Of a stretch of 64,000 nucleotides of DNA, positions 1 through 64,000 are shown one piece after another. Numbering within the stretch: the stretch's first letter is position 1; the number at the start of each line of letters is the position of its first letter. Under the pieces are notes generated by a model. The model was not told the origin of the DNA and searched no databases. It saw only the letters and a list, made by a program, of their open reading frames with translations. Source of the DNA: Pandoraea oxalativorans (GTDB taxonomy: Bacteria > Pseudomonadota > Gammaproteobacteria > Burkholderiales > Burkholderiaceae); contig NZ_CP011253.3 of NCBI RefSeq assembly GCF_000972785.3, forward strand, positions 3,658,001 to 3,722,000, in the 5' to 3' direction. The translations under genes and the position numbers were made by a program.

Positions 1-463
1 AATGAAATGGTGGGCGCAAAAGTGGACAAGGTTTTGAGTGTGGCTGTGGAAGCGGTACCTTACCGACGAGCGAATTTCTCAATGGAGTTCAAGCGCGCAA
101 CGGTTGAGGCAACGTTAAGGCCAGGTGCGTCGGTTGCTTTGACGGCGCGCAAGGCAGGCATCAACGCCAACTTGTTATTCAAATGGCGCCGGCATTATCT
201 GGCTGGCGCTTACGGTGATGTCACGCCTGAGCTTGTTACTCGCCAGAGTTCTGCGGCTTCGGTGACCGAGTTTGTTCCCGTGACGATCACGAAGGCTCTC
301 GTTGGTATCCCCACGCCGTCGGCAGACCAAGCAGTCCCGACCTCACGATGTTCATTGCGGCACGAGGGGAAGATCGAGTTGGTGATGCGTGGCGGCACAA
401 TGCGCTTCGATGGTCCGCTGAGTTTGGAGTTACTGCGCGAGTTGATCTCGGAGCTACGCACAT
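1..463 (+). mobile_element. IS66-family remnant, left part
   Basis: This is the left fragment of an IS66-family element. It carries most of the small accessory gene tnpA and runs off the window start. It stops at 463, where an IS3-family end begins. The matching right fragment (C-terminus of the main transposase and the right end) is at 5718-6244. The end of tnpA, all of tnpB and most of tnpC are missing between them, so the element is dead. Confidence 0.8.
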
Positions 464-495
464 GGGGATGCGGACAAAATCTTGGACTACTTTGA
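7..495 (+). pseudogene. IS66 accessory protein TnpA, C-terminus replaced by IS3 sequence
   Basis: The reading frame encodes an IS66 OrfA/TnpA-type protein. It has an N-terminal helix-turn-helix segment (FSMEFKRATVEATLRPG, then ARKAGINANLLFKWRR) and a C-terminal segment of the FDGPLSLELLRELI type. TnpA is a DNA-binding helper of the IS66 transposase. The frame crosses the IS3 end at 464, so the last ten or so residues are foreign. The true start may lie upstream of the window or at 7. No tnpB follows. Confidence 0.75.
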
Positions 496-504
496 AGGTA
501 GTCC

Positions 505-1140
505 ATGTATTCATACCAAGAACGCGTTCGGGCGGTCGAGCTGTACCTGAAACTCGGGAAGCGCAGCAAAGCGACCATTCGCCAGTTGGGTTACCCGACG
601 AAGAATTCTCTCAAGGCGTGGTGTAACGAATTCGAGAAGATTGGCGATCTGCAGAGGGGGTATGTTCGCGTAAAGCCGAAGTACTCAGAAGAACAGAAGA
701 ACGTAGCACTCGAGCATTACGTCAACCACGGGCGCTGCTTCGCCTTCACCCTCAGGACATTGGGCTATCCCTGTCGCCAGATACTAACGGAGTGGGTTCG
801 CGAGCGCTATCCGGAAACCAGGAAATGCGTGGTTGGCAAGGCCGGTCGACCAACTGCTTCATTGGTGTCCAAGCAGGCTGCGGTGTACGAACTGTGCACA
901 CGGGAAGGAAGTGCAGAGGCGGTGGCCCGAAAGCTGGACGTCGACAGGGTGACGCTGTACAACTGGAAGAACCAGTTACTCGGCCGAGAGGCTCCTGCAT
1001 CCATGAAACGCGACAAAGGCTCGCCCGCAGAGACAGATCGGGACGAACTGGAACGGCAGGTCGAAGCGCTCCAGCGCAAAATTCGCAATCTGCAGCTTGA
1101 ACAGGACCTGTTGAAGAAGGCGAATGAACTCCTAAAAAAA
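505..1140 (+). pseudogene. IS3-family OrfA of copy 1, severed from OrfB
   Basis: The product carries two helix-turn-helix regions (residues about 1-60 and 100-160) and a C-terminal leucine-zipper-like coiled coil (ELERQVEALQRKIRNLQLEQ), as expected for an IS3-family OrfA. It is nearly identical to the product of copy 2. From 1141 the frame runs into ISL3 and ends artificially at 1272. Restoring the empty site gives CTA AAA AAA GAC, which continues in the same frame into OrfB with no stop codon, unlike copy 2. Confidence 0.8.
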
Positions 1141-1143
1141 GGT

Positions 1144-2364
1144 TCATTGAGCATTACCGGGGAAGGCGGCGCGGATTTTGAGGAAGAAGTATTCCTGGTC
1201 TCGGTAGCCGTAGGCGCGCCGCTTAATGACCTTGATAGTGTTGTTAATGCCCTCAACGATGCTGGTGTTTAGACGATGTCGGCATCTGGCCAGGATGCCA
1301 TGCAGATAGCCTTTCAGACGCTGAGCGAAGGTGTTCAAGGGGGCTATTCCGCTTTGCTCGGCCTGCTCGCACCAGTGGTGCCAGGCTTGTTTTGCCCAGG
1401 CAGGTCTTCGGTAGAACCAGAGCCGCTTGAGTTCGTCCCTCAGGACATAGACCGTCAGCAGCGGCTGGTTGGCTTGCAGCAATTCGTCGAGCCGGACGGC
1501 CTGCTGCCGGTCTAGCTTGTCGCGGTTGCGCAATAACAGCCAGCGGCTCGATTTGATGACCCGGCGCGCGGGACGGTCCTGGCGCAGTTGGTTGGCCTGA
1601 TCCACGCGCACCCGATCAATGACCTCTCGTCCGTACTTGGCCACGACATGGAACAAGTCATAGACGATCTCCGCCCGTGGGCAGTGGGCCTGGATTTCTA
1701 ACTCGTAGGCCGTAGTCATGTCGATGGCTACGGCCTTGATGCGTTGGGCGACCCCACGCGGCAATTGCTCGAAGAACGCCCGAGCCGTCTCGCGTGAGCG
1801 TCCTGGGCCGATCCACAGCACCTGCCTGCTGATCGGATCGACGACTACCGTCGCGTACCGATGCCCTTTATGCAGGGCGAACTCGTCCATCGCTAAATAC
1901 TCGATCCTGGACCAATCCGGTTCGCGCACTGACGCTCGGAGCCGGGCCTTGTCCAGCGTCTTGACGGTATGCCAACCCAGCTCGAAGAACCTCGCCACCG
2001 CCTGCACGTTGCTCGATTGCAGCAATTGGCTGCAGGCCGCCGCAAGCCGATCCGTCACCCGCTGGTAGCGACCCAGCCAAGTAAGCCGCTCCAGGCGCGG
2101 GCCACCGCATTGCTCACACAACAAGCGCCGGCGTGGAACATGAAGAACAACCCGGTACTCAAATAACGGCAGATCTCGCACCCGGCGCACCGTGGTCTCA
2201 TGGACCTGGCGACATCGTGCGCCGCACTGCTCGCACAGCATCACCTTGGCGGTTGGCTTCAAATAGATCGACAGCGTGCGCCCTGTGCCCTCGGGCCACT
2301 CCACGCGTTCGACGGCATAGCCCTGCCAGCCTCCCAGCGACTCCAGCAGCTTGCGATCCAGCAT
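1144..2364 (-). CDS. ISL3-family transposase
   Basis: This is the DDE transposase of the ISL3 family, 406 aa from the ATG at 2364. That start follows AGGAG and begins MLDRKLLESL; a longer in-frame start at 2400 is possible. Features are an N-terminal zinc-ribbon region with paired cysteines (CEQCGARC about residue 45, CEQCGG about 85), the catalytic core starting at EYLAMDEFALHKG, DMTTAYE in the middle, and a C-terminal VEGINNTIKVIKRRAYGYR segment carrying the glutamate. The stop lies 3 bp inside the left terminal repeat. The gene itself has no frameshift or truncation. Confidence 0.9.
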   Translation of the reverse strand: MLDRKLLESLGGWQGYAVERVEWPEGTGRTLSIYLKPTAKVMLCEQCGARCRQVHETTVRRVRDLPLFEYRVVLHVPRRRLLCEQCGGPRLERLTWLGRYQRVTDRLAAACSQLLQSSNVQAVARFFELGWHTVKTLDKARLRASVREPDWSRIEYLAMDEFALHKGHRYATVVVDPISRQVLWIGPGRSRETARAFFEQLPRGVAQRIKAVAIDMTTAYELEIQAHCPRAEIVYDLFHVVAKYGREVIDRVRVDQANQLRQDRPARRVIKSSRWLLLRNRDKLDRQQAVRLDELLQANQPLLTVYVLRDELKRLWFYRRPAWAKQAWHHWCEQAEQSGIAPLNTFAQRLKGYLHGILARCRHRLNTSIVEGINNTIKVIKRRAYGYRDQEYFFLKIRAAFPGNAQ

Positions 2365-2419
2365 CTCCACGCACTCCTGATGGCAAATTCCTGCCATCAA
2401 GAGTACGAAAACTTGTCAA

Positions 2420-3850
2420 GAGCTATTGTCGAATCTGGTGTACGGGGTGCTTTGGGAAATATGAGAAGGCGGTGGCGGTTTAGCTGAGAATGTTGCTTGT
2501 CGAAGGCACACCGAGCAAAGCCGGCGCGAGCCGGCCCCGACCACCATGAAGAAGATTATGAAAGAAACGAACGGCAGAAAAGCACAAACGAAGAGCGCGC
2601 TCGATGAACTGATCCAGCAAGGCGCGCGGCAGATCATCGAGCAGGCAGTCGAAGCGGAACTGGCGAGCATGCTTGAACAGTACAGCAACGTGAGGTCGAT
2701 CGACGGTCGGCGTGCCGTGGTGCGCAACGGCTACCTACCAGAGCGCGAAGTCGTCACGGCCATCGGTCCGGTGCCGGTTCGGGTACCGAAGGTGCGTGAT
2801 CGCTCGGGTTCGGGCATCCGCTTCAATTCGGCGGTCGTGCCGCCGTACGTTCGCAAATCCGCACGCGTGTCGGCCGCACTACCGTGGCTGTACCTGCGAG
2901 GCATCTCGACGGGCGACATGAGCGAAGCCATGGGCATCATGCTGGGCGGCCAGGTCAGCGGCCTGTCGCCAAATGTGGTGAGTCGTCTGAAGGCGCAATG
3001 GGCCGATGAGCATGCTCAGTGGAATCAGCGTGAGTTGTCGTTGGCGCGCTGGGTGTACTGGTGGGCTGACGGCATTCACACCGGCGTGCGCAGCGACGAT
3101 TCCGACGGCCAGTGCCTGTTGGTGATCATTGGTGTCAAACCGGACGGAACGAAAGAGCGTGTGGCGATCAGTGACGGGTATCGGGAATCGAAGGCGTCGT
3201 GGGCCGAACTGCTGCTCGATCTGAAAAAGCGCGGTCTGCAGTCAGGGCCGCTGCTGGCTTGCGGAGATGGTGCGATGGGATTCTGGGCAGCGATGGAAGA
3301 AGTGTTCCCGCAGACCAAGCATCAGCGCTGCTGGTTCCACAAGATGGGCAACGTGCTCAACGCGCTGCCGAAATCGCAGCAGGCCCGCGCCAAAAAGGCG
3401 ATGCAGGACATTTGGATGGCCGCCACGCGTGCCGAAGCGCTGGTTGCCTTCAATCACTTCGTTGATACCCACTCGGCAAAGTATCCGAAGGTGGTCGAAA
3501 AGCTGACGCAAGATCGCGACGAGCTGCTGGCATTTTACGATTTCCCGGCCGAACACTGGCAGCATCTGCGCACGACGAATCCGATTGAATCGACCTTCGC
3601 GACGGTGCGTCACCGCACCAAGCGCACGCGTAACTGCGTCTCGCGCGCGACGTTCCTCGGCCTGGCATTCAAGCTGATCGAGTCGGCCGAAGACTCGTGG
3701 CGGCGCATCCGCGCCCCCGAAAAGATCGCGACGATGCTTGACGGGATGACGTTCAAGGATGGAGAGCCGGTGACCGACAGCACACCGGCTCAGCAGCCCC
3801 TGGCCGCCTAATCTTGCTCACGCCCCGTACACCAGATTTGACTTTAACTC
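2420..3850 (+). mobile_element. IS256-family element, copy A
   Basis: The ends are GAGCTATTGTCGAATCTGG at 2420 and its imperfect inverse at 3850; they share AATCTGGTGTACGGGG. The exact 8-bp target duplication CTTGTCAA lies at 2412-2419 and 3851-3858. The element is 1431 bp with one transposase gene and sits inside the ISL3 element. Copy B at 7973-9403 is almost identical. Confidence 0.92.
2546..3811 (+). CDS. IS256-family (mutator-type) transposase, copy A
   Basis: The product is a full-length 421-aa transposase of the IS256/MULE type. The first catalytic aspartate is in WWADGIHTGVR, the second in LACGDGAMGFW with the following QRCWFHK block, and the glutamate in TTNPIESTFATVRHRTKRT. It differs from copy B at only a few residues (for example I/T at 5 and R/S near 11), so both are recent and probably competent. 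It lies about 125 bp inside the left end. Confidence 0.93.
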   Translation: MKKIMKETNGRKAQTKSALDELIQQGARQIIEQAVEAELASMLEQYSNVRSIDGRRAVVRNGYLPEREVVTAIGPVPVRVPKVRDRSGSGIRFNSAVVPPYVRKSARVSAALPWLYLRGISTGDMSEAMGIMLGGQVSGLSPNVVSRLKAQWADEHAQWNQRELSLARWVYWWADGIHTGVRSDDSDGQCLLVIIGVKPDGTKERVAISDGYRESKASWAELLLDLKKRGLQSGPLLACGDGAMGFWAAMEEVFPQTKHQRCWFHKMGNVLNALPKSQQARAKKAMQDIWMAATRAEALVAFNHFVDTHSAKYPKVVEKLTQDRDELLAFYDFPAEHWQHLRTTNPIESTFATVRHRTKRTRNCVSRATFLGLAFKLIESAEDSWRRIRAPEKIATMLDGMTFKDGEPVTDSTPAQQPLAA

Positions 3851-3886
3851 CTTGTCAAATCCCTCCACGCTATTGCGCGATGAACC

Positions 3887-4110
3887 TAAAAAAAGACCTG
3901 GGCGTCGACCTGCAACTCCTGAGCAACCGGGAGAAGACGACGCTGGTTGACGCCCTGAGAGAGCAGTACGTTTTGGCTGAGCTGCTTGAGCAGCTGGACT
4001 TGGCGCGCAGCTCCTATTTCTACCATCGGTCGCCCATGCGGGTTGCCGACAAATATGCCGAAGTTCGTCGTACCGTTGCGGAAATCTTCGAGGACAATCA
4101 CCGATCCTAG
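3887..4110 (+). pseudogene. N-terminal fragment of IS3-family OrfB, copy 1
   Basis: This stretch resumes copy 1 immediately after the ISL3 target duplication and encodes the first ~75 residues of OrfB (DLGVDLQLLSNREKTTLV through EIFEDNHRS). It is identical in protein sequence to the start of OrfB in copy 2, where the next residues are YGYRR. Here the sequence jumps at 4110 into the end of copy 2, so the integrase core is lost. Confidence 0.8.
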
Positions 4111-4137
4111 GGGATGCGGCTATTTTCTTGGACTGTT

Positions 4138-5040
4138 TTACGTCGTTAACCCGAGGCTTTCACGGTACTCGATGGGGCTGAGATAGCCAAGGGAGCCCTT
4201 GATCCGCTTTTCGTTGTACCAGCGAATGTAGGCGTTCAGTGCCTCTACGAATTGCACGATGGTCGTCGAACGCCAGTCCCCTGGATAGAACATTTCGGTC
4301 TTCAGCCTTCCGAAGAATCCCTCACAGGCCGCATTGTCTGGTGAGCAGGCTTTACGCGACATGGATCGGATCAGATTAGCCTTTGCAACTCGCGATAGCC
4401 AGCCAGGCCAACGGTAGTGGCCACCCCGATCGGAATGTACGATCGGCTTCTCATCGTCCTCGGTCACGGTCTCGATAGCCGCATCTAACATGGTATTCAC
4501 GAGCTCGGCGTCGGGGCTTGTGCCAATCGGCCAACTGACTACCATGCCATCGAAGCAGTCGATCATCGGCGATAGATATACCTTCCCGGCCGGGATCTGG
4601 AACTCGGAGATATCCGTCAGCCACTTTTCGTTGGGGGCGGTAGCGTGGAAATCGCGATTGATGATGTTATCTGGGGCAGGGCTAATTTCCCCGACATAAG
4701 AACGATATCGGCGCCGCTTGGGCCTCGCCGCGTAGAGGCCGCCTTGTTTCATGAGGCGACGCACGACTTTCTCCGATAGAAACACGCGTTGTCTGCTGAG
4801 CGCTGCCTGCACCCGACGATAGCCGTAGGATCGGTGATTGTCCTCGAAGATTTCCGCAACGGTACGACGAACTTCGGCATATTTGTCGGCAACCCGCATG
4901 GGCGACCGATGGTAGAAATAGGAGCTGCGCGCCAAGTCCAGCTGCTCAAGCAGCTCAGCCAAAACGTACTGCTCTCTCAGGGCGTCAACCAGCGTCGTCT
5001 TCTCCCGGTTGCTCAGGAGTTGCAGGTCGACGCCCAGGTC
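4138..5040 (-). CDS. IS3-family transposase OrfB (integrase core), copy 2
   Basis: OrfB holds the DDE integrase core. SYGYRRVQAAL is followed by the zone NEKWLTDISEFQIPAGKVYL with the first Asp, HSDRGGHY with the second Asp, and ACEGFFGRLKTEMFY with the Glu. The open frame begins directly after the TAA that ends OrfA and stays in the same frame. The first usable start-like codon is a TTG at 4962, with an upstream extension of 26 codons. In most IS3 elements OrfB is in the -1 frame and is reached by frameshifting. Here it would need stop readthrough or reinitiation, so full transposase production is doubtful. Confidence 0.8.
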   Translation of the reverse strand, partial: DLGVDLQLLSNREKTTLVDALREQYVLAELLEQLDLARSSYFYHRSPMRVADKYAEVRRTVAEIFEDNHRSYGYRRVQAALSRQRVFLSEKVVRRLMKQGGLYAARPKRRRYRSYVGEISPAPDNIINRDFHATAPNEKWLTDISEFQIPAGKVYLSPMIDCFDGMVVSWPIGTSPDAELVNTMLDAAIETVTEDDEKPIVHSDRGGHYRWPGWLSRVAKANLIRSMSRKACSPDNAACEGFFGRLKTEMFYPGDWRSTTIVQFVEALNAYIRWYNEKRIKGSLGYLSPIEYRESLGLTT

Positions 5041-5676
5041 TTATTTTAGGAGTTCATTCGCCTTCTTCAACAGGTCCTGTTCAAGCTGCAGATTGCGAAT
5101 TTTGCGCTGGAGCGCTTCGACCTGCCGTTCCAGTTCGTCCCGATCTGTCTCTGCGGGCGAGCCTTTGTCGCGTTTCATGGATGCAGGAGCCTCTCGGCCG
5201 AGTAACTGGTTCTTCCAGTTGTACAGCGTCACCCTGTCGACGTCCAGCTTTCGGGCCACCGCCTCTGCACTTCCTTCCCGTGTGCACAGTTCGTACACCG
5301 CAGCCTGCTTGGACACCAATGAAGCAGTTGGTCGACCGGCCTTGCCAACCACGCATTTCCTGGTTTCCGGATAGCGCTCGCGAACCCACTCCGTTAGTAT
5401 CTGGCGACAGGGATAGCCCAATGTCCTGAGGGTGAAGGCGAAGCAGCGCCCGTGGTTGACGTAATGCTCGAGTGCTACGTTCTTCTGTTCTTCTGAGTAC
5501 TTCGGCTTTACGCGAACATACCCCCTCTGCAGATCGCCAATCTTCTCGAATTCGTTACACCACGCCTTGAGAGAATTCTTCGTCGGGTAACCCAACTGGC
5601 GAATGGTCGCTTTGCTGCGCTTCCCGAGTTTCAGGTACAGCTCGACCGCCCGAACGCGTTCTTGGTATGAATACAT
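5041..5676 (-). CDS. IS3-family OrfA, copy 2
   Basis: The 211-aa OrfA begins MYSYQERVRAVELYLKLG, with two helix-turn-helix regions and a C-terminal coiled coil ending LLKKANELLK. It binds the terminal repeats in this family. It ends CTC CTA AAA TAA, whereas copy 1 has CTA AAA AAA at the same place. The ATG lies just inside the right terminal repeat after GAAGG. Confidence 0.85.
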   Translation of the reverse strand: MYSYQERVRAVELYLKLGKRSKATIRQLGYPTKNSLKAWCNEFEKIGDLQRGYVRVKPKYSEEQKNVALEHYVNHGRCFAFTLRTLGYPCRQILTEWVRERYPETRKCVVGKAGRPTASLVSKQAAVYELCTREGSAEAVARKLDVDRVTLYNWKNQLLGREAPASMKRDKGSPAETDRDELERQVEALQRKIRNLQLEQDLLKKANELLK

Positions 5677-5717
5677 GGACTACCTTCAAAGTAGTCCAAG
5701 ATTTTGTCCGCATCCCC

Positions 5718-6204
5718 CCTCGAACGCATCGGCGCGTTGTATCAGGTCGAGGAAACGATACGAGGCAAACCGCCCGATGAACGGCGCGCGTACCGGCAGG
5801 CCCATGCCCGGCCACTGCTCGACCATCTCCATGCATGGCTCACCGCCATGCTGGAGACGCTCTCGCGCAAATCCGACACGAGCCGGGCGATTCTCTATGC
5901 CTTGAACCGGTGGGAGGCGCTCACGCGCTACTGCGATGACGGCCTGCTGGAGATCGACAATCTGCCGGTCGAGCGTGCATTGCGCGGCGTAGCTATCGGA
6001 CGCCGCAACTACCTGTTCGCGGGCGCAGACTCGGGCGGAGAACGTGCTGCCGCAATTTACAGCCTGATCGGCACCGCAAAGCTCAACGGCATCGATCCTG
6101 AAGCCTATCTACGCCACGTGCTCGGGCGTATCGCTGATCATCCGATCAATCGGATTGATGAACTCGCGCCGTGGGCCGTGGCCGACCAGATCGCTCACGC
6201 ATAA
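5718..6204 (+). pseudogene. C-terminal fragment of IS66 transposase TnpC
   Basis: About 160 residues of the C-terminal part of the IS66 DDE transposase remain. The fragment runs from [12 protein letters not shown] through [20 protein letters not shown], which has the catalytic glutamate, to [18 protein letters not shown], ending with the typical short C-terminal domain ([14 protein letters not shown]). The N-terminus and first catalytic Asp are gone at the IS3 junction (5717/5718). Confidence 0.85.
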
Positions 6205-6244
6205 CCCCGAATTCCACGCAAGACGGCGCAGGCTACACGCTTAC
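5718..6244 (+). mobile_element. IS66-family remnant, right part with terminal repeat
   Basis: The right end of the IS66 element follows the tnpC stop by 40 bp. The outermost bases, read inward on the other strand, are GTAAGCG, which matches the GTAA-type ends known for IS66. This places the end at 6244. Confidence 0.65.
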
Positions 6245-6345
6245 GGCAATTCGCGAACTGCAGCGAGTAGAAATCATCGCGGGCGGACGAATTGCGCTGA
6301 ACTCAAGAAACATGCTTCAGGCAGTTTGGAACCGACTTTAGCCAT

Positions 6346-6447
6346 CGGGGTTACATCGCTGACGCATCGGGGTTACGTCGCTCAATATCGGGGTTACATC
6401 GCCATCTTTCGGGGTTACATCGCCATCTTTCGGGGTTACATCGCGTC
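6346..6447 (+). repeat. Five direct repeats of 21-22 bp
   Basis: Units starting CGGGGTTAC(A/G)TCGC begin at 6346, 6368, 6389, 6410 and 6431, a spacing of 22, 21, 21 and 21 bp. The constant part is the first 13-14 bases; the spacer CATCTTT is shared by the third and fourth units. Spacing near two helical turns puts all copies on one face of the DNA, as in iterons or multi-site protein-binding arrays. The units are head to tail with almost no spacer, so this is not a CRISPR array. Confidence 0.85.
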
Positions 6448-6534
6448 CACCGCCTGCAACACCATGAAAATAAAACCCTTTTTCGGCCTCAAACCACCCC
6501 TACCTTTCTTCTACCTATCTCTACCCAAGTCGGA

Positions 6535-6543
6535 TGTGGATAA
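6535..6543 (-). promoter_or_regulatory. DnaA-box-like 9-mer
   Basis: The + strand reads TGTGGATAA, the exact inverse of the consensus DnaA box TTATCCACA. It lies 88 bp after the last 21-bp repeat, just before the IS1111 end at 6551. Confidence 0.5.
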
Positions 6544-6704
6544 CCCCGCATAGACAGATGGTATGAACGCCGCCCTCCCTTCGCGCTGGATTCAGGCCCC
6601 GGACACGGAAGTGACTTTGGGAGTGTTGGGTCCCTCCAGAACCGAATGGCATCAATGTGCCAAAGTGGAGGTGTCGCGACCACTTGAGGAACGGAGGGAC
6701 CATC

Positions 6705-7727
6705 ATGAATACTACGACGTTCGGGCTCGACATTGCAAAGCGGGCTTTCCAGATGTATTGGGTCGAAACGGAAACGGGAGAGATTGTGAACCGGCGGTTC
6801 ACGAAGCAACAGGTTATAGAATTTCTTGGCCAGCGACCGGCCGGACGGGTGGCTTTGGAAGCCTGCGGAAGTGCGCACTGGTGGGCACGCAAGATCGTAG
6901 CGCTGGGTCATGAAGTCGTATTGCTGCATGCGAGATTCATCCGCCCGTTCGTCCAGAATAACAAGACCGATGCGACGGACGCTCGTGCGATCTGGACGGC
7001 AGCACAGCAACCCGGCATGCGTTCGGTAGCACCGAAGACAGCGGATCAGCAGGCCACGCTGGCCCTGCATCGCATGCGTTCACTGCTAGTCAAGTCACGT
7101 ACCATGCAAGTCAACCAGTTGCGCGGCCTGCTGTACGAATTTGGCGTGACGCTCAAAGCGGGTCGCGTCGCCGGCCTTGCCGAGGTCCGCGAGCGACTAC
7201 ATGAAATCGAAGAGGTCGTTCCGGGCACGTTGTTCGATGCGCTGCGCGACCAGCTTCAGCACATCGAGCGGATCGACGGCGAGATCAGGAAACTCGAGAG
7301 ACAGATCGTTGCCTGGCAACGACAGGAGGCGGCATGTCAGCGGGTCGCTACGATTCCAGGTATCGGACCATTGACGGCGACAGCCCTGGTCGCGACGATC
7401 GGCGATCCTGCTGCATTCAAATCCGGACGTGAGCTTGCCGCGTACCTCGGCCTGGTTCCCAGGCAAAGCGGTACAGGCGGCAAGGTACGGTTGGGCGGCA
7501 TAAGCAAGCGCGGCGACAGCTATATACGCATGCTACTGATTCACGGTGCACGAGCGGTCATGTTCAAGAGCAGGAGCAAGGGCGCCTGGAGCGAGCAACT
7601 GTCCCTGCGTCGGCCTACGAATGTGGTTGCCGTCGCGCTGGCAAACAAGATGGCGCGAACAGCGTGGTCGTTACTCGCGCACGACAAAACTTACCAGACA
7701 GACTACGCAGCACAAAGGGCTAGCTGA
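6705..7727 (+). CDS. IS110-family (IS1111 group) DEDD transposase, left copy
   Basis: The 340-aa recombinase starts at the ATG at 6705, which follows GGAGGGA by 5 bp. It has an N-terminal RuvC-like DEDD domain: FGLDIAKRAFQ gives the first Asp, VALEACGSAHWW the Glu, and NNKTDATDARAIW the last two Asp. The C-terminal Tnp20 domain has IPGIGPLTATALVATIGD and the conserved serine region (RQSGTGGKVRLGGISKRGD). It is identical to the right copy. Enzymes of this family act with a bridge RNA from the element's noncoding end; in this copy that end is interrupted. Confidence 0.93.
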   Translation: MNTTTFGLDIAKRAFQMYWVETETGEIVNRRFTKQQVIEFLGQRPAGRVALEACGSAHWWARKIVALGHEVVLLHARFIRPFVQNNKTDATDARAIWTAAQQPGMRSVAPKTADQQATLALHRMRSLLVKSRTMQVNQLRGLLYEFGVTLKAGRVAGLAEVRERLHEIEEVVPGTLFDALRDQLQHIERIDGEIRKLERQIVAWQRQEAACQRVATIPGIGPLTATALVATIGDPAAFKSGRELAAYLGLVPRQSGTGGKVRLGGISKRGDSYIRMLLIHGARAVMFKSRSKGAWSEQLSLRRPTNVVAVALANKMARTAWSLLAHDKTYQTDYAAQRAS

Positions 7728-7972
7728 AAAGCAGGGGTATCGAGCACGAGTCACGCAGACAGGTTGCGAAGGTCGATAACGATGTGATGGCGAGACAGGT
7801 TGGTCCGCAAGAACGTAAGCCTGATTGACGCTGTGCGCTTCGAGCGCGCTAGACAGTAGAGGTCGTTCTTGGCGAATTCCATCAGGGTGCGCAGGCTGGC
7901 CTGCAGACGCCGGATATAAGCCTGCAACCAAATTCTCGTCCAATGTCACAACGATATTACCTTGCAAGCCGG
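7728..7972 (+). other. 3' noncoding region of left IS1111 element, cut by IS256
   Basis: This 245-bp region after the transposase stop has no gene. It matches 63148-63392 of the intact copy, with T at 7888 against C at 63308. In IS1111-group elements this side is expected to encode the bridge RNA. The IS256 insertion at 7973 removes the last bases and the right end from the unit. Confidence 0.6.
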
Positions 7973-9403
7973 GAGCTATTGTCGAATCTGGTGTACGGGG
8001 TGCTTTGGGAAATATGAGAAGGCGGTGGCGGTTTAGCTGAGAATGTTGCTTGTCGAAGGCACACCGAGCAAAGCCGGCGCGAGCCGGCCCCGACCACCAT
8101 GAAGAAGATTACGAAAGAAACGAACGGCAGTAAAGCACAAACGAAGAGCGCGCTCGATGAACTGATCCAGCAAGGCGCGCGGCAGATCATCGAGCAGGCA
8201 GTCGAAGCGGAACTGGCGAGCATGCTTGAACAGTACAGCAACGTGAGGTCGATCGACGGTCGGCGTGCCGTGGTGCGCAACGGCTACCTACCAGAGCGCG
8301 AAGTCGTCACGGCCATCGGTCCGGTGCCGGTTCGGGTACCGAAGGTGCGTGATCGCTCGGGTTCGGGCATCCGCTTCAATTCGGCGGTCGTGCCGCCGTA
8401 CGTTCGCAAATCCGCACGCGTGTCGGCCGCACTACCGTGGCTGTACCTGCGAGGCATCTCGACGGGCGACATGAGCGAAGCCATGGGCATCATGCTGGGC
8501 GGCCAGGTCAGCGGCCTGTCGCCAAATGTGGTGAGTCGTCTGAAGGCGCAATGGGCCGATGAGCATGCTCAGTGGAATCAGCGTGAGTTGTCGTTGGCGC
8601 GCTGGGTGTACTGGTGGGCTGACGGCATTCACACCGGCGTGCGCAGCGACGATTCCGACGGCCAGTGCCTGTTGGTGATCATTGGTGTCAAACCGGACGG
8701 AACGAAAGAGCGTGTGGCGATCAGTGACGGGTATCGGGAATCGAAGGCGTCGTGGGCCGAACTGCTGCTCGATCTGAAAAAGCGCGGTCTGCAGTCAGGG
8801 CCGCTGCTGGCTTGCGGAGATGGTGCGATGGGATTCTGGGCAGCGATGGAAGAAGTGTTCCCGCAGACCGAGCATCAGCGCTGCTGGTTCCACAAGATGG
8901 GCAACGTGCTCAACGCGCTGCCGAAATCGCAGCAGGCCCGCGCCAAAAAGGCGATGCAGGACATTTGGATGGCCGCCACGCGTGCCGAAGCGCTGGTTGC
9001 CTTCGATCACTTCGTTGATACCCACTCGGCAAAGTATCCGAAGGTGGTCGAAAAGCTGACGCAAGATCGCGACGAGCTGCTGGCATTTTACGATTTCCCG
9101 GCCGAACACTGGCAGCATCTGCGCACGACGAATCCGATTGAATCGACCTTCGCGACGGTGCGTCACCGCACCAAGCGCACGCGCAACTGCGTCTCGCGCG
9201 CGACGTTCCTCGGCCTGGCATTCAAGCTGATCGAGTCGGCCGAAGACTCGTGGCGGCGCATCCGCGCCCCCGAAAAGATCGCGACGATGCTTGACGGGAT
9301 GACGTTCAAGGATGGAGAGCCGGTGACCGACAGCACACCGGCTCAGCAGCCCCTGGCCGCCTAATCTTGCTCACGCCCCGTACACCAGATTTGACTTTAA
9401 CTC
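7973..9403 (+). mobile_element. IS256-family element, copy B
   Basis: The ends are the same as in copy A (GAGCTATTG at 7973 and the inverse TTAACTC ending at 9403), 1431 bp. Its target duplication GCAAGCCGG at 7964-7972 reappears at 10745-10753, after the IS2-type element that landed on its right tip. The right-hand locus near 63384-63392 shows the same site with a single GCAAGCCGG, the empty state. Confidence 0.92.
8099..9364 (+). CDS. IS256-family transposase, copy B
   Basis: This 421-aa transposase is nearly identical to that at 2546-3811. The visible changes include T for I at residue 5, S for R near 11, E for K in the QTEHQRC block and D for N in AFDHFVD. All DDE blocks (WWADGIHTG, CGDGAMGFW, TNPIESTFATVRHR) are intact. 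None of the changes touches a catalytic residue. Confidence 0.93.
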   Translation: MKKITKETNGSKAQTKSALDELIQQGARQIIEQAVEAELASMLEQYSNVRSIDGRRAVVRNGYLPEREVVTAIGPVPVRVPKVRDRSGSGIRFNSAVVPPYVRKSARVSAALPWLYLRGISTGDMSEAMGIMLGGQVSGLSPNVVSRLKAQWADEHAQWNQRELSLARWVYWWADGIHTGVRSDDSDGQCLLVIIGVKPDGTKERVAISDGYRESKASWAELLLDLKKRGLQSGPLLACGDGAMGFWAAMEEVFPQTEHQRCWFHKMGNVLNALPKSQQARAKKAMQDIWMAATRAEALVAFDHFVDTHSAKYPKVVEKLTQDRDELLAFYDFPAEHWQHLRTTNPIESTFATVRHRTKRTRNCVSRATFLGLAFKLIESAEDSWRRIRAPEKIATMLDGMTFKDGEPVTDSTPAQQPLAA

Positions 9404-9469
9404 GCTGGAGCGGCCCCATGAAACACCGGACACAGCGACCCACTTACAATAACGGGTAGGCATAAGACT

Positions 9470-9865
9470 GTGTTTTTGACTAACACCAAGCAGGAAGTGA
9501 TGGAAGTGTTGACGGGCCCAGAGCGCCGGCGTCGCTGGACGGCGGAGCAGAAACTGTCGATGGTTCGCGAGAGTTTCGAACCGGGAAAATCGGTTTCAAT
9601 GGTCGCGCGCCATTACGGCGTGAACCCGAACCAGCTATTCCACTGGCGCAAGCTGTACCAGGACGGTAGCCTGTCAGCGGTCAAGGCTGGCGAAGAAGTG
9701 GTTCCGGCATCGGAGTTGGCTGATGCGCTCAAGCAGATTCGCGAGCTGCAACGGATGCTCGGCAAAAAAACAATGGAGAACGAGATTCTCCGGGAAGCAG
9801 TTGAATACAGCCGAGCAAAAAAATGGATAGCGCACTCGCCCTTGCTGCCGGAGGACGGCCAGTGA
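9470..9865 (+). CDS. IS2-group OrfA
   Basis: The IS2-type OrfA carries a helix-turn-helix ([19 protein letters not shown], then [17 protein letters not shown]) and a leucine-zipper region ([19 protein letters not shown]) ending in [15 protein letters not shown]. It represses transcription and takes part in transposition in IS2. The start is either GTG 9470 or ATG 9500, which has AGGA before it. The run of seven A at about 9819-9825 is the probable -1 frameshift site for making the OrfAB transposase. Confidence 0.88.
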
Positions 9866-10710
9866 AACTGGTCTGTGAAGTTCTCGGCGTGTCGCGCTCG
9901 AACGTATCGGCACGACTGTCGCGTCCGGCGACGTGGCGCGATGGCCGGCAATCAAGGCCGACCGACGACGAAACTGTAGTCGAGGAAATCCGCCGTGTCG
10001 TCGGCGATTTGCCCAGCTATGGCTACCGGCGGGTTTGGGGCACGTTGCGCAACGTGCGCGTTGCAGTTGGACTGGCGCCGTTCAATGCCAAGCGCATTTA
10101 TCGCATCATGCGAACGCATGGGCTGCTGACGCAGCGCCGACCGATTGCGCCGCGAGCCCACCGTCGACATGATGGCAAAGTGGCCGTCGCGCGCAGCAAT
10201 CAGCGATGGTGCTCGGACGGCTTCGAGTTCCGCTGCGACAACGGCGAGCCGCTGCGTGTGACGTTTGCGCTGGATTGCTGCGACCGAGAAGCGATGAGCT
10301 GGGCGGCGACGACAGCAGGCCACAGCGGCGACATTGTGCGCGACGTGATGCTGGCCGCAGTGGAAAATCGGTTCGGCAACGAGGTGCATACGCCGTCCGA
10401 AATCGAGTGGCTGAGCGACAATGGTTCGGGCTATACGGCTGACGATACGCGCCGGTTTGCGATGAACATCGGACTAAAGCCATTGACCACGCCCGTGTGC
10501 AGTCCGCAAAGTAACGGCATGGCCGAGAGCTTCGTGAAAACGATGAAGCGCGACTACGTCGCCTTCATGCCGAAGCCGGATGCTGCAACCGCTGCTCACA
10601 ATCTGGCCATTGCATTTGAGCATTACAACGAGAAGCACCCCCATAGCGCGCTGAAATACCGCTCGCCTCGCGAGTTCCGGCGCTCGATGGATTCAGCAAC
10701 CTTAGTGTGA
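9823..10710 (+). CDS. IS2-group OrfB, integrase-core transposase
   Basis: OrfB overlaps the end of OrfA by 43 bp in the -1 frame, so the active OrfAB is made by frameshifting. The DDE core is complete: [17 protein letters not shown] gives the first Asp, [15 protein letters not shown] the second and [16 protein letters not shown] the Glu. It ends [19 protein letters not shown], typical of IS2 relatives. No defects are visible. Confidence 0.9.
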
Positions 10711-10834
10711 TGGTGTGTCCGGTTTTACAGGGTCAACTCCACTCGCAAGCCGGGCGGCGTTCATATAAGCGTCAAGCAGCATGGCCGGTCAGCGACAACT
10801 ATCTTGGCCGGTCAACGGGTGTAGTTGTCGCTGG

Positions 10835-11656
10835 TTAAGAGGCCATAGTTGTCGTTCCTCCTTCGCAATTGTCGTTAGGTAATTGACGCCGGCGGGCGCT
10901 TTGTTTGTCGCTGGCCTTACGACGGCGATAGCTTTCGACGTTGAGCTCGAAGATCGTCGAGTGATGGACGAGCCGGTCGATAGCGGCGATCGTCATGCCC
11001 GGATCAGGGAAGACATCGTTCCATCCAGAGAAGGGCTGGTTGGCCGTAATCAGCAGGCTTTTGCGCTCATATCTCTCGGCGATCAGCTCGAACAGCACGC
11101 TGGTTTCGGCCTGGTCCTTGCGAGCGTATGACAGGTCATCCAGGATGATGAGATCGAAGCGATCGAGCTTCGCGAGCGCGGACGGCAGTTGCAGGCTTTG
11201 GCGCGCGGCCTGGAGCTTCTGGACAAGTTCAGCGGTGCGCGTGAACAGCACGCGATAACCGGCGTCGATCAACGCATGACCGAGGGCTGAGCCCAAATGA
11301 CTCTTGCCGCCGCCCGGCGGGCCGAACAGGAGAATTGTGGCGCCTTTCTCCAGCCAGGATTCTCCGGTGGCCAGCGCCGTAACATGCGCCTTCGAGACCA
11401 TCGGCACCATGCCGAAGTCGAAGGTAGCAAGCGTCTTCGTCGGGTCCAGATGCGACTCGGTACGGTGCCGCTCAATGCGTCGTTTGGCGCGTTCGGCCAG
11501 TTCGTGCTCAAGCAGCGCCCCAAGCAATCGCGTAGCGGGCCAGCCTTCCTTGTCAGAGCGCTCAACGAACTCGGGCCATAGCCTGCCGATCGTCGGCAGG
11601 CGTAACTCGTTCAACATCAGGGCCAGACGGCCGTTGTCGTGGGCAGGGGCGTTCAT
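10835..11656 (-). CDS. istB: IS21-family helper ATPase IstB
   Basis: The 273-aa AAA+ ATPase assists the IstA transposase in IS21 elements. Walker A is GPPGGGKSHLG near residue 112 and Walker B is LIILDDLSYARKD near 170; the DnaC/IstB-type C-terminus contains FELNVESYRRRKA. Its start overlaps the istA stop by 4 bp (ATGA-type coupling at 11653-11656). It is full length and matches the partial right copy at 63474-64000 throughout the shared part. Confidence 0.93.
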   Translation of the reverse strand: MNAPAHDNGRLALMLNELRLPTIGRLWPEFVERSDKEGWPATRLLGALLEHELAERAKRRIERHRTESHLDPTKTLATFDFGMVPMVSKAHVTALATGESWLEKGATILLFGPPGGGKSHLGSALGHALIDAGYRVLFTRTAELVQKLQAARQSLQLPSALAKLDRFDLIILDDLSYARKDQAETSVLFELIAERYERKSLLITANQPFSGWNDVFPDPGMTIAAIDRLVHHSTIFELNVESYRRRKASDKQSARRRQLPNDNCEGGTTTMAS

Positions 11657-13146
11657 GCTGCCACCTTGTCGAGAAGCTCGTCATAGAGCGCAACGGGCGG
11701 CATCTCGACCACCACCTCGGGACATAGGGCCTGACGCGGCGCGAATTCATTGCACAACTGCTTTAGATCGGGCAGCTCGCCTGCTGCGAGCAACGCATCA
11801 AGCCGTTCGGCCAATAACGCCTCAACGCCGTGGTGGCCCGCGAGTTCAAGCAGACCCACCATGGTCTTGCAGGCCTGCCGTTGCGTCAGTTGCGCCTCCA
11901 GCCGCTCCCAGGTCCGGCGGTAGGCCTCGCGAGGAAACAGTGCGTCACGAAACGCGAGCCCTTTGAACGCTTGTGGCTTGCGTCGCAGCGAGTCGATGAA
12001 GTGTCGGTAATCAAGCGCGTGGCGGTTGTCGGCGGCACGGGAGCCTCGCGGGGTGCTATGCACCAGTGCGCCGGACAGGTAGCAGTCGAGCCGGTCACCG
12101 TAGACCCGCACCTTCAAGCGGTGGCCGATCAGGCGCGACGGCGCACTGTAGAGGATCCCGCGCACGGTGAACGTGCTGCAGCGGGTCACGCGTGCCTCTT
12201 CCTCGACGAAGTCAGTGGTACGACGTTCAGGCAGATCCTGCAGCTGTGCGCGCTCGATGCGAAACGCTGCGGCGTTGCGCCGGTTTCGACGCATCACCAC
12301 CTCGCGTACGAACTCATCGTAGGCAGGCCGGTCAGCGAAGTCACGATGGCCGCGAAGCATCAATGCCTGCTCGAGCGCTTCCTTCAGATACCGATGCGAG
12401 GATTCCACGCTGCCGTTCTCATGGCCCAGGCCGCGATTGTTGCGCGTGCCATTCATGCCGTAATGGTCGAGCAGCGCTGCGTAACGCGCCGTGAAGTCCT
12501 CCTGCTCCGTCAGGTTCTTGAAGGCGGCCGACAGGCTGTCAGATCGATGTTCACGGGGACAGCCGCCCGCCTGCCATAGCGCGTTCTGCAATCCGGCCGC
12601 GAGGGCTTCGAAACTCTCGCCCCCCTCAACCACGTTCGCGTACTCCCAGCGCGAGAACGCCAGCACGAAGTGATACAGCCGGTGACCGAACGGGGCGCCA
12701 CCGATCGTCACGCACAGCTTGCTCATATCAGTGAAGTCCGACAGTCCGCGCACACCGGGCTGATGCTCCTGCGGGAAGAACACCTCTTGAGTGGGGCCCT
12801 CGAGAGCGCGCCACTGGCGAATACGCCGCTCCAGCGTGCGCCGCATACTATCGGGATAACGATCCGGGTGATCATCTTGCAGCTTGCGTAAGACCGTGAT
12901 GCCCATCAGGTGGGGCGAGTTACGCAGCAGCGGCACGACTTCGCGGTCCCAGACGTCGACAAACGGATCGGGACGGGTCCGCCAGGAATGCCGCGGCTTC
13001 TGGGATGGCAAAGTGGCGTCACGTTCGATACGGCGTGCCGTACGCACGCTGATGCCGGTCTTGGCGGCCGCGACTTCCTGCGGGTGGTGTTTGCGCTTGT
13101 TCATGTAGAGACGAACCTGTTGGTCGGTAATGCGGGTTCCAGACAT
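11653..13146 (-). CDS. istA: IS21-family transposase IstA
   Basis: The 497-aa DDE transposase has an N-terminal helix-turn-helix (residues about 5-45, HPQEVAAAKTGISVRTARR), an rve core with LSDFTDMSKLCVTIGG (first Asp), PREHRSDSLSAAF (second Asp) and LGHENGSVESSHRYLKE (Glu), and a C-terminal DNA-binding and IstB-contact region. It is transcribed leftward and translationally coupled to istB. It appears intact. Confidence 0.93.
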   Translation of the reverse strand: MSGTRITDQQVRLYMNKRKHHPQEVAAAKTGISVRTARRIERDATLPSQKPRHSWRTRPDPFVDVWDREVVPLLRNSPHLMGITVLRKLQDDHPDRYPDSMRRTLERRIRQWRALEGPTQEVFFPQEHQPGVRGLSDFTDMSKLCVTIGGAPFGHRLYHFVLAFSRWEYANVVEGGESFEALAAGLQNALWQAGGCPREHRSDSLSAAFKNLTEQEDFTARYAALLDHYGMNGTRNNRGLGHENGSVESSHRYLKEALEQALMLRGHRDFADRPAYDEFVREVVMRRNRRNAAAFRIERAQLQDLPERRTTDFVEEEARVTRCSTFTVRGILYSAPSRLIGHRLKVRVYGDRLDCYLSGALVHSTPRGSRAADNRHALDYRHFIDSLRRKPQAFKGLAFRDALFPREAYRRTWERLEAQLTQRQACKTMVGLLELAGHHGVEALLAERLDALLAAGELPDLKQLCNEFAPRQALCPEVVVEMPPVALYDELLDKVAA

Positions 13147-13310
13147 GAGCTGACCGCTTCCTCAAGCTTCGGTCAGTTCATCCTAAGCCCCGTCGACCCG
13201 GCGTCGCCGGTGGCTCGTCGTCTCCGGCGGCTACGCCGCCTCCAACGCCTCACCACCGGCCAAAACAATCGTCAACGACCGGCCAAGATAATTGTCGCCG
13301 CCCACCCGCA

Positions 13311-14383
13311 TCCCCTCGGAGCATATCCAACTTCGCCACTAGGTCTTCCGCTCTCAGATGCGTATAGCGCCGCAACATCTGCATCGACTTATGGCCGCTG
13401 ATGGCAGCCACCTCTTGGTCACTCAAACCGACTTCAACGAGCCGGCTCACCGCTTCATGGCGGAGGTCGTGAAATCGAAAGTCGGAGCACCCGGCAGAGA
13501 TTTTGATCTGCATCCACACCTTATTGAAGTTGTAGGGGCGACGTACGCCGTCCTTCCCGGGCTCGCCAAAAAAGATGAGATCAACCCCTTCGGCCGTAGC
13601 GGATTGCCAAGTGCAGCCTCAAATAGCGCCGTAGCTTCTGTCGTCAGGGGAATCGTCCGAGGCATCGTGTTCTTCGTCTCGACCAAACGCACCAGGCGCC
13701 GTCCGACGTCGACCTGACCGCATCGAAGCGTGACGATTTCCGACGATCGCATCCCGGTCTCCAATGCGATACGAACGATCCAACCGAGCATTGGGTTCGA
13801 ATGGCCGTCCACCGCACTTAGCAGACGAGCTGACTCGTCGTTATCTAGTCGCCGATTTCGCCCCGGCCCCGGCGATGGGCGCCGAACGTTCATCACCGGA
13901 TTACTCCCCAGCCCCAGCCCCCACTCCTTAAGCGCAACGGTAAACAGATGGCCAAGCAACGCCAACTCAAGGCGAACGGTATTCGTCGCTCTTGGGATCG
14001 GATTTCCTTGAGAATCTACGCGCCCCTCTCCCGCCAAGCGCCTGTCGCGATATTGAGCGACCATATCGGGCGTGATAGCCGCGAGAGAATACTTACCGAA
14101 GAATGCGATCAACGGGATGGATCGTTTGCGCTCGCCAGCTTGAGTCTGTGGTCTCTTCGTTGGAGTCACATCAGCCAAATAGCGCGCCATGGCCTTTTCA
14201 AACGTCAGGCGCTCAGATGGCGCACGTTGCACGTACAGCCCTCGGACCATTTCGTCCTCTGTGCGTCGAGCCCAGTCCTCAGCGTCTTTTTTTCAGTCGG
14301 AAGGTCTTCGCGTTGGTCGGAAAACCAGCCTTCCGAATGACAGCTTTCCAGGTGCCAGATGCGGTCTTGACGATCGTTGCCAT
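13311..14383 (-). pseudogene. Tyrosine recombinase (phage/island integrase), broken by two frameshifts and IS21
   Basis: The gene reads leftward from the ATG at 14383 (MATIVKTASGTWKAVIRKAG). A run of seven A near 14288-14294 shifts the frame after KTFRLKK; six would give KDAEDWARRTEDEMVRG, which is the open frame from 14250. Near 13570 a run of six T shifts it again; seven would give FFGEPGKDGVRRPYNFNKVW and then the catalytic end. Catalytic blocks are present across the frames: ETGMRSSEIVTLR (Arg), FHDLRHEA (His-x-x-Arg), SGHKSM and the nucleophile region MLRRYTHL. The C-terminus runs into the IS21 end. Either it is a true pseudogene or the homopolymer calls are errors. Confidence 0.85.
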
Positions 14384-14531
14384 GGGTGCTCGGACGTGTG
14401 CTCGAATTCCCCCACTGTACTGAAAGTGTACCGAAGAGGCAATTTAGCCCTATACCTTTCTGCTAGCGACACTCTCGCGATATCGAAAAAACACGGATCC
14501 CGACAGAAAAATCCCCATGCAACCCATTGAT

Positions 14532-14570
14532 TTAAAAACAAAAAACCCCTGACGTCACCGTCAGGGGCTT
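14532..14570 (-). terminator. Terminator downstream of the tRNA
   Basis: A perfect 9-bp stem, CCCCTGACG with CGTCAGGGG (14546-14554 and 14559-14567), is followed on the - strand by a T-rich tract. It lies 15 bp after the tRNA 3' end and would stop leftward transcription before the recombinase. Confidence 0.85.
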
Positions 14571-14581
14571 TCTTACTTCTT

Positions 14582-14657
<76 letters not shown>

Positions 14658-14685
14658 TAAACTACCGGCGCTCGCTCAGCAGCAA

Positions 14686-17340
14686 TCAATTGCCTTCGAG
14701 GAACGACTTGAGCTTGTCGGAACGGCTCGGGTGACGCAGCTTGCGCAGCGCCTTGGCTTCGATCTGACGAATACGCTCGCGCGTCACGTCGAACTGCTTG
14801 CCCACTTCCTCGAGCGTATGGTCCGTGCTCATCTCGATACCGAATCGCATGCGCAGCACCTTGGCTTCACGCGGCGTCAGCGAATCGAGCACGTCCTTCA
14901 CGACGTCGCGCATACTACCATGCAATGCGGCGTCGGCAGGTGCGACCGTGCCGGTATCTTCAATGAAATCACCCAAATGCGAATCGTCGTCGTCACCGAT
15001 CGGCGTTTCCATGGAGATCGGTTCCTTCGCGATCTTCATGATCTTGCGGATCTTGTCCTCCGGCATTTCCATCTTCTCGGCCAGCGTCGCCGGATCCGGC
15101 TCAACACCGGTCTCCTGCAGAATCTGACGCGAAATCCGGTTCATCTTGTTGATCGTTTCGATCATGTGCACCGGAATACGGATGGTACGTGCCTGGTCCG
15201 CGATCGAACGCGTGATGGCCTGACGAATCCACCACGTCGCGTACGTCGAGAACTTGTAACCACGACGATATTCGAACTTGTCCACCGCCTTCATCAGGCC
15301 GATGTTGCCTTCCTGAATCAGATCCAGGAACTGCAGGCCACGGTTCGTGTACTTCTTCGCAATCGAAATTACCAGACGCAAGTTCGCTTCGGTCATCTCG
15401 CGCTTGGCCTTGCGGGCACGGCGCTCGCCTTCCGACATCTTGCGATTGACGTCCTTCAACTCGGTCAGCGGCAACACCACGCGCGCTTGCAGGTCGATCA
15501 GCTTCTGCTGCAATTCCTGAACGGCCGGCACGTTACGCTCAACCACCGAGCTATACGCCTTGTTGTCGGCCACGACCGTGTAGATCCAGTCGAGATTGGT
15601 TTCGTTGCCCGGGAAACGCGACACGAAATCCGCACGCGGCATGCCGCACTTGTCGACCACGATGTTCAGGATCGCACGCTCGATGTTGCGCACTTCATCC
15701 ACTTGCGAGCGCAGCGTGTCGCACAGACGCTCGACCGTACGCGCCGTGAAGCGGATCGTCATCAGTTCGGCCTGGATCGACTCGCCAGCCTTCACGTACG
15801 GCTTGGACTGGTAGCCTTCCTTCTCGAACGCACGACGCATCTTGCCGAACCAGTCGGCGATCACGGCGAACTTGGCGAGCGAGTCACGCTTGAGCTGCTC
15901 GACCTGCGCTGCCGAAGCTGCGCCGCCGTTGCTGCTATCCTCTTCCTCGTCGCCTTCTTCCTCTTCCTCTTCTTCCTCTTCTTCTTCCGCGTCAGCGTCG
16001 AAGTCTTCGTCGTCAGAGGCAGCGGCAGCCGCATTGGCTTCCGCATTCGGATCGATCAGGCCGTCGACCACTTCGTCGATACGCATTTCTTCGCGCTCGA
16101 CCTTCTCGGCCATCGCCAGGATCTCGGCAATCGTCGTCGGGCATGCGGAGATGGCCTGCACCATGTGCTTCAGGCCTTCTTCGATGCGCTTGGCGATCTC
16201 GATTTCCCCTTCACGCGTCAGCAGCTCGACCGTACCCATTTCGCGCATGTACATACGCACCGGGTCGGTCGTGCGGCCGAACTCCGAATCGACCGTGGAG
16301 AGAGCCGCTTCCGCTTGCTCCTCAACTTCGTCGTCCGTCGCAGCGTTCGGGGCATTGTCGTTGAGCAGCAGCGTCTCGGCATCGGGTGCCTGCTCGTAGA
16401 CAGCCACGCCCATGTCGTTAAACGTTGCGATCACGCCTTCCAGCGCGTCGCCTTCGACCACATCGTCGGGGAGGTGGTCGTTGATCTCTGCAAAGGTCAG
16501 GAAGCCTCGTTCCTTGCCCAGCTTGATCAGTGTCCGCAGCTTGCCACGACGTTCCTCAAGTTCCTCGGCCGTACCGGGCTGGTGCGAGGAAAATGCGTCC
16601 TTGAGCAGTGCTTTCTCTTTTGCCCGGCGATCACGCGCCTTCTGCTTTTCCACTTTGGTCTGATCTTCGTTCACGGGTTGATCATTAGTATTCGCTGCGA
16701 CGTTCTGCTCCCTCGGGGCGGTGGTCTTCGCGGCTCTGCCGCGTGCTTTGGTCGGGACGACCGGCTCGACTGCTGCCGACGTAACCTCCACCACTGCCTC
16801 CGGTTTGCTGGAAGCCCCGGTCTTGCGTGGGGCTTTCGTCGCAGGTGTACTGCGGCCCGCCGGGCTCGAAGCCTTGGCGGTAGTTGCGCTTTTCGCGCTT
16901 TTTTCAGCGGGTTGTCGGGCCTGCGGTTTCCCGCCTGCCGTCGCCTTCGCGGCCGTTGCCGGCTTGGTCGCCTTGACCGCCTTCGCGGTCGTGGCGGGCG
17001 GCTTGGACTTCACCGTCGGCCTGGCCGCCTTGGCAGCCCCCACCGTCGCGGCGGTCGCACTCTTGCGCTTGGTGACATCGGTCACCTTCGCAGCCGTATT
17101 GCCGGTTGCCTTCGTGGCACCGGCAGCTGCCTTAGTTTGCGTAGTACGTTTCGCCGAACTTGCCTGGCTGGCTGTTTTCTTCGTGACTTGCGACGCCGCA
17201 CCGGCTTTTCCTGCAACGCCAGCCTTCGCAGAACGAGACGCCCCCTTCCCACCTGACGCCGCCGCCGCACTGGTCGCGCGTTTAGCTGTCGGTGAAGGGA
17301 TAACCGTCTTTTTTCCGCTGGTCGTTGTCATCTTTGCCAT
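14686..17340 (-). CDS. rpoD: RNA polymerase primary sigma factor RpoD (sigma-70)
   Basis: The housekeeping sigma factor is 884 aa, much longer than E. coli RpoD. Residues 1 to about 200 form an Ala/Lys/Thr-rich basic extension with PAKKA-like repeats. Region 1.1 follows (about 240-330), then region 1.2 ([20 protein letters not shown]), a nonconserved segment with an 11-Glu run near 455-465, region 2 ([20 protein letters not shown], then [20 protein letters not shown]), region 3 and region 4 ([20 protein letters not shown]). The start at 17340 gives [11 protein letters not shown]; an ATG at 17370 is possible. The gene lies 63 bp after dnaG and has its own -10-like TATAAT in the gap. Confidence 0.98.
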
Positions 17341-17382
17341 AGCGATCTCACTTGCCAGAAAACAGCCCACTGAAAACCTTTA

Positions 17383-17388
17383 ATTATA
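17383..17388 (-). promoter_or_regulatory. -10-like element ahead of rpoD
   Basis: The - strand reads TATAAT, 42 bp upstream of the chosen rpoD start and between the dnaG stop and rpoD. This suggests a promoter of its own besides readthrough from dnaG. The -35 region would fall in the end of dnaG and is not obvious. Confidence 0.5.
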
Positions 17389-17403
17389 GCACGCGGGCAT
17401 ACC

Positions 17404-19287
17404 TCAACTTCGCGCGCCTCCTGTGCTGGCCGTAGCCAGCCATCGCTTCAATTCGTCGCGTTCCCGCGACAGCGCCTGAGCGTGGCGCAATTCATCGGGC
17501 GTCAACGACGCCCGCTTGAAAAGCGTCTCCAATGCTTCGCACAACCGGTCGTACTGCAAACGCCGGATGGCACTACGCAACTCGGTGAGACGCAACGCAA
17601 TTTGCTCTTCGCGACGCTCGACCTGCGCCTCATCGGCCGGATCGAACAACATCAGGTCCCGCGCATTTTCTTCAAATGCCAGAATTTCGCGGATGATGTC
17701 GTCGAAACTTGCCCAGTTGGGCGAAATCCTCAGTCGATCCGACATATAGCGAAAATCGGCTTGCGCCCCCATTTCGCGGCATAGCGTCAGCACTTCCGAG
17801 AAAATCTCGCCGTGCTGGCCCATCTCCCGCAAAATCCTGGTCTCTTCTTCGGTTAATTCGTTTCCCAGCGCCGGGAACATCAGCAAGTTCTGCAACGCCC
17901 GATGCTCGGTACCGACGACACGACGCTTCTCGCGCTTGGCCGGCGCCTTGTCCCACGTGTTCTGACGGCGCGCAGCGCCGATGTGCAACTCGCAAAGCTC
18001 CGCGACTTCCTCGACCGAACTGCCCACGCGCTCGGCCAGCGCATGAATGATCTGACCACGCAGCGCGTTCGCGGGCATCTGCTGCAACAGCGGCTTGGCC
18101 TCGAACAGCGCACGCGCCCGCCCTTCCGGCTGGTGCATTTCCTTGCCCGCCGTCACTTCGCCGATCAGGAACTGCGACATCGGCATAGCGCGCGAGACTT
18201 CGTCTGCAAACGCTTGCGTGCCGTGCTCGCGCACATAGCTGTCCGGATCGTGCTCGCTCGGCAAAAACAGAAACTTGAAACTCCGGTTGTCGTCGGCGTG
18301 CGGCAGGCAGGCCTCAAGTGCACGACGCGCCGCCCGGCGCCCCGCCGCATCGCCGTCGAAGCTGAACACCACCGTTTCGGTCTGGCGCAGCAACTTCTGC
18401 ACATGCATTGGCGTGCAAGCCGTGCCGAGCGTTGCGACTGCCTGCGGAAAGCCAAGCTGGGCCAGCGCCACGACATCCATATAGCCTTCGACCACCAGCA
18501 CGTAGCCCGCGTCGCGAATGCCGATGCGCGCTTCGAATAGCCCGTACAGCTCACTTCCCTTGCTGAAGAGCGGCGTTTCGGGAGAGTTCAGATACTTGGG
18601 CTCGCCCTTGTCCAGCACACGTCCGCCGAAGGCAATGACCTGCCCTTTCGTATTCCGGATCGGGAACATGATCCGGTCGCGGAAACGGTCGTAGCGTCGC
18701 TTCGTGCTGCCCGGCTCGCCCTTCTCGCTCTCGATGACGAGACCCGCCTCAAGCAACTGGTCGTCACGATAATTCTCGAACGCAGCTTCCAGGTTCTGCC
18801 AGGCTTCCGGGGCATAACCGAGCCCGAAATGCGCGGCAATCTCGCCGGTCAATCCACGTCGCTTCAAATATTCGATGGCCACCGGCGCGGCGCGCAGTTG
18901 CTTGCGATAGTAGTCGCAAGCGCGCGTCATCACGTCGACGAGGCCGAGGGTCTGCGCACGTTGCGCGGCCGGTGCCGGTGCGCCCGGCAGCGGCGCTTCT
19001 CGCGGCACATCCAGCCCGACGTTGCGGGCCAACTCCTCCACAGCTTCGACAAATCCGAGCCCGGCATGCTCCATCAGGAAGCTGATCGCGCTGCCGTGCG
19101 CGCCGCACCCGAAGCAGTGATAGAACTGCTTGGTGGGACTTACGGTAAATGAGGGCGACTTCTCGTTATGAAAGGGGCACAGCCCCATGAAGTTCGCCCC
19201 GCCCTTCTTCAACTGCACGTAACGGCCCACCACCTCGACAATATCGACGCGGTTGAGCAGGTCCTGCAAAAACGACTGGGGAATCAC
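17404..19287 (-). CDS. dnaG: DNA primase DnaG
   Basis: Replicative primase, 627 aa, makes RNA primers for DNA polymerase III. The zinc-binding domain has C37, H40, C58 and C61 (CPFH...CFGC). The RNA polymerase core follows, with the TOPRIM blocks VLVVEGYMDVVAL and FSFDGDAAGRRAA. The C-terminal helicase-binding domain is about residues 470-627. It is in the classic macromolecular-synthesis order yqeY-dnaG-rpoD, all leftward. The start at 19287 gives MIPQSFLQDLLNRVDIV, the usual primase N-terminus. Confidence 0.98.
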   Translation of the reverse strand: MIPQSFLQDLLNRVDIVEVVGRYVQLKKGGANFMGLCPFHNEKSPSFTVSPTKQFYHCFGCGAHGSAISFLMEHAGLGFVEAVEELARNVGLDVPREAPLPGAPAPAAQRAQTLGLVDVMTRACDYYRKQLRAAPVAIEYLKRRGLTGEIAAHFGLGYAPEAWQNLEAAFENYRDDQLLEAGLVIESEKGEPGSTKRRYDRFRDRIMFPIRNTKGQVIAFGGRVLDKGEPKYLNSPETPLFSKGSELYGLFEARIGIRDAGYVLVVEGYMDVVALAQLGFPQAVATLGTACTPMHVQKLLRQTETVVFSFDGDAAGRRAARRALEACLPHADDNRSFKFLFLPSEHDPDSYVREHGTQAFADEVSRAMPMSQFLIGEVTAGKEMHQPEGRARALFEAKPLLQQMPANALRGQIIHALAERVGSSVEEVAELCELHIGAARRQNTWDKAPAKREKRRVVGTEHRALQNLLMFPALGNELTEEETRILREMGQHGEIFSEVLTLCREMGAQADFRYMSDRLRISPNWASFDDIIREILAFEENARDLMLFDPADEAQVERREEQIALRLTELRSAIRRLQYDRLCEALETLFKRASLTPDELRHAQALSRERDELKRWLATASTGGARS

Positions 19288-19356
19288 TGGATCGGTGCCA
19301 TCGCAACGCGGTGCCGCACCGTCGCACAGGCGACAGCGCCGAACCGCACTACCGGT

Positions 19357-19803
19357 TTACGCAGCCAACGCCGCCTTCACTTGCGCGGACACGGCGGTCA
19401 TGTCGGCACGGCCCGCCAACAGACCCTTGAGCACGCCCATCACCTTGCCCATATCCTGCGGCCCGGCGGCACCCGTTTGCGCCACGGCCGCCTTCACCGC
19501 CTGCGCAACTTCGTCTGCCGAGAGTTGCTGCGGCATATAGACCATGAGCACTTCGACTTCGGCGGCTTCCTTATCGGCCAGATCGCGGCGACCAGCGGCC
19601 TGGAACTGGCTGATGGAATCTTTGCGTTGTTTGATCAGTTTGTCGACGATGGCAACGGTGGCCGCGTCATCGAGGGTGATGCGCTCGTCGACTTCCTTTT
19701 GTTTGATTGCCGCAAGCAGCAGGCGGATGGTCCCCAGTTTGTCGGCGGCCTTGGCACGCATGGCCGTCTTCATGTCTTCGTTAATGCGTTCTTTCAGACT
19801 CAT
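19357..19803 (-). CDS. YqeY / GatB-YqeY domain protein
   Basis: The 148-aa protein of the YqeY family resembles the tail domain of the GatB amidotransferase subunit. Its function is not firmly known; a link to tRNA or translation is presumed from the fold. The start at 19803 gives MSLKERINEDMKTAMRAK, the conserved beginning. KLGTIRLLLAAIKQKEVD and EVLMVYMPQQLSADEV are typical blocks. It is the first gene of the leftward yqeY-dnaG-rpoD group, 69 bp before dnaG. In many relatives rpsU stands just upstream; it is not seen here. Confidence 0.93.
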   Translation of the reverse strand: MSLKERINEDMKTAMRAKAADKLGTIRLLLAAIKQKEVDERITLDDAATVAIVDKLIKQRKDSISQFQAAGRRDLADKEAAEVEVLMVYMPQQLSADEVAQAVKAAVAQTGAAGPQDMGKVMGVLKGLLAGRADMTAVSAQVKAALAA

Positions 19804-20273
19804 GAGCAGGGATTCCGGAATTCGATTACGTTTCAGTGTAGTGCATGCCGCCCCAAAGAAAAGGACGGCGAGGGTGTGACACGCATCGCTCTGCGCCGCT
19901 GCCGGTGCACTGGCGCAGCGCTCAACGGGGGCACAAAGCACAAAAACCCGCTTGCGGAAACGATCACACGTGCGATCACAAGCGGGCTCGCCGGAGAATT
20001 AGACCGCCCGGACACGGGCATTGTTCGATGCCTCATGTCACTGGCGTATCGGACGCTAATCTTCAGGTAATGCGCCGGAGGCGTCGAAAACTGTCCCGAA
20101 CGCCTTCCGAAACGACTGTTACGACAGATACAGCGCCGTCTCCACGAAGGAGAGAGCGTAGCATAACGGCCTAGCGGCCGTCTACGACAGCGCGTCGCCT
20201 TCCGGCGGACGAAGGCCGTCGGCGCCCTCGCGTGCGCTTGAGCTTACCGGCCCGGCCATTCATATTGCCCGCA
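19804..20273. other. 470-bp gap without a recognisable gene
   Basis: This gap lies between yqeY and the BaiN-like gene, both leftward. I looked for ribosomal protein S21 (rpsU) and found no frame with its arginine-rich pattern or a PKKLY-type end. The gap holds a terminator-like hairpin near 19942-19986. Short open frames such as a 30-codon one ending near 20171 show no recognisable features. Confidence 0.6.
19942..19986 (-). terminator. Probable leftward terminator upstream of yqeY
   Basis: The stem CCCGCTTG (19947-19954) pairs with CAAGCGGG (19979-19986), with an inner partly palindromic loop and a T5 tract on the - strand. It would end transcripts from the BaiN-like gene before yqeY. Confidence 0.65.
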
Positions 20274-21530
20274 TTAATCCAATGCGCCATCAGCGGCTTT
20301 TGCCGCCTGGATGCTTTCGGACATCGCCCGTGCACACGCCACCGCCGACGCCCACGCCCACTGGAAGTTGTAGCCACCGAGCCAGCCCGTCACATCGACC
20401 ACTTCCCCGACGAAATGCAGCCCCGGCTGCGCGCGCGCCTCCAGCGTGGTCGAGGACAGCGCGCGGGTATCGACGCCACCGCGCGTCACTTCCGCCTTGC
20501 GCCACCCTTCCGAGCCGCAAGGCTTAAGCGTCCAGCCGGAAAATGCCTGCGCGAGCGAACGCAACGCCTTGTCCGGCAACTCCTGCACGCGTGCTTGCGG
20601 CGAGAGACCGCTATTGGCAACCCAGGCATCTGCCAATCGCGCCGGAACCCACTGCGCCAGCAAGTTGCTCAATTGACGTTTGGACGACGCTTTGGCGTCA
20701 AACAGCGCCGCCTCGATATCTGACGTCGGTGCGAGATTCAGTGTAATCGGCTGCCCGGGCGTCCAGAAACTGGAAATCTGAAGAATCGCAGGGCCGGACA
20801 GACCGCGGTGCGTGAACAACAGATCCTCAAGGAAACTGCCCGCCTCTTTGCCTTTGCCCGTGCTGACCTCCACTTCCAGCGACAAACCCGACAGTCCCGC
20901 GAAGGGCGCCCAGGTCGACGCATCGAACATCAGCGGGACGAGGGCCGGTCGCGGCTCCACGATATCCAACCCGAACTGACGCGCGATCCGATAGCCCCAG
21001 TCCGTCGCCCCGATTTTCGGAATCGACAGCCCGCCGGTTGCGATCACGAGACGTTTTGCCGCGATATGGCCGGCATCTGTCGTCAAATGGTAGCGATGTG
21101 CCGCACCGGCATCGGCATCGGCATATGCGACGGTATGGACCGCGCATGGCATGCGCCAGTGCACGTGCCCCGCAGCGCACTCGTTTCGCAGCATTTCGAT
21201 GACGTCTTCGGCACTTTCGTCGCAGAAGAGCTGACCGCGGTGTTTTTCATGCCACGCAATGCGGTGGCGCTTGAGCAGGTCGAGAAAGTCGCGCGGGGTG
21301 TAACGCGCAAGCGCCGAACGGCAGAAACGCGGATTCTCCGACAGGTAGTTCGCCGCGCCCGCATTGATATTGGTAAAATTGCAGCGACCGCCGCCCGAGA
21401 TGCGGATCTTCTCGGCGAGGCGCGTCGCGTGATCGATGAGCACCACGCGCAAGCCCAATTGCCCGGCCACCGCCGCGCACATCAGGCCGGCCGCGCCAGC
21501 ACCCACAATCGCTACATCGAACTTTTCCAT
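20274..21530 (-). CDS. BaiN/HI0933-family NAD(P)/FAD-dependent oxidoreductase
   Basis: The 418-aa flavoprotein belongs to the HI0933/YhiN/BaiN family. The N-terminal dinucleotide fold is [17 protein letters not shown], followed by [15 protein letters not shown], the family hallmark. A second flavin motif is [20 protein letters not shown], and the C-terminal block is [20 protein letters not shown]. The physiological substrate in this organism cannot be told; BaiN itself acts in bile-acid dehydroxylation in gut bacteria. The start at 21530 ([10 protein letters not shown]) is preferred; an ATG at 21539 adds three residues. It is divergent from tsaD with a 90-bp gap. Confidence 0.92.
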
Positions 21531-21568
21531 GGCGCGCATTGTAACCGGCAGCCGATGGGGCCGACTGG

Positions 21569-21574
21569 TATACT
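21569..21574 (+). promoter_or_regulatory. -10-like element ahead of tsaD
   Basis: TATACT lies 46 bp before the tsaD start, in the short divergent gap with the BaiN-like gene. The -35 region is not clear. Confidence 0.4.
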
Positions 21575-21620
21575 TCCGGGTTCCCCATTAAAGTTGACGC
21601 TGCGCGCCTCCCCATCCGCC

Positions 21621-22652
21621 ATGCTGGTTCTAGGCATTGAAAGCTCCTGCGACGAAACCGGGCTCGCCCTCTACGACACCGAGGCCGGGCTGCTCTCGCA
21701 CGCGCTGCATTCGCAGATTGCGATGCATCGCGAGTACGGGGGAGTGGTGCCCGAACTGGCGTCGCGCGACCATATTCGTCGCACCCTGCCCCTCGCCGAA
21801 GAAGTGCTCGCTCAAGCAGGCAAGCCGCTGAGCGCCGTCGACGCCATTGCCTATACGCAAGGCCCTGGTCTCGCAGGCGCGCTGCTGGTCGGGGCAAGTG
21901 TCGCCAACGCGCTCGCTTTCGCGCTCGAGCGTCCGGTCGTCGGGGTGCACCATCTCGAAGGCCATTTGCTATCGCCGCTGCTCGCCCCGGACGCCCCTGA
22001 CTTCCCCTTCGTCGCCCTGCTGGTTTCCGGTGGCCACACCCAGTTAATGGAAGTCCGTGCGTTCGGACAGTACGCCATGCTCGGCGAAACGCTCGACGAT
22101 GCCGCCGGTGAAGCCTTCGACAAGACGGCCAAACTGCTCGGGCTCGGCTATCCGGGTGGCCCCGCCGTCTCGCGTCTGGCCGACTTCGGCACGCCGGGAC
22201 GTTTCGACCTGCCGCGCCCGATGAAGCACTCGGGCAATCTGGATTTCAGTTTCAGCGGCCTGAAGACGGCGGTGCTCACGCAGGTCCGCAATCTCGGCGG
22301 GAACGTCTGCGAACAGGAGAAGGCCGACCTCGCACGTGGCTTCGTCGACGCCATCGTCGACGTCCTCGTCGCCAAGTCGATGGCCGCGCTGAAGCAAACC
22401 GGGATGAAGACCCTGGTCGTCGCGGGTGGCGTGGGTGCCAACGCGCAACTGCGGGCCGGACTGAACGAAGCGGCACGACGCCGTGGGTTTCGCGTGCATT
22501 ACCCCGACCTCGCGTTCTGCACCGATAACGGCGCGATGATCGCTTTTGCGGGCGCAATGCGCCTCAAGCACTGGCCGGACGAAGCGGATAGCGAATACGC
22601 CTACACAGTGCGCCCACGCTGGGATCTGGCCGATATCGTGCGAAGTGCGTAA
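21621..22652 (+). CDS. tsaD: tRNA threonylcarbamoyladenosine transferase subunit TsaD
   Basis: TsaD transfers the threonylcarbamoyl group to A37 of ANN-decoding tRNAs, with TsaB and TsaE. It is 343 aa, the normal length. The start gives [17 protein letters not shown], the family signature. Metal-binding histidines are in [13 protein letters not shown], and ATPase-fold blocks are [24 protein letters not shown] and the C-terminal [13 protein letters not shown]. The upstream extension of the open frame toward 20808 is antisense to the BaiN-like gene. A convergent terminator with folE2 follows. Confidence 0.98.
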
Positions 22653-22711
22653 TGCGACCGATGCGACGCCAATAACCTCGCTATCTGCACATCTTTCGGC
22701 CATCGCCCAAG

Positions 22712-22740
22712 AAAAAACCGCTCCTCGGAGCGGTTTTTTT
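22712..22740. terminator. Bidirectional terminator between tsaD and folE2
   Basis: The palindrome CCGCTCCTCGGAGCGG (22718-22733) has A6 on one side and T7 on the other, so it can serve tsaD (+) and folE2 (-). Confidence 0.92.
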
Positions 22741-22764
22741 ACGTCTGACGTAAGTGTCCGGCAA

Positions 22765-23574
22765 TCACGCCGCCACGCGCTTATCGCGCTCGATCACGGC
22801 ATAGGCGCTGTGATTGTGGATCGATTCGAAGTTCTCGGCCTGAAGCACATACGCCGCGACGCGCGGTTCGTTGTTCAGACGCGTCGCCACGTCACGCACC
22901 AGATCCTCGACGAACTTCGGGTTCTCATAGGCACGCTCGGTCACGTACTTCTCGTCCGGGCGCTTGAGCAGCCCCCACAACTCGCACGACGCTTCCTCTT
23001 CCGCCATCCGCACCAACTCTTCGACCGCGATATCGCCTGCGATCTCCACGTCGATGGTGATATGCGAGCGCTGATTGTGCGCGCCATATTGCGAAATCTT
23101 CTTCGAGCACGGGCACAGGCTCGTGACCGGCACAAGTACCTTGAGCCACACACGCGTCTCGCCATTGCGCACGTCGCCGGTCAGCGTGACTTCATAGTCC
23201 ATCAAGCTCTGCACGCCCGACACCGGCGCCGTCTTGCTGATGAAGTACGGGAACGTCACTTCGATGCGACCCGCTTCGGCTTCGAGCTTATCGAGCATGC
23301 TGGCAAGCATCGCACGGAAGCCCGCAACGCTCATCGGGTCGCGATTCGCTTCGAGCAAGGCGACGAAACGCGACATGTGCGTGCCCTTCTGGTCGGCAGG
23401 CAAATGCACGTCGAGATTGAACAGGCCGATGGTGGCCTGCACGTCGCCGTCGGCCAGACGCACCGACAACGGATGACGCACGCCACGCACACCAACGCGC
23501 TGAATCGGGATCTGCCGGGTGTCGACGGTGCTCTGCACATCCGGCATAACGAAAGCGGGGTTCATCTGGTTCAT
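22765..23574 (-). CDS. folE2: GTP cyclohydrolase FolE2 (type IB)
   Basis: The 269-aa enzyme converts GTP to 7,8-dihydroneopterin triphosphate, the first step of folate synthesis. It is the COG1469 type, unrelated in sequence to FolE. The signature [20 protein letters not shown] holds the metal-binding cysteine, and FETFPYF-like and SRFVALLE blocks are also typical. FolE2 works with several divalent metals and often substitutes for zinc-dependent FolE. The start at 23574 gives [17 protein letters not shown] single-gene unit, with 199 bp to dxs. Confidence 0.96.
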
Positions 23575-23710
23575 CTAATTTCCTTCTTTGCCGGCGAGCC
23601 GACTGGGGGGAGGCAATGGGCAAACGTATCCGACACACGGCTCGCGAACCTCCGTCGAGTAGCGTCGGGAACGTGCCGGAGAACCCCGGCACGGAATGGG
23701 GAATGCGTCC

Positions 23711-23748
23711 TTCAAAACGAAACGATCCGGCGCCTGGGCCGGATCGTT
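23711..23748 (-). terminator. Terminator of dxs
   Basis: The 11-bp stem AACGATCCGGC (23721-23731) with its inverse (23738-23748) is followed on the - strand by TCGTTTTG. It lies 26 bp after the dxs stop. Confidence 0.8.
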
Positions 23749-23773
23749 CGCAGACTCGAGACTACCGGACAGG

Positions 23774-25690
23774 TCAGGCGACGAGCTTCGTCGCGGTCTT
23801 GCCGGTTGTCTGGGCGGCCTCTGCCGACGGAAGATCGAAGCGCTCGCAGATCGACTTGGCGATGCCTGCGGCGTCGAGACCCACGCCAGACAGCAACAAT
23901 GCCGGGTCGCCATGATCGATGAAGCGATCGGGCAGGCCCAATTGTAGTACGGGTCGATTCCCCCCGCTGGCCAACAGGGATTCGGCCACGGCCGAGCCCG
24001 CGCCGCCCATGATGCTGCCCTCTTCCACCGTCACAAGGTAGTCGTGCGTTTGCGCCAGTCGCGCGATCAGTTCATCGTCGATCGGCTTGACGAAGCGCAT
24101 GTCGGCCACGGTCGCGTCGAGTTGCGCTGCCGCTGCAAGCGACGGGGCAACCATGCTGCCGAAAGCGAGAATGGCGACGCGGCGTCCGGCTTGCGCCTGG
24201 CTCTCGCGACGCACCACACCCTTGCCGATCGGCAGTGCCGTCATCGTCTGTTCGATCACGGCCCCCGTACCTGCGCCACGCGGATAACGCACCGCCGACG
24301 GACCGTCGATCTGCACGCCGGTGTACAGCATCTGGCGGCATTCGTTCTCGTCCGACGGCGCCATCACGACCATGTTCGGAATGCAGCGCATGAACGGAAT
24401 GTCGTACGCACCGGCGTGGGTCGCACCGTCGGCACCCACGAGGCCCGAGCGGTCCAGCGCGAACACGACCGGCAGATTTTGCAGCGCGACGTCGTGAATG
24501 AGCTGATCGTAACCGCGTTGCAGGAACGTCGAATAGATCGCTACGATCGGCTTCAGACCTTCGGTCGCCATGCCGCCCGCAAACGTCACCGCATGCTGCT
24601 CGGCGATGCCCACGTCGTAGTAACGATCCGGGAAACGCTTCTCGAACTCCACGAGGCCGGAGCCTTCGCGCATGGCGGGCGTAATGCCCACAATGCGCTT
24701 GTCTACCGCCGCGATATCGCACAGCCAGTCGCCGAACACTTGCGTGTACGTCTTCTTGCCACTCGTGCTCGGCTTGATACCTTCGGCAGGGTTGAACTTG
24801 CCCGGACCGTGATACAGCACCGGGTCGGCTTCCGCGAGCTTGTAGCCATAGCCCTTGCGCGTAACGACGTGCAGGAACTGCGGGCCCTTCAGATTCTTGA
24901 TGTTCTCGAGCGTCGGAATCAGCGAGTCGAGGTCGTGACCGTCGATCGGGCCGATGTAGTTGAAGCCGAATTCTTCGAACATCGTGGCCGGCACGACCAT
25001 GCCCTTGGCATGCTCCTCGAACTTGCGCGCCAGCTCCAGCACCGGGGGCGCCACGCTCAGCACCTTCTCCACGCCCTTCTTCGCAGCGGCGTAGAAACGG
25101 CCCGACATCAGGCGCGCCAGATAACGGTTGAGCGCGCCGACCGGCGGCGAGATCGACATGTCGTTGTCGTTGAGGATGACCAGCAGCGGCACGTCTTCAT
25201 GCACGCCGGCGTTGTTCATCGCCTCGAATGCCATACCGGCCGTCATCGAACCGTCGCCGATCACGGCGATGCCGAAGCGGTTCTCACCCTTCGTGCGCGC
25301 GCCGAGCGCCATGCCGAGCGCCGCCGAGATCGACGTGCTCGAATGCGCCGTGCCGAACGTGTCGTACGGCGATTCGTCGCGCTTCGGGAAACCCGAGATG
25401 CCGCCGAGCTGACGCAGCGAACCCATTTGTTCGCGACGCCCCGTCAGGATCTTGTGCGGATAGCTCTGGTGGCCCACGTCCCAGACAATGCGATCCTCCG
25501 GCGTGTTGAAGACGTAGTGCAGCGCAATCGTCAGCTCGACCGTGCCGAGGTTGGACGACAGATGGCCGCCCGTACGCGACACGCTCTCGAGCACGAAAGC
25601 CCGCAGCTCTTCGGCCAGCGGCGCGAGTTGGCGACGCTCCAGACGCCGCAGATCGGCCGGGTCATCGATAGTATTTAGAAGTTCGTACAT
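23774..25690 (-). CDS. dxs: 1-deoxy-D-xylulose-5-phosphate synthase
   Basis: The 638-aa thiamine-diphosphate enzyme condenses pyruvate and glyceraldehyde 3-phosphate, the entry step of the MEP isoprenoid route. The ThDP motif begins [17 protein letters not shown] and closes at ILNDNDMS. The transketolase middle domain has [19 protein letters not shown] and [15 protein letters not shown]. The C-terminal transketolase domain is complete. The start at 25690 ([17 protein letters not shown]) is the usual one. It is last in xseB-ispA-dxs, with a 248-bp gap after ispA that has no gene. Confidence 0.98.
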
Positions 25691-25938
25691 CGTCGTTCCA
25701 TATATAGGCGTTCTTTACCGGGCAACTCCCCCTGTGAGCTGTTCCCGATCTCCTGCCGATGCGCTCTGTGGGGAGAAACGCGTCGACCCTCCTTGCCCCT
25801 TGCTTATCGCTACTGCCAGCAGTCCTCGGATATGCATTGACCCGCGATCCAGGAACTGCTCAGAAAACTCATTTACCGATGACGCGCCGCGATGTGACTT
25901 CCGCCACAAATCGTCGGCTTACGTCCAATCTACGTCGG

Positions 25939-26835
25939 TCAATTAATGCGATCGACGACGTAATCGGCCAGTGCACGCAGACGATCTGCGTTACCCAGCG
26001 AGGCACTCGCTGCATGTGCGTCGGCACGCAGCTTTTCCGCGTAGCCGCGCGCGCCATCGAGGCCCATCAACGACACGTAAGTCGGCTTGTCGTTGGCGGC
26101 GTCCTTGCCTGCGGTCTTGCCCAGCGTGGCCGAGTCGGCCGTCGTGTCGAGAATGTCGTCCACGACCTGGAAAGCCAGTCCGACGGCCGCCGCGTAGGCG
26201 TCGAGCGCCACCGTTTCGTCGTCCGACAGCGCGCGGCCACAGATAGCGCCCATACGCAGCGAAGCTCGCAGCAATGCGCCCGTCTTCAGGCGATGCATGT
26301 TTTCCAGTTGCGACTGCGTGAGCTTGATGCCCACGCTTTCCAGATCGATGGCCTGACCGCCAGCCATACCGAGCGCACCCGAGGCCAGCGCCAGTTCGCG
26401 CACCAGCGCGAGCGACTGCGCCGCGCTCAGATCGACCGTCGCCTCGCCCAACAGCGCGAAGGCCTGCGTCTGCAGGCCGTCGCCGGCAAGTAGACCGGTC
26501 GCTTCGTCGTACTGCACGTGCACCGTCGGCTTGCCACGGCGCAGATCGTCATCGTCCATGCACGGCAGATCGTCGTGCACCAACGAATACGCATGAATCA
26601 TTTCGACAGCGCATGCCGCGCGGTCGAGCGCCGTCTCGCTGGCCTGCGTGACTTCGCCTGCAGCGAAGCACAGCAGCGGACGTACGCGCTTGCCGCCGCC
26701 GAGCACGGCGTAACGCATCGATTCATTGAGTCGCGCCGAGCCGCCATCGGCTGCCTTGGGCAGCGCAGCGTCGAGCGCCTGTTCCACACGGGCCTGTACT
26801 GCCTGCATCCAGGCCTTGATATTCTGATCCGCCAT
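25939..26835 (-). CDS. ispA: Farnesyl/geranyl diphosphate synthase IspA
   Basis: This 298-aa trans-prenyltransferase builds farnesyl diphosphate from IPP and DMAPP. The first Asp-rich motif is DDLPCMDDDDLRRGKPTVH and the second is FQVVDDILDTTAD; the GGGKRVRPLL block binds substrate. The length fits bacterial IspA. It lies between xseB and dxs, all leftward, and is probably co-transcribed. The start at 26835 gives MADQNIKAWMQAV. Confidence 0.96.
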   Translation of the reverse strand: MADQNIKAWMQAVQARVEQALDAALPKAADGGSARLNESMRYAVLGGGKRVRPLLCFAAGEVTQASETALDRAACAVEMIHAYSLVHDDLPCMDDDDLRRGKPTVHVQYDEATGLLAGDGLQTQAFALLGEATVDLSAAQSLALVRELALASGALGMAGGQAIDLESVGIKLTQSQLENMHRLKTGALLRASLRMGAICGRALSDDETVALDAYAAAVGLAFQVVDDILDTTADSATLGKTAGKDAANDKPTYVSLMGLDGARGYAEKLRADAHAASASLGNADRLRALADYVVDRIN

Positions 26836-26956
26836 CGTCTTCGTCCTGCACGTGCCCGTCGGGCCGTGCTTGTTATTGGAGCGCCCCGGTGTCGTGCTGG
26901 GGGACGCCTTGGGTCGTGGGTCGTCTTGCCGTAATTCGGGTTAGCTGCTCAGCGAC

Positions 26957-27229
26957 TCAGAACTCGTCGCGCGACGACGCTTCGAGCGGCTTGAGCGTCT
27001 CGCCTTCAAGCACCTTCACCTGCTGCTCCACCTTCTCGAGCAGACCCTGGCAGTATTTCACCAGGACGGCGCCGCGCCGATACGCGCCCAACGATTCTTC
27101 CAGTCCCAGCTCACCGCCCTCCATGCGTCCGACGAGCTGTTCGAGCTCAGCCAGCGCAGCCTCATAGGTCTCGGGCAGGTCTTGCGACGCCTCGGGCGCC
27201 GCGTCTTGCGACTTTGCAGTCTTAGCCAT
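26957..27229 (-). CDS. xseB: Exodeoxyribonuclease VII small subunit
   Basis: This 90-aa XseB forms helical hairpins that bind the XseA catalytic subunit. The core YEAALAELEQLVGRMEGGEL, then LEESLGAYRRGAVLVKYCQ, is the family pattern. It is first in xseB-ispA-dxs, the standard order in proteobacteria. xseA is not in the window. Confidence 0.95.
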   Translation of the reverse strand: MAKTAKSQDAAPEASQDLPETYEAALAELEQLVGRMEGGELGLEESLGAYRRGAVLVKYCQGLLEKVEQQVKVLEGETLKPLEASSRDEF

Positions 27230-27381
27230 AAACGCAAAATTCGGGTCGAATGTTCCATTTTACGGCAAAAGCGCATTAGCTCGCAGAGCGTAAATTGCCC
27301 AAAATCGGGTCCGGATGACTTTTTTCGGACATTATTTAACGTAAATCATGGACTTAGCGGCCCTCGCATGCTTAGACCGGG

Positions 27382-27387
27382 TATAAT
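27382..27387 (+). promoter_or_regulatory. -10-like element ahead of the Rieske oxygenase gene
   Basis: TATAAT lies 70 bp before the start codon in the divergent region with xseB. No convincing -35 sequence is visible at 16-18 bp. Confidence 0.4.
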
Positions 27388-27457
27388 CGTCGGTTCCCCT
27401 AAATCGATTTTTCGATGGTTGGGTTGTTCACTGCTTTCAAGCTAGACGGGAGTGGGA

Positions 27458-28573
27458 ATGTCCAATCTAAGCAGCGCTTTGCAACTAAAACCGGCCTCAA
27501 GCCAACTGCCGGTCTACACGTATTTCGATGAGGCGCTCCTCGCCCGCGAGCGTGAAGTCCTGTTTAAGCACGGCCCCCGCTATGTGGGCCACGAATTGAT
27601 GGTCCCGGAAGTCGGCGATTATTTCGCCCTTCCGGCTGAGCAGGAAGGCCGCATGCTGGTCCGCAACGGTGCGGGCGAGCATAACGGCATCGAATTGCTC
27701 TCGAACGTCTGCCGTCATCGTCAGGCGGTCATGCTCAATGGGCGTGGAAACACGCCCAATATCGTTTGCCCGCTTCATCGCTGGACATACGACACGAAGG
27801 GCGAACTGCTCGGCGCGCCGCATTTCCCGGAGAAGCCCTGCCTGAACCTCGGCAAGTTCCCGCTGCAACGCTGGAACGGGCTGCTGTTCGAAGCAGAGGG
27901 CCGCGACGTGCAGGCCGATCTCGCGCGACTAGGCGTGAAGCACCACCTCGACTTTTCGAACTTCATGTTCGATCACGTCGAAGTGCACGAATGTAACTAC
28001 AACTGGAAGACGTTCATCGAGGTTTATCTCGAGGACTACCACGTCGTGCCGTTCCACCCCGGTCTGGGCAGCTTCGTTTCGTGCGAAGACCTGAGCTGGG
28101 AGTTCGGCGACTGGTATAGCGTCCAGACGGTTGGCGTGCATGAAGGTCTCGCCAAACCCGGCAGCCCCATCTACCGCCAGTGGCACGACGTGCTGCTGCG
28201 CTACAGGGAAGGCGTGCCGCCGGACTTCGGGGCGATCTGGATGGTGTACTACCCGCATCTCATGATCGAGTGGTACCCGCACGTGCTCGTGGTGTCGTGG
28301 CTGATCCCGCGCGGACCGCAACAGACAACGAACATCGTCGAATTCTATTACCCCGAGGAAATCGCGCTCTTCGAACGCGAATTCATCGAGGCCGAGCGTG
28401 CCGCCTACATGGAAACGGCGCGCGAAGACGACGAGATTGCGGAACGCATGGACGCCGGGCGGCGCGCCCTGTTTCAGCGCGGCGTCTCGGAAGTGGGCCC
28501 CTATCAAAGCCCGATGGAAGACGGCATGCAACACTTCCACGAGTTCTTGCGTCGCCAGATGGGGGATTTCTAA
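27458..28573 (+). CDS. Rieske-type aromatic ring-hydroxylating oxygenase alpha subunit
   Basis: The 371-aa protein has an N-terminal Rieske [2Fe-2S] domain (C-R-H, 16 residues, then C-P-L-H in NVCRHRQAVML and IVCPLHRWTYD) and a C-terminal mononuclear-iron domain with NWKTFIEVYLEDYHVVPFHP. It probably oxygenates a small organic substrate with a separate reductase. No reductase or beta subunit is adjacent, and the substrate is unknown. The start at 27458 follows GGGAGTGGGA. Confidence 0.9.
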   Translation: MSNLSSALQLKPASSQLPVYTYFDEALLAREREVLFKHGPRYVGHELMVPEVGDYFALPAEQEGRMLVRNGAGEHNGIELLSNVCRHRQAVMLNGRGNTPNIVCPLHRWTYDTKGELLGAPHFPEKPCLNLGKFPLQRWNGLLFEAEGRDVQADLARLGVKHHLDFSNFMFDHVEVHECNYNWKTFIEVYLEDYHVVPFHPGLGSFVSCEDLSWEFGDWYSVQTVGVHEGLAKPGSPIYRQWHDVLLRYREGVPPDFGAIWMVYYPHLMIEWYPHVLVVSWLIPRGPQQTTNIVEFYYPEEIALFEREFIEAERAAYMETAREDDEIAERMDAGRRALFQRGVSEVGPYQSPMEDGMQHFHEFLRRQMGDF

Positions 28574-28703
28574 GCCTCGACGGCGCAGGAAATCCCATCG
28601 CACGAGAACGCAAAGCGATCGGACGGAAGTCGCGTCGGATCGCCCTCGCGAACGCCATGTGGTACCGATGAGACCGAATTAAATATTTGCCGAAAAAACG
28701 CGG

Positions 28704-28732
28704 AACGGCGGGCCATGTGCCCGCCGTTTTCG
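28704..28732 (+). terminator. Terminator after the Rieske oxygenase
   Basis: A 9-bp stem AACGGCGGG with CCCGCCGTT (28704-28712 and 28720-28728) is followed by a short T tract. It stands ahead of the DMT permease gene. Confidence 0.75.
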
Positions 28733-28853
28733 TTAGAATCGACGCCATGCTTTCAATATGACCGTGCACTGATCGTTTGTGCTGCACGAGTCGCCTGCGT
28801 TCAGCACAAAACGCGCTCGTTCGTCTCCTCGCCGTTACCGGCCACAATTCGCC

Positions 28854-29708
28854 ATGCAATCGCTCTGGATGTTGGTCTCCGCCTTCATGTTTACGTTGAT
28901 GGGGCTCTTCATCAAACTGGCGGCAAACGAATACAACACCGGCGAAATCGTTCTCTACCGCAGCCTTATCGGCGTGATCGTCCTTCTGGTAATGGCACGA
29001 TTGCGCGGCCAGTCCATTCGTACGCGTCATCTCGGATCGCACGTCAAACGCAGCGCGGCGGGCGTCATTTCCCTCGGCCTCTGGTTCTTTTCGCTCACGC
29101 AATTGCCGCTCTCCACGGCGATGACGCTCAACTACATGTCGCCGATCTGGATTTCGCTGATCGTGATGGGAACGGCAGCAATGCGCGGTAGCCTGCGCAC
29201 CGATTTCCGGCTGGTAGCGGCGATCTTCGCCGGTTTCGTCGGCGTAGCACTGTTATTGCAGCCGACCATCGACAGTCAGGCGTGGGTTGCCGGTGTCGCA
29301 GGCGTTGTCTCAGGCGTGTTCTCGGCCGTCGCCTATATGCAGGTCAAAGAGCTGGGCGCAGCGGGCGAACCCGACTGGCGCATCGTCTTCTATTTCTCGG
29401 CCGGCGGCGTGCTGCTCGGTCTGGCCTGGGTCGCCGTCGAGGGCCTGCACCCGATGACCTGGCGCGGTGCTGGCCTGATGCTGGGCGTCGGGATCGCCGC
29501 ACTGATCGCGCAGACGGCGCTCACCCGGGCGTTCAGTCTGGGCAACACGCTCGTCACTGCGAATCTCCAATACTCGGGCGTAATCTTCGCTACACTGATC
29601 AGCATGCTTGTCTGGGGCGACTGGCCTGCACTGGCCGGCTGGATCGGCATGCTGCTCATCGTAGCGAGCGGCATGACCGCATTGCGCCGGCCTTCCCCCT
29701 CCGCCTGA
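28854..29708 (+). CDS. EamA/DMT-family permease
   Basis: The 284-aa inner-membrane protein has about ten hydrophobic segments and two EamA halves (residues about 1-135 and 145-280), typical of drug/metabolite transporters. The substrate cannot be inferred. The start at 28854 (MQSLWMLVSAFMFTLMGLF) places the first membrane helix at the N-terminus, as usual. A longer frame from 28779 lacks homology-like features. The sulfurtransferase gene follows after 42 bp, so the two may form an operon. Confidence 0.9.
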   Translation: MQSLWMLVSAFMFTLMGLFIKLAANEYNTGEIVLYRSLIGVIVLLVMARLRGQSIRTRHLGSHVKRSAAGVISLGLWFFSLTQLPLSTAMTLNYMSPIWISLIVMGTAAMRGSLRTDFRLVAAIFAGFVGVALLLQPTIDSQAWVAGVAGVVSGVFSAVAYMQVKELGAAGEPDWRIVFYFSAGGVLLGLAWVAVEGLHPMTWRGAGLMLGVGIAALIAQTALTRAFSLGNTLVTANLQYSGVIFATLISMLVWGDWPALAGWIGMLLIVASGMTALRRPSPSA

Positions 29709-29750
29709 TCGCCGCCGAACGAATCCCCCACGCCCGTCTGCGGAGACGCC

Positions 29751-30635
29751 ATGATTCATACGCATTTCACCACGCTCATCAGTCCGCAAAATCTCGATGC
29801 GCTGATGCAGACCGCCGCCGGTGGCGGCGCCCCGGTGGTCATCTTCGATTGCCGTTTCGATCTCGCCAATCCCAAGGCTGGCGAGCAAGCCTACGTTCAG
29901 GGTCATCTCTTCGGCGCGTTCTACGCGCATCTCGAACGCGATCTCTCCGGCAAGACGAACGGCAAGAACGGCCGTCACCCGCTGCCTGATCGCGACGCTC
30001 TCGTCCGGCATCTCGCCGCATGCGGCCTGTCGAAGGGCCAGCAGGTTGTCGCGTATGACGCACAGGGCGGCATGTACGCCGCGCGCCTGTGGTGGTTGCT
30101 GCGCTGGCTCGGACACGAGTCGGTTGCGGTGCTCGACGGCGGCTTGCAAGCCTGGGAAGCCGCTGGCTTCACGCTCGACGCCGCACCGCCCGAAGCGCCG
30201 CCCGCCGGCGATTTCGCGCCGGGCGAGCCGCTGGCGACGACGGCAGACGCTGCCGCCATCGAGCGCAATCTCACGTCGCACGAGCGTTTGGTGATCGACG
30301 CCCGCGCAGCGGACCGCTATCGCGGCGAGAACGAAACCCTCGACCCGATTGGCGGCCATATTCCAGGCGCAAAAAATCGCTTCTTCAAGGACAACCTCGG
30401 TGCGGACGGCCGCTTCAAGCCTGCGGCCACACTTCGCGAGGAGTTCACGCAAGTGATCGGCCACGACCGCCTGCCGGAACGCGTCATCTCGCAGTGCGGC
30501 TCGGGTGTGACCGCGTGCCACAATCTGCTGGCGATGGAAGTGGCTGGCCTGCACGGAGCGAGCCTCTACCCCGGCTCGTGGAGCGAATGGTGTGCGGACA
30601 AACGCCGTCCGGTGTCCACGGGTGCGCAACCGTAA
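29751..30635 (+). CDS. Sulfurtransferase (3-mercaptopyruvate/thiosulfate type)
   Basis: The 294-aa protein has two rhodanese domains. The N-terminal one has VVIFDCRFDLANPKAG and the second has the active-site loop ISQCGSGVTACHNLLAME with the catalytic cysteine. CGSGVT-type loops are usual in mercaptopyruvate sulfurtransferases, CRKGVTA-type in thiosulfate enzymes, so SseA-like activity is favoured. The start follows a GGAGACGCC stretch. A terminator follows directly. Confidence 0.92.
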   Translation: MIHTHFTTLISPQNLDALMQTAAGGGAPVVIFDCRFDLANPKAGEQAYVQGHLFGAFYAHLERDLSGKTNGKNGRHPLPDRDALVRHLAACGLSKGQQVVAYDAQGGMYAARLWWLLRWLGHESVAVLDGGLQAWEAAGFTLDAAPPEAPPAGDFAPGEPLATTADAAAIERNLTSHERLVIDARAADRYRGENETLDPIGGHIPGAKNRFFKDNLGADGRFKPAATLREEFTQVIGHDRLPERVISQCGSGVTACHNLLAMEVAGLHGASLYPGSWSEWCADKRRPVSTGAQP

Positions 30636-30657
30636 CTTCAGTAGACCAGAAATGCAT

Positions 30658-30687
30658 AAGGGCACCCCGATGAGGTGCCCTTTTTTT
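30658..30687 (+). terminator. Terminator after the sulfurtransferase gene
   Basis: The stem GGGCACC (30660-30666) with GGTGCCC (30674-30680) is followed by T7. Confidence 0.92.
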
Positions 30688-30705
30688 ATCGTTCGATGTC
30701 GCGCG

Positions 30706-31632
30706 TTACTCGCTACCCGGCTTAGCGGCGCTTGCCGACATCGCCAGCGCACTCCCGCCTTCGTCATGGCCGTGCCCGTGGTCATGATCGTGATCATGCC
30801 CATTGAGCCACACGACCAATGCCAGCCCGACACCAATCAGCAGTAGCTGCGGCAGGGCGTCGCGCGGCGACGTGCGTCGTTGCATCTGCGGCATGAGATC
30901 CGACACGGCAATGTAGATGAAGCTGCTCGCCGCAAGCGCCAGCAGATACGGGATCAGGCTTTGCAGACGATCCAGCATGAAGTAACCGAGCACGCCACCC
31001 AGCAAGGCCGTCAGACTCGACGCCAGCGTCAGCACCAGCGCCTTGCGGCGCTTGAACCCCGCGTTCAGCAACACCATGAAGTCGCCCAGCTTGTGCGCGA
31101 CTTCATGCACCGTGATCGACACGGTGGCCGCAACACCCAGACGCGGATCGGTCAGGAAAGCGGCCGCAATCACCACGCCGTCGGCGAAATTGTGGATCGC
31201 GCTGCCCACCAGAATCATCCAGCCGCCCTTGCCCGCTTCGTGCGCATCGTGGCCATGCTCGTGATGATGTCCGTCGCCTTCGTGATGGTGGCTATGGCGC
31301 AGCAACGCCAGCTTTTCCAGCAGGAAGAACCCCAGCAGTCCGCCCAGCAACCAGCGCGTGATGACGTGGGCGTCGACGTGCGACTCCAGACTTTCCGGCA
31401 GTAAATGCAGCAACGCCGTGCCGAGCAGCACGCCCGCCGAGAAGCTCACCATCTTGTCGATGAGCTTCGAGAGCAGACCCAGCGACAGCGACGCCGCCCC
31501 GAAAAGACTCAGCACGCCGGAAGCCAGCGTGGCGATAACGATAAAAAGAAAGATGGCGTCGATGGTGATTCTCCCGCGGGCAAGCCGGCGATTTAACCAG
31601 CTTTTACCGTTACAGGCAAACCGTAGGCACAT
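30706..31632 (-). CDS. ZIP-family metal transporter
   Basis: This is a ZIP-family divalent-metal (probably zinc) permease with about eight membrane helices. The cytoplasmic loop is His-rich (RHSHHHEGDGHHHEHGHD). The metal-site helices have SAIHNFADGVVIAAAF and ITVHEVAHKLGDFMVLL, the ZIP signature. A second His/Asp-rich run lies near the C-terminus (NGHDHDHDHGHGHDEGG). The open frame gives 308 aa from the ATG at 31632, but its first 20 residues look unlike a membrane-protein start. The natural start may be a rarer codon near ITIDAIFLF, just after GGGAGA. Confidence 0.92.
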   Translation of the reverse strand: MCLRFACNGKSWLNRRLARGRITIDAIFLFIVIATLASGVLSLFGAASLSLGLLSKLIDKMVSFSAGVLLGTALLHLLPESLESHVDAHVITRWLLGGLLGFFLLEKLALLRHSHHHEGDGHHHEHGHDAHEAGKGGWMILVGSAIHNFADGVVIAAAFLTDPRLGVAATVSITVHEVAHKLGDFMVLLNAGFKRRKALVLTLASSLTALLGGVLGYFMLDRLQSLIPYLLALAASSFIYIAVSDLMPQMQRRTSPRDALPQLLLIGVGLALVVWLNGHDHDHDHGHGHDEGGSALAMSASAAKPGSE

Positions 31633-31756
31633 CGAGGCGTGCGGGGCCTACAAAGGCGTATCGGGGCGCAACCTGCCGACAAACGCCCCGTCGCCGCCCC
31701 TACCCCATGAGCCACACGCCGTCGGCATACCGGCGGCCTCCCTCATTTCCCCGCCA

Positions 31757-32632
31757 TCAAGCGACGCCGTGCTTCCGGAACCAATCCTGTGCCAGCTTCC
31801 AACCCTCTTTCGCATCGGCCTCGACATAACTCGCCCGATAATCCGCGAAGAACGCGTGGCCCGAGTTCGGGAAGACCTTTAGCTCCGAGCCCTTCGACGC
31901 GGCATCGCCCCTGGCCAGCGCCTCGCGCGCCTGTTCGACGCTCGCAACCGGAATCCCCGTGTCCTTGCCGCCGTACAACCCCAGCAACGGACCATGCAAC
32001 TTACCAGCGATATCGATCGGGTTCTGAGGAAAGCTCTCGCTCTTGTCGCCGACGATGCGTCCGTACCAGGCCACCGCCGCTTTCACGTTCGGGTTGTGCG
32101 CGTCATAGAGCCACGCCACACGTCCACCCCAGCAGAAGCCGGTAATGCCCAGACGCTTTTCGTCGCCGCCGTTGGCCGCCGCCCACTTCACGGTCGCGTC
32201 GATGTCGCTCATGACTTGCTTGTCCGGCGTCTTCGCCACGATTTGCGATTGAATCTCCGCAATCGTGCCCAACGATTGCGGGTCACCTGCACGCGCAAAC
32301 AACTCCGGCGCGACCGCCAGATAGCCGAGCTTCGCGAAGCGACGGCAGATATCTGCAATGTGCTGATGCACGCCGAAAATCTCCGAGACGACGACGATCG
32401 TCGGCAGATGTGTCTTACCCGCGGGCTTTGCGTAGTACACCGGCATCTTGATACCGGGCACGTCGAGCATGTGCTCGCCTGCGTCCAGTCCTTGCGTGTC
32501 GGTGGTGATCGTTTCGGCTGCCACCGGCAGCACCGCCAGCGCAAACGCCGAACCGACGGCGGTCTTCAGGAAATCGCGCCGGTTACGCGGCGCAACTTCG
32601 GGTACGAGACTATCCAGATCCGCTTGCGACAT
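31757..32632 (-). CDS. Dienelactone hydrolase family protein with Tat-like signal
   Basis: The 291-aa alpha/beta hydrolase has a twin-arginine signal at the N-terminus (RNRRDFLKTAVGSAFALAV, then cleavage near AAETI), pointing to export as a folded protein. The catalytic triad is visible: Cys in TGFCWGGRVAW, Asp in LYGGKDTGIP and His in NSGHAFFADYR, as in carboxymethylenebutenolidase relatives. The natural substrate is unknown. A single gene, with NDH-2 177 bp downstream in the same direction. Confidence 0.92.
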   Translation of the reverse strand: MSQADLDSLVPEVAPRNRRDFLKTAVGSAFALAVLPVAAETITTDTQGLDAGEHMLDVPGIKMPVYYAKPAGKTHLPTIVVVSEIFGVHQHIADICRRFAKLGYLAVAPELFARAGDPQSLGTIAEIQSQIVAKTPDKQVMSDIDATVKWAAANGGDEKRLGITGFCWGGRVAWLYDAHNPNVKAAVAWYGRIVGDKSESFPQNPIDIAGKLHGPLLGLYGGKDTGIPVASVEQAREALARGDAASKGSELKVFPNSGHAFFADYRASYVEADAKEGWKLAQDWFRKHGVA

Positions 32633-32749
32633 GTCGCACTCCAGGAGAAAGCGTCAAAAAGAAAAGGGGCGGGGAAGACTGCCGACCGGAGGCCGGACGT
32701 TCGGATATTACTAGAGAGGCAATTCGCCTGCACTCACCACGAAGCATGA

Positions 32750-32782
32750 AAAAAGCCGCGCAAGCAAAACGCCTGCGCGGCC
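32750..32782 (-). terminator. Terminator after the NDH-2 gene
   Basis: The stem GCCGCGCA (32756-32763) with TGCGCGGC (32775-32782) is followed on the - strand by T6, 28 bp after the NDH-2 stop. Confidence 0.85.
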
Positions 32783-32809
32783 GGACGTCAGCGAAAAGCT
32801 GTCAGGACG

Positions 32810-34180
32810 TCAATGCAGCTTCACGCGCGGCACGGTCGAGCGACGCAGACGGTTAGCGACTGTGTCGAGCATCATCCGCCAGACGCCATGCAACGCTGCG
32901 ACGTGCATCCGATAAAGCGACGTGTACATCACGCGGGCGAACAGCCCTTCGATGAACATGCTGCCGCCGATCAGTCCGCCCATCAGGTTACCCACCGCGC
33001 TGAACTTGCCCAGCGAGACCAGCGAACCGAAGTCGCGGTACGTGAACGTCGGCAAGCGCTGTCCCTTCAGACGTGCCTCAACGGCTTTCACGAGGAAACT
33101 CGCCTGCTGGTGTGCCGCTTGCGCACGCGGCGGCACGAAACCATGCTCCGGCCACTCGCAACTCGCACAATCGCCGAACGCGAAGATGTCCGGATCGGTC
33201 TTGCTTTGCAGCGTCGGCAGCACTTCGATCTGATTCAGACGATTGACAGCCAGCCCCAACGTGCCGAGTACCGGCGGCGCGGTAATTCCCGCCGACCAGA
33301 CCGTGATGTCCGCAGGCAGAATCTTTCCGCTGGTCAGCGTGACTTCGTTGGCGCGCACTTCCGCGACTGAATCGCCGCACAGAATGTCGACGTCCAGCTT
33401 GGCCAGCAACCCGGCCACCGCGCCCGACACACGCTCTGGCAACGCTTTCAGAATGCGCGGGCTCGATTCGATGATGGTGATGCGCACGTCCTTGCGCGGG
33501 TCGAGCTTCAGACCGTAGGAGCGCAACACTTCAGCGGTATTGCGCAACTCGGCCGACAGTTCCACGCCCGTCGCACCCGCGCCGACGATCACGAGATTGA
33601 CCTTGGGACGCTGCGCGCCCGGCGGCGACAGCAACGCACCACCGCTCTGCGTCTCGGCCGCAGCAGCCAGTGCCGACGCCTCGGCAGCGCTCTGCGCACG
33701 CACGCACGCCGCCATCAAGCGGCGACGGAAACGCTCGGCCTGTTCGACCGTATCGAGGGCAATGGTGTGTTCCCTGGCACCCGGAACACCGAAGAAGTTG
33801 GTCGTGCTGCCGATAGCGAGCACGAGCGTGTCGTACGGCAACGTGCGCTCAGGCAGCAGGTCGCCCTCGCCTTCGTCGTCCGCCGCCGGGACGGCTGCCA
33901 GACGGATGGTCCTCGCCGCACGATCCAGCCCGATCATCTCGCCCGTCGCGAACTCGAAGTGATGCCAGTTCGCCTGCGCCACGTAGGAGAGCTGATGCGT
34001 CGCCGTATCCATGACACCGGCCGCGACCTCATGCAGCAACGGTTTCCAGATGTGCGACAGGGAACGGTCGACCAGCGTTATTTGAACGTCCTTGCCACGC
34101 CCGTACTTGTCGCCCAACCGGGTGACGAGTTCGAGACCGCCGGCGCCGCCGCCGACCACAACGATACGATGCACACTCAC
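32810..34180 (-). CDS. Type II NADH dehydrogenase (NDH-2)
   Basis: The 456-aa flavoprotein transfers electrons from NADH to quinone without pumping protons. The FAD-binding fold at the N-terminus is HRIVVVGGGAGGLELVTRLG, the NAD fold is VNLVIVGAGATGVELSAEL, and the conserved FAFGDCASCEW is near the end. A C-terminal amphipathic region fits peripheral membrane attachment. The GTG start at 34180 follows GGGGAG by 5 bp and puts the first beta strand at the N-terminus; the longer frame from 34222 is less likely. Confidence 0.94.
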   Translation of the reverse strand: MSVHRIVVVGGGAGGLELVTRLGDKYGRGKDVQITLVDRSLSHIWKPLLHEVAAGVMDTATHQLSYVAQANWHHFEFATGEMIGLDRAARTIRLAAVPAADDEGEGDLLPERTLPYDTLVLAIGSTTNFFGVPGAREHTIALDTVEQAERFRRRLMAACVRAQSAAEASALAAAAETQSGGALLSPPGAQRPKVNLVIVGAGATGVELSAELRNTAEVLRSYGLKLDPRKDVRITIIESSPRILKALPERVSGAVAGLLAKLDVDILCGDSVAEVRANEVTLTSGKILPADITVWSAGITAPPVLGTLGLAVNRLNQIEVLPTLQSKTDPDIFAFGDCASCEWPEHGFVPPRAQAAHQQASFLVKAVEARLKGQRLPTFTYRDFGSLVSLGKFSAVGNLMGGLIGGSMFIEGLFARVMYTSLYRMHVAALHGVWRMMLDTVANRLRRSTVPRVKLH

Positions 34181-34380
34181 GATAACTCCCCGTGCTTGGA
34201 AAACCGTCCGGCCGGTCGGCAAGTGCCCCGCCAGCGATAGCGATCACCATACCGCAGAGTACGTACTTAGGGTATACCCGTCACCCTATTTCCGCTATTG
34301 CGTGACCTTGATCGTCATGGCGTCCGAAGCGTGCCGCGACGCCGACCGCCCCACACACTTTGGGTATTTGCCCGGCACTA

Positions 34381-37119
34381 TCAGTGTGCTTGTTCCCAGT
34401 TTTCGCCAACACCGACTTCGGCCACCAACGGCACACGCAGCTTGGCCACGCCGCACATCAGTTCCGGCAGACGCTTGCGAACCTCCGCCAATTCATGATC
34501 CGGCACTTCGAGCACGAGTTCATCGTGCACCTGCATGATCTGACGCGTCTGCAAGCCGCTGTCGTCAAGCCAGCGCTGCACGGCAATCATCGACAGCTTG
34601 ATGAGGTCGGCTGCGGTGCCTTGCATCGGCGCATTGATCGCCGCGCGTTCGGCCGCCTGACGACGCGGACCGTTACCGCCGTTGATGTCCGGCAGCCACA
34701 GACGACGGCCGAACACCGTCTCGACGTACCCCTTCGCCTTGGCGCTCTTGCGCGTCTCGTCCATATAGCGCGCCACGCCCGGATAGCGCATGAAGTACCG
34801 ATCGATGTATTGCTTCGCGGCGTCGCGCTCGATGCCGAGGTTCGCGGCCAGCCCGAACGCACTCATGCCGTAGATCAGACCGAAGTTGATGACCTTGGCA
34901 TAGCGTCGTTGCTCGGACGACACCTCCAGCGGCGTGACGGCAAAGATTTCCGCAGCGGTCGCGCGGTGAATGTCTTCACCGTTGGCAAACGCACGCAACA
35001 GGCTTTCGTCGCCCGAGATATGCGCCATGATGCGCAGCTCGATCTGCGAGTAGTCGGCCGAGACCAGTTGGCTGCCCGGCGGCGCGATGAAGGCTTCACG
35101 AATGCGACGCCCCTCGGCCGTGCGCACCGGAATGTTCTGCAAGTTGGGATCGTTCGATGCCAGACGGCCGGTGATCGCCACCGCCTGTGCGTAATTCGTA
35201 TGCACACGTCCCGTCGACGGATTGACCATCTTCGGCAGCTTGTCCGTGTATGTCGACTTGAGCTTGGCGAGACCGCGATACTCCAGCAACACCTTCGGCA
35301 GCGGGTAGTCCTCTGCGAGCTTCTGCAACACTTCTTCATCGGTCGACGGCGCACCGCTGGCCGTCTTCTTGACGACCGGCAACTGCAGTTGCGTGAAGAA
35401 GATGTCGCCGATCTGCTTGGGCGAATTCAGATTGAATTGCTGTCCGGCCAACGCGTACGCCTCGGTTTCGAGCGTGACCAGCTTGCGTCCGATCTCGTCG
35501 CTTTGCGCCGCCAGACGCGCAGTGTCGACCAGCACGCCGTTGCGCTCCATGCGCTGGAGCACGCGCGCCGTGGGCATTTCGATATCGCGATAGACGAATT
35601 CGAGCGTGGCTTCGCGGGCGACGTCGGGGTACAACGCGCGATGCAGGCGCAGGGTAATGTCGGCGTCCTCTGCAGCGTACTCCGTCGCACGTTCGACGCT
35701 CACGTCGTCGAAGCCGATCTGCTTGGCGCCCTTGCCGCACACGTCTTCGTACTTGACCGTCGTCACGCCCAGATGACGCGACGCGAGACTGTCCATGTCG
35801 TGGCTGCGATGCGATTCGAGCACGTACGATTCGAGCAGCGTGTCGTGCGCAATACCGCCCAACACCACGCCGTAATTTTCGAGTACATGGGCGTCGTACT
35901 TCAGGTTCTGTCCGACCTTTTTGTGATCGGGACTCTCGAGCCAGTGCCTCAGACGGGCCAGCACTTCGTCACGCGGCAATTGCTCGACTTCCCCCGGCGC
36001 GCGGTGCGCCACCGGAATGTACGCCGCGCGGCCCGGTTCGCAGGAGAACGACAGGCCGACGAGTTGCGCCTGCATCGCGTCGAGCGAGGTCGTCTCGGTA
36101 TCGAACGCCGTCAACTCGGCGGCTTCGATGACCTTCAGCCACGCATCGAACTGCTCCCACGTGAGTACCGCTTCGTACTGACGCTCGATGGTGTCGGCCA
36201 CCGGTGCCGGCGCTTCTTCACCGGCTTGCGATGCCACCGCAGCTTCCGCTTCGCGCAGCAGTGTCTTGAAGCCGTGGCGCGAGAAGAAATCGCGCAGCAC
36301 TTCGACGTCTTCGGGCTGCGTTTGCAGACTCGCTTCGATGGAAGTGACCTGCGGCGCGAGATCGCAATCGAGCGCCACCGTCACGAGCTTGCGGCCCATC
36401 GGCAGCCATTCGAGCGCGCGTCGCAGATTCTCGCCGACGGCACCCTTCACCTCGGCGGCGTTGGCGACGAGGTTGTCGAGATCGCCGTATTGCGTGAGCC
36501 ATTTGACGGCCGTCTTCGGCCCGCACTTCTCCACGCCCGGCACGTTATCGACCGTGTCGCCCACCAGCGTAAGGTAGTCGACGATGCGCGCAGGCGGCAC
36601 ACCGAATTTAGCTTCGACGGCTGCGGCGTCGAGCGTTTCGTTCGTCATCGTGTTGACGAGCGTCACGCGGTCGTTCACGAGCTGCGCCAGATCCTTGTCG
36701 CCGGTCGAGACGACCACGCGCATGCCCAGTTCGGCCGCCCGCTTTGCCAGCGTGCCGATGACATCGTCGGCTTCCACACCGTCGATCATCAACAGCGGCC
36801 AGCCCATCGCGCGTACGGCTTCGTGAATCGGTTCGATCTGCGCGCGCAGATCTTCGGGCATCGACGGGCGATTCGCCTTGTACTCGGGGTACCAGTCGTC
36901 GCGGAAGGTCTTGCCCTTTGCATCGAAAACGCAAGCGCTGTACTCTGCATGAACGTCTTTACGCATGCGGCGCAGCATATTGACGATGCCGTGCAGCGCG
37001 CCCGTAGGTTCGCCGCTTGGGCCGCGCAAATCCGGCAGGGCGTGATAGGCTCGATACAGATAACTCGAACCATCGACCAATAAGAGCGTCTTACCTTCCA
37101 GACTTTGCTGTTCCGACAT
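34381..37119 (-). CDS. polA: DNA polymerase I
   Basis: The 912-aa repair and Okazaki-fragment polymerase has all three domains. The 5' nuclease begins TLLLVDGSSYLYRAYHAL. The 3'-5' exonuclease starts at ELTAFDTETTSLDAMQ with its Asp/Glu pair, so proofreading is likely active. The polymerase has SADYSQIELRIMAHISGD and the C-terminal MQVHDELVLEVP. The start at 37119 (MSEQQSLEGKTLLLVDG) is usual; an open frame extends upstream to 37809 but is antisense to the next gene. Its ATG abuts the divergent ATG at 37120. Confidence 0.97.
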   Translation of the reverse strand: MSEQQSLEGKTLLLVDGSSYLYRAYHALPDLRGPSGEPTGALHGIVNMLRRMRKDVHAEYSACVFDAKGKTFRDDWYPEYKANRPSMPEDLRAQIEPIHEAVRAMGWPLLMIDGVEADDVIGTLAKRAAELGMRVVVSTGDKDLAQLVNDRVTLVNTMTNETLDAAAVEAKFGVPPARIVDYLTLVGDTVDNVPGVEKCGPKTAVKWLTQYGDLDNLVANAAEVKGAVGENLRRALEWLPMGRKLVTVALDCDLAPQVTSIEASLQTQPEDVEVLRDFFSRHGFKTLLREAEAAVASQAGEEAPAPVADTIERQYEAVLTWEQFDAWLKVIEAAELTAFDTETTSLDAMQAQLVGLSFSCEPGRAAYIPVAHRAPGEVEQLPRDEVLARLRHWLESPDHKKVGQNLKYDAHVLENYGVVLGGIAHDTLLESYVLESHRSHDMDSLASRHLGVTTVKYEDVCGKGAKQIGFDDVSVERATEYAAEDADITLRLHRALYPDVAREATLEFVYRDIEMPTARVLQRMERNGVLVDTARLAAQSDEIGRKLVTLETEAYALAGQQFNLNSPKQIGDIFFTQLQLPVVKKTASGAPSTDEEVLQKLAEDYPLPKVLLEYRGLAKLKSTYTDKLPKMVNPSTGRVHTNYAQAVAITGRLASNDPNLQNIPVRTAEGRRIREAFIAPPGSQLVSADYSQIELRIMAHISGDESLLRAFANGEDIHRATAAEIFAVTPLEVSSEQRRYAKVINFGLIYGMSAFGLAANLGIERDAAKQYIDRYFMRYPGVARYMDETRKSAKAKGYVETVFGRRLWLPDINGGNGPRRQAAERAAINAPMQGTAADLIKLSMIAVQRWLDDSGLQTRQIMQVHDELVLEVPDHELAEVRKRLPELMCGVAKLRVPLVAEVGVGENWEQAH

Positions 37120-37854
37120 ATGACCAAGAGAAGAAAAGAGATACCGAGTCTGCGCATGCTGGCAGACCATGAGCGCGCCACTGCCAAGAAGGCGCGCGCG
37201 TCGTGGCAGATGTTCACGATTATGGCAGAGTTCATCGAGGCGACCGAGTACCTGTCCGAGATCCGACCGGCCGTCAGCATCTACGGCAGCGCCCGCATCA
37301 AGCCGAAATCGCCGTTCTACAAACTGACGATGACGATTGCCCGCAAATTCTCGGACAACGGCTTCGCCGTCATCTCCGGCGGTGGCCCCGGCATCATGGA
37401 AGCGGCCAACAAGGGCGCACACGGCGGCGCGTCGCCGACCGTCGGTCTGAACATCGAACTCCCGCACGAACAGAAGGGCAATCAGTGGCAGGACATCTCG
37501 CTGCGCTTTCGCCACTTCTTTACCCGCAAGGTCACCTTCGTCAAGAATTCGGACGCCTTCGTGATCATGCCCGGCGGCTTCGGCACGCTCGACGAATTGT
37601 CCGAAGTGCTCACGCTCATCCAGACGCAGAAGTCGCGTCACGTGCCGGTGATTCTCGTGGGTTCGGAGTTCTGGAAAGGCCTGCTGGACTGGGTTCGCTC
37701 GTCGATGCTGCCGATGGGCCTCATCAGCGAAAAGGACCTCGATCTCGTGCAGGTGATCGACGACCCCGACGAGATCCTCAAGGCCGTCTTCGCGTTCTAC
37801 GACGGCCACATCGAACCCGAGACGGAAACCAGCGAAAAGATGTTCTATCTGTAA
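37120..37854 (+). CDS. LOG-family protein (TIGR00730-type nucleotide phosphoribohydrolase)
   Basis: The protein is a 244-aa Rossmann-fold enzyme of the LOG family, which removes the base from nucleoside monophosphates. Signatures are VISGGGPGIMEAANKGAHGG and IMPGGFGTLDELSEVLTL, the PGGxGTxxE substrate motif. The start is uncertain: ATG 37120 overlaps the polA start region in the palindrome CATATG, and ATG 37156 (MLADHERATAKKARASW) is a good alternative that leaves a 36-bp gap. A hairpin terminator follows. Confidence 0.93.
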   Translation: MTKRRKEIPSLRMLADHERATAKKARASWQMFTIMAEFIEATEYLSEIRPAVSIYGSARIKPKSPFYKLTMTIARKFSDNGFAVISGGGPGIMEAANKGAHGGASPTVGLNIELPHEQKGNQWQDISLRFRHFFTRKVTFVKNSDAFVIMPGGFGTLDELSEVLTLIQTQKSRHVPVILVGSEFWKGLLDWVRSSMLPMGLISEKDLDLVQVIDDPDEILKAVFAFYDGHIEPETETSEKMFYL

Positions 37855-37880
37855 GCGCTGACCGCAACGTCATCTGCAAT

Positions 37881-37920
37881 GAAAAACGGCGCCGCGAGAT
37901 TATCGCGAGCGCCGTTTTTT
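37881..37920. terminator. Bidirectional terminator between the LOG gene and yeeE-like gene
   Basis: The long hairpin ACGGCGC/GCGCCGT, with an inner CGCGA/TCGCG stem (37886-37914), has A5 to the left and T6 to the right. Confidence 0.88.
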
Positions 37921-37960
37921 GTGGCGGACGGGCGTCCGCCAGAGCGACGAATCAGACGAA

Positions 37961-39193
37961 TCAGCAGCCGCTTTCGCGCGGGGTCGTCTCGACTTCCAGA
38001 CCGAAGAACGGACGCAGACGCGTGCCGAACACGTTGCCGAAGAACGCTGCCACCAGCCAAAGCCAGCCGTGCAGGCTGCCGGAGATGATGCCGCTGAAAT
38101 ACGCACCGATGTTGCAGCCGTACGCCAGACGTGCGCCGTAGCCCAGCAGCAGACCGCCCACGATCGCCGCGATCAGCGAGCGCACGGGCACCTTCCACAC
38201 CGGCGCGAACTTGCCCGCCAGCGAGGCGGCTACCAACGCGCCGAGGATGATGCCCAGATCCATGACGGTCGTCACGTCCTGCGAGACCGGCGCTTTGAGT
38301 ACGTTGACCTGTTTGGCCCAGTACGGCCACGAGGCGACATCGATACCCACGGCCATGAACGCCTTCGCGCCCCACAGTGCAAACGCCGACGTCACACCCC
38401 ACGGGCGACCGGCCAGTGCGAGCGTCGCATAATTGAGCAGCACGAGCGCAAGCGCGCCCCACACCAGCGGCCACGGACCGCGCAGCAGCGCAGGCTTGCC
38501 CTTGGCGCTGCGCGTCATCGGCACACCGACGATACGGCCATGGCGACGCTTCTCCGCCCACAGCGTGAACGCGCCGATGGCTGCGAACAGCGCGAGGTTA
38601 GCGATCAGCGCAGGCCCGAGGCCCCATGTCTTCACGAGCGAGACGGGCTTGATGTGCGGCAGCGATTCCCACCACGGCAGATGCGCCGTCGCCACGACCG
38701 AGCCGACGATAAACGCCGCGAGCGTCACCAGCATGCGCGTATTGCCGCCGCCCGCCGTGTACAGCGTGCCCGACGCGCAACCGCCGCCGAGCTGCATGCC
38801 GATTCCGAACATGAACGCGCCGAACGCCACCGACACGCCGACCGGCGATACGAGACCCACGACCTTGTTGCCGAAGAGCGTGCCATCGGCCAGCGCTGGG
38901 AAGAACAACACGACACCGACCGCGAGCATCACCATCTGCGCGCGCAACCCGGCACCCCGACGGTCCGAAATGAACACGCGCCAGGCCGACGTAAAGCCGA
39001 ACGCCGCATGGTAGAGCGCGACGCCGAGCAACGCGCCGACACCCGCCAGCGCAGCCTGCTTCGGTCCGACCGTCGCTTGCAAATACGCAATGCCGATGAC
39101 GATGAGCACCAGCGCAATCGTCAGCGGGCCAGCATCATAGGGAGAGGGAGCGGGCGACACCGTTTTGACGGCGGCCGATGCGGAAGACGACAT
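37961..39193 (-). CDS. YeeE/YedE-family (thiosulfate-type) membrane transporter
   Basis: The protein is 410 aa with about nine to ten membrane helices. Conserved cysteines sit in the family motifs QLGGGCASGTLYTAGGGN and LAYGCNIGAYFSGIISG. YeeE (TsuA) proteins import thiosulfate through such cysteines, so sulfur-compound uptake is likely. The fusion of two YeeE halves in one chain is normal. The start at 39193 gives MSSSASAAVKTVSP. No adjacent sulfur gene, though a rhodanese and a TusA-like protein are elsewhere in the window. Confidence 0.92.
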   Translation of the reverse strand: MSSSASAAVKTVSPAPSPYDAGPLTIALVLIVIGIAYLQATVGPKQAALAGVGALLGVALYHAAFGFTSAWRVFISDRRGAGLRAQMVMLAVGVVLFFPALADGTLFGNKVVGLVSPVGVSVAFGAFMFGIGMQLGGGCASGTLYTAGGGNTRMLVTLAAFIVGSVVATAHLPWWESLPHIKPVSLVKTWGLGPALIANLALFAAIGAFTLWAEKRRHGRIVGVPMTRSAKGKPALLRGPWPLVWGALALVLLNYATLALAGRPWGVTSAFALWGAKAFMAVGIDVASWPYWAKQVNVLKAPVSQDVTTVMDLGIILGALVAASLAGKFAPVWKVPVRSLIAAIVGGLLLGYGARLAYGCNIGAYFSGIISGSLHGWLWLVAAFFGNVFGTRLRPFFGLEVETTPRESGC

Positions 39194-39551
39194 GACTTTC
39201 TAACTCCAGAATGCAGATGGGTGGCATGTGACCACCCATTAAGACAACTTGTGAGGATGCCGGAATACGACGTCGATGCGAACGACCGTTTTGTGATTTT
39301 TTTATAACCAAAAGAAGTATATACCCACACTGCGAATTGTCCGAAATCTCACATTTCGGACGGAAGCGTTGTCATGAAACGTTCTTTGGTGAGGGGCAAA
39401 AAGGGCTGTGGGCAAGCAACCACGGTGCCTACGACGAGATTCCACAATGCGAAGTGGGGTACGTTTGGTAGAATGGAGGCATTGGAACCCGCTGCGCCGA
39501 CCCGGCTTGCCTCTTACGTCGCGGATGCGTTCCCGCCCTCGGAGAATAATG
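39194..39551. other. 358-bp divergent intergenic region
   Basis: The region lies between the YeeE-like gene (-) and the DUF2782 gene (+). It contains an A/T-rich stretch at 39290-39325, a plausible promoter zone for the leftward gene, and TAGAAT at about 39468 for the rightward one. GGAG at 39541-39544 is the ribosome site of the DUF2782 gene. No further gene is seen. Confidence 0.5.
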
Positions 39552-39920
39552 ATGAAAACGCGCCTTTCCCGTGCCCTGCCCCTGCTGATCGGTGCCGGCC
39601 TGCTGTTCGCCGGTCATGTCTACGCTCAGGACGGCAAGGAAACCGCCGCACAAGCCGCCAAACGTGAAGCCGACGCCCGCGCCGCTGCCACCAGCGTCCA
39701 GAACGTCGACGTCAACCAGGAACGCAAGCCGAGCTACTACGTCAACGACCAGGGCACGACCGTGACCGAGTACCGTGATCGCGGCAAGCCTACGGAAATC
39801 GACGTCCATTCCCGTTTCGGCACCAACTACCAGCTGACCACGCCGCCGGACAACGCGCCGCGCGCACGTGACAACACGTCGCAAAACGACCGTCTGCCGT
39901 CCGTCGGCCTGAAGTTCTGA
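39552..39920 (+). CDS. DUF2782 secreted/periplasmic protein
   Basis: The small 122-aa protein has a clear signal peptide (MKTRLSRALPLLIGAGLLFA, cleavage near HVYAQD) and a DUF2782 core with PSYYVNDQGTTVTEYRDRG and EIDVHSRFGTNYQL. Function is unknown. Genes of this family typically lie next to thrB or polA in beta- and gammaproteobacteria, as here. The start at 39552 is preferred for its 7-bp distance from GGAG; the ATG at 39549 is possible. Confidence 0.88.
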   Translation: MKTRLSRALPLLIGAGLLFAGHVYAQDGKETAAQAAKREADARAAATSVQNVDVNQERKPSYYVNDQGTTVTEYRDRGKPTEIDVHSRFGTNYQLTTPPDNAPRARDNTSQNDRLPSVGLKF

Positions 39921-40063
39921 CGTCTCTGGTAATCTGACTCTTCCGCGCGCCCCGGCACTTCCGATACTTCATTGCGGCGCGCGAGCCACCTGTTTGTCTC
40001 AAACCAGCGGCCCGCTGCACGCGCACGGGCCGTTTGTCTGAGTCTTAGCCACTCAACGCACGC

Positions 40064-41035
40064 ATGGCCGTTTTTACTTCCGTCTCGCCCGAGCAGCTCC
40101 AGCAGTGGCTGCAACGCTACGATTTGGGGAATGTTCTCGACTTCCGGGGCATCAGCTCGGGCATCGAGAACACCAACTACTTCCTGACGACCGAGCGCGG
40201 CGAATTCGTCCTGACGCTGTTCGAGAAGCTCACGGCCACGCAGTTGCCGTTCTACCTGCAATTGATGGGCCATCTGGCGCATCACAGTGTGCCGGTGCCC
40301 GATCCGATTCCGGATCGCACGGGTGAGATTCTTGGCGAGTTGAACGGCAAGCCAGCGACCATCGTCACCAAGCTGTCCGGCCGCTCCGAACTGGCGCCGA
40401 CGGCTGCGCACTGTGGCCATGTCGGCGCGATGCTTGCCCGCATGCATCTGGCCGGACGCGATTTCACGCTGGAACAAGCCAACCTGCGCAGCCTGCCGTG
40501 GTGGCGTGAGGCGACCCCGGCCGTGCTGCCGTTCCTGAGCGATGCCGAGCGCACGCTGCTGGAAAGCGAGATGGCGCATCAAGAGGCGTTTTTCGGCTCC
40601 GGCGACTATCGCGCGATGCAGGCTGGGCCGTGCCACTGCGACCTGTTCCGCGATAACGTACTCTTCGACGAGGCTGACGACGGCTCGCCCCGCCTGGGCG
40701 GCTTCTTCGACTTTTACTTTGCCGGCTGCGATAAGTGGCTGTTCGATCTGGCCGTGACGGTCAACGACTGGTGCTGCGACCTCGCCACCGGCGAGCTGGA
40801 CGACGCCCGTGTGCACGCAATGCTGCGCGCGTACGAAACGGTGCGTCCGCTGACCGACATCGAGGCGTCGCACTGGCGCGACATGCTGCGAGCGGGCGCG
40901 CTGCGATTCTGGCTCTCGCGCCTGTATGATTTTCACTTGCCGCGGGCGGCCGAAATGCTCAAGCCGCACGATCCGGGGCATTTCGAACGAATCCTGCGCA
41001 AACGCATCGAAGCCGTTTCCATTCCCTGGCTGTAA
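40064..41035 (+). CDS. thrB: Homoserine kinase (type II, ThrB)
   Basis: This 323-aa kinase phosphorylates homoserine in threonine synthesis. It is the protein-kinase-like (APH fold) type found in pseudomonads and Burkholderiales, not the GHMP type. Motifs include [17 protein letters not shown] near the N-terminus, the catalytic loop [12 protein letters not shown], and the DFG-like [17 protein letters not shown]. It starts [15 protein letters not shown]. The next gene follows after 31 bp. Confidence 0.96.
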
Positions 41036-41066
41036 CCCGACGCCCACTCAGAGTCTCTCGAACCCT

Positions 41067-41879
41067 ATGCAATTGCTTGAAGTCCCGCCGAAGAGTGGTT
41101 ATTTGTGGCTGCGCCAGGGCATCTGGCTGTTCCGCAAGAACCCGCTCGCCATCATGAGCTTGCTGTTTGCCTATATGTTCGGTACGTTGGTCATCTCCTT
41201 CGTGCCGATCGTCGGCGGCCCCATTTTGCTCGTCCTGGTGCCGGGCCTGTCGGTGGGCTTCATGGCCGCCTGCCGCGACATCATCAAGAACAAACAGGTG
41301 CTGCCGCAGGTGCTGCTCGACGGTTTTCGCGGGCACGGCAAGGACATCGCCCGCCGTCTGCTGGTGCTGGGCGGGTATTACATGGCCGCCACCATTGCCG
41401 CCTACCTGATTTCGTCGCTGTTCAATGGCAGCGAACTGATCAACAACCTGCTGTTCGACGGCAACGTCAATCGCGACGAAATCATGAACGGCACCGCCGG
41501 GTTGGTCGCCGCCATTGCCTTCGCCATCGCGTACATTCCGGTCGCGATGTTGTTCTGGTTTGCGCCGGTGCTCGTGGCGTGGCACGACATCACGCCCGTC
41601 AAGGCCATCTTCTTCAGCTGGACGGCCTGCACGCGTAACTTTCGCGCGTTCGTCGTCTACGCGCTGTGTGTGCTGCTGCTCGCTGCGGCGTCGTCGATGA
41701 TTCTCACGATCATCATGGCGGTGCTGGGCGTCTTCCAGTACGCCATTCTTCTGGTCTCGCCGCTCTCGCTGCTGTTCGCCGCCATCGTCTACTGCTCGTT
41801 CTACGCAAGCTATCGCGGATGTTTCGGCGTGCAGGAGATCGGGGCGCTCGATCCGAACGTGTCGCCGCCGGAGGCTTGA
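41067..41879 (+). CDS. BPSS1780-family membrane protein
   Basis: The 270-aa protein has about six membrane helices and belongs to the BPSS1780-type membrane family of Burkholderiales. Function is unknown. The opening MQLLEVPPKSGYLWLRQG and the segment DGFRGHGKDIARRLLVLGG are characteristic. It probably forms an operon with DUF2782 and thrB and ends at a hairpin terminator. Confidence 0.85.
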   Translation: MQLLEVPPKSGYLWLRQGIWLFRKNPLAIMSLLFAYMFGTLVISFVPIVGGPILLVLVPGLSVGFMAACRDIIKNKQVLPQVLLDGFRGHGKDIARRLLVLGGYYMAATIAAYLISSLFNGSELINNLLFDGNVNRDEIMNGTAGLVAAIAFAIAYIPVAMLFWFAPVLVAWHDITPVKAIFFSWTACTRNFRAFVVYALCVLLLAAASSMILTIIMAVLGVFQYAILLVSPLSLLFAAIVYCSFYASYRGCFGVQEIGALDPNVSPPEA

Positions 41880-41910
41880 ATTCCGCGTCGGCAGACGTCG
41901 AGCAAAACGA

Positions 41911-41935
41911 AGGGCACCCGAAGGTGCCCTTTTTC
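41911..41935 (+). terminator. Terminator after the BPSS1780-type gene
   Basis: The stem AGGGCACC (41911-41918) with GGTGCCCT (41923-41930) is followed by T5. It lies between convergent genes. Confidence 0.88.
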
Positions 41936-41951
41936 GTTGCCGCGCCAGCGA

Positions 41952-44270
41952 TCACTCGATCGGCTGAAGCTTCGCCACCGCCAGCGCCAGCCATTTCTCG
42001 CCATGACGGCCGAATTTCACATGCGCACGCGCTTCGTCGCCCGTGCCTTCCAGTCCGATGATCTTGCCTTCGCCGAACTTGGTGTGGAATACGCCCTGCC
42101 CCAGCTTGAAGCCCGTCTCCGACGCGCGCGAGCGGTCGGCCAAGGCCTGCTCCGACTTCGTCGCTGCCCATTCGTCCTTCGGCGCGCTGACTTGCGGGCG
42201 TGCGAACCAGTCGCGCCCCCAAGCCGGTTCGCTCTGAGCGAGACGCGCCCCCGGCTGCGCACGTGGCGTGAGGAACTTGAGCACTTCCTCAGGGATTTCG
42301 TCGAAAAAGCGCGAGCGCACGTTGTAGCGCGTCTGGCCATGCAGCATGCGGCTTTGCGTGAACGACAGGTACAGACGCTCCTTCGCGCGCGTAATCGCCA
42401 CATACATCAGACGACGCTCTTCTTCGAGCCCGTCGAGTTCGAGCGCACTGTTCTCATGCGGGAACAGCCCCTCTTCGAGGCCCGTGACGAACACCGCCGT
42501 GAATTCCAGCCCCTTGGCGGCGTGCACCGTCATCAGTTGCACGGCGTCCTGCCCGGCTTCGGCCTGGTTGTCGCCCGCTTCGAGCGATGCGTGCGAGAGA
42601 AAGCCTGCCAGCGGCGTCATCTCGACGGGCGTGTCGGCATCGACCACGCCATCGGGCGACGCCAGCACGTCAGGCGCGCCCGGCAGTGCGGGGCGCATCG
42701 CGATCAAACGCGCCGGCGCATCCAGCCCATACCCCTCTTCAGCGATGAAGGCCGTGGCGGCATGCACCAGTTCCTGCAAGTTCTCGATGCGGTCCTGCCC
42801 TTCCTTCTCGGTCTGATAGTGCGCAATCAGGCCGCTCGCGTCGATGACATGCGTCACCACCTCCGGCAACGTGAGCCGCTCGGTGGCATGGCGCATCTGT
42901 TCGATCATGCGCACGAACGCCAGCAGATTGGTCCCGGCCTTGCCGGTCATGTAAGGCACAGCCGCATACATCGAGCAGTTATAGAGGCGCGCCGCGTCCG
43001 CCAGTTGCTCCAGCGAACGTGCGCCGATGCCGCGCGTAGGGAAATTGACGATGCGGGCGAACGCCGTGTCGTCGTTCGGGTTCTCGATCAGACGCAGATA
43101 CGCCAGCGCGTGCTTGACTTCCTGACGCTCGAAAAAGCGCAGGCCGCCATACACGCGGTAGGCGATGCCCGCGCCGACCAGCGCATGCTCCATCACCCGC
43201 GACTGGGCGTTGCTGCGGTACAGAATGGCCACATCCTGTCGCGACAGGCCCTGCGCGACCAGCGCCTTGATTTCCTCAACGAGCCAACTGGCCTCTTGCA
43301 GGTCGGTCGCCGCTTCATAGACGCGAATCGGCTCGCCATGGCCCGCGTCGGTGCGCAGATTCTTGCCCAGACGCCGTGCGTTGTTGGAAATCAGCGCGTT
43401 CGCGGCGTCGAGAATATTGCCGTGCGAGCGATAGTTCTGCTCCAGCTTGATTAAGTGACGAACGCGAAATTCACGTTCGAAGTCAGCCATATTACCGACG
43501 TTAGCACCACGAAACGCGTAGATACTCTGATCATCGTCGCCCACGGCGAACACGGCAGCCTGGGTGCCAGCAAGCATCTTCAGCCACGCATACTGGAGCT
43601 TGTTGGTGTCCTGGAACTCATCGACGAGGATATGGCGGAAGCGCGACTGGTAGTGCACGCGCAGCGGTTCGTTGTGCTTGAGCAGTTCGAAGCAGCGCAG
43701 CAGCAGTTCGGCGAAATCGACCACGCCCTCGCGCTGGCACTGTTCCTGGTAGCTCGCGTACAGTTCGACGAACTTCTGGTTGAACGCGTCGTTGGCCTCG
43801 ACTTCGTGCGGCCGCAAGCCCTGTTCCTTCGCGTTGTTGACGAAATATTGGAGGTTTTTCGGCGGAAATTTCTCATCGTCGACGTTCGCCGCCTTCATCA
43901 TCCGCTTGATGGCGGAGAGTTGATCGGACTGGTCGAGGATCTGGAAGCTCTGCGGCAGCCCGGCGTCGCGAAAATGCGCGCGCAGCATGCGGTTGCACAG
44001 CCCGTGGAAGGTGCCGATCCACATGGCGCGCGTGCTGATCGGCAGCATTGCGCCCAGCCGGGCCTGCATTTCCTTGGCGGCCTTGTTGGTAAAGGTCACC
44101 GCCAGAATGCCCGCCGGGCCGACGTGGCCCTGCTGGATCAGCCAGGCGATACGGGTCGTGAGCACGCGTGTCTTGCCGGAACCCGCGCCCGCGAGAATGA
44201 GGGCCGGCTCGTCGGGAAGCGTGACGGCGGCCAGTTGTTCGGGGTTCAGATTGGCGAGCAGATCGGGCAT
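41952..44270 (-). CDS. UvrD/Rep-type DNA helicase
   Basis: The 772-aa superfamily 1A helicase unwinds DNA 3' to 5' in repair or replication restart. Q motif and Walker A are NPEQLAAVTLPDEPALILAG and AGSGKTR, motif Ia TFTNKAAKEM, motif II HILVDEFQDTN, motif III VGDDDQSIYAFRGA, motif IV EQNYRSHGNIL, motif V MTVHAAKGLEF and motif VI YVAITRAKERLYL. The C-terminus carries the UvrD-type Tudor-like tail (GVFHTKFGEGKIIGLEGTG). The overall look favours UvrD (uvrD); PcrA/Rep relatives cannot be excluded by eye. Divergent from valS. Confidence 0.94.
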   Translation of the reverse strand: MPDLLANLNPEQLAAVTLPDEPALILAGAGSGKTRVLTTRIAWLIQQGHVGPAGILAVTFTNKAAKEMQARLGAMLPISTRAMWIGTFHGLCNRMLRAHFRDAGLPQSFQILDQSDQLSAIKRMMKAANVDDEKFPPKNLQYFVNNAKEQGLRPHEVEANDAFNQKFVELYASYQEQCQREGVVDFAELLLRCFELLKHNEPLRVHYQSRFRHILVDEFQDTNKLQYAWLKMLAGTQAAVFAVGDDDQSIYAFRGANVGNMADFEREFRVRHLIKLEQNYRSHGNILDAANALISNNARRLGKNLRTDAGHGEPIRVYEAATDLQEASWLVEEIKALVAQGLSRQDVAILYRSNAQSRVMEHALVGAGIAYRVYGGLRFFERQEVKHALAYLRLIENPNDDTAFARIVNFPTRGIGARSLEQLADAARLYNCSMYAAVPYMTGKAGTNLLAFVRMIEQMRHATERLTLPEVVTHVIDASGLIAHYQTEKEGQDRIENLQELVHAATAFIAEEGYGLDAPARLIAMRPALPGAPDVLASPDGVVDADTPVEMTPLAGFLSHASLEAGDNQAEAGQDAVQLMTVHAAKGLEFTAVFVTGLEEGLFPHENSALELDGLEEERRLMYVAITRAKERLYLSFTQSRMLHGQTRYNVRSRFFDEIPEEVLKFLTPRAQPGARLAQSEPAWGRDWFARPQVSAPKDEWAATKSEQALADRSRASETGFKLGQGVFHTKFGEGKIIGLEGTGDEARAHVKFGRHGEKWLALAVAKLQPIE

Positions 44271-44298
44271 GTCGGGGAGGAATTTCGAGTGAAGCCCG

Positions 44299-44304
44299 AT
44301 TATA
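44299..44304 (-). promoter_or_regulatory. -10-like element ahead of the helicase gene
   Basis: The - strand reads TATAAT, 28 bp before the helicase start. It lies back to back with a similar element for valS at 44341. Confidence 0.45.
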
Positions 44305-44340
44305 AATCCTGCTGCGGCGCGGAAACGCCACCGAATCTTT

Positions 44341-44346
44341 TATAAT
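44341..44346 (+). promoter_or_regulatory. -10-like element ahead of valS
   Basis: TATAAT lies 34 bp before the valS ATG in the 110-bp divergent region. The -35 sequence is not clear. Confidence 0.45.
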
Positions 44347-44380
44347 TCAAGGTTTCACGCATTACACGGTCCATCAATCC

Positions 44381-47242
<2,862 letters not shown>

Positions 47243-47271
47243 GACGCGCAATATCCATCAGGGAGAAACGA

Positions 47272-48159
47272 ATGAAACCCATTGTGACCAAAGCCGTGTT
47301 CCCCGTTGCGGGCCTCGGCACGCGGTTTCTGCCGGCGACCAAGGCGAGCCCCAAGGAAATGCTTCCGGTCGTGGACAAGCCGCTGATTCAGTACGCCGTG
47401 GAAGAGGCGGCGGCGGCTGGCATTACCGAAATGATTTTCGTGACGGGCCGTAACAAGCGCGCCATCGAAGATCACTTCGATACGGCATTCGAACTGGAAG
47501 CCGAACTCGAAGCGAAGAACAAGCAGGCGCTGCTCGACGTGGTGCATTCGATCAAGCCGCCACACATCGATTGCTTCTATGTGCGTCAGCCGAAGGCGCT
47601 GGGTCTGGGGCACGCCGTGCTGTGCGCCGAGAAACTGGTGGGCGACGAGCCGTTCGCCGTCATCCTCGCCGACGACTTGCTCGACGGCCAGCCGCCGGTG
47701 CTCAAGCAGATGGTCGATCTGTACAACCAGTATCACAACTCGATCATCGGTGTGGAAGAGATCCCCATCGAGCAAAGTCGCTCGTACGGGATCGTCAAAG
47801 GCACGGATTGGGGCGAAAAGGCGATCGTCAAACTGACGGACATCGTCGAGAAACCCGCGCCGGAAAACGCACCGTCGAATTTGGGCGTGGTCGGCCGTTA
47901 TGTGCTGCGTCCGCGTATTTTCGACTGCATCCGCGAGATCGATCCGGGTTCGGGCGGCGAGATCCAGTTGACGGACGCCATCCAGAAACTCATGCAGGAC
48001 GAAGTCGTGCTCGCGTATCGCTACGACGGCAAGCGCTTCGATTGCGGCAGCAAGCTCGGTTATCTGAAGGCGACGGTGGAATTCGCACTGCGTCACCCGG
48101 AACTGAAGGATGCGTTCCGCAAGTACCTGCAGGAAGATGTGCAAGGCGACCTGACCTAA
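47272..48159 (+). CDS. galU: UTP-glucose-1-phosphate uridylyltransferase
   Basis: This 295-aa nucleotidyltransferase makes UDP-glucose for polysaccharides and lipopolysaccharide. The nucleotide-binding loop is [20 protein letters not shown]. Further blocks are [29 protein letters not shown] and [17 protein letters not shown]. The start at 47272 follows AGGGAGAAACGA. It lies 29 bp after valS and is probably co-transcribed, with a strong terminator behind it. Confidence 0.97.
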
Positions 48160-48183
48160 GCGTCTGTCGCCTGCGCAAATAAG

Positions 48184-48213
48184 AAAACCGACGGCATGTC
48201 CGTCGGTTTTTTT
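48184..48213 (+). terminator. Terminator after galU
   Basis: The stem ACCGACGG (48187-48194) with CCGTCGGT (48200-48207) is followed by a T-run. Confidence 0.9.
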
Positions 48214-48278
48214 CTGTCTGCTGTATTGCTAAGGCGGTGGCATCGATGGAGATCGACGCCGACAACACCCACCGACAA

Positions 48279-48512
48279 TCAGCGACGGCGCATCCAGAAG
48301 TGGAACGTCTTGCCGTCTTCGCGCGTATCGAGCAGTTCGTTGCCGGTTTGCTTGGCGAAGGCGCTGAAATCGCGCCCCGAGCCCGGATCGGTGGCGATGA
48401 TATGCAGCACTTCGCCGCTTTGCATTTCCGCCAGCGCCTTCTTGGCACGCAGGATCGGCAGCGGGCAGTTCAGGCCGCTCGCGTCGACTTCTTTCTGGAA
48501 TTCCATGCTCAT
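48279..48512 (-). CDS. TusA-like sulfurtransferase (SirA family)
   Basis: The 77-aa protein has the TusA fold. The sulfur-carrying cysteine is in VDASGLNCPLPILRAKKAL (the CPxP motif), followed by DPGSGRDFSAFAKQTGNEL. TusA relatives pass persulfide sulfur to tRNA thiolation, molybdenum cofactor or other uses; the partner here is unknown. The start at 48512 follows GAGAGGGAC. A longer open frame upstream to 48734 overlaps the Nudix gene and is not used. Confidence 0.9.
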   Translation of the reverse strand: MSMEFQKEVDASGLNCPLPILRAKKALAEMQSGEVLHIIATDPGSGRDFSAFAKQTGNELLDTREDGKTFHFWMRRR

Positions 48513-48634
48513 GTCCCTCTCTTCGGTCTCGTTCGAATCTGTTGCGGGGTCTGCCCCGCGAAACGCGATTCTACCGTAGTCACCGCCAAACGCTCCCGGC
48601 GAGGCCCGTTTGAGCGCGTCGGCCCATGCGCGCA

Positions 48635-49165
48635 TCACCCGGCAATCGACATCCGCGCCGATTCGACGTACTCGACCGGCAGATTGCGCCGTCGCAGCCA
48701 TTCGGCGACCGCGTGCCCGGTCCCTGCGCGCCACGGACGTACGTGATGCGGCGCGACGAGCCGAAATTCGGCCAACTCCTCCGACAGCTGAATATCGCCG
48801 TCACAGACCGCGTGATACGCGATGATCAACTCGTTCTTGCGCATGAATTCGTAGACACCGAGCAGCGAAATCGCGTCGGTTTCCAGATTCGTCTCTTCCT
48901 TGATTTCGCGGCGAATACCGTCTTCGGGGGTCTCGTCGCGCTCAAGAAAACCGGTGATGAGCGCGAACATGCCTTCGGTCCATGCCGCATTGCGTGCCAG
49001 CAGAATCTGCCCCCGATATTCCACGAGCCCAGCTACCACCGGAAGCGGGTTGTCCCAGTGGACGAAACCACAGGCCGCGTCCGGACAGGCACGGCGAATA
49101 CGCCCGGCGACCTCACGAGAATTGAGCGACGAGGCGCAGCGGGGACAAAAAATAAGTTCGTTCAT
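48635..49165 (-). CDS. Nudix hydrolase with N-terminal zinc ribbon
   Basis: The 176-aa protein has a zinc ribbon (FCPRCASSL, then CPDAACGFVHWDNP) and a Nudix box, GFLERDETPEDGIRREIKEE followed by TNL, matching Gx5Ex7REUxEExGU except the last Gly. The ribbon and the box recall NADH pyrophosphatase relatives, but the protein is shorter than NudC. The substrate is probably a nucleoside diphosphate derivative. It lies 122 bp upstream of the TusA-like gene in the same direction. Confidence 0.9.
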   Translation of the reverse strand: MNELIFCPRCASSLNSREVAGRIRRACPDAACGFVHWDNPLPVVAGLVEYRGQILLARNAAWTEGMFALITGFLERDETPEDGIRREIKEETNLETDAISLLGVYEFMRKNELIIAYHAVCDGDIQLSEELAEFRLVAPHHVRPWRAGTGHAVAEWLRRRNLPVEYVESARMSIAG

Positions 49166-49269
49166 GATCGTTCTTCGTCGAATCCGAACATATTAAATGA
49201 ACTCATGACGCGCTGCATATTCGGCAAATTCCGAGACTCGCCCGGACCAGGCCCAGACAGGCCGGAGCG

Positions 49270-49275
49270 TATAAT
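49270..49275 (+). promoter_or_regulatory. -10-like element ahead of the ClC gene
   Basis: TATAAT lies 34 bp before the GTG start of the ClC gene, in the divergent gap with the Nudix gene. No clear -35 element is visible. Confidence 0.45.
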
Positions 49276-49309
49276 CCTCGAACGTCTTTCAATTTTCGAT
49301 CACGGCCCC

Positions 49310-50725
49310 GTGACTGACATTCCACCGAACGTTCCGCCCGCGTCCGACACCCCACCTCCGTCGCCCTCGCCGTCTGCTTCGCCCTCGCCCCCCCCTCCTG
49401 CTACGTCGCCCGCATCGCTGTCGGCCCGGCTGGCCCAACGCGGCGTGCGCCGCTCACGGCGTCTATGGCACAACTATGGGGTGTTCTGGCTCGGCGCAGT
49501 CCTCGTCGGTCTGGTGTCGGTGGCCTACGCCAAGCTGGTGGACTTCGGATTCGAGCTTTTCCAACGCATGCTGACGCACGGCTTCTGGCTGCCGTTGATC
49601 GTCACGCCGCTGGGCGCCGCGCTGGCGATATGGCTGACGCAGAAGTTCTTCCGAGGTTCGGAGGGCAGCGGCATTCCCCAGGTGATTGCAACGCTTCAGG
49701 ACTCGCGTCTGTCGAAATCGCTGCTGACGCTGCGCATCATGTTCGGCAAGATAGCGATCTCGTTTCTCGGCATTCTGTGCGGTTTCACGATCGGTCGCGA
49801 AGGTCCGACGGTGCAGATCGGCGCATCGCTGATGTACGCCATGCGACGCGGGTATCGCCGCAGCAGCGCGCACATCGAGCGCCAACTCACGCTCGCCGGG
49901 GCGGCGGCCGGTCTGGCGGCCGCGTTCAACACGCCGCTCGCGGGCGTCGTGTTCGCCATCGAAGAGCTGAGCCGCAGCTTCGTCGCACGTAGCAGCGGCA
50001 CACTCATTACCGCCATCATCTTCTCCGGCGTCGTGGCGCTCGGCCTGCAAGGCAACTATCTCTATTTCGGCCAGATCAAGGCCATCAGCGATTTCAACTG
50101 GGCGCTCATTCCCGTGCTCATCGTCGCGAGTGTGCTGACGGGCGTGGCCGGGGGGCTGTTCGGCTGGTTGATGCTTAACGTGCCGCGATGGATGCCCGTG
50201 CAACTGGTCAATCTGCGTCGCGCACGCCCGGTGCGCTTCGCCTTCCTGTGCGGTCTGACGATTGCGGTGATCGGCATTGTCTCGGGCGGCACCACGTTCG
50301 GCAGCGGCTACGCCGAAGCGCGAGGTTTGCTGGAATCGCACGCGGCGCTCTCGCCGTTTTACGCCGTGCTGAAGTTTGCCGCCTTGTGCGTGTCGTATCT
50401 GTCGGGCATTCCCGGCGGGATCTTCGCGCCGTCGCTGGCGATTGGTGCCGGGTTGGGGAACGTGATGGCGCACGTGACGTCCGTGATACCGCTGCCTGCC
50501 ATGGCCGCGCTGTGTATGGTCGGCTATCTGGCGGCGGTGACGCAATCGCCGATTACATCGTTTGTGATCGTCATGGAGATGATCGACGGCCATCAGATGG
50601 TAATTCCGCTCATGGCCGTCGCACTGCTGTCGACGCAGGTCTCGAAGACCATCGCGCCGTCGTTCTATCACACGCTGGCGCACCGCTTCCTGACGCCTAC
50701 CGTGCCTGCGCCGCGTCAGGCTTGA
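49310..50725 (+). CDS. ClC-family chloride channel or H+/Cl- antiporter
   Basis: The 471-aa membrane protein has the ClC filter motifs GSEGSGIPQVI (about residue 117), GREGPTVQIGAS (about 162, with the gating glutamate) and GIPGGIFAPSLAIGAGLGN (about 366). The gating glutamate is typical of exchangers and fast channels. No CBS domains follow. The first 45 residues are Pro/Ser-rich and probably unstructured. The GTG at 49310 was chosen because it follows a promoter-like site; the long upstream frame is antisense to the Nudix gene. Confidence 0.92.
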   Translation: MTDIPPNVPPASDTPPPSPSPSASPSPPPPATSPASLSARLAQRGVRRSRRLWHNYGVFWLGAVLVGLVSVAYAKLVDFGFELFQRMLTHGFWLPLIVTPLGAALAIWLTQKFFRGSEGSGIPQVIATLQDSRLSKSLLTLRIMFGKIAISFLGILCGFTIGREGPTVQIGASLMYAMRRGYRRSSAHIERQLTLAGAAAGLAAAFNTPLAGVVFAIEELSRSFVARSSGTLITAIIFSGVVALGLQGNYLYFGQIKAISDFNWALIPVLIVASVLTGVAGGLFGWLMLNVPRWMPVQLVNLRRARPVRFAFLCGLTIAVIGIVSGGTTFGSGYAEARGLLESHAALSPFYAVLKFAALCVSYLSGIPGGIFAPSLAIGAGLGNVMAHVTSVIPLPAMAALCMVGYLAAVTQSPITSFVIVMEMIDGHQMVIPLMAVALLSTQVSKTIAPSFYHTLAHRFLTPTVPAPRQA

Positions 50726-50751
50726 TTGTCAGGCTTGGTTGTCAGGCTTGA

Positions 50752-51864
50752 TTACGCCCTGGCGCTCAGCGCGCGGATGTCCGCGGCCAGACGTTCGACC
50801 GTCTCCACACGGGTGTCCCACGCGCACATGAAGCGGCAGCCACCTGCACCGATGAACGTATAGAAGCGCCAGCCCTTCGCGCGTAGCGCCTCGATGACAT
50901 GCGGCGGCAGTTCTGCGAACACGCCATTGGCCTGCGTCTCGAACATGATCGATACGCCGGGAATATCGCGAATCCGGCTCGCGAGCAACTGCGCCATTTC
51001 GTTCGCATGCCTTGCATGGCGTAGCCACGTATCGTTTTCCAGCATGCCGAGCCACAGCGCGGAGATGAAACGCATCTTCGAGGCCAACTGCCCCGCCTGC
51101 TTTACGCGATAAGCAAAATCCTCTGCGAGCGAGCGGTTGAAGAACACCACCGCCTCGCCGACCGGCAGGCCGTTCTTCGTGCCGCCGAAACACAACACGT
51201 CCACCCCCGCACGCCAGGTCACGTCGCCCGGATGGCAGCCGAGCGTCGCGACCGCGTTGGCAAAGCGTGCGCCATCCATGTGCACGCGCAGGTTTCGGCG
51301 TTTGGCGACCGCCGAGATCGCCTTGACCTCATCGACCGAGTAGACGGTACCCACCTCCGTCGCCTGCGTGAGCGTGACGACCTTGGGCTTCGGGAAGTGG
51401 ATGTCCGAGCGGCGATTGATCACGGCCTCGACAGCGTCCGGCGTGAGCTTGCCGTTGTTCTCGCGACCGCGCGCGGTGAGCAACTTCGCGCCGTTGGAGA
51501 AGAACTCCGGGCCACCGCACTCGTCCGTTTCGACGTGCGCAAGTTCGTGACAAATGACGGAGTGATACGACTGCGACAGCGAAGCCAGCGCAAGTGAGTT
51601 GGCCGCCGTGCCGTTGAAAACGAAGAAGACCTCGCAGTCCGTGTCGAAGAGTTGCCGGATGCCGTCGCACACGCGCTGCGTCCAGGTATCGTCGCCATAC
51701 GACACCTCATGACCGCTGGCATTCGCTTCGACCAAATAGCGCATGGCCTCCGGGCAGATCCCGGCGTAGTTGTCGGACGCGAAGTGCTGCGGCGTTTGTG
51801 CCGCGGCGGTGGACATGATCTCGGTATTCGAAACAGGCGGCGGAACGCTCGGAGCTTGCGACAT
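50752..51864 (-). CDS. Low-specificity L-threonine aldolase
   Basis: The 370-aa PLP enzyme cleaves threonine or allo-threonine to glycine and acetaldehyde. The N-terminal FASDNYAGICPEAMRYL, the VFNGTAANSLALASL block, HMDGARFANAVATLG and the PLP lysine in CFGGTKNGLPVGEAVVF fit the family. The ATG at 51864 follows GAGG. It is last in a leftward cluster with a tautomerase, a class II aldolase and an MFS protein. Confidence 0.93.
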   Translation of the reverse strand: MSQAPSVPPPVSNTEIMSTAAAQTPQHFASDNYAGICPEAMRYLVEANASGHEVSYGDDTWTQRVCDGIRQLFDTDCEVFFVFNGTAANSLALASLSQSYHSVICHELAHVETDECGGPEFFSNGAKLLTARGRENNGKLTPDAVEAVINRRSDIHFPKPKVVTLTQATEVGTVYSVDEVKAISAVAKRRNLRVHMDGARFANAVATLGCHPGDVTWRAGVDVLCFGGTKNGLPVGEAVVFFNRSLAEDFAYRVKQAGQLASKMRFISALWLGMLENDTWLRHARHANEMAQLLASRIRDIPGVSIMFETQANGVFAELPPHVIEALRAKGWRFYTFIGAGGCRFMCAWDTRVETVERLAADIRALSARA

Positions 51865-51967
51865 GACGACCTCTTCAAGACGGCGGGAACGCCACACGAC
51901 GCCCCCGCTTCAGACTATCCGGCGACGATCACCGGCTTACATGATTTGCGACTTCGGATACACCGGC

Positions 51968-52162
51968 TCACTCAGGGCGCGGATCCGACCAGAGCGCGCC
52001 TGCCGTGGACCAGTTCTCAGGCTTGATGTCGGTGATGATGATATCGACGGACTCCGGCGTGCAACCGATCGTCTGAACTGCAGCTTGTGTAACGGCTTTG
52101 ACGAATGCGCGCTTTTGCTCGATGGTGCGCCCCTCGAACATCTCGACGTTAAACGTTGGCAT
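51968..52162 (-). CDS. 4-oxalocrotonate tautomerase family enzyme
   Basis: The 64-aa protein has the catalytic N-terminal proline (MPTFNVEMFEGRTIEQK, Pro1 after Met removal), with KRAFVKAVTQAAVQTIG and VDIIITDIKPENW matching 4-OT tautomerases, which form hexamers of such small chains. The substrate is unknown. It lies 103 bp before the threonine aldolase gene. Confidence 0.92.
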   Translation of the reverse strand: MPTFNVEMFEGRTIEQKRAFVKAVTQAAVQTIGCTPESVDIIITDIKPENWSTAGALWSDPRPE

Positions 52163-52276
52163 TGCGATCTATCTCCTGATGTCGTTATTGGAACCGGCGG
52201 CGCGACGCTGCCGGACGTCTCCGATGCCCTGCCCGAGCGACGCAGACTGGAAGTCCGAGCGCCCTCTATCGAGCGG

Positions 52277-53047
52277 TCAATCGCGAAACGAGGCGTCTAT
52301 TCTATCGAGTTTGCGCAGCAGCGCAGGCCATTCCAATAAGCCCTCGATCGCGCCGCCATCATCAAGCTGAACAGCCGTCTTGTCCTGCACCGCCGGACTC
52401 GGCAAATTCGGCGCAGCACCGCCCGCCAGCGCCTGCAACTGAATCTCGCAGGCCTTGATGAGCGTCGCCATCAGCACGAAGGCTTCGGCCACCGTACGGC
52501 CGACGGTCAGCGTGCCGTGATTTCGCAGCAACATTGCAGGATGCGCGCCGAGCGACGTCACCAGCCGCTCGCCTTCCGAAGGCGAAAACGCCAGCCCTTC
52601 GTAATCGTGATATCCGATGCGCTCGTGAAAGCGCAGTGCGTGCTGCGAAATCGGCAGCAGGCCGTGCGGCTGAATCGACACGGCGATACCGGCCGTGTTG
52701 TGCAAATGCATGACACAAACGGCATCCGTGCGCGCGGCATGCACCGCACCGTGCAGCGCAAACCCGGTCACGTTGACGGGATGCTCGCTCTCTCCCACGA
52801 TCTCACCGTCCATCGTGATCTTCACGAGATTCGACGCCGTCACTTCGTCGAACGCCAGCCCGAACGGATTGATGAGGAAGTGCCCCGGCTCGCCCGGCAC
52901 CATCGCGGAGATGTGGGTGTAGATGAGATCGTCCCAGCCGTTGAGCGCCACGAGGCGATAGCAGGCGGCAAGATCGATGCGCACCTGACGCTCTTCGTCG
53001 CTCACGACGGTGGCGGCCTTTCGGCCCGCCTTCAAGGTAAAAGACAT
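52277..53047 (-). CDS. Class II aldolase/adducin-family protein
   Basis: The 256-aa protein has the zinc-binding histidine pattern of class II aldolases (MHLHNTAGIAVS and LLRNHGTLTVGRTVAEAF) and the N-terminal GWDDLIYTHISAMVPGEPGH. Relatives include fuculose-phosphate aldolases and many decarboxylase-like proteins; the substrate cannot be told. It lies between the MFS gene (57 bp) and the tautomerase gene (114 bp). Confidence 0.9.
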   Translation of the reverse strand: MSFTLKAGRKAATVVSDEERQVRIDLAACYRLVALNGWDDLIYTHISAMVPGEPGHFLINPFGLAFDEVTASNLVKITMDGEIVGESEHPVNVTGFALHGAVHAARTDAVCVMHLHNTAGIAVSIQPHGLLPISQHALRFHERIGYHDYEGLAFSPSEGERLVTSLGAHPAMLLRNHGTLTVGRTVAEAFVLMATLIKACEIQLQALAGGAAPNLPSPAVQDKTAVQLDDGGAIEGLLEWPALLRKLDRIDASFRD

Positions 53048-53104
53048 ACGCTTCTCTGAGGAAAGTCCGAAGAATCGGGCAAAGGCCTACCGGGGGGTGT
53101 CGCA

Positions 53105-54358
53105 TCAGGGCGCGCGTTCGAGCGAACGACGCCAGTCCCACACGAAACCGATGGCGCCGAGCGCCAGCACACCGCTGGCACACAGCAGTGCCGTCGTGAA
53201 CCCGCCGGTTGCGGCAACGAGCGGCGCGGCCACCAGCGGTCCGACGATCTGCCCGATGCCATAGGATGCCGTCACCAGCCCGATCAGACCATTGGCATTG
53301 TCCCCACGCAAACGTCGGCACTCGCGCACCGCGTAGACGGTGATCGCCGTGAACGGCAGGCCCACTAACACGCTTCCCAGCGCGAAGCCCACGACGTTCG
53401 GCAGCACAATGCCGATGCCGACCCCAAGCCCTTGCATGAGGTAGCACACAGCGAGCAGCAGACGGTTGTCCCACGAAAGCGGCGCACGAGCGCCGACGAT
53501 GGCCCCCGGAATCACCATCAGACCGAGCAGCGGAAAGAACAGGTCGGGCCACGGGGAGCCGGGCAACGCCTGACGCGCAATCACCGGCAGGAACGTCGCC
53601 GTAATGATGTAGCCGAATCCGGCGAAGCTGTACAGAATCGTGACCGGGATCACGCTCTCGCCACTCCCGTGATTGATCGAGGGCGCGGCGGTGGCGGTCG
53701 TAGATTTGGCAGCGTCGGACGACTTGGTCGCATCGATGGCGACAGGTATATCGGCCACAAACGTGCGCCAGATGACGGCAAGCAACGCCAGCGCGAGCAC
53801 GCCGCACAGCAACCAGCCGCCGCGTGCAGGCCAGCCGAGCGTATCGTTCAGGCTCGCGAGCAAACCCGTCACCACGATGCCCGCGCCGGGCCCGGCAAAG
53901 ATCACACCGCCCAGACTCGGCATGCGCAACTCGGCCAGCTTGCGAAAGCCCCATCCCGCCGAGAACACCATTGCCCACGCGCTCATGACGCCTGCAAGTG
54001 TGCGCACTACTGCCCACACCGCGAACGACTCCATCAGCCCCATCGCCAACGTCAGCGCGACCGTGGCGGCAAGTGCGAAGCGGATGATGAGCGTCGGCGT
54101 GAAGTGCAGCCACATGCACGACAACGCCCCGATGAAGTACCCCGCGTAGTTCAGCGACGCGAGCCAACTACCGTGCTGAATATCGGTGAGATGCTCGTGC
54201 AGCATGAGCGGCAGCATCGGCGTGAAAGCGAAGCGGCCGATCCCCATCGCAATCGACAAGGCCAGCATGCACGACAGCGCAATGCGCCATGCCGCGCGCT
54301 CCGGCGACGGCTGACGCAGCTTCGTGACGTTGTCGGAATCGGCGAGGGTAGCTGGCAT
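53105..54358 (-). CDS. YbfB/YjiJ-family MFS transporter
   Basis: The 417-aa protein has about 12 membrane segments and the YbfB/YjiJ family opening AMGIGRFAFTPMLPLMLHE. The middle cytoplasmic loop is Ala/Thr/Ser-rich (about residues 205-235). Substrate unknown. The start at 54358 gives MPATLADSDNVTKLRQ; a frame up to 54502 has no support. It is first in the leftward four-gene cluster and may import a substrate for the downstream aldolases. Confidence 0.9.
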   Translation of the reverse strand: MPATLADSDNVTKLRQPSPERAAWRIALSCMLALSIAMGIGRFAFTPMLPLMLHEHLTDIQHGSWLASLNYAGYFIGALSCMWLHFTPTLIIRFALAATVALTLAMGLMESFAVWAVVRTLAGVMSAWAMVFSAGWGFRKLAELRMPSLGGVIFAGPGAGIVVTGLLASLNDTLGWPARGGWLLCGVLALALLAVIWRTFVADIPVAIDATKSSDAAKSTTATAAPSINHGSGESVIPVTILYSFAGFGYIITATFLPVIARQALPGSPWPDLFFPLLGLMVIPGAIVGARAPLSWDNRLLLAVCYLMQGLGVGIGIVLPNVVGFALGSVLVGLPFTAITVYAVRECRRLRGDNANGLIGLVTASYGIGQIVGPLVAAPLVAATGGFTTALLCASGVLALGAIGFVWDWRRSLERAP

Positions 54359-54488
54359 GGCGATGGCTGGCCCGCAGGCAAATGAAGTTGACGTGAATCG
54401 TGGCAAATACTTTACATGCAAACCATTGCCGAAGGTGACGGTGCCCCTGCCCCCGGCAGGGCGATAGCGCTCACCCTCCGGCCAGAAA

Positions 54489-54520
54489 TGCAAAACGCGC
54501 ACCGAAGTGCGCGTTTTGAT
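54489..54520. terminator. Terminator between alaS and the MFS gene
   Basis: A perfect 12-bp stem, CAAAACGCGCAC with GTGCGCGTTTTG (54491-54502 and 54507-54518), has a CGAA loop. It lies 59 bp after the alaS stop. Confidence 0.85.
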
Positions 54521-54576
54521 GCATCAAGCCTGATCGGACGAGGCGAAACGGGGGACTGCCCCCCGTCATCGCCCCA

Positions 54577-57201
54577 TTACAGCTTGCCAGCCACCCATGC
54601 CTGCACGCCGGCGAGCGCCTGCGGCAGTTGCGACGGATCGGTACCTCCCGCCTGGGCCATGTCCGGACGACCGCCGCCCTTGCCGCCGACCTGCTGTGCG
54701 ACGAAGTTGACGAGTTCGCCCGCCTTGACCTTGGCCGTCGCGTCCGCCGTCACACCGGCGATCAGCGTGACCTTGCCGCCTTCCACGGCGGCTAGCACGA
54801 TGACTGCGCTCCCCAGCTTGTCCTTGAGCTTGTCCATCGTTTCGCGCAACGTCTTGGCGTCGGCGCCTTCAAGTTGCGCGGCCAGCACCTTCAGACCATT
54901 CACGTCGACGGCCTTCTCGACCAGTTCGTCGCCCTGGCTCGAGGCCAGCTTCGACTTGAGCGCCGCCAGTTCCTTCTCCAGCGACTTGACCTGCTCCTGC
55001 ACCTGCGCGATACGCGGGCTCAGTTCTGCGGGTTGCGTCTTGAGCGCGGCAGCCGCTTCGTTGATCTGGTCGTCGAGCTTCTGAACGAAGCGCACCGAGT
55101 TATCGCCGGTGATCGCTTCCACGCGACGGATGCCAGCGGCCACGCCACCTTCCATCACGATCTTGAACAAGCCGATATCGCCCGTGCGCGAGACGTGCGT
55201 ACCGCCGCACAGTTCGCGCGACGTCCCGATGTCGAGCACGCGCACTTCGTCGCCGTACTTCTCGCCGAACAGCGCCATTGCACCGCCCTTGACGGCGTCG
55301 TCGAACGACATCAGCGCGGCTTGCGTCGGTGCGTTCGCCAGTACTTCGGCGTTCACGATATCTTCCACGCGACGAATTTCGTCGGCCGTCATCGCAGCGT
55401 TATGCGCGAAGTCGAAGCGGGTCTTGTCGGCGTCGACAAGCGAGCCCTTCTGTTGCACGTGGGCACCGAGTACTTCGCGCAAGGCCTTGTGCATCAGGTG
55501 AGTCGCCGAGTGGTTACGCACGGTGCGCGCGCGACGCACAGCATCGACCTGCGCCGTCACCGTTTCACCCACCTTCAGTTCACCCGACTCCAACGAGCCG
55601 TAGTGACCGAATACGTCGGCCTGAATCTTCTGCGTGTCAGACACGCCGAAACGCGCAGCGCCGGCGACGATCAGACCCTGATCGCCCACCTGACCGCCCG
55701 ACTCGGCGTAGAACGGCGTGGTATCGAGCACCACGATGCCTTGCTGACCGGCGCTCATCGTGGCGACGCTGGTGCCGTCGACGTACAGCGCCGTGACTTT
55801 CGCGCCTTCGAGCGCGAGCTTGTCGTAGCCTTCGAAGCGCGTCTTGTCGCCCGTGTACTCGAGGGCCGTCGCCATCTTGAATTTGCCCGCAGCGCGCGCT
55901 TGTTCACGTTGGCGCGCCATCGCAGCGTCGAAGCCTGCTTCGTCCACCGTGATGCTGCGCTCGCGGCAGACGTCCGCCGTCAGATCGAGCGGGAAGCCAT
56001 AGGTGTCGTGCAGCTTGAATGCCAGTTCGCCGTCGAGCGTGGTCACGCCCTTCTTGGCCAGATCGGCCAGTGCGCCTTCGAGAATTTCCATGCCGTTCTC
56101 GATGGTCTCGCCGAAGCGCTCTTCTTCCTGCTTGAGCACGTCGGTCACGCGCTGCTGCGCCTGCGCCAGTTCCGGATAGGCAACGCCCATTTCGGCGACC
56201 AGATCCGGCACGAGCTTGTAGAAGAACGGCTTCTTGCAGCCGAGCTTGTAACCGTGACGGATGGCGCGGCGGATGATCCGGCGCAGCACGTAGCCGCGGC
56301 CTTCGTTACCCGGAATCACGCCATCGACGATCAGGAACGAGCACGCACGGATGTGATCGGCGATGACCTTGAGCGAGTTTGCACTGAGATCGGTCACGCC
56401 CGTCTCGCGGCCGGCGGCCTTGATCAGGTGCTGGAACAGGTCGATCTCGTAGTTGCTGTGAACGTGTTGCAGCACGGCTGCGATACGCTCCAGGCCCATG
56501 CCGGTGTCAACGCACGGCTTGGGCAGCGGCGTCATATTGCCCTGCTCGTCGCGGTTGAACTGCATGAACACGAGGTTCCAGATTTCGATGTAGCGGTCAC
56601 CGTCTTCTTCCGGCGATCCCGGCGGGCCACCCCACACGTCTTCACCGTGGTCGAAGAAGATTTCCGAGCACGGGCCGCACGGACCGGTATCGGCCATCTG
56701 CCAGAAGTTGTCCGAAGCGTAACGCGCGCCCTTGTTGTCGCCGATGCGGATGATGCGCTCGGCCGGTACGCCCACTTCCTTCGCCCAGATGTCGTAGGCC
56801 TCGTCGTCTTCCTTGTAGACGGTGACCCAGAGCTTTTCCTTCGGCAGCTTGTAGACGGTCGTCAGCAATTCCCACGCGTATTGAATCGCTTCGCGCTTGA
56901 AGTAATCGCCGAACGAGAAGTTGCCCAGCATTTCGAAGAACGTATGGTGACGGGCGGTGTAGCCCACGTTTTCGAGGTCGTTGTGCTTACCGCCGGCGCG
57001 CACGCTGCGCTGGGCCGTGGTCGCGCGCGTGTACGGGCGCGATTCGAGTCCGAGGAAGACGTCCTTGAACTGCACCATGCCGGAGTTCGTGAACAGCAGC
57101 GTGGGGTCATTGGACGGCACGAGGCTCGACGAGCGCACGATGGTGTGCCCCTTCGACTCGAAGAAGTTTAGGAATTTTTCCCGAATGTCTGCGACTTTCA
57201 T
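54577..57201 (-). CDS. alaS: Alanyl-tRNA synthetase
   Basis: The 874-aa class II synthetase is complete. The N-terminal catalytic domain starts [20 protein letters not shown] with the motif 2 region [20 protein letters not shown]. The editing domain has [17 protein letters not shown] (HxxxH) and [14 protein letters not shown]. The C-Ala domain begins after a coiled coil ([20 protein letters not shown]) and ends [20 protein letters not shown]. The promoter-like TATAAT is about 63 bp upstream. Confidence 0.98.
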
Positions 57202-57264
57202 AGGCTGCGTGGGAGCGTGGGGACCGGGCAGGCAAAGCCTGGCGGGGTATTTTGCAAACTTTTG

Positions 57265-57270
57265 ATTATA
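57265..57270 (-). promoter_or_regulatory. -10-like element ahead of alaS
   Basis: The - strand reads TATAAT, 63 bp before the alaS start, in the divergent region with the CoA-transferase gene. Confidence 0.4.
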
Positions 57271-57509
57271 CGGGAAATCGACCTCTCTACAGCGTCCCGC
57301 CGCTAACCGCAGTGCGAAACGGCACTGGTCAGCGACCGCACGCGCGCCGTAGACTCCCGCTCACAAGTTCCGCATTGCAAAACAACGTTCCGCAAAAAGT
57401 CGGAGCGGCTAAAAGCTGGCACAAGCCGACGACAGGCGACAAGGGGACGTCGCTCAAACGACGCATCGGACGAACGAAGACAGATCGAAACACAAGGAGA
57501 TTGCGAACG

Positions 57510-58733
57510 ATGGGCGCGCTGAGTCATATCCGGGTACTGGACCTTTCGCGTGTGCTGGCCGGTCCGTGGGCCACGCAAAATCTGGCCGATCTGGGCGCAG
57601 ACGTGATCAAGGTGGAGCGTCCCGGCGTGGGCGACGACACCCGCAGTTGGGGCCCGCCCTACCAGCGCGACGCCCACGGCCACGACACGGCCGAAGCCGC
57701 CTATTACCTCGCGGCAAACCGCAATAAGCGCTCGCTCACGCTCGATATCTCCCGTCCGGAAGGACAGGCCATCGTGAAGGCGCTGGCGGCGCAAAGCGAT
57801 GTCGTCGTCGAGAACTACAAGGTCGGGCAACTGGCGAAGTACGGCCTCGATTACGCCTCGCTCAAAGCGGTCAAGCCGGATCTCGTCTACTGCTCGGTCA
57901 CGGGCTTCGGGCAGGACGGCCCGTACGCCGCGCGCGCGGGTTACGACTTCATCGTGCAGGGTATCGGCGGCTTCATGAGCATCACCGGCGAGCGCGACGC
58001 GCTGCCCGGCGGCGGCCCGCAGAAGTCCGGTGTAGCGATTGCCGATCTGATGACGGGCATGTACGCGAGTCTCGCGATCATGGCCGCCCTCACCCACCGC
58101 GACCGCACCGGCGTGGGTCAGTACATCGACATGGCGCTGCTCGACACGCAGGTGGCCATGCTCGCCAACATGAACACCAACTATCTGGCCAGCGACAAAG
58201 CACCGGTGCGCTGGGGCAATGCCCATCCGAACATCGTGCCGTATCAGACCTTCCAGACGGGCGACGACGGCTGGATCATCGTCGCGGTCGGCAACGACGG
58301 GCAGTTCCGCAAGTTTGTGGAAGCGGGTGGCGAGCCAGCGCTGGCCGGCGACGAGCGCTTCGCCACCAACCCGTCGCGCGTACGTCATCGTGAGGTGCTG
58401 GTGCCGTTGCTGGCGCAAATGGTGCGCAAGTTCGGCAAGGACGTCTGGATCGACAAGCTCGAAGCGTCCGGCGTGCCGTGTGGTCCGATCAACACGTTGC
58501 CGGAAGTCTTCGCGCACCCGCAGGTCAAGGCGCGCGGTATGGAAGTCGCGTTGCCCCACGCGTCCGGGGGGGTATCGCGACTGGTCGCGAGCCCCATGAA
58601 GATGAGCGAGACGCCGCCGCTCGCGCGCACCGCCCCGCCAACGCTCGGCCAACACAGCGACGAGATCCTGCGCGAACGGCTCGGCTTTGACGACGCGAAG
58701 ATCGCGAGCCTGCGTACCGGAGGCGTGGTGTGA
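57510..58733 (+). CDS. CaiB/BaiF-family CoA-transferase
   Basis: The 407-aa class III CoA-transferase has the opening IRVLDLSRVLAGPWATQNLA and DLGADVIKVERPGVGDDTR. The catalytic Asp is in SGVAIADLMTGMYASLAI, and the C-terminal part has GQYIDMALLDTQVAML. It moves CoA between carboxylic acids; the acids are unknown. The start at 57510 follows AAGGAGA by 8 bp; the longer frame from 57252 overlaps the alaS promoter region and is rejected. Confidence 0.94.
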   Translation: MGALSHIRVLDLSRVLAGPWATQNLADLGADVIKVERPGVGDDTRSWGPPYQRDAHGHDTAEAAYYLAANRNKRSLTLDISRPEGQAIVKALAAQSDVVVENYKVGQLAKYGLDYASLKAVKPDLVYCSVTGFGQDGPYAARAGYDFIVQGIGGFMSITGERDALPGGGPQKSGVAIADLMTGMYASLAIMAALTHRDRTGVGQYIDMALLDTQVAMLANMNTNYLASDKAPVRWGNAHPNIVPYQTFQTGDDGWIIVAVGNDGQFRKFVEAGGEPALAGDERFATNPSRVRHREVLVPLLAQMVRKFGKDVWIDKLEASGVPCGPINTLPEVFAHPQVKARGMEVALPHASGGVSRLVASPMKMSETPPLARTAPPTLGQHSDEILRERLGFDDAKIASLRTGGVV

Positions 58734-59251
58734 GACCGACGCTCTGGTCAAAGGGAACGTGACGTTTGACGAACTGATGAGTAAGTTTGAAGCCGTTCAG
58801 GCGTTGATGAATCGAGCCCCATCAAGCGCCTACGCATCTTGAGTACCACGCGTTCGTATAGTCGATGGGCGCGAGGCGCAACGTCACTTCTACATCGTCA
58901 CTCAAACATAACTCACCGGAAGATCCGGATGAAAAAAGGCCCCGGCAGAAATACACCGGGGCCAACACTTTCTCCGCGATGACGCATGACAGCGGAAGAT
59001 CTGCCATGCAGGAACCGAGCGTAGTGAACGATGCCGCCTTTGGGAGGAAATGGGTTGTTCTGGGGTGGACCAGTTGGAGGCTGCAGTCACACGATTCGAC
59101 CGCCACATGGGCGCTCACGCGCTTCACGCGACACCGAAAACGAAGTGCGGCGAATTTGAAAATTCGGAAGATAACCAAAAGGCGGCGGCCCAACGAGCCA
59201 AGCAACAGTATTAACCGTAGCCGCCCCGACCCGGCCCTATGCCGTGCCTGA
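58734..59251. other. About 520 bp with no convincing gene
   Basis: The open frames here (about 128 codons on either strand) show no family features, and the leftward one runs through the strong hairpin at 58931-58963. The region may carry a small untranslated RNA that ends at that hairpin, but no known RNA family was recognised. Confidence 0.5.
58931..58963 (-). terminator. Leftward terminator without an assigned gene
   Basis: The stem GGCCCCGG (58938-58945) with CCGGGGCC (58956-58963) is followed on the - strand by T6. No leftward coding gene is evident upstream of it. Confidence 0.8.
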
Positions 59252-59352
59252 GCGAGCTTCGCAAGCTTCTTTGACGTCAGATCAACGATCGTGACGGCGC
59301 TGAAGTACTCTGCAATCTTGGGATGCCTGCGCCTTCGCCCGAAACGATTTTG

Positions 59353-59358
59353 CTATAC
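59353..59358 (+). promoter_or_regulatory. -10-like element before the accessory boundary
   Basis: TATACT within TTTTGCTATACTCTCG resembles a strong -10 site. The gene it once served would lie just to the right, where a tRNA-like fragment and foreign DNA are found. Confidence 0.35.
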
Positions 59359-59609
59359 TCTCGCCCTCGCGTCGTACCTGCATGAACGATGCTATTGCGT
59401 CCCGCTGGATAACCTACAGTCTCTCCCTGTAGTTCAGTTAATAGAATGACAAGATAAATAACTGATTAGAAAGGGATTTTCAATTTGCTGTAGCAAATTT
59501 GTAGCACTTGTAATTCGCGGCGGGTTGTGTATGTGGCTTTGGAAATGGCTTTGTTTTTCGGGGTGAAATGTTCGGTTTTCGGGCGCTTTGAACCGCAAAT
59601 TTTTGAGCA

Positions 59610-59804
59610 TTGAAGCCGCGTTTTTACCTCAACAGTTACTACGATTATTCGGACGTTGGCCCGCTCGACGAACGCACGATACGTATTGGAATTTTGTGTT
59701 CGGCATGCGGCCAGACGGTTGCCCCTTTCGCGTTTCCTCGCAGAACGTCCCTAACGCAAAGCTCCCAGAATGGCCACTCTGAACATCGCCTGATCGGCAT
59801 TTGA
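59610..59804 (+). CDS. Possible small hypothetical protein
   Basis: The 64-codon frame shows a CSAC pair and the segment SYYDYSDVGPLDERTIRIG. There is no clear ribosome site, and another frame of equal length overlaps it. I do not recognise the protein; it may be a remnant. Confidence 0.2.
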   Translation: MKPRFYLNSYYDYSDVGPLDERTIRIGILCSACGQTVAPFAFPRRTSLTQSSQNGHSEHRLIGI

Positions 59805-60173
59805 TAGCTATCGTGCCTGCTACGGTGGAGGCCCAGCAACGCCCTCTCCCGCGAACGCGTCGATTGGCTCGAAATCACCTTGAGGCGAGAGACTTCAGGT
59901 CTAGATTCAATGGGATCGATCCGACTCTATCCCCCTCACCGACGCACGCCCAGTCAATAGCACCTCCGCGTATCCCCAATCTCAGAAACGCTTGAGCTGC
60001 CTACCCCGCCGAACTGCCCGTCGGCACTTGCCCCCAGCGGCGAATTTCGCCGACTCGCTGCTGCATACTGACGTCCCCGTTTAGATCTACCAGCATTGGC
60101 AACCCGCGCATGCACCCGCACATCGGCCACCACGCCCTTGACCTTGATACTATTTTTCAATACCATAAATCAC

Positions 60174-60428
60174 ATGAAATCCAAATCAAGACGAACTCTT
60201 GATCTGCTTTTCTCTCGCCCAACTCCGGCCAGCGTGAAGTGGGGCGACCTCGTGGCACTGTTTCATGATCTTGGCGGAGAGCTGGACGAGCGAGAGGGGT
60301 CCCGCGTCGCGGTCTATCTGTTCAACCAAGTCAAGGTGCTTCATCGACCGCACCCATCCCCCGATGTGGACAAAGGTGCAGTTGCATCCATTCGCAAGTG
60401 GCTTGAAGAAAACGGAGTGAAACCATGA
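60174..60428 (+). CDS. HicA-family mRNA interferase toxin
   Basis: This 84-aa protein resembles HicA toxins, double-stranded-RNA-binding-like ribonucleases that cleave mRNA. The core runs VKWGDLVALFHDLGGELDER, EGSR at residues 41-44, then VLHRPHPSPDVDKGAVASIR. HicA proteins usually have Gly-Ser-His here; this one has Arg44, with histidines further on in HRPHP. The start at 60174 is chosen for the family N-terminus. It overlaps the antitoxin gene by 4 bp. Confidence 0.8.
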   Translation: MKSKSRRTLDLLFSRPTPASVKWGDLVALFHDLGGELDEREGSRVAVYLFNQVKVLHRPHPSPDVDKGAVASIRKWLEENGVKP

Positions 60429-60760
60429 ACAACATCATGATCATCGGTGGACACAAGGCAGTCATCGCCTACGATCCAGAGATCGACATGTTCAGAGGTG
60501 AGTTTGTAGGTCTGAATGGGGGAGCAGATTTTTACGCTGCCGACGTTCCAGGATTGCGCGCCGAAGGCGAACGTTCGCTGAAAATCTTTCTAGAGGAATG
60601 CGCACGCCGTGGCATCGAGCCGCAGAAGCAGTTTTCCGGAAAATTCGTTATTCGCCTAGCGCCGAAGGCTCACGAGGCTGCTGCAATCGCGGCAGCTGCA
60701 CATGGGCAGAGCCTAAATCAATGGGTGGCGGAAACGCTTGAGCATGCGGTGCTCGCCTGA
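60425..60760 (+). CDS. HicB-family antitoxin
   Basis: The 111-aa protein has the HicB N-terminal fold (KAVIAYDPEIDMFRGEFVGL, ADVPGLRAEGERSLKIFLEE) and a C-terminal ribbon-helix-helix (KFVIRLAPKAHEAAAIAAAA, then SLNQWVAETLEHAV), which binds DNA and represses the operon. ATGA overlap with the toxin gene indicates translational coupling. Toxin first, antitoxin second is the usual hicAB order. Confidence 0.85.
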   Translation: MNNIMIIGGHKAVIAYDPEIDMFRGEFVGLNGGADFYAADVPGLRAEGERSLKIFLEECARRGIEPQKQFSGKFVIRLAPKAHEAAAIAAAAHGQSLNQWVAETLEHAVLA

Positions 60761-60982
60761 CCACGACTGGGCAGTGATTCCCGAAAAAAAATTCGACTTA
60801 TATTCCGATATCGAGCCCTAATCCACCCAACCGTGCGAGCACGCATGCGCTCAGACATGTATTTTCAGATACTAATCGCAGTCACGTAGCATCTATGACC
60901 TGACGATTTTTTTGGGGGGATGAGAACCCCAAGCACTTCGTCAACGTCATCCCATCCCCCTCACAAGTACAGCGAAAGACGG

Positions 60983-61684
60983 TCACGGCGACACAACGAC
61001 CTCTCGAAACCCACCGAGGGCATCACCGCCCAAGACATGCTCGCCGCCAAGACCTTCCGCGATGAAGTTATGGTACTGCCCCAACCATTGGATTTTCTCC
61101 AGCACGCTTGACGACAAGTTACCAACGTTGCATCGCTCAACAACTGTTAAGTGCGCGCGCAGGTTCTCCGGAACAAGGTAATTAAGAAATACCTGATTAT
61201 CCCGATCCATCAACAACATTCGCCTCACAGATTCAACTCCATCAACAGACGTATCGCTGCTATGAAAATACCAATCCAGCAGATCCTGGTCTAGCAGAAT
61301 TCTTGGAAATTTCGCCTTATCGTTCTCCAATAAGTACGCGCGAATAAGTGCCTCGGAATACACCAGAATCTCATCCGCAAAGTGCTTTCCGAGGGCAATC
61401 GCCCCACGAACAAGTACGCCGCCTTGGACTAACATTTGCTGAAGAGAAGTTACCGACTCCACTAGCGCTTGTACATTAGCGCTCGTTAGTGGCGCTGCGA
61501 TCGTTATGCTATCCGAGAACGCCCTGAGATCAAGATTCGGAAATGCTTCGCTGACTTTTCCAAGGAGAGACCGCAAATTCTCCAAATGCTTTGGGCGGAT
61601 TGACCTGGAATCCGATGAGACTAGTGCCGAAAAGCCAAGAATATCGACGAACGCTACCACCCCGTATGACCAATTTTCATCCAT
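60983..61684 (-). CDS. Class III nucleotidyl-cyclase-like protein
   Basis: The 233-aa protein has the core of class III cyclases. Metal-binding aspartates are D14 in GVVAFVDILGFSALV and D58 in LRAFSDSITIAAP; their 44-residue spacing equals that between the catalytic aspartates of mammalian adenylyl cyclase. VLVRGAIALGKHFADEILVY follows as in the second half of the fold. There are no membrane segments or added domains. The C-terminal third is unrecognised. The gene starts 11 bp after the stop of a truncated upstream gene. Its product, if any, may be a cyclic nucleotide, perhaps for signalling in defence, but this is inference. Confidence 0.65.
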   Translation of the reverse strand: MDENWSYGVVAFVDILGFSALVSSDSRSIRPKHLENLRSLLGKVSEAFPNLDLRAFSDSITIAAPLTSANVQALVESVTSLQQMLVQGGVLVRGAIALGKHFADEILVYSEALIRAYLLENDKAKFPRILLDQDLLDWYFHSSDTSVDGVESVRRMLLMDRDNQVFLNYLVPENLRAHLTVVERCNVGNLSSSVLEKIQWLGQYHNFIAEGLGGEHVLGGDALGGFREVVVSP

Positions 61685-61695
61685 ACTTTTCTAAA

Positions 61696-61970
61696 TTATG
61701 CAAAAGCCAACTTCGCGAGTTTGAAAAAACGCTCTTTGAAATCCCCCATGGCAGCGGATCTCTGATCCCAGACGTGCCCTTGCCACTCGGTGTCCTCTTT
61801 TGTCAGCCTCCACACAGGTTTTCCGTTTGAAAGCATCATTGGCGCCAAGCTCGCGAAGTCATGAATCTCAACGCAGAGCGGGTCTTCAAGACAGTGCTTC
61901 GCAATCGCACCCTCGCCAGACACGTGAATAAGCGATGGAAGCAACTTGAATCGCCCCGGCTTTCGAGGAG
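61696..61970 (-). pseudogene. C-terminal ~90 residues of an unidentified gene, cut by IS1111
   Basis: The frame enters from the IS1111 junction at 61970 and ends at 61696. It reads PRKPGRFKLLPSLIHVSGEG, then HCLEDPLCVEIHDFASLAPM and WQGHVWDQRSAAMGDFKER. I do not recognise the family. It lies 11 bp upstream of the cyclase-like gene in the same direction, so the two were probably an operon. The N-terminal part is not in the window. Confidence 0.6.
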
Positions 61971-62124
61971 TAGACAGATGGTATGAACGCCGCCCTCCCT
62001 TCGCGCTGGATTCAGGCCCCGGACACGGAAGTGACTTTGGGAGTGTTGGGTCCCTCCAGAACCGAATGGCATCAATGTGCCAAAGTGGAGGTGTCGCGAC
62101 CACTTGAGGAACGGAGGGACCATC

Positions 62125-63147
62125 ATGAATACTACGACGTTCGGGCTCGACATTGCAAAGCGGGCTTTCCAGATGTATTGGGTCGAAACGGAAACGGGAG
62201 AGATTGTGAACCGGCGGTTCACGAAGCAACAGGTTATAGAATTTCTTGGCCAGCGACCGGCCGGACGGGTGGCTTTGGAAGCCTGCGGAAGTGCGCACTG
62301 GTGGGCACGCAAGATCGTAGCGCTGGGTCATGAAGTCGTATTGCTGCATGCGAGATTCATCCGCCCGTTCGTCCAGAATAACAAGACCGATGCGACGGAC
62401 GCTCGTGCGATCTGGACGGCAGCACAGCAACCCGGCATGCGTTCGGTAGCACCGAAGACAGCGGATCAGCAGGCCACGCTGGCCCTGCATCGCATGCGTT
62501 CACTGCTAGTCAAGTCACGTACCATGCAAGTCAACCAGTTGCGCGGCCTGCTGTACGAATTTGGCGTGACGCTCAAAGCGGGTCGCGTCGCCGGCCTTGC
62601 CGAGGTCCGCGAGCGACTACATGAAATCGAAGAGGTCGTTCCGGGCACGTTGTTCGATGCGCTGCGCGACCAGCTTCAGCACATCGAGCGGATCGACGGC
62701 GAGATCAGGAAACTCGAGAGACAGATCGTTGCCTGGCAACGACAGGAGGCGGCATGTCAGCGGGTCGCTACGATTCCAGGTATCGGACCATTGACGGCGA
62801 CAGCCCTGGTCGCGACGATCGGCGATCCTGCTGCATTCAAATCCGGACGTGAGCTTGCCGCGTACCTCGGCCTGGTTCCCAGGCAAAGCGGTACAGGCGG
62901 CAAGGTACGGTTGGGCGGCATAAGCAAGCGCGGCGACAGCTATATACGCATGCTACTGATTCACGGTGCACGAGCGGTCATGTTCAAGAGCAGGAGCAAG
63001 GGCGCCTGGAGCGAGCAACTGTCCCTGCGTCGGCCTACGAATGTGGTTGCCGTCGCGCTGGCAAACAAGATGGCGCGAACAGCGTGGTCGTTACTCGCGC
63101 ACGACAAAACTTACCAGACAGACTACGCAGCACAAAGGGCTAGCTGA
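62125..63147 (+). CDS. IS110-family (IS1111 group) DEDD transposase, right copy
   Basis: The product is 340 aa and identical to the left-copy transposase, with the same GGAGGGA ribosome site. The DEDD domain (FGLDIAKRAFQ, VALEACGSAHWW, NNKTDATDARAIW) and the Tnp20 domain (IPGIGPLTATALVATIGD) are complete. Since its element ends are intact, this is the copy most likely to be mobile. Confidence 0.93.
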   Translation: MNTTTFGLDIAKRAFQMYWVETETGEIVNRRFTKQQVIEFLGQRPAGRVALEACGSAHWWARKIVALGHEVVLLHARFIRPFVQNNKTDATDARAIWTAAQQPGMRSVAPKTADQQATLALHRMRSLLVKSRTMQVNQLRGLLYEFGVTLKAGRVAGLAEVRERLHEIEEVVPGTLFDALRDQLQHIERIDGEIRKLERQIVAWQRQEAACQRVATIPGIGPLTATALVATIGDPAAFKSGRELAAYLGLVPRQSGTGGKVRLGGISKRGDSYIRMLLIHGARAVMFKSRSKGAWSEQLSLRRPTNVVAVALANKMARTAWSLLAHDKTYQTDYAAQRAS

Positions 63148-63392
63148 AAAGCAGGGGTATCGAGCACGAGTCACGCAGACAGGTTGCGAAGGTCGATAAC
63201 GATGTGATGGCGAGACAGGTTGGTCCGCAAGAACGTAAGCCTGATTGACGCTGTGCGCTTCGAGCGCGCTAGACAGTAGAGGTCGTTCTTGGCGAATTCC
63301 ATCAGGGCGCGCAGGCTGGCCTGCAGACGCCGGATATAAGCCTGCAACCAAATTCTCGTCCAATGTCACAACGATATTACCTTGCAAGCCGG
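63148..63392 (+). ncRNA. Candidate bridge-RNA region of the right IS1111 element
   Basis: The 245-bp region between the transposase stop and the right subterminal repeat has no coding potential. It is conserved with the left copy except for one base (C at 63308 against T at 7888). The recently described bridge RNA of IS110 elements comes from the longer noncoding end, which in the IS1111 group is the 3' side. I did not fold it or identify the binding loops. Confidence 0.4.
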
Positions 63393-63410
63393 GCGGCGTT
63401 CATATAAGCG

Positions 63411-64000
63411 TCAAGCAGCATGGCCGGTCAGCGACAACTATCTTGGCCGGTCAACGGGTGTAGTTGTCGCTGGTTAAGAGGCCATAGTTGTCGTTCCTCC
63501 TTCGCAATTGTCGTTAGGTAATTGACGCCGGCGGGCGCTTTGTTTGTCGCTGGCCTTACGACGGCGATAGCTTTCGACGTTGAGCTCGAAGATCGTCGAG
63601 TGATGGACGAGCCGGTCGATAGCGGCGATCGTCATGCCCGGATCAGGGAAGACATCGTTCCATCCAGAGAAGGGCTGGTTGGCCGTAATCAGCAGGCTTT
63701 TGCGCTCATATCTCTCGGCGATCAGCTCGAACAGCACGCTGGTTTCGGCCTGGTCCTTGCGAGCGTATGACAGGTCATCCAGGATGATGAGATCGAAGCG
63801 ATCGAGCTTCGCGAGCGCGGACGGCAGTTGCAGGCTTTGGCGCGCGGCCTGGAGCTTCTGGACAAGTTCAGCGGTGCGCGTGAACAGCACGCGATAACCG
63901 GCGTCGATCAACGCATGACCGAGGGCTGAGCCCAAATGACTCTTGCCGCCGCCCGGCGGGCCGAACAGGAGAATTGTGGCGCCTTTCTCCAGCCAGGATT
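63411..64000 (-). mobile_element. IS21-family element, right copy, partial
   Basis: The left end and istB 3' part match 10771-11361. The terminal sequence GCGACAACTATCTTGGCC is at about 63428. The element runs out of the window. Confidence 0.8.
63474..64000 (-). CDS. istB: IS21 helper ATPase IstB, right copy, cut by window end
   Basis: The C-terminal 175 residues of IstB match the left copy through the whole visible part, including the Walker A region (GPPGGGKSHLG near 63930) and Walker B (LIILDDLSYARKD). The start and istA lie beyond the window. It belongs to the IS21 element directly right of the intact IS1111. Confidence 0.9.
   Translation of the reverse strand, partial: SWLEKGATILLFGPPGGGKSHLGSALGHALIDAGYRVLFTRTAELVQKLQAARQSLQLPSALAKLDRFDLIILDDLSYARKDQAETSVLFELIAERYERKSLLITANQPFSGWNDVFPDPGMTIAAIDRLVHHSTIFELNVESYRRRKASDKQSARRRQLPNDNCEGGTTTMAS

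Follow-up and report, generated by a model that had tools for sequence, protein, structure and literature searches.

In the 64,000-nucleotide stretch of Pandoraea oxalativorans DNA analysed here (the window; host genome 6.5 Mb, five contigs), a gene for a cyclase-like protein lies directly downstream of the damaged end of another gene. The locus raises the question of what a class III cyclase fold that lacks the Asn-Arg pair of such enzymes might produce. A first-pass annotation had taken the two genes for a candidate signalling or defence system, perhaps a new variant of the Pycsar anti-phage systems. It had placed them 11 bp apart, which agrees with the window ORFs, where both the frame at 60983-61684 and the upstream frame ending at 61696 are present. 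The features of the locus are collected in Table 1.

Table 1. Features at and around the cyclase-like gene (window positions)
Feature	Position	Strand	Remarks
Partial tRNA-Arg(CCT), 5' end	59417..59446	plus	27/30 bases; probable left island junction
HicA toxin gene, neighbour	60096..60428	plus	PF07927 2.4e-9; start codon uncertain
HicB antitoxin gene, neighbour	60425..60760	plus	PF05534 3.9e-20
Cyclase-like protein, candidate effector	60983..61684	minus	intact, 233 aa; predicted class III cyclase fold; D14 and D58
C-terminal quarter of ParA/AAA_31-type ATPase	61696..61946	minus	aligns to about residues 259-349 of the 350-aa Pararobbsia homologue
24-bp repeat	61947..61970		9 other exact genome copies
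IS110/IS1111-type element	61971..63393	plus	transposase 62077-63147, probable ATG 62125; right end approximate
IstB gene, IS21-type element	63474..63998	minus	PF01695 1.3e-44; runs off the window

Predicted fold and active site of the cyclase-like protein

The cyclase-like protein is full length, its 32 best relatives (P0002-P0033) being 68-45% identical to it across 96-100% of its length. A search of 5.8 billion proteins returned 84 matches, itself included, and every named match among them is labelled 'hypothetical protein'. Nothing reached the Pfam cut-off (two chance-level rows had E 0.09 and 0.17), no NCBIfam model and no PADLOC family matched at E 1, and three distant relatives were likewise without a PADLOC match at 0.001. 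The best profile is PHROG 23933 (5.8e-33), of unknown function. The family is likewise without a Pfam, NCBIfam or PADLOC match that passes the cut-off, and its metal site is nearly invariant: among 113 aligned rows, which take in the window copy and some near copies, D58 is kept in all 113 and D14 in 112, the exception being a gap. Both aspartates, and the 44 residues that separate them, had been correctly read at the outset.

Structure prediction gives the protein a class III cyclase palm fold with both metal aspartates, and the objection that a palm domain might be absent falls away; the fold alignment rows mainly cover model residues 1-172, with the last 60 residues outside. The fold matches include 6yii, a solved class III-like ATP-binding protein from P. 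aeruginosa. By sequence only, a PDB search gave no significant match; its top entries were a septin (0.45) and then adenylate cyclases (0.52). PF00211 was absent from the protein at E 1 and from its own genome at 0.001.

When the protein was aligned by hhalign (E 4e-5, probability 70) to class III rows from 30 loci, including L141 (a wrong-frame translation) and the short L152, I114 and L118 occupied the columns of the transition-state Asn and Arg in helix alpha-4. Residue 114 is Ile or Val in 32 of 32 members linked to a ParA gene (see below), and residue 118 is variable. On this alignment the protein lacks the Asn-Arg pair with which class III cyclases catalyse their reaction, and because the pair is lost it may only bind nucleotide. 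It could then be a degenerate sensor that binds NTP and informs ParA and, in the wider family, other defence systems of the nucleotide status, a reading that would suit both the missing pair and the ATP-binding 6yii among the fold matches but that we regard as rather doubtful. R93, R128 and K197 are invariant across the ParA-linked group and could take over catalysis; K197, like the equally invariant W200, lies in a C-terminal helical extra part.

The partner is a ParA-type ATPase

The partner had at first been assigned to no known family. A search for homologues with an intact upstream gene, which had been proposed as a check, was successful, and the gene encodes a ParA-type ATPase, about 345-360 aa long in the cases with a clear start. 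The Pararobbsia protein (350 aa) matches PF13614 (AAA_31) at 9.5e-25 and CbiA at 3.6e-14, and over 88 aa the window remnant shares 69% identity with the C-terminus of that protein. The deviant Walker A motif KGGVSKTT (in one case KGGVAKTT) and DxDxQCN are present in 29 of 31 linked loci, the remaining two carrying partial ParA frames only, and the conserved C-terminal region has the consensus EIPDFASLAPMM...KPVWxLT. Four ParA proteins scanned with Pfam contain AAA_31/CbiA-type ATPase families only, with no cyclic-nucleotide-binding domain, and PADLOC gave just a weak match of Walker A size. The PDB sequence matches of ParA include Soj and ParA; the best of them, 3pg5, is itself an uncharacterised protein.

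ParA/Soj-type ATPases commonly position or segregate DNA, and genome annotations routinely label ParA ATPases as partition proteins of chromosomes or plasmids. The matches to Soj and ParA would fit a role in partition or maintenance, in which the island or plasmid is positioned or segregated by ParA, with the cyclase-like protein as an adaptor in the place of ParB, as would the settings of the module, which sits in this island, on viral-classed contigs and on one plasmid. An adaptor, however, would not need metal aspartates, which are nearly invariant here, and we consider such a role decidedly unlikely, also in view of the enzymes that accompany other ParA relatives (below).

In the window, Walker A and the ATPase domain are absent and only the C-terminal quarter of ParA is left. 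Searching the whole genome with intact ParA returned this piece (residues 259-349) and three distant ParA genes elsewhere, 29-52% identical over their matches (at 0.001); the rest of the partner was found nowhere in the genome. The pair is therefore broken, the ATPase part, about three quarters of the gene, having been lost from the genome, and the window copy is inactive as a pair.

A stranded gene in a probable genomic island

The first-pass annotation held that IS1111 had cut the partner. The partner is indeed cut beside the IS110/IS1111-type element, but the 24-bp repeat lies between the two, and partner sequence is limited to about 61696-61946. This repeat is read as the end of a further insertion element; one copy that was read is followed by a frame of about 346 aa that is also found elsewhere in the island. 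Because of the repeat, the ATPase was probably destroyed by more than one event, including the loss of most of the gene. The start of the IS110/IS1111 element at 61971 agrees with the end coordinate of 61970 originally given for the pair: six other near-full-length, near-identical genome copies begin within 2 bp of it and a seventh, partial, copy 3 bp earlier, and the right end is that of the shortest of the six. Copies occur on two genome contigs, and the element appears to have been recently active.

The toxin-antitoxin pair and mobile elements previously ascribed to this island are present as HicA/HicB (60096-60760) and the IS110-type transposase. The partial tRNA-Arg(CCT) has a whole counterpart at G000:C1:3734948-3735022, some 17.5 kb away and outside the window, and the tract of about 17.5 kb from 59417-59446 to 3735022 is probably a tRNA-integrated island. 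Integrase-like frames were recognised by reading near the whole tRNA gene, and the island is full of transposase-like frames. Several genus relatives have matches to parts of the island only, for example the HicAB stretch at 71-80% identity. DNA of the cyclase gene is absent from the other genus genomes (32 genomes, own included), and a family survey of 398 genomes, own included, found 10 that match the cyclase-like protein at 1e-3, with a strong match only in its own genome and in one other, from another genus, at 64% identity.

ParA linkage and co-divergence

Relatives of the cyclase-like protein are encoded at 251 places among the 84,980 species genomes scanned, of which the best 80 supplied the linkage counts on genomes, and at 33 loci in an IMG/VR scan. 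ParA lies directly upstream in 29 of these 80 genome loci and in the viral loci L082-L084, L082 being a copy of the linked L006. The linkage that had been proposed from the window is genuine: a ParA profile matches in the 2.5 kb upstream in 31 of 31 linked loci, and elsewhere only in L082. Distant family members occur on 39 plasmid records, among which CP131057 carries a ParA-linked pair by profile and is the only one found at 1e-40 with Pararobbsia ParA as query. The family has no match in phage records at 1e-5, and the Buttiauxella pair has no match in E. coli genomes in a DNA-level comparison, whose reach does not extend to distant homologues. Two Bacteroidota loci (L072 and L078) have frames of about 600 aa in which the family domain follows a long N-terminal extension, possible fusions that show another partner.

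A tree of 106 cyclase-like proteins, from which L082, L088, L091, L092, L097 and L113 were left out as near copies, L041 as having no frame and L107 for its cut start, places all 32 ParA-linked rows, the window copy included, in one clade (SH-aLRT 97). The sole other member of the clade, L039, starts so close to a contig end (about 200 bp) that the presence of ParA there is not judgeable. Outside the clade are 73 rows, and ParA is upstream in 0 of the 72 that are testable, L108 being set aside because it begins 141 bp from a contig end; L026, L060, L086 and L111 show just 429-1030 bp of upstream sequence. The ParA-linkage label changes twice on the tree, against 27.5 changes in shuffles (0 of 500 as low). 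Distances between ParA proteins follow those between cyclase-like proteins (Mantel r 0.875, 27 pairs, 0 of 2000 permutations): the two co-diverge. The linked clade takes in Pseudomonadota, Bacillota, Thermodesulfobacteriota and one Planctomycetota MAG.

The module appears to have two genes only, since an all-against-all comparison of 327 neighbouring ORFs from the 31 linked loci found no further family in more than three loci. ParB is not among the 25 commonest families listed of 81 and 87 in Pfam scans of 164 neighbours (up to three ORFs each side in the 31 linked loci), and the gene coupled to ParA is the cyclase-like one. By first-start ORF calls the gap between them is -13 to +12 bp in 24 of the 31 loci, most commonly a 4-bp overlap. 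Relatives have the arrangement that defines a ParA-ATPase/effector module, with a closely spaced ParA upstream and an effector-type gene downstream.

Two closely spaced or overlapping genes in a mobile setting could also be a toxin-antitoxin system, in which the cyclase-like protein is the toxin and ParA the antitoxin or chaperone, any defence being secondary; the RelA/SpoT and HEPN partners of related modules (below) are toxin-like, and at one viral locus in the wider family (L111) a DUF4065-like gene was recognised upstream by reading. An ATPase of about 350 aa, however, would be an unusual antitoxin. In addition, the cyclase-like frame in the window is intact though the ATPase is gone, which is unexpected of an unrestrained toxin and fits a toxin only if it is silent or needs activation by ParA. 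A toxin-antitoxin role is, in our judgement, not very likely.

Other enzymes in the place of the cyclase-like protein

Among 58 ParA-family loci on viral contigs (IMG/VR scan), 32 have a recognised partner directly downstream of ParA, often with a 4-bp overlap. These partners are SIR2_2 in 13 loci, HEPN_RiboL-PSP in 8, RelA_SpoT in 7 and cyclase-like in 4, three of the last being contigs already found via the cyclase and close copies (e.g., L201/L202, L209/L210, L199/L205) being counted separately. They were first classed by reading and then tested with Pfam models: on 32 records PF13289 matched 13, PF18735 8 and PF04607 7, all as expected, and the partners so tested stand just after ParA in 28 of 28. 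The 26 loci without a recognised partner include phage-like settings, cut contigs and fragments. One branch of viral-contig ParA proteins (L163-L172) has no effector-like gene directly downstream, several of its loci having small HTH/repressor-like frames nearby, and these are perhaps phage-borne ParA relatives with another role.

In a tree of 78 ParA proteins, with the duplicates L159, L161, L162, L172, L202, L210 and L212 removed, the cyclase-linked and the RelA-linked proteins each fall on one side of a branch (SH-aLRT 99); the HEPN label needs two changes and the SIR2 label three because rows without a recognised partner fall among them. The ParA proteins that have other partners share only 24-35% identity with Pararobbsia ParA, and for that reason a shared way of working is something we infer from gene order. 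The arrangement also occurs on plasmids, as five examples picked from the search matches (one or two per query) illustrate: ATPase-SIR2 with a 4-bp overlap on Vibrio ponticus pVPon1, ATPase-HEPN on a Burkholderia glumae conjugative plasmid, methyltransferase-ParA-SIR2 on a Salmonella plasmid, ParA-cyclase-like, by profile, on a Hyphomicrobiales plasmid, and a RelA/SpoT-like frame after ParA, by reading, on a Caballeronia plasmid.

SIR2, HEPN and RelA/SpoT are families known as toxic effectors, and it follows from these data that the cyclase-like protein takes the position held in other members by enzymes of toxic-effector families. This bears on two of the alternatives. The occupants of the slot attack NAD or RNA or make alarmone and are not DNA-binding adaptors, and the Vibrio plasmid has a separate annotated ParA-ParB pair beside its ATPase-SIR2 genes, both of which argue against partition; equally, SIR2, HEPN and RelA/SpoT are effector families and not sensors, which argues against a sensor of nucleotide status. 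No ParA-cyclase, ParA-SIR2, ParA-HEPN or ParA-RelA defence pair is described in the literature searched, mainly open-access, and the four are absent from the available passages of PMC9503650, PMC9712102, PMC11326445, PMC7159879 and PMC11224242.

Defence genes in the neighbourhood

Defence-type neighbours were pinned in 6 of the 31 linked loci. BrxD (4.9e-203) and BrxHI (1.8e-272) are directly downstream in L024, RhuM is a neighbour in L010 and L015, Mrr in L018 with a homologue in L013, and an SMC-type protein that matches the LmuB model at 1.2e-21 in L022. PADLOC, run on 15 neighbours one by one, matched 4 and gave nothing for 11. The expectation that homologues would lie beside the partner or beside defence genes is borne out on both sides, by ParA in the 31 linked loci and by these neighbours in six. 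PD-T7-1, LmuB, LmuA, ThsA, PycC and PycTM are all present around 14 members that have no ParA (84 neighbours). No enrichment figure is given, because these neighbours were the intended control and are themselves rich in defence genes. The wider cyclase-like family often keeps defence company. An antiphage function for the ParA-cyclase pair is suggested only by the neighbours and by the partner types of ParA.

Several members without ParA deserve individual mention. At L034:5662-8732 (Agaribacterium) a gap of 11 bp separates a family member from the Lamassu LmuB-type gene upstream of it (2.9e-151, matched by position), a site that might accommodate a third gene of the Lamassu system. Family members were found by reading between or beside type I restriction-modification genes in L067 and L099, with two copies in a row in L067. 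At L047:7983-10360 (Porticoccus MAG) the gene immediately downstream of a distant member is of PycC type (class III profile 9e-14; PADLOC PycC 8.2e-39 among these neighbours), and after it come a probable PycTM, assigned by order, and then a type I methyltransferase-like frame. It is possible that the L047 protein is the third gene of a Pycsar operon. Company of this kind, with LmuB (L034), Pycsar (L047) and type I restriction (L067, L099), would also suit a sensor that reports to other defence systems.

The L047 arrangement, with a distant member immediately before a PycC-type gene and a probable PycTM, further bears on the original proposal of a Pycsar variant, in which the cyclase-like protein would make a cyclic mononucleotide that activates its partner. 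The class III fold and the PycC-like spacing of its aspartates speak for this proposal as well. Against it, the family gene in L047 is an extra beside an apparently complete Pycsar pair, PADLOC is blank at E 1, Asn and Arg are replaced, and the four ParA proteins scanned have no domain with which to bind a cyclic nucleotide; we hold a Pycsar variant to be very unlikely.

A proposed ParA-gated module

With moderate confidence, we favour the view that a two-gene ParA-ATPase/effector module with a role in conflict or defence has left the cyclase-like gene behind as its stranded effector. In an intact module, the ParA-type ATPase would bind DNA as an ATP-loaded dimer and watch for invading or abnormally replicating DNA, holding its partner inactive until triggered and then releasing or activating it. 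The cyclase-like protein would consume or convert nucleoside triphosphates at its two-metal palm, by a chemistry that dispenses with the usual Asn-Arg pair, and growth would stop before the invader spreads. SIR2, a HEPN RNase or an alarmone synthetase would bring about the same outcome by draining NAD, cutting RNA or making alarmone.

More tentatively, such modules may represent a new and widely spread class of immune switch. Its DNA-watching gate would be a ParA-type ATPase that is no partition protein, and its effectors would be interchangeable: a NADase of the SIR2 family, a HEPN-type RNase, an alarmone synthetase of the RelA/SpoT family or a new enzyme with a cyclase fold. The cyclase-fold enzyme would use both metal aspartates and not the Asn-Arg pair, and might so yield a different nucleotide product or poison. 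The pairing of ParA relatives with cell-poisoning enzyme families suggests a family of bacterial self-defence switches that is as yet undescribed. Should a large group of ParA proteins gate toxic enzymes, the label 'ParA family protein' would mislead in many cases, and NAD, RNA, alarmone and cyclase-fold effectors would share a single sensor-ATPase design.

Comparison with known systems

Class III cyclases (PF00211) provide the fold, but the window protein goes undetected by their Pfam model and has I114 and L118 where Asn and Arg belong. Pycsar is alike in that a class III cyclase fold stands by itself and forms part of a two-gene unit carried by accessory DNA, and D14 and D58 share the 44-residue spacing of the PycC aspartates, which are D102/D146 in EaPycC and D62/D106 in AnPycC (PMC11224242). 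It differs in that the window protein matches no PycC model and lacks the Asn-Arg pair, and in that the window protein is partnered by a ParA ATPase, whereas Pycsar has a TIR or membrane effector equipped with a nucleotide sensor. The first-pass annotation had itself noted that the protein is no obvious PycC and its partner no recognised TIR or membrane effector; the PADLOC result at E 1 and the replaced residues accord with the former, and the ParA profile in 31 of 31 linked loci with the latter. Identity with a recognised PycC was rejected on the PADLOC result and the missing catalytic residues, and for the same reasons 'Pycsar-like' is not the nearest description.

The vWA/VMAP conflict systems combine cNMP-cyclase domains, some of them inactive, with MinD/ParA-like domains (Kaur et al., 2020; PMC7159879). 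In these larger systems the ParA-like domains serve as effector domains and are predicted to be inactive, whereas the ParA described here has its ATPase motifs and belongs to a compact two-gene unit.

With ParA/Soj/MinD-type proteins (PF13614) the partner shares the deviant Walker A KGGVSKTT, the motif DADPQCN and its PDB matches, but its fixed partner is a cyclase-like gene and not ParB. In SIR2-HerA, toxSAS RelA/SpoT and HEPN toxin systems, one partner protein is found with NAD-, RNA- or nucleotide-targeting enzymes. The present module is unlike these in having a ParA-type ATPase and a cyclase-like effector among the choices. The better comparison is with a ParA-ATPase module whose effector slot can hold SIR2, HEPN or RelA/SpoT.
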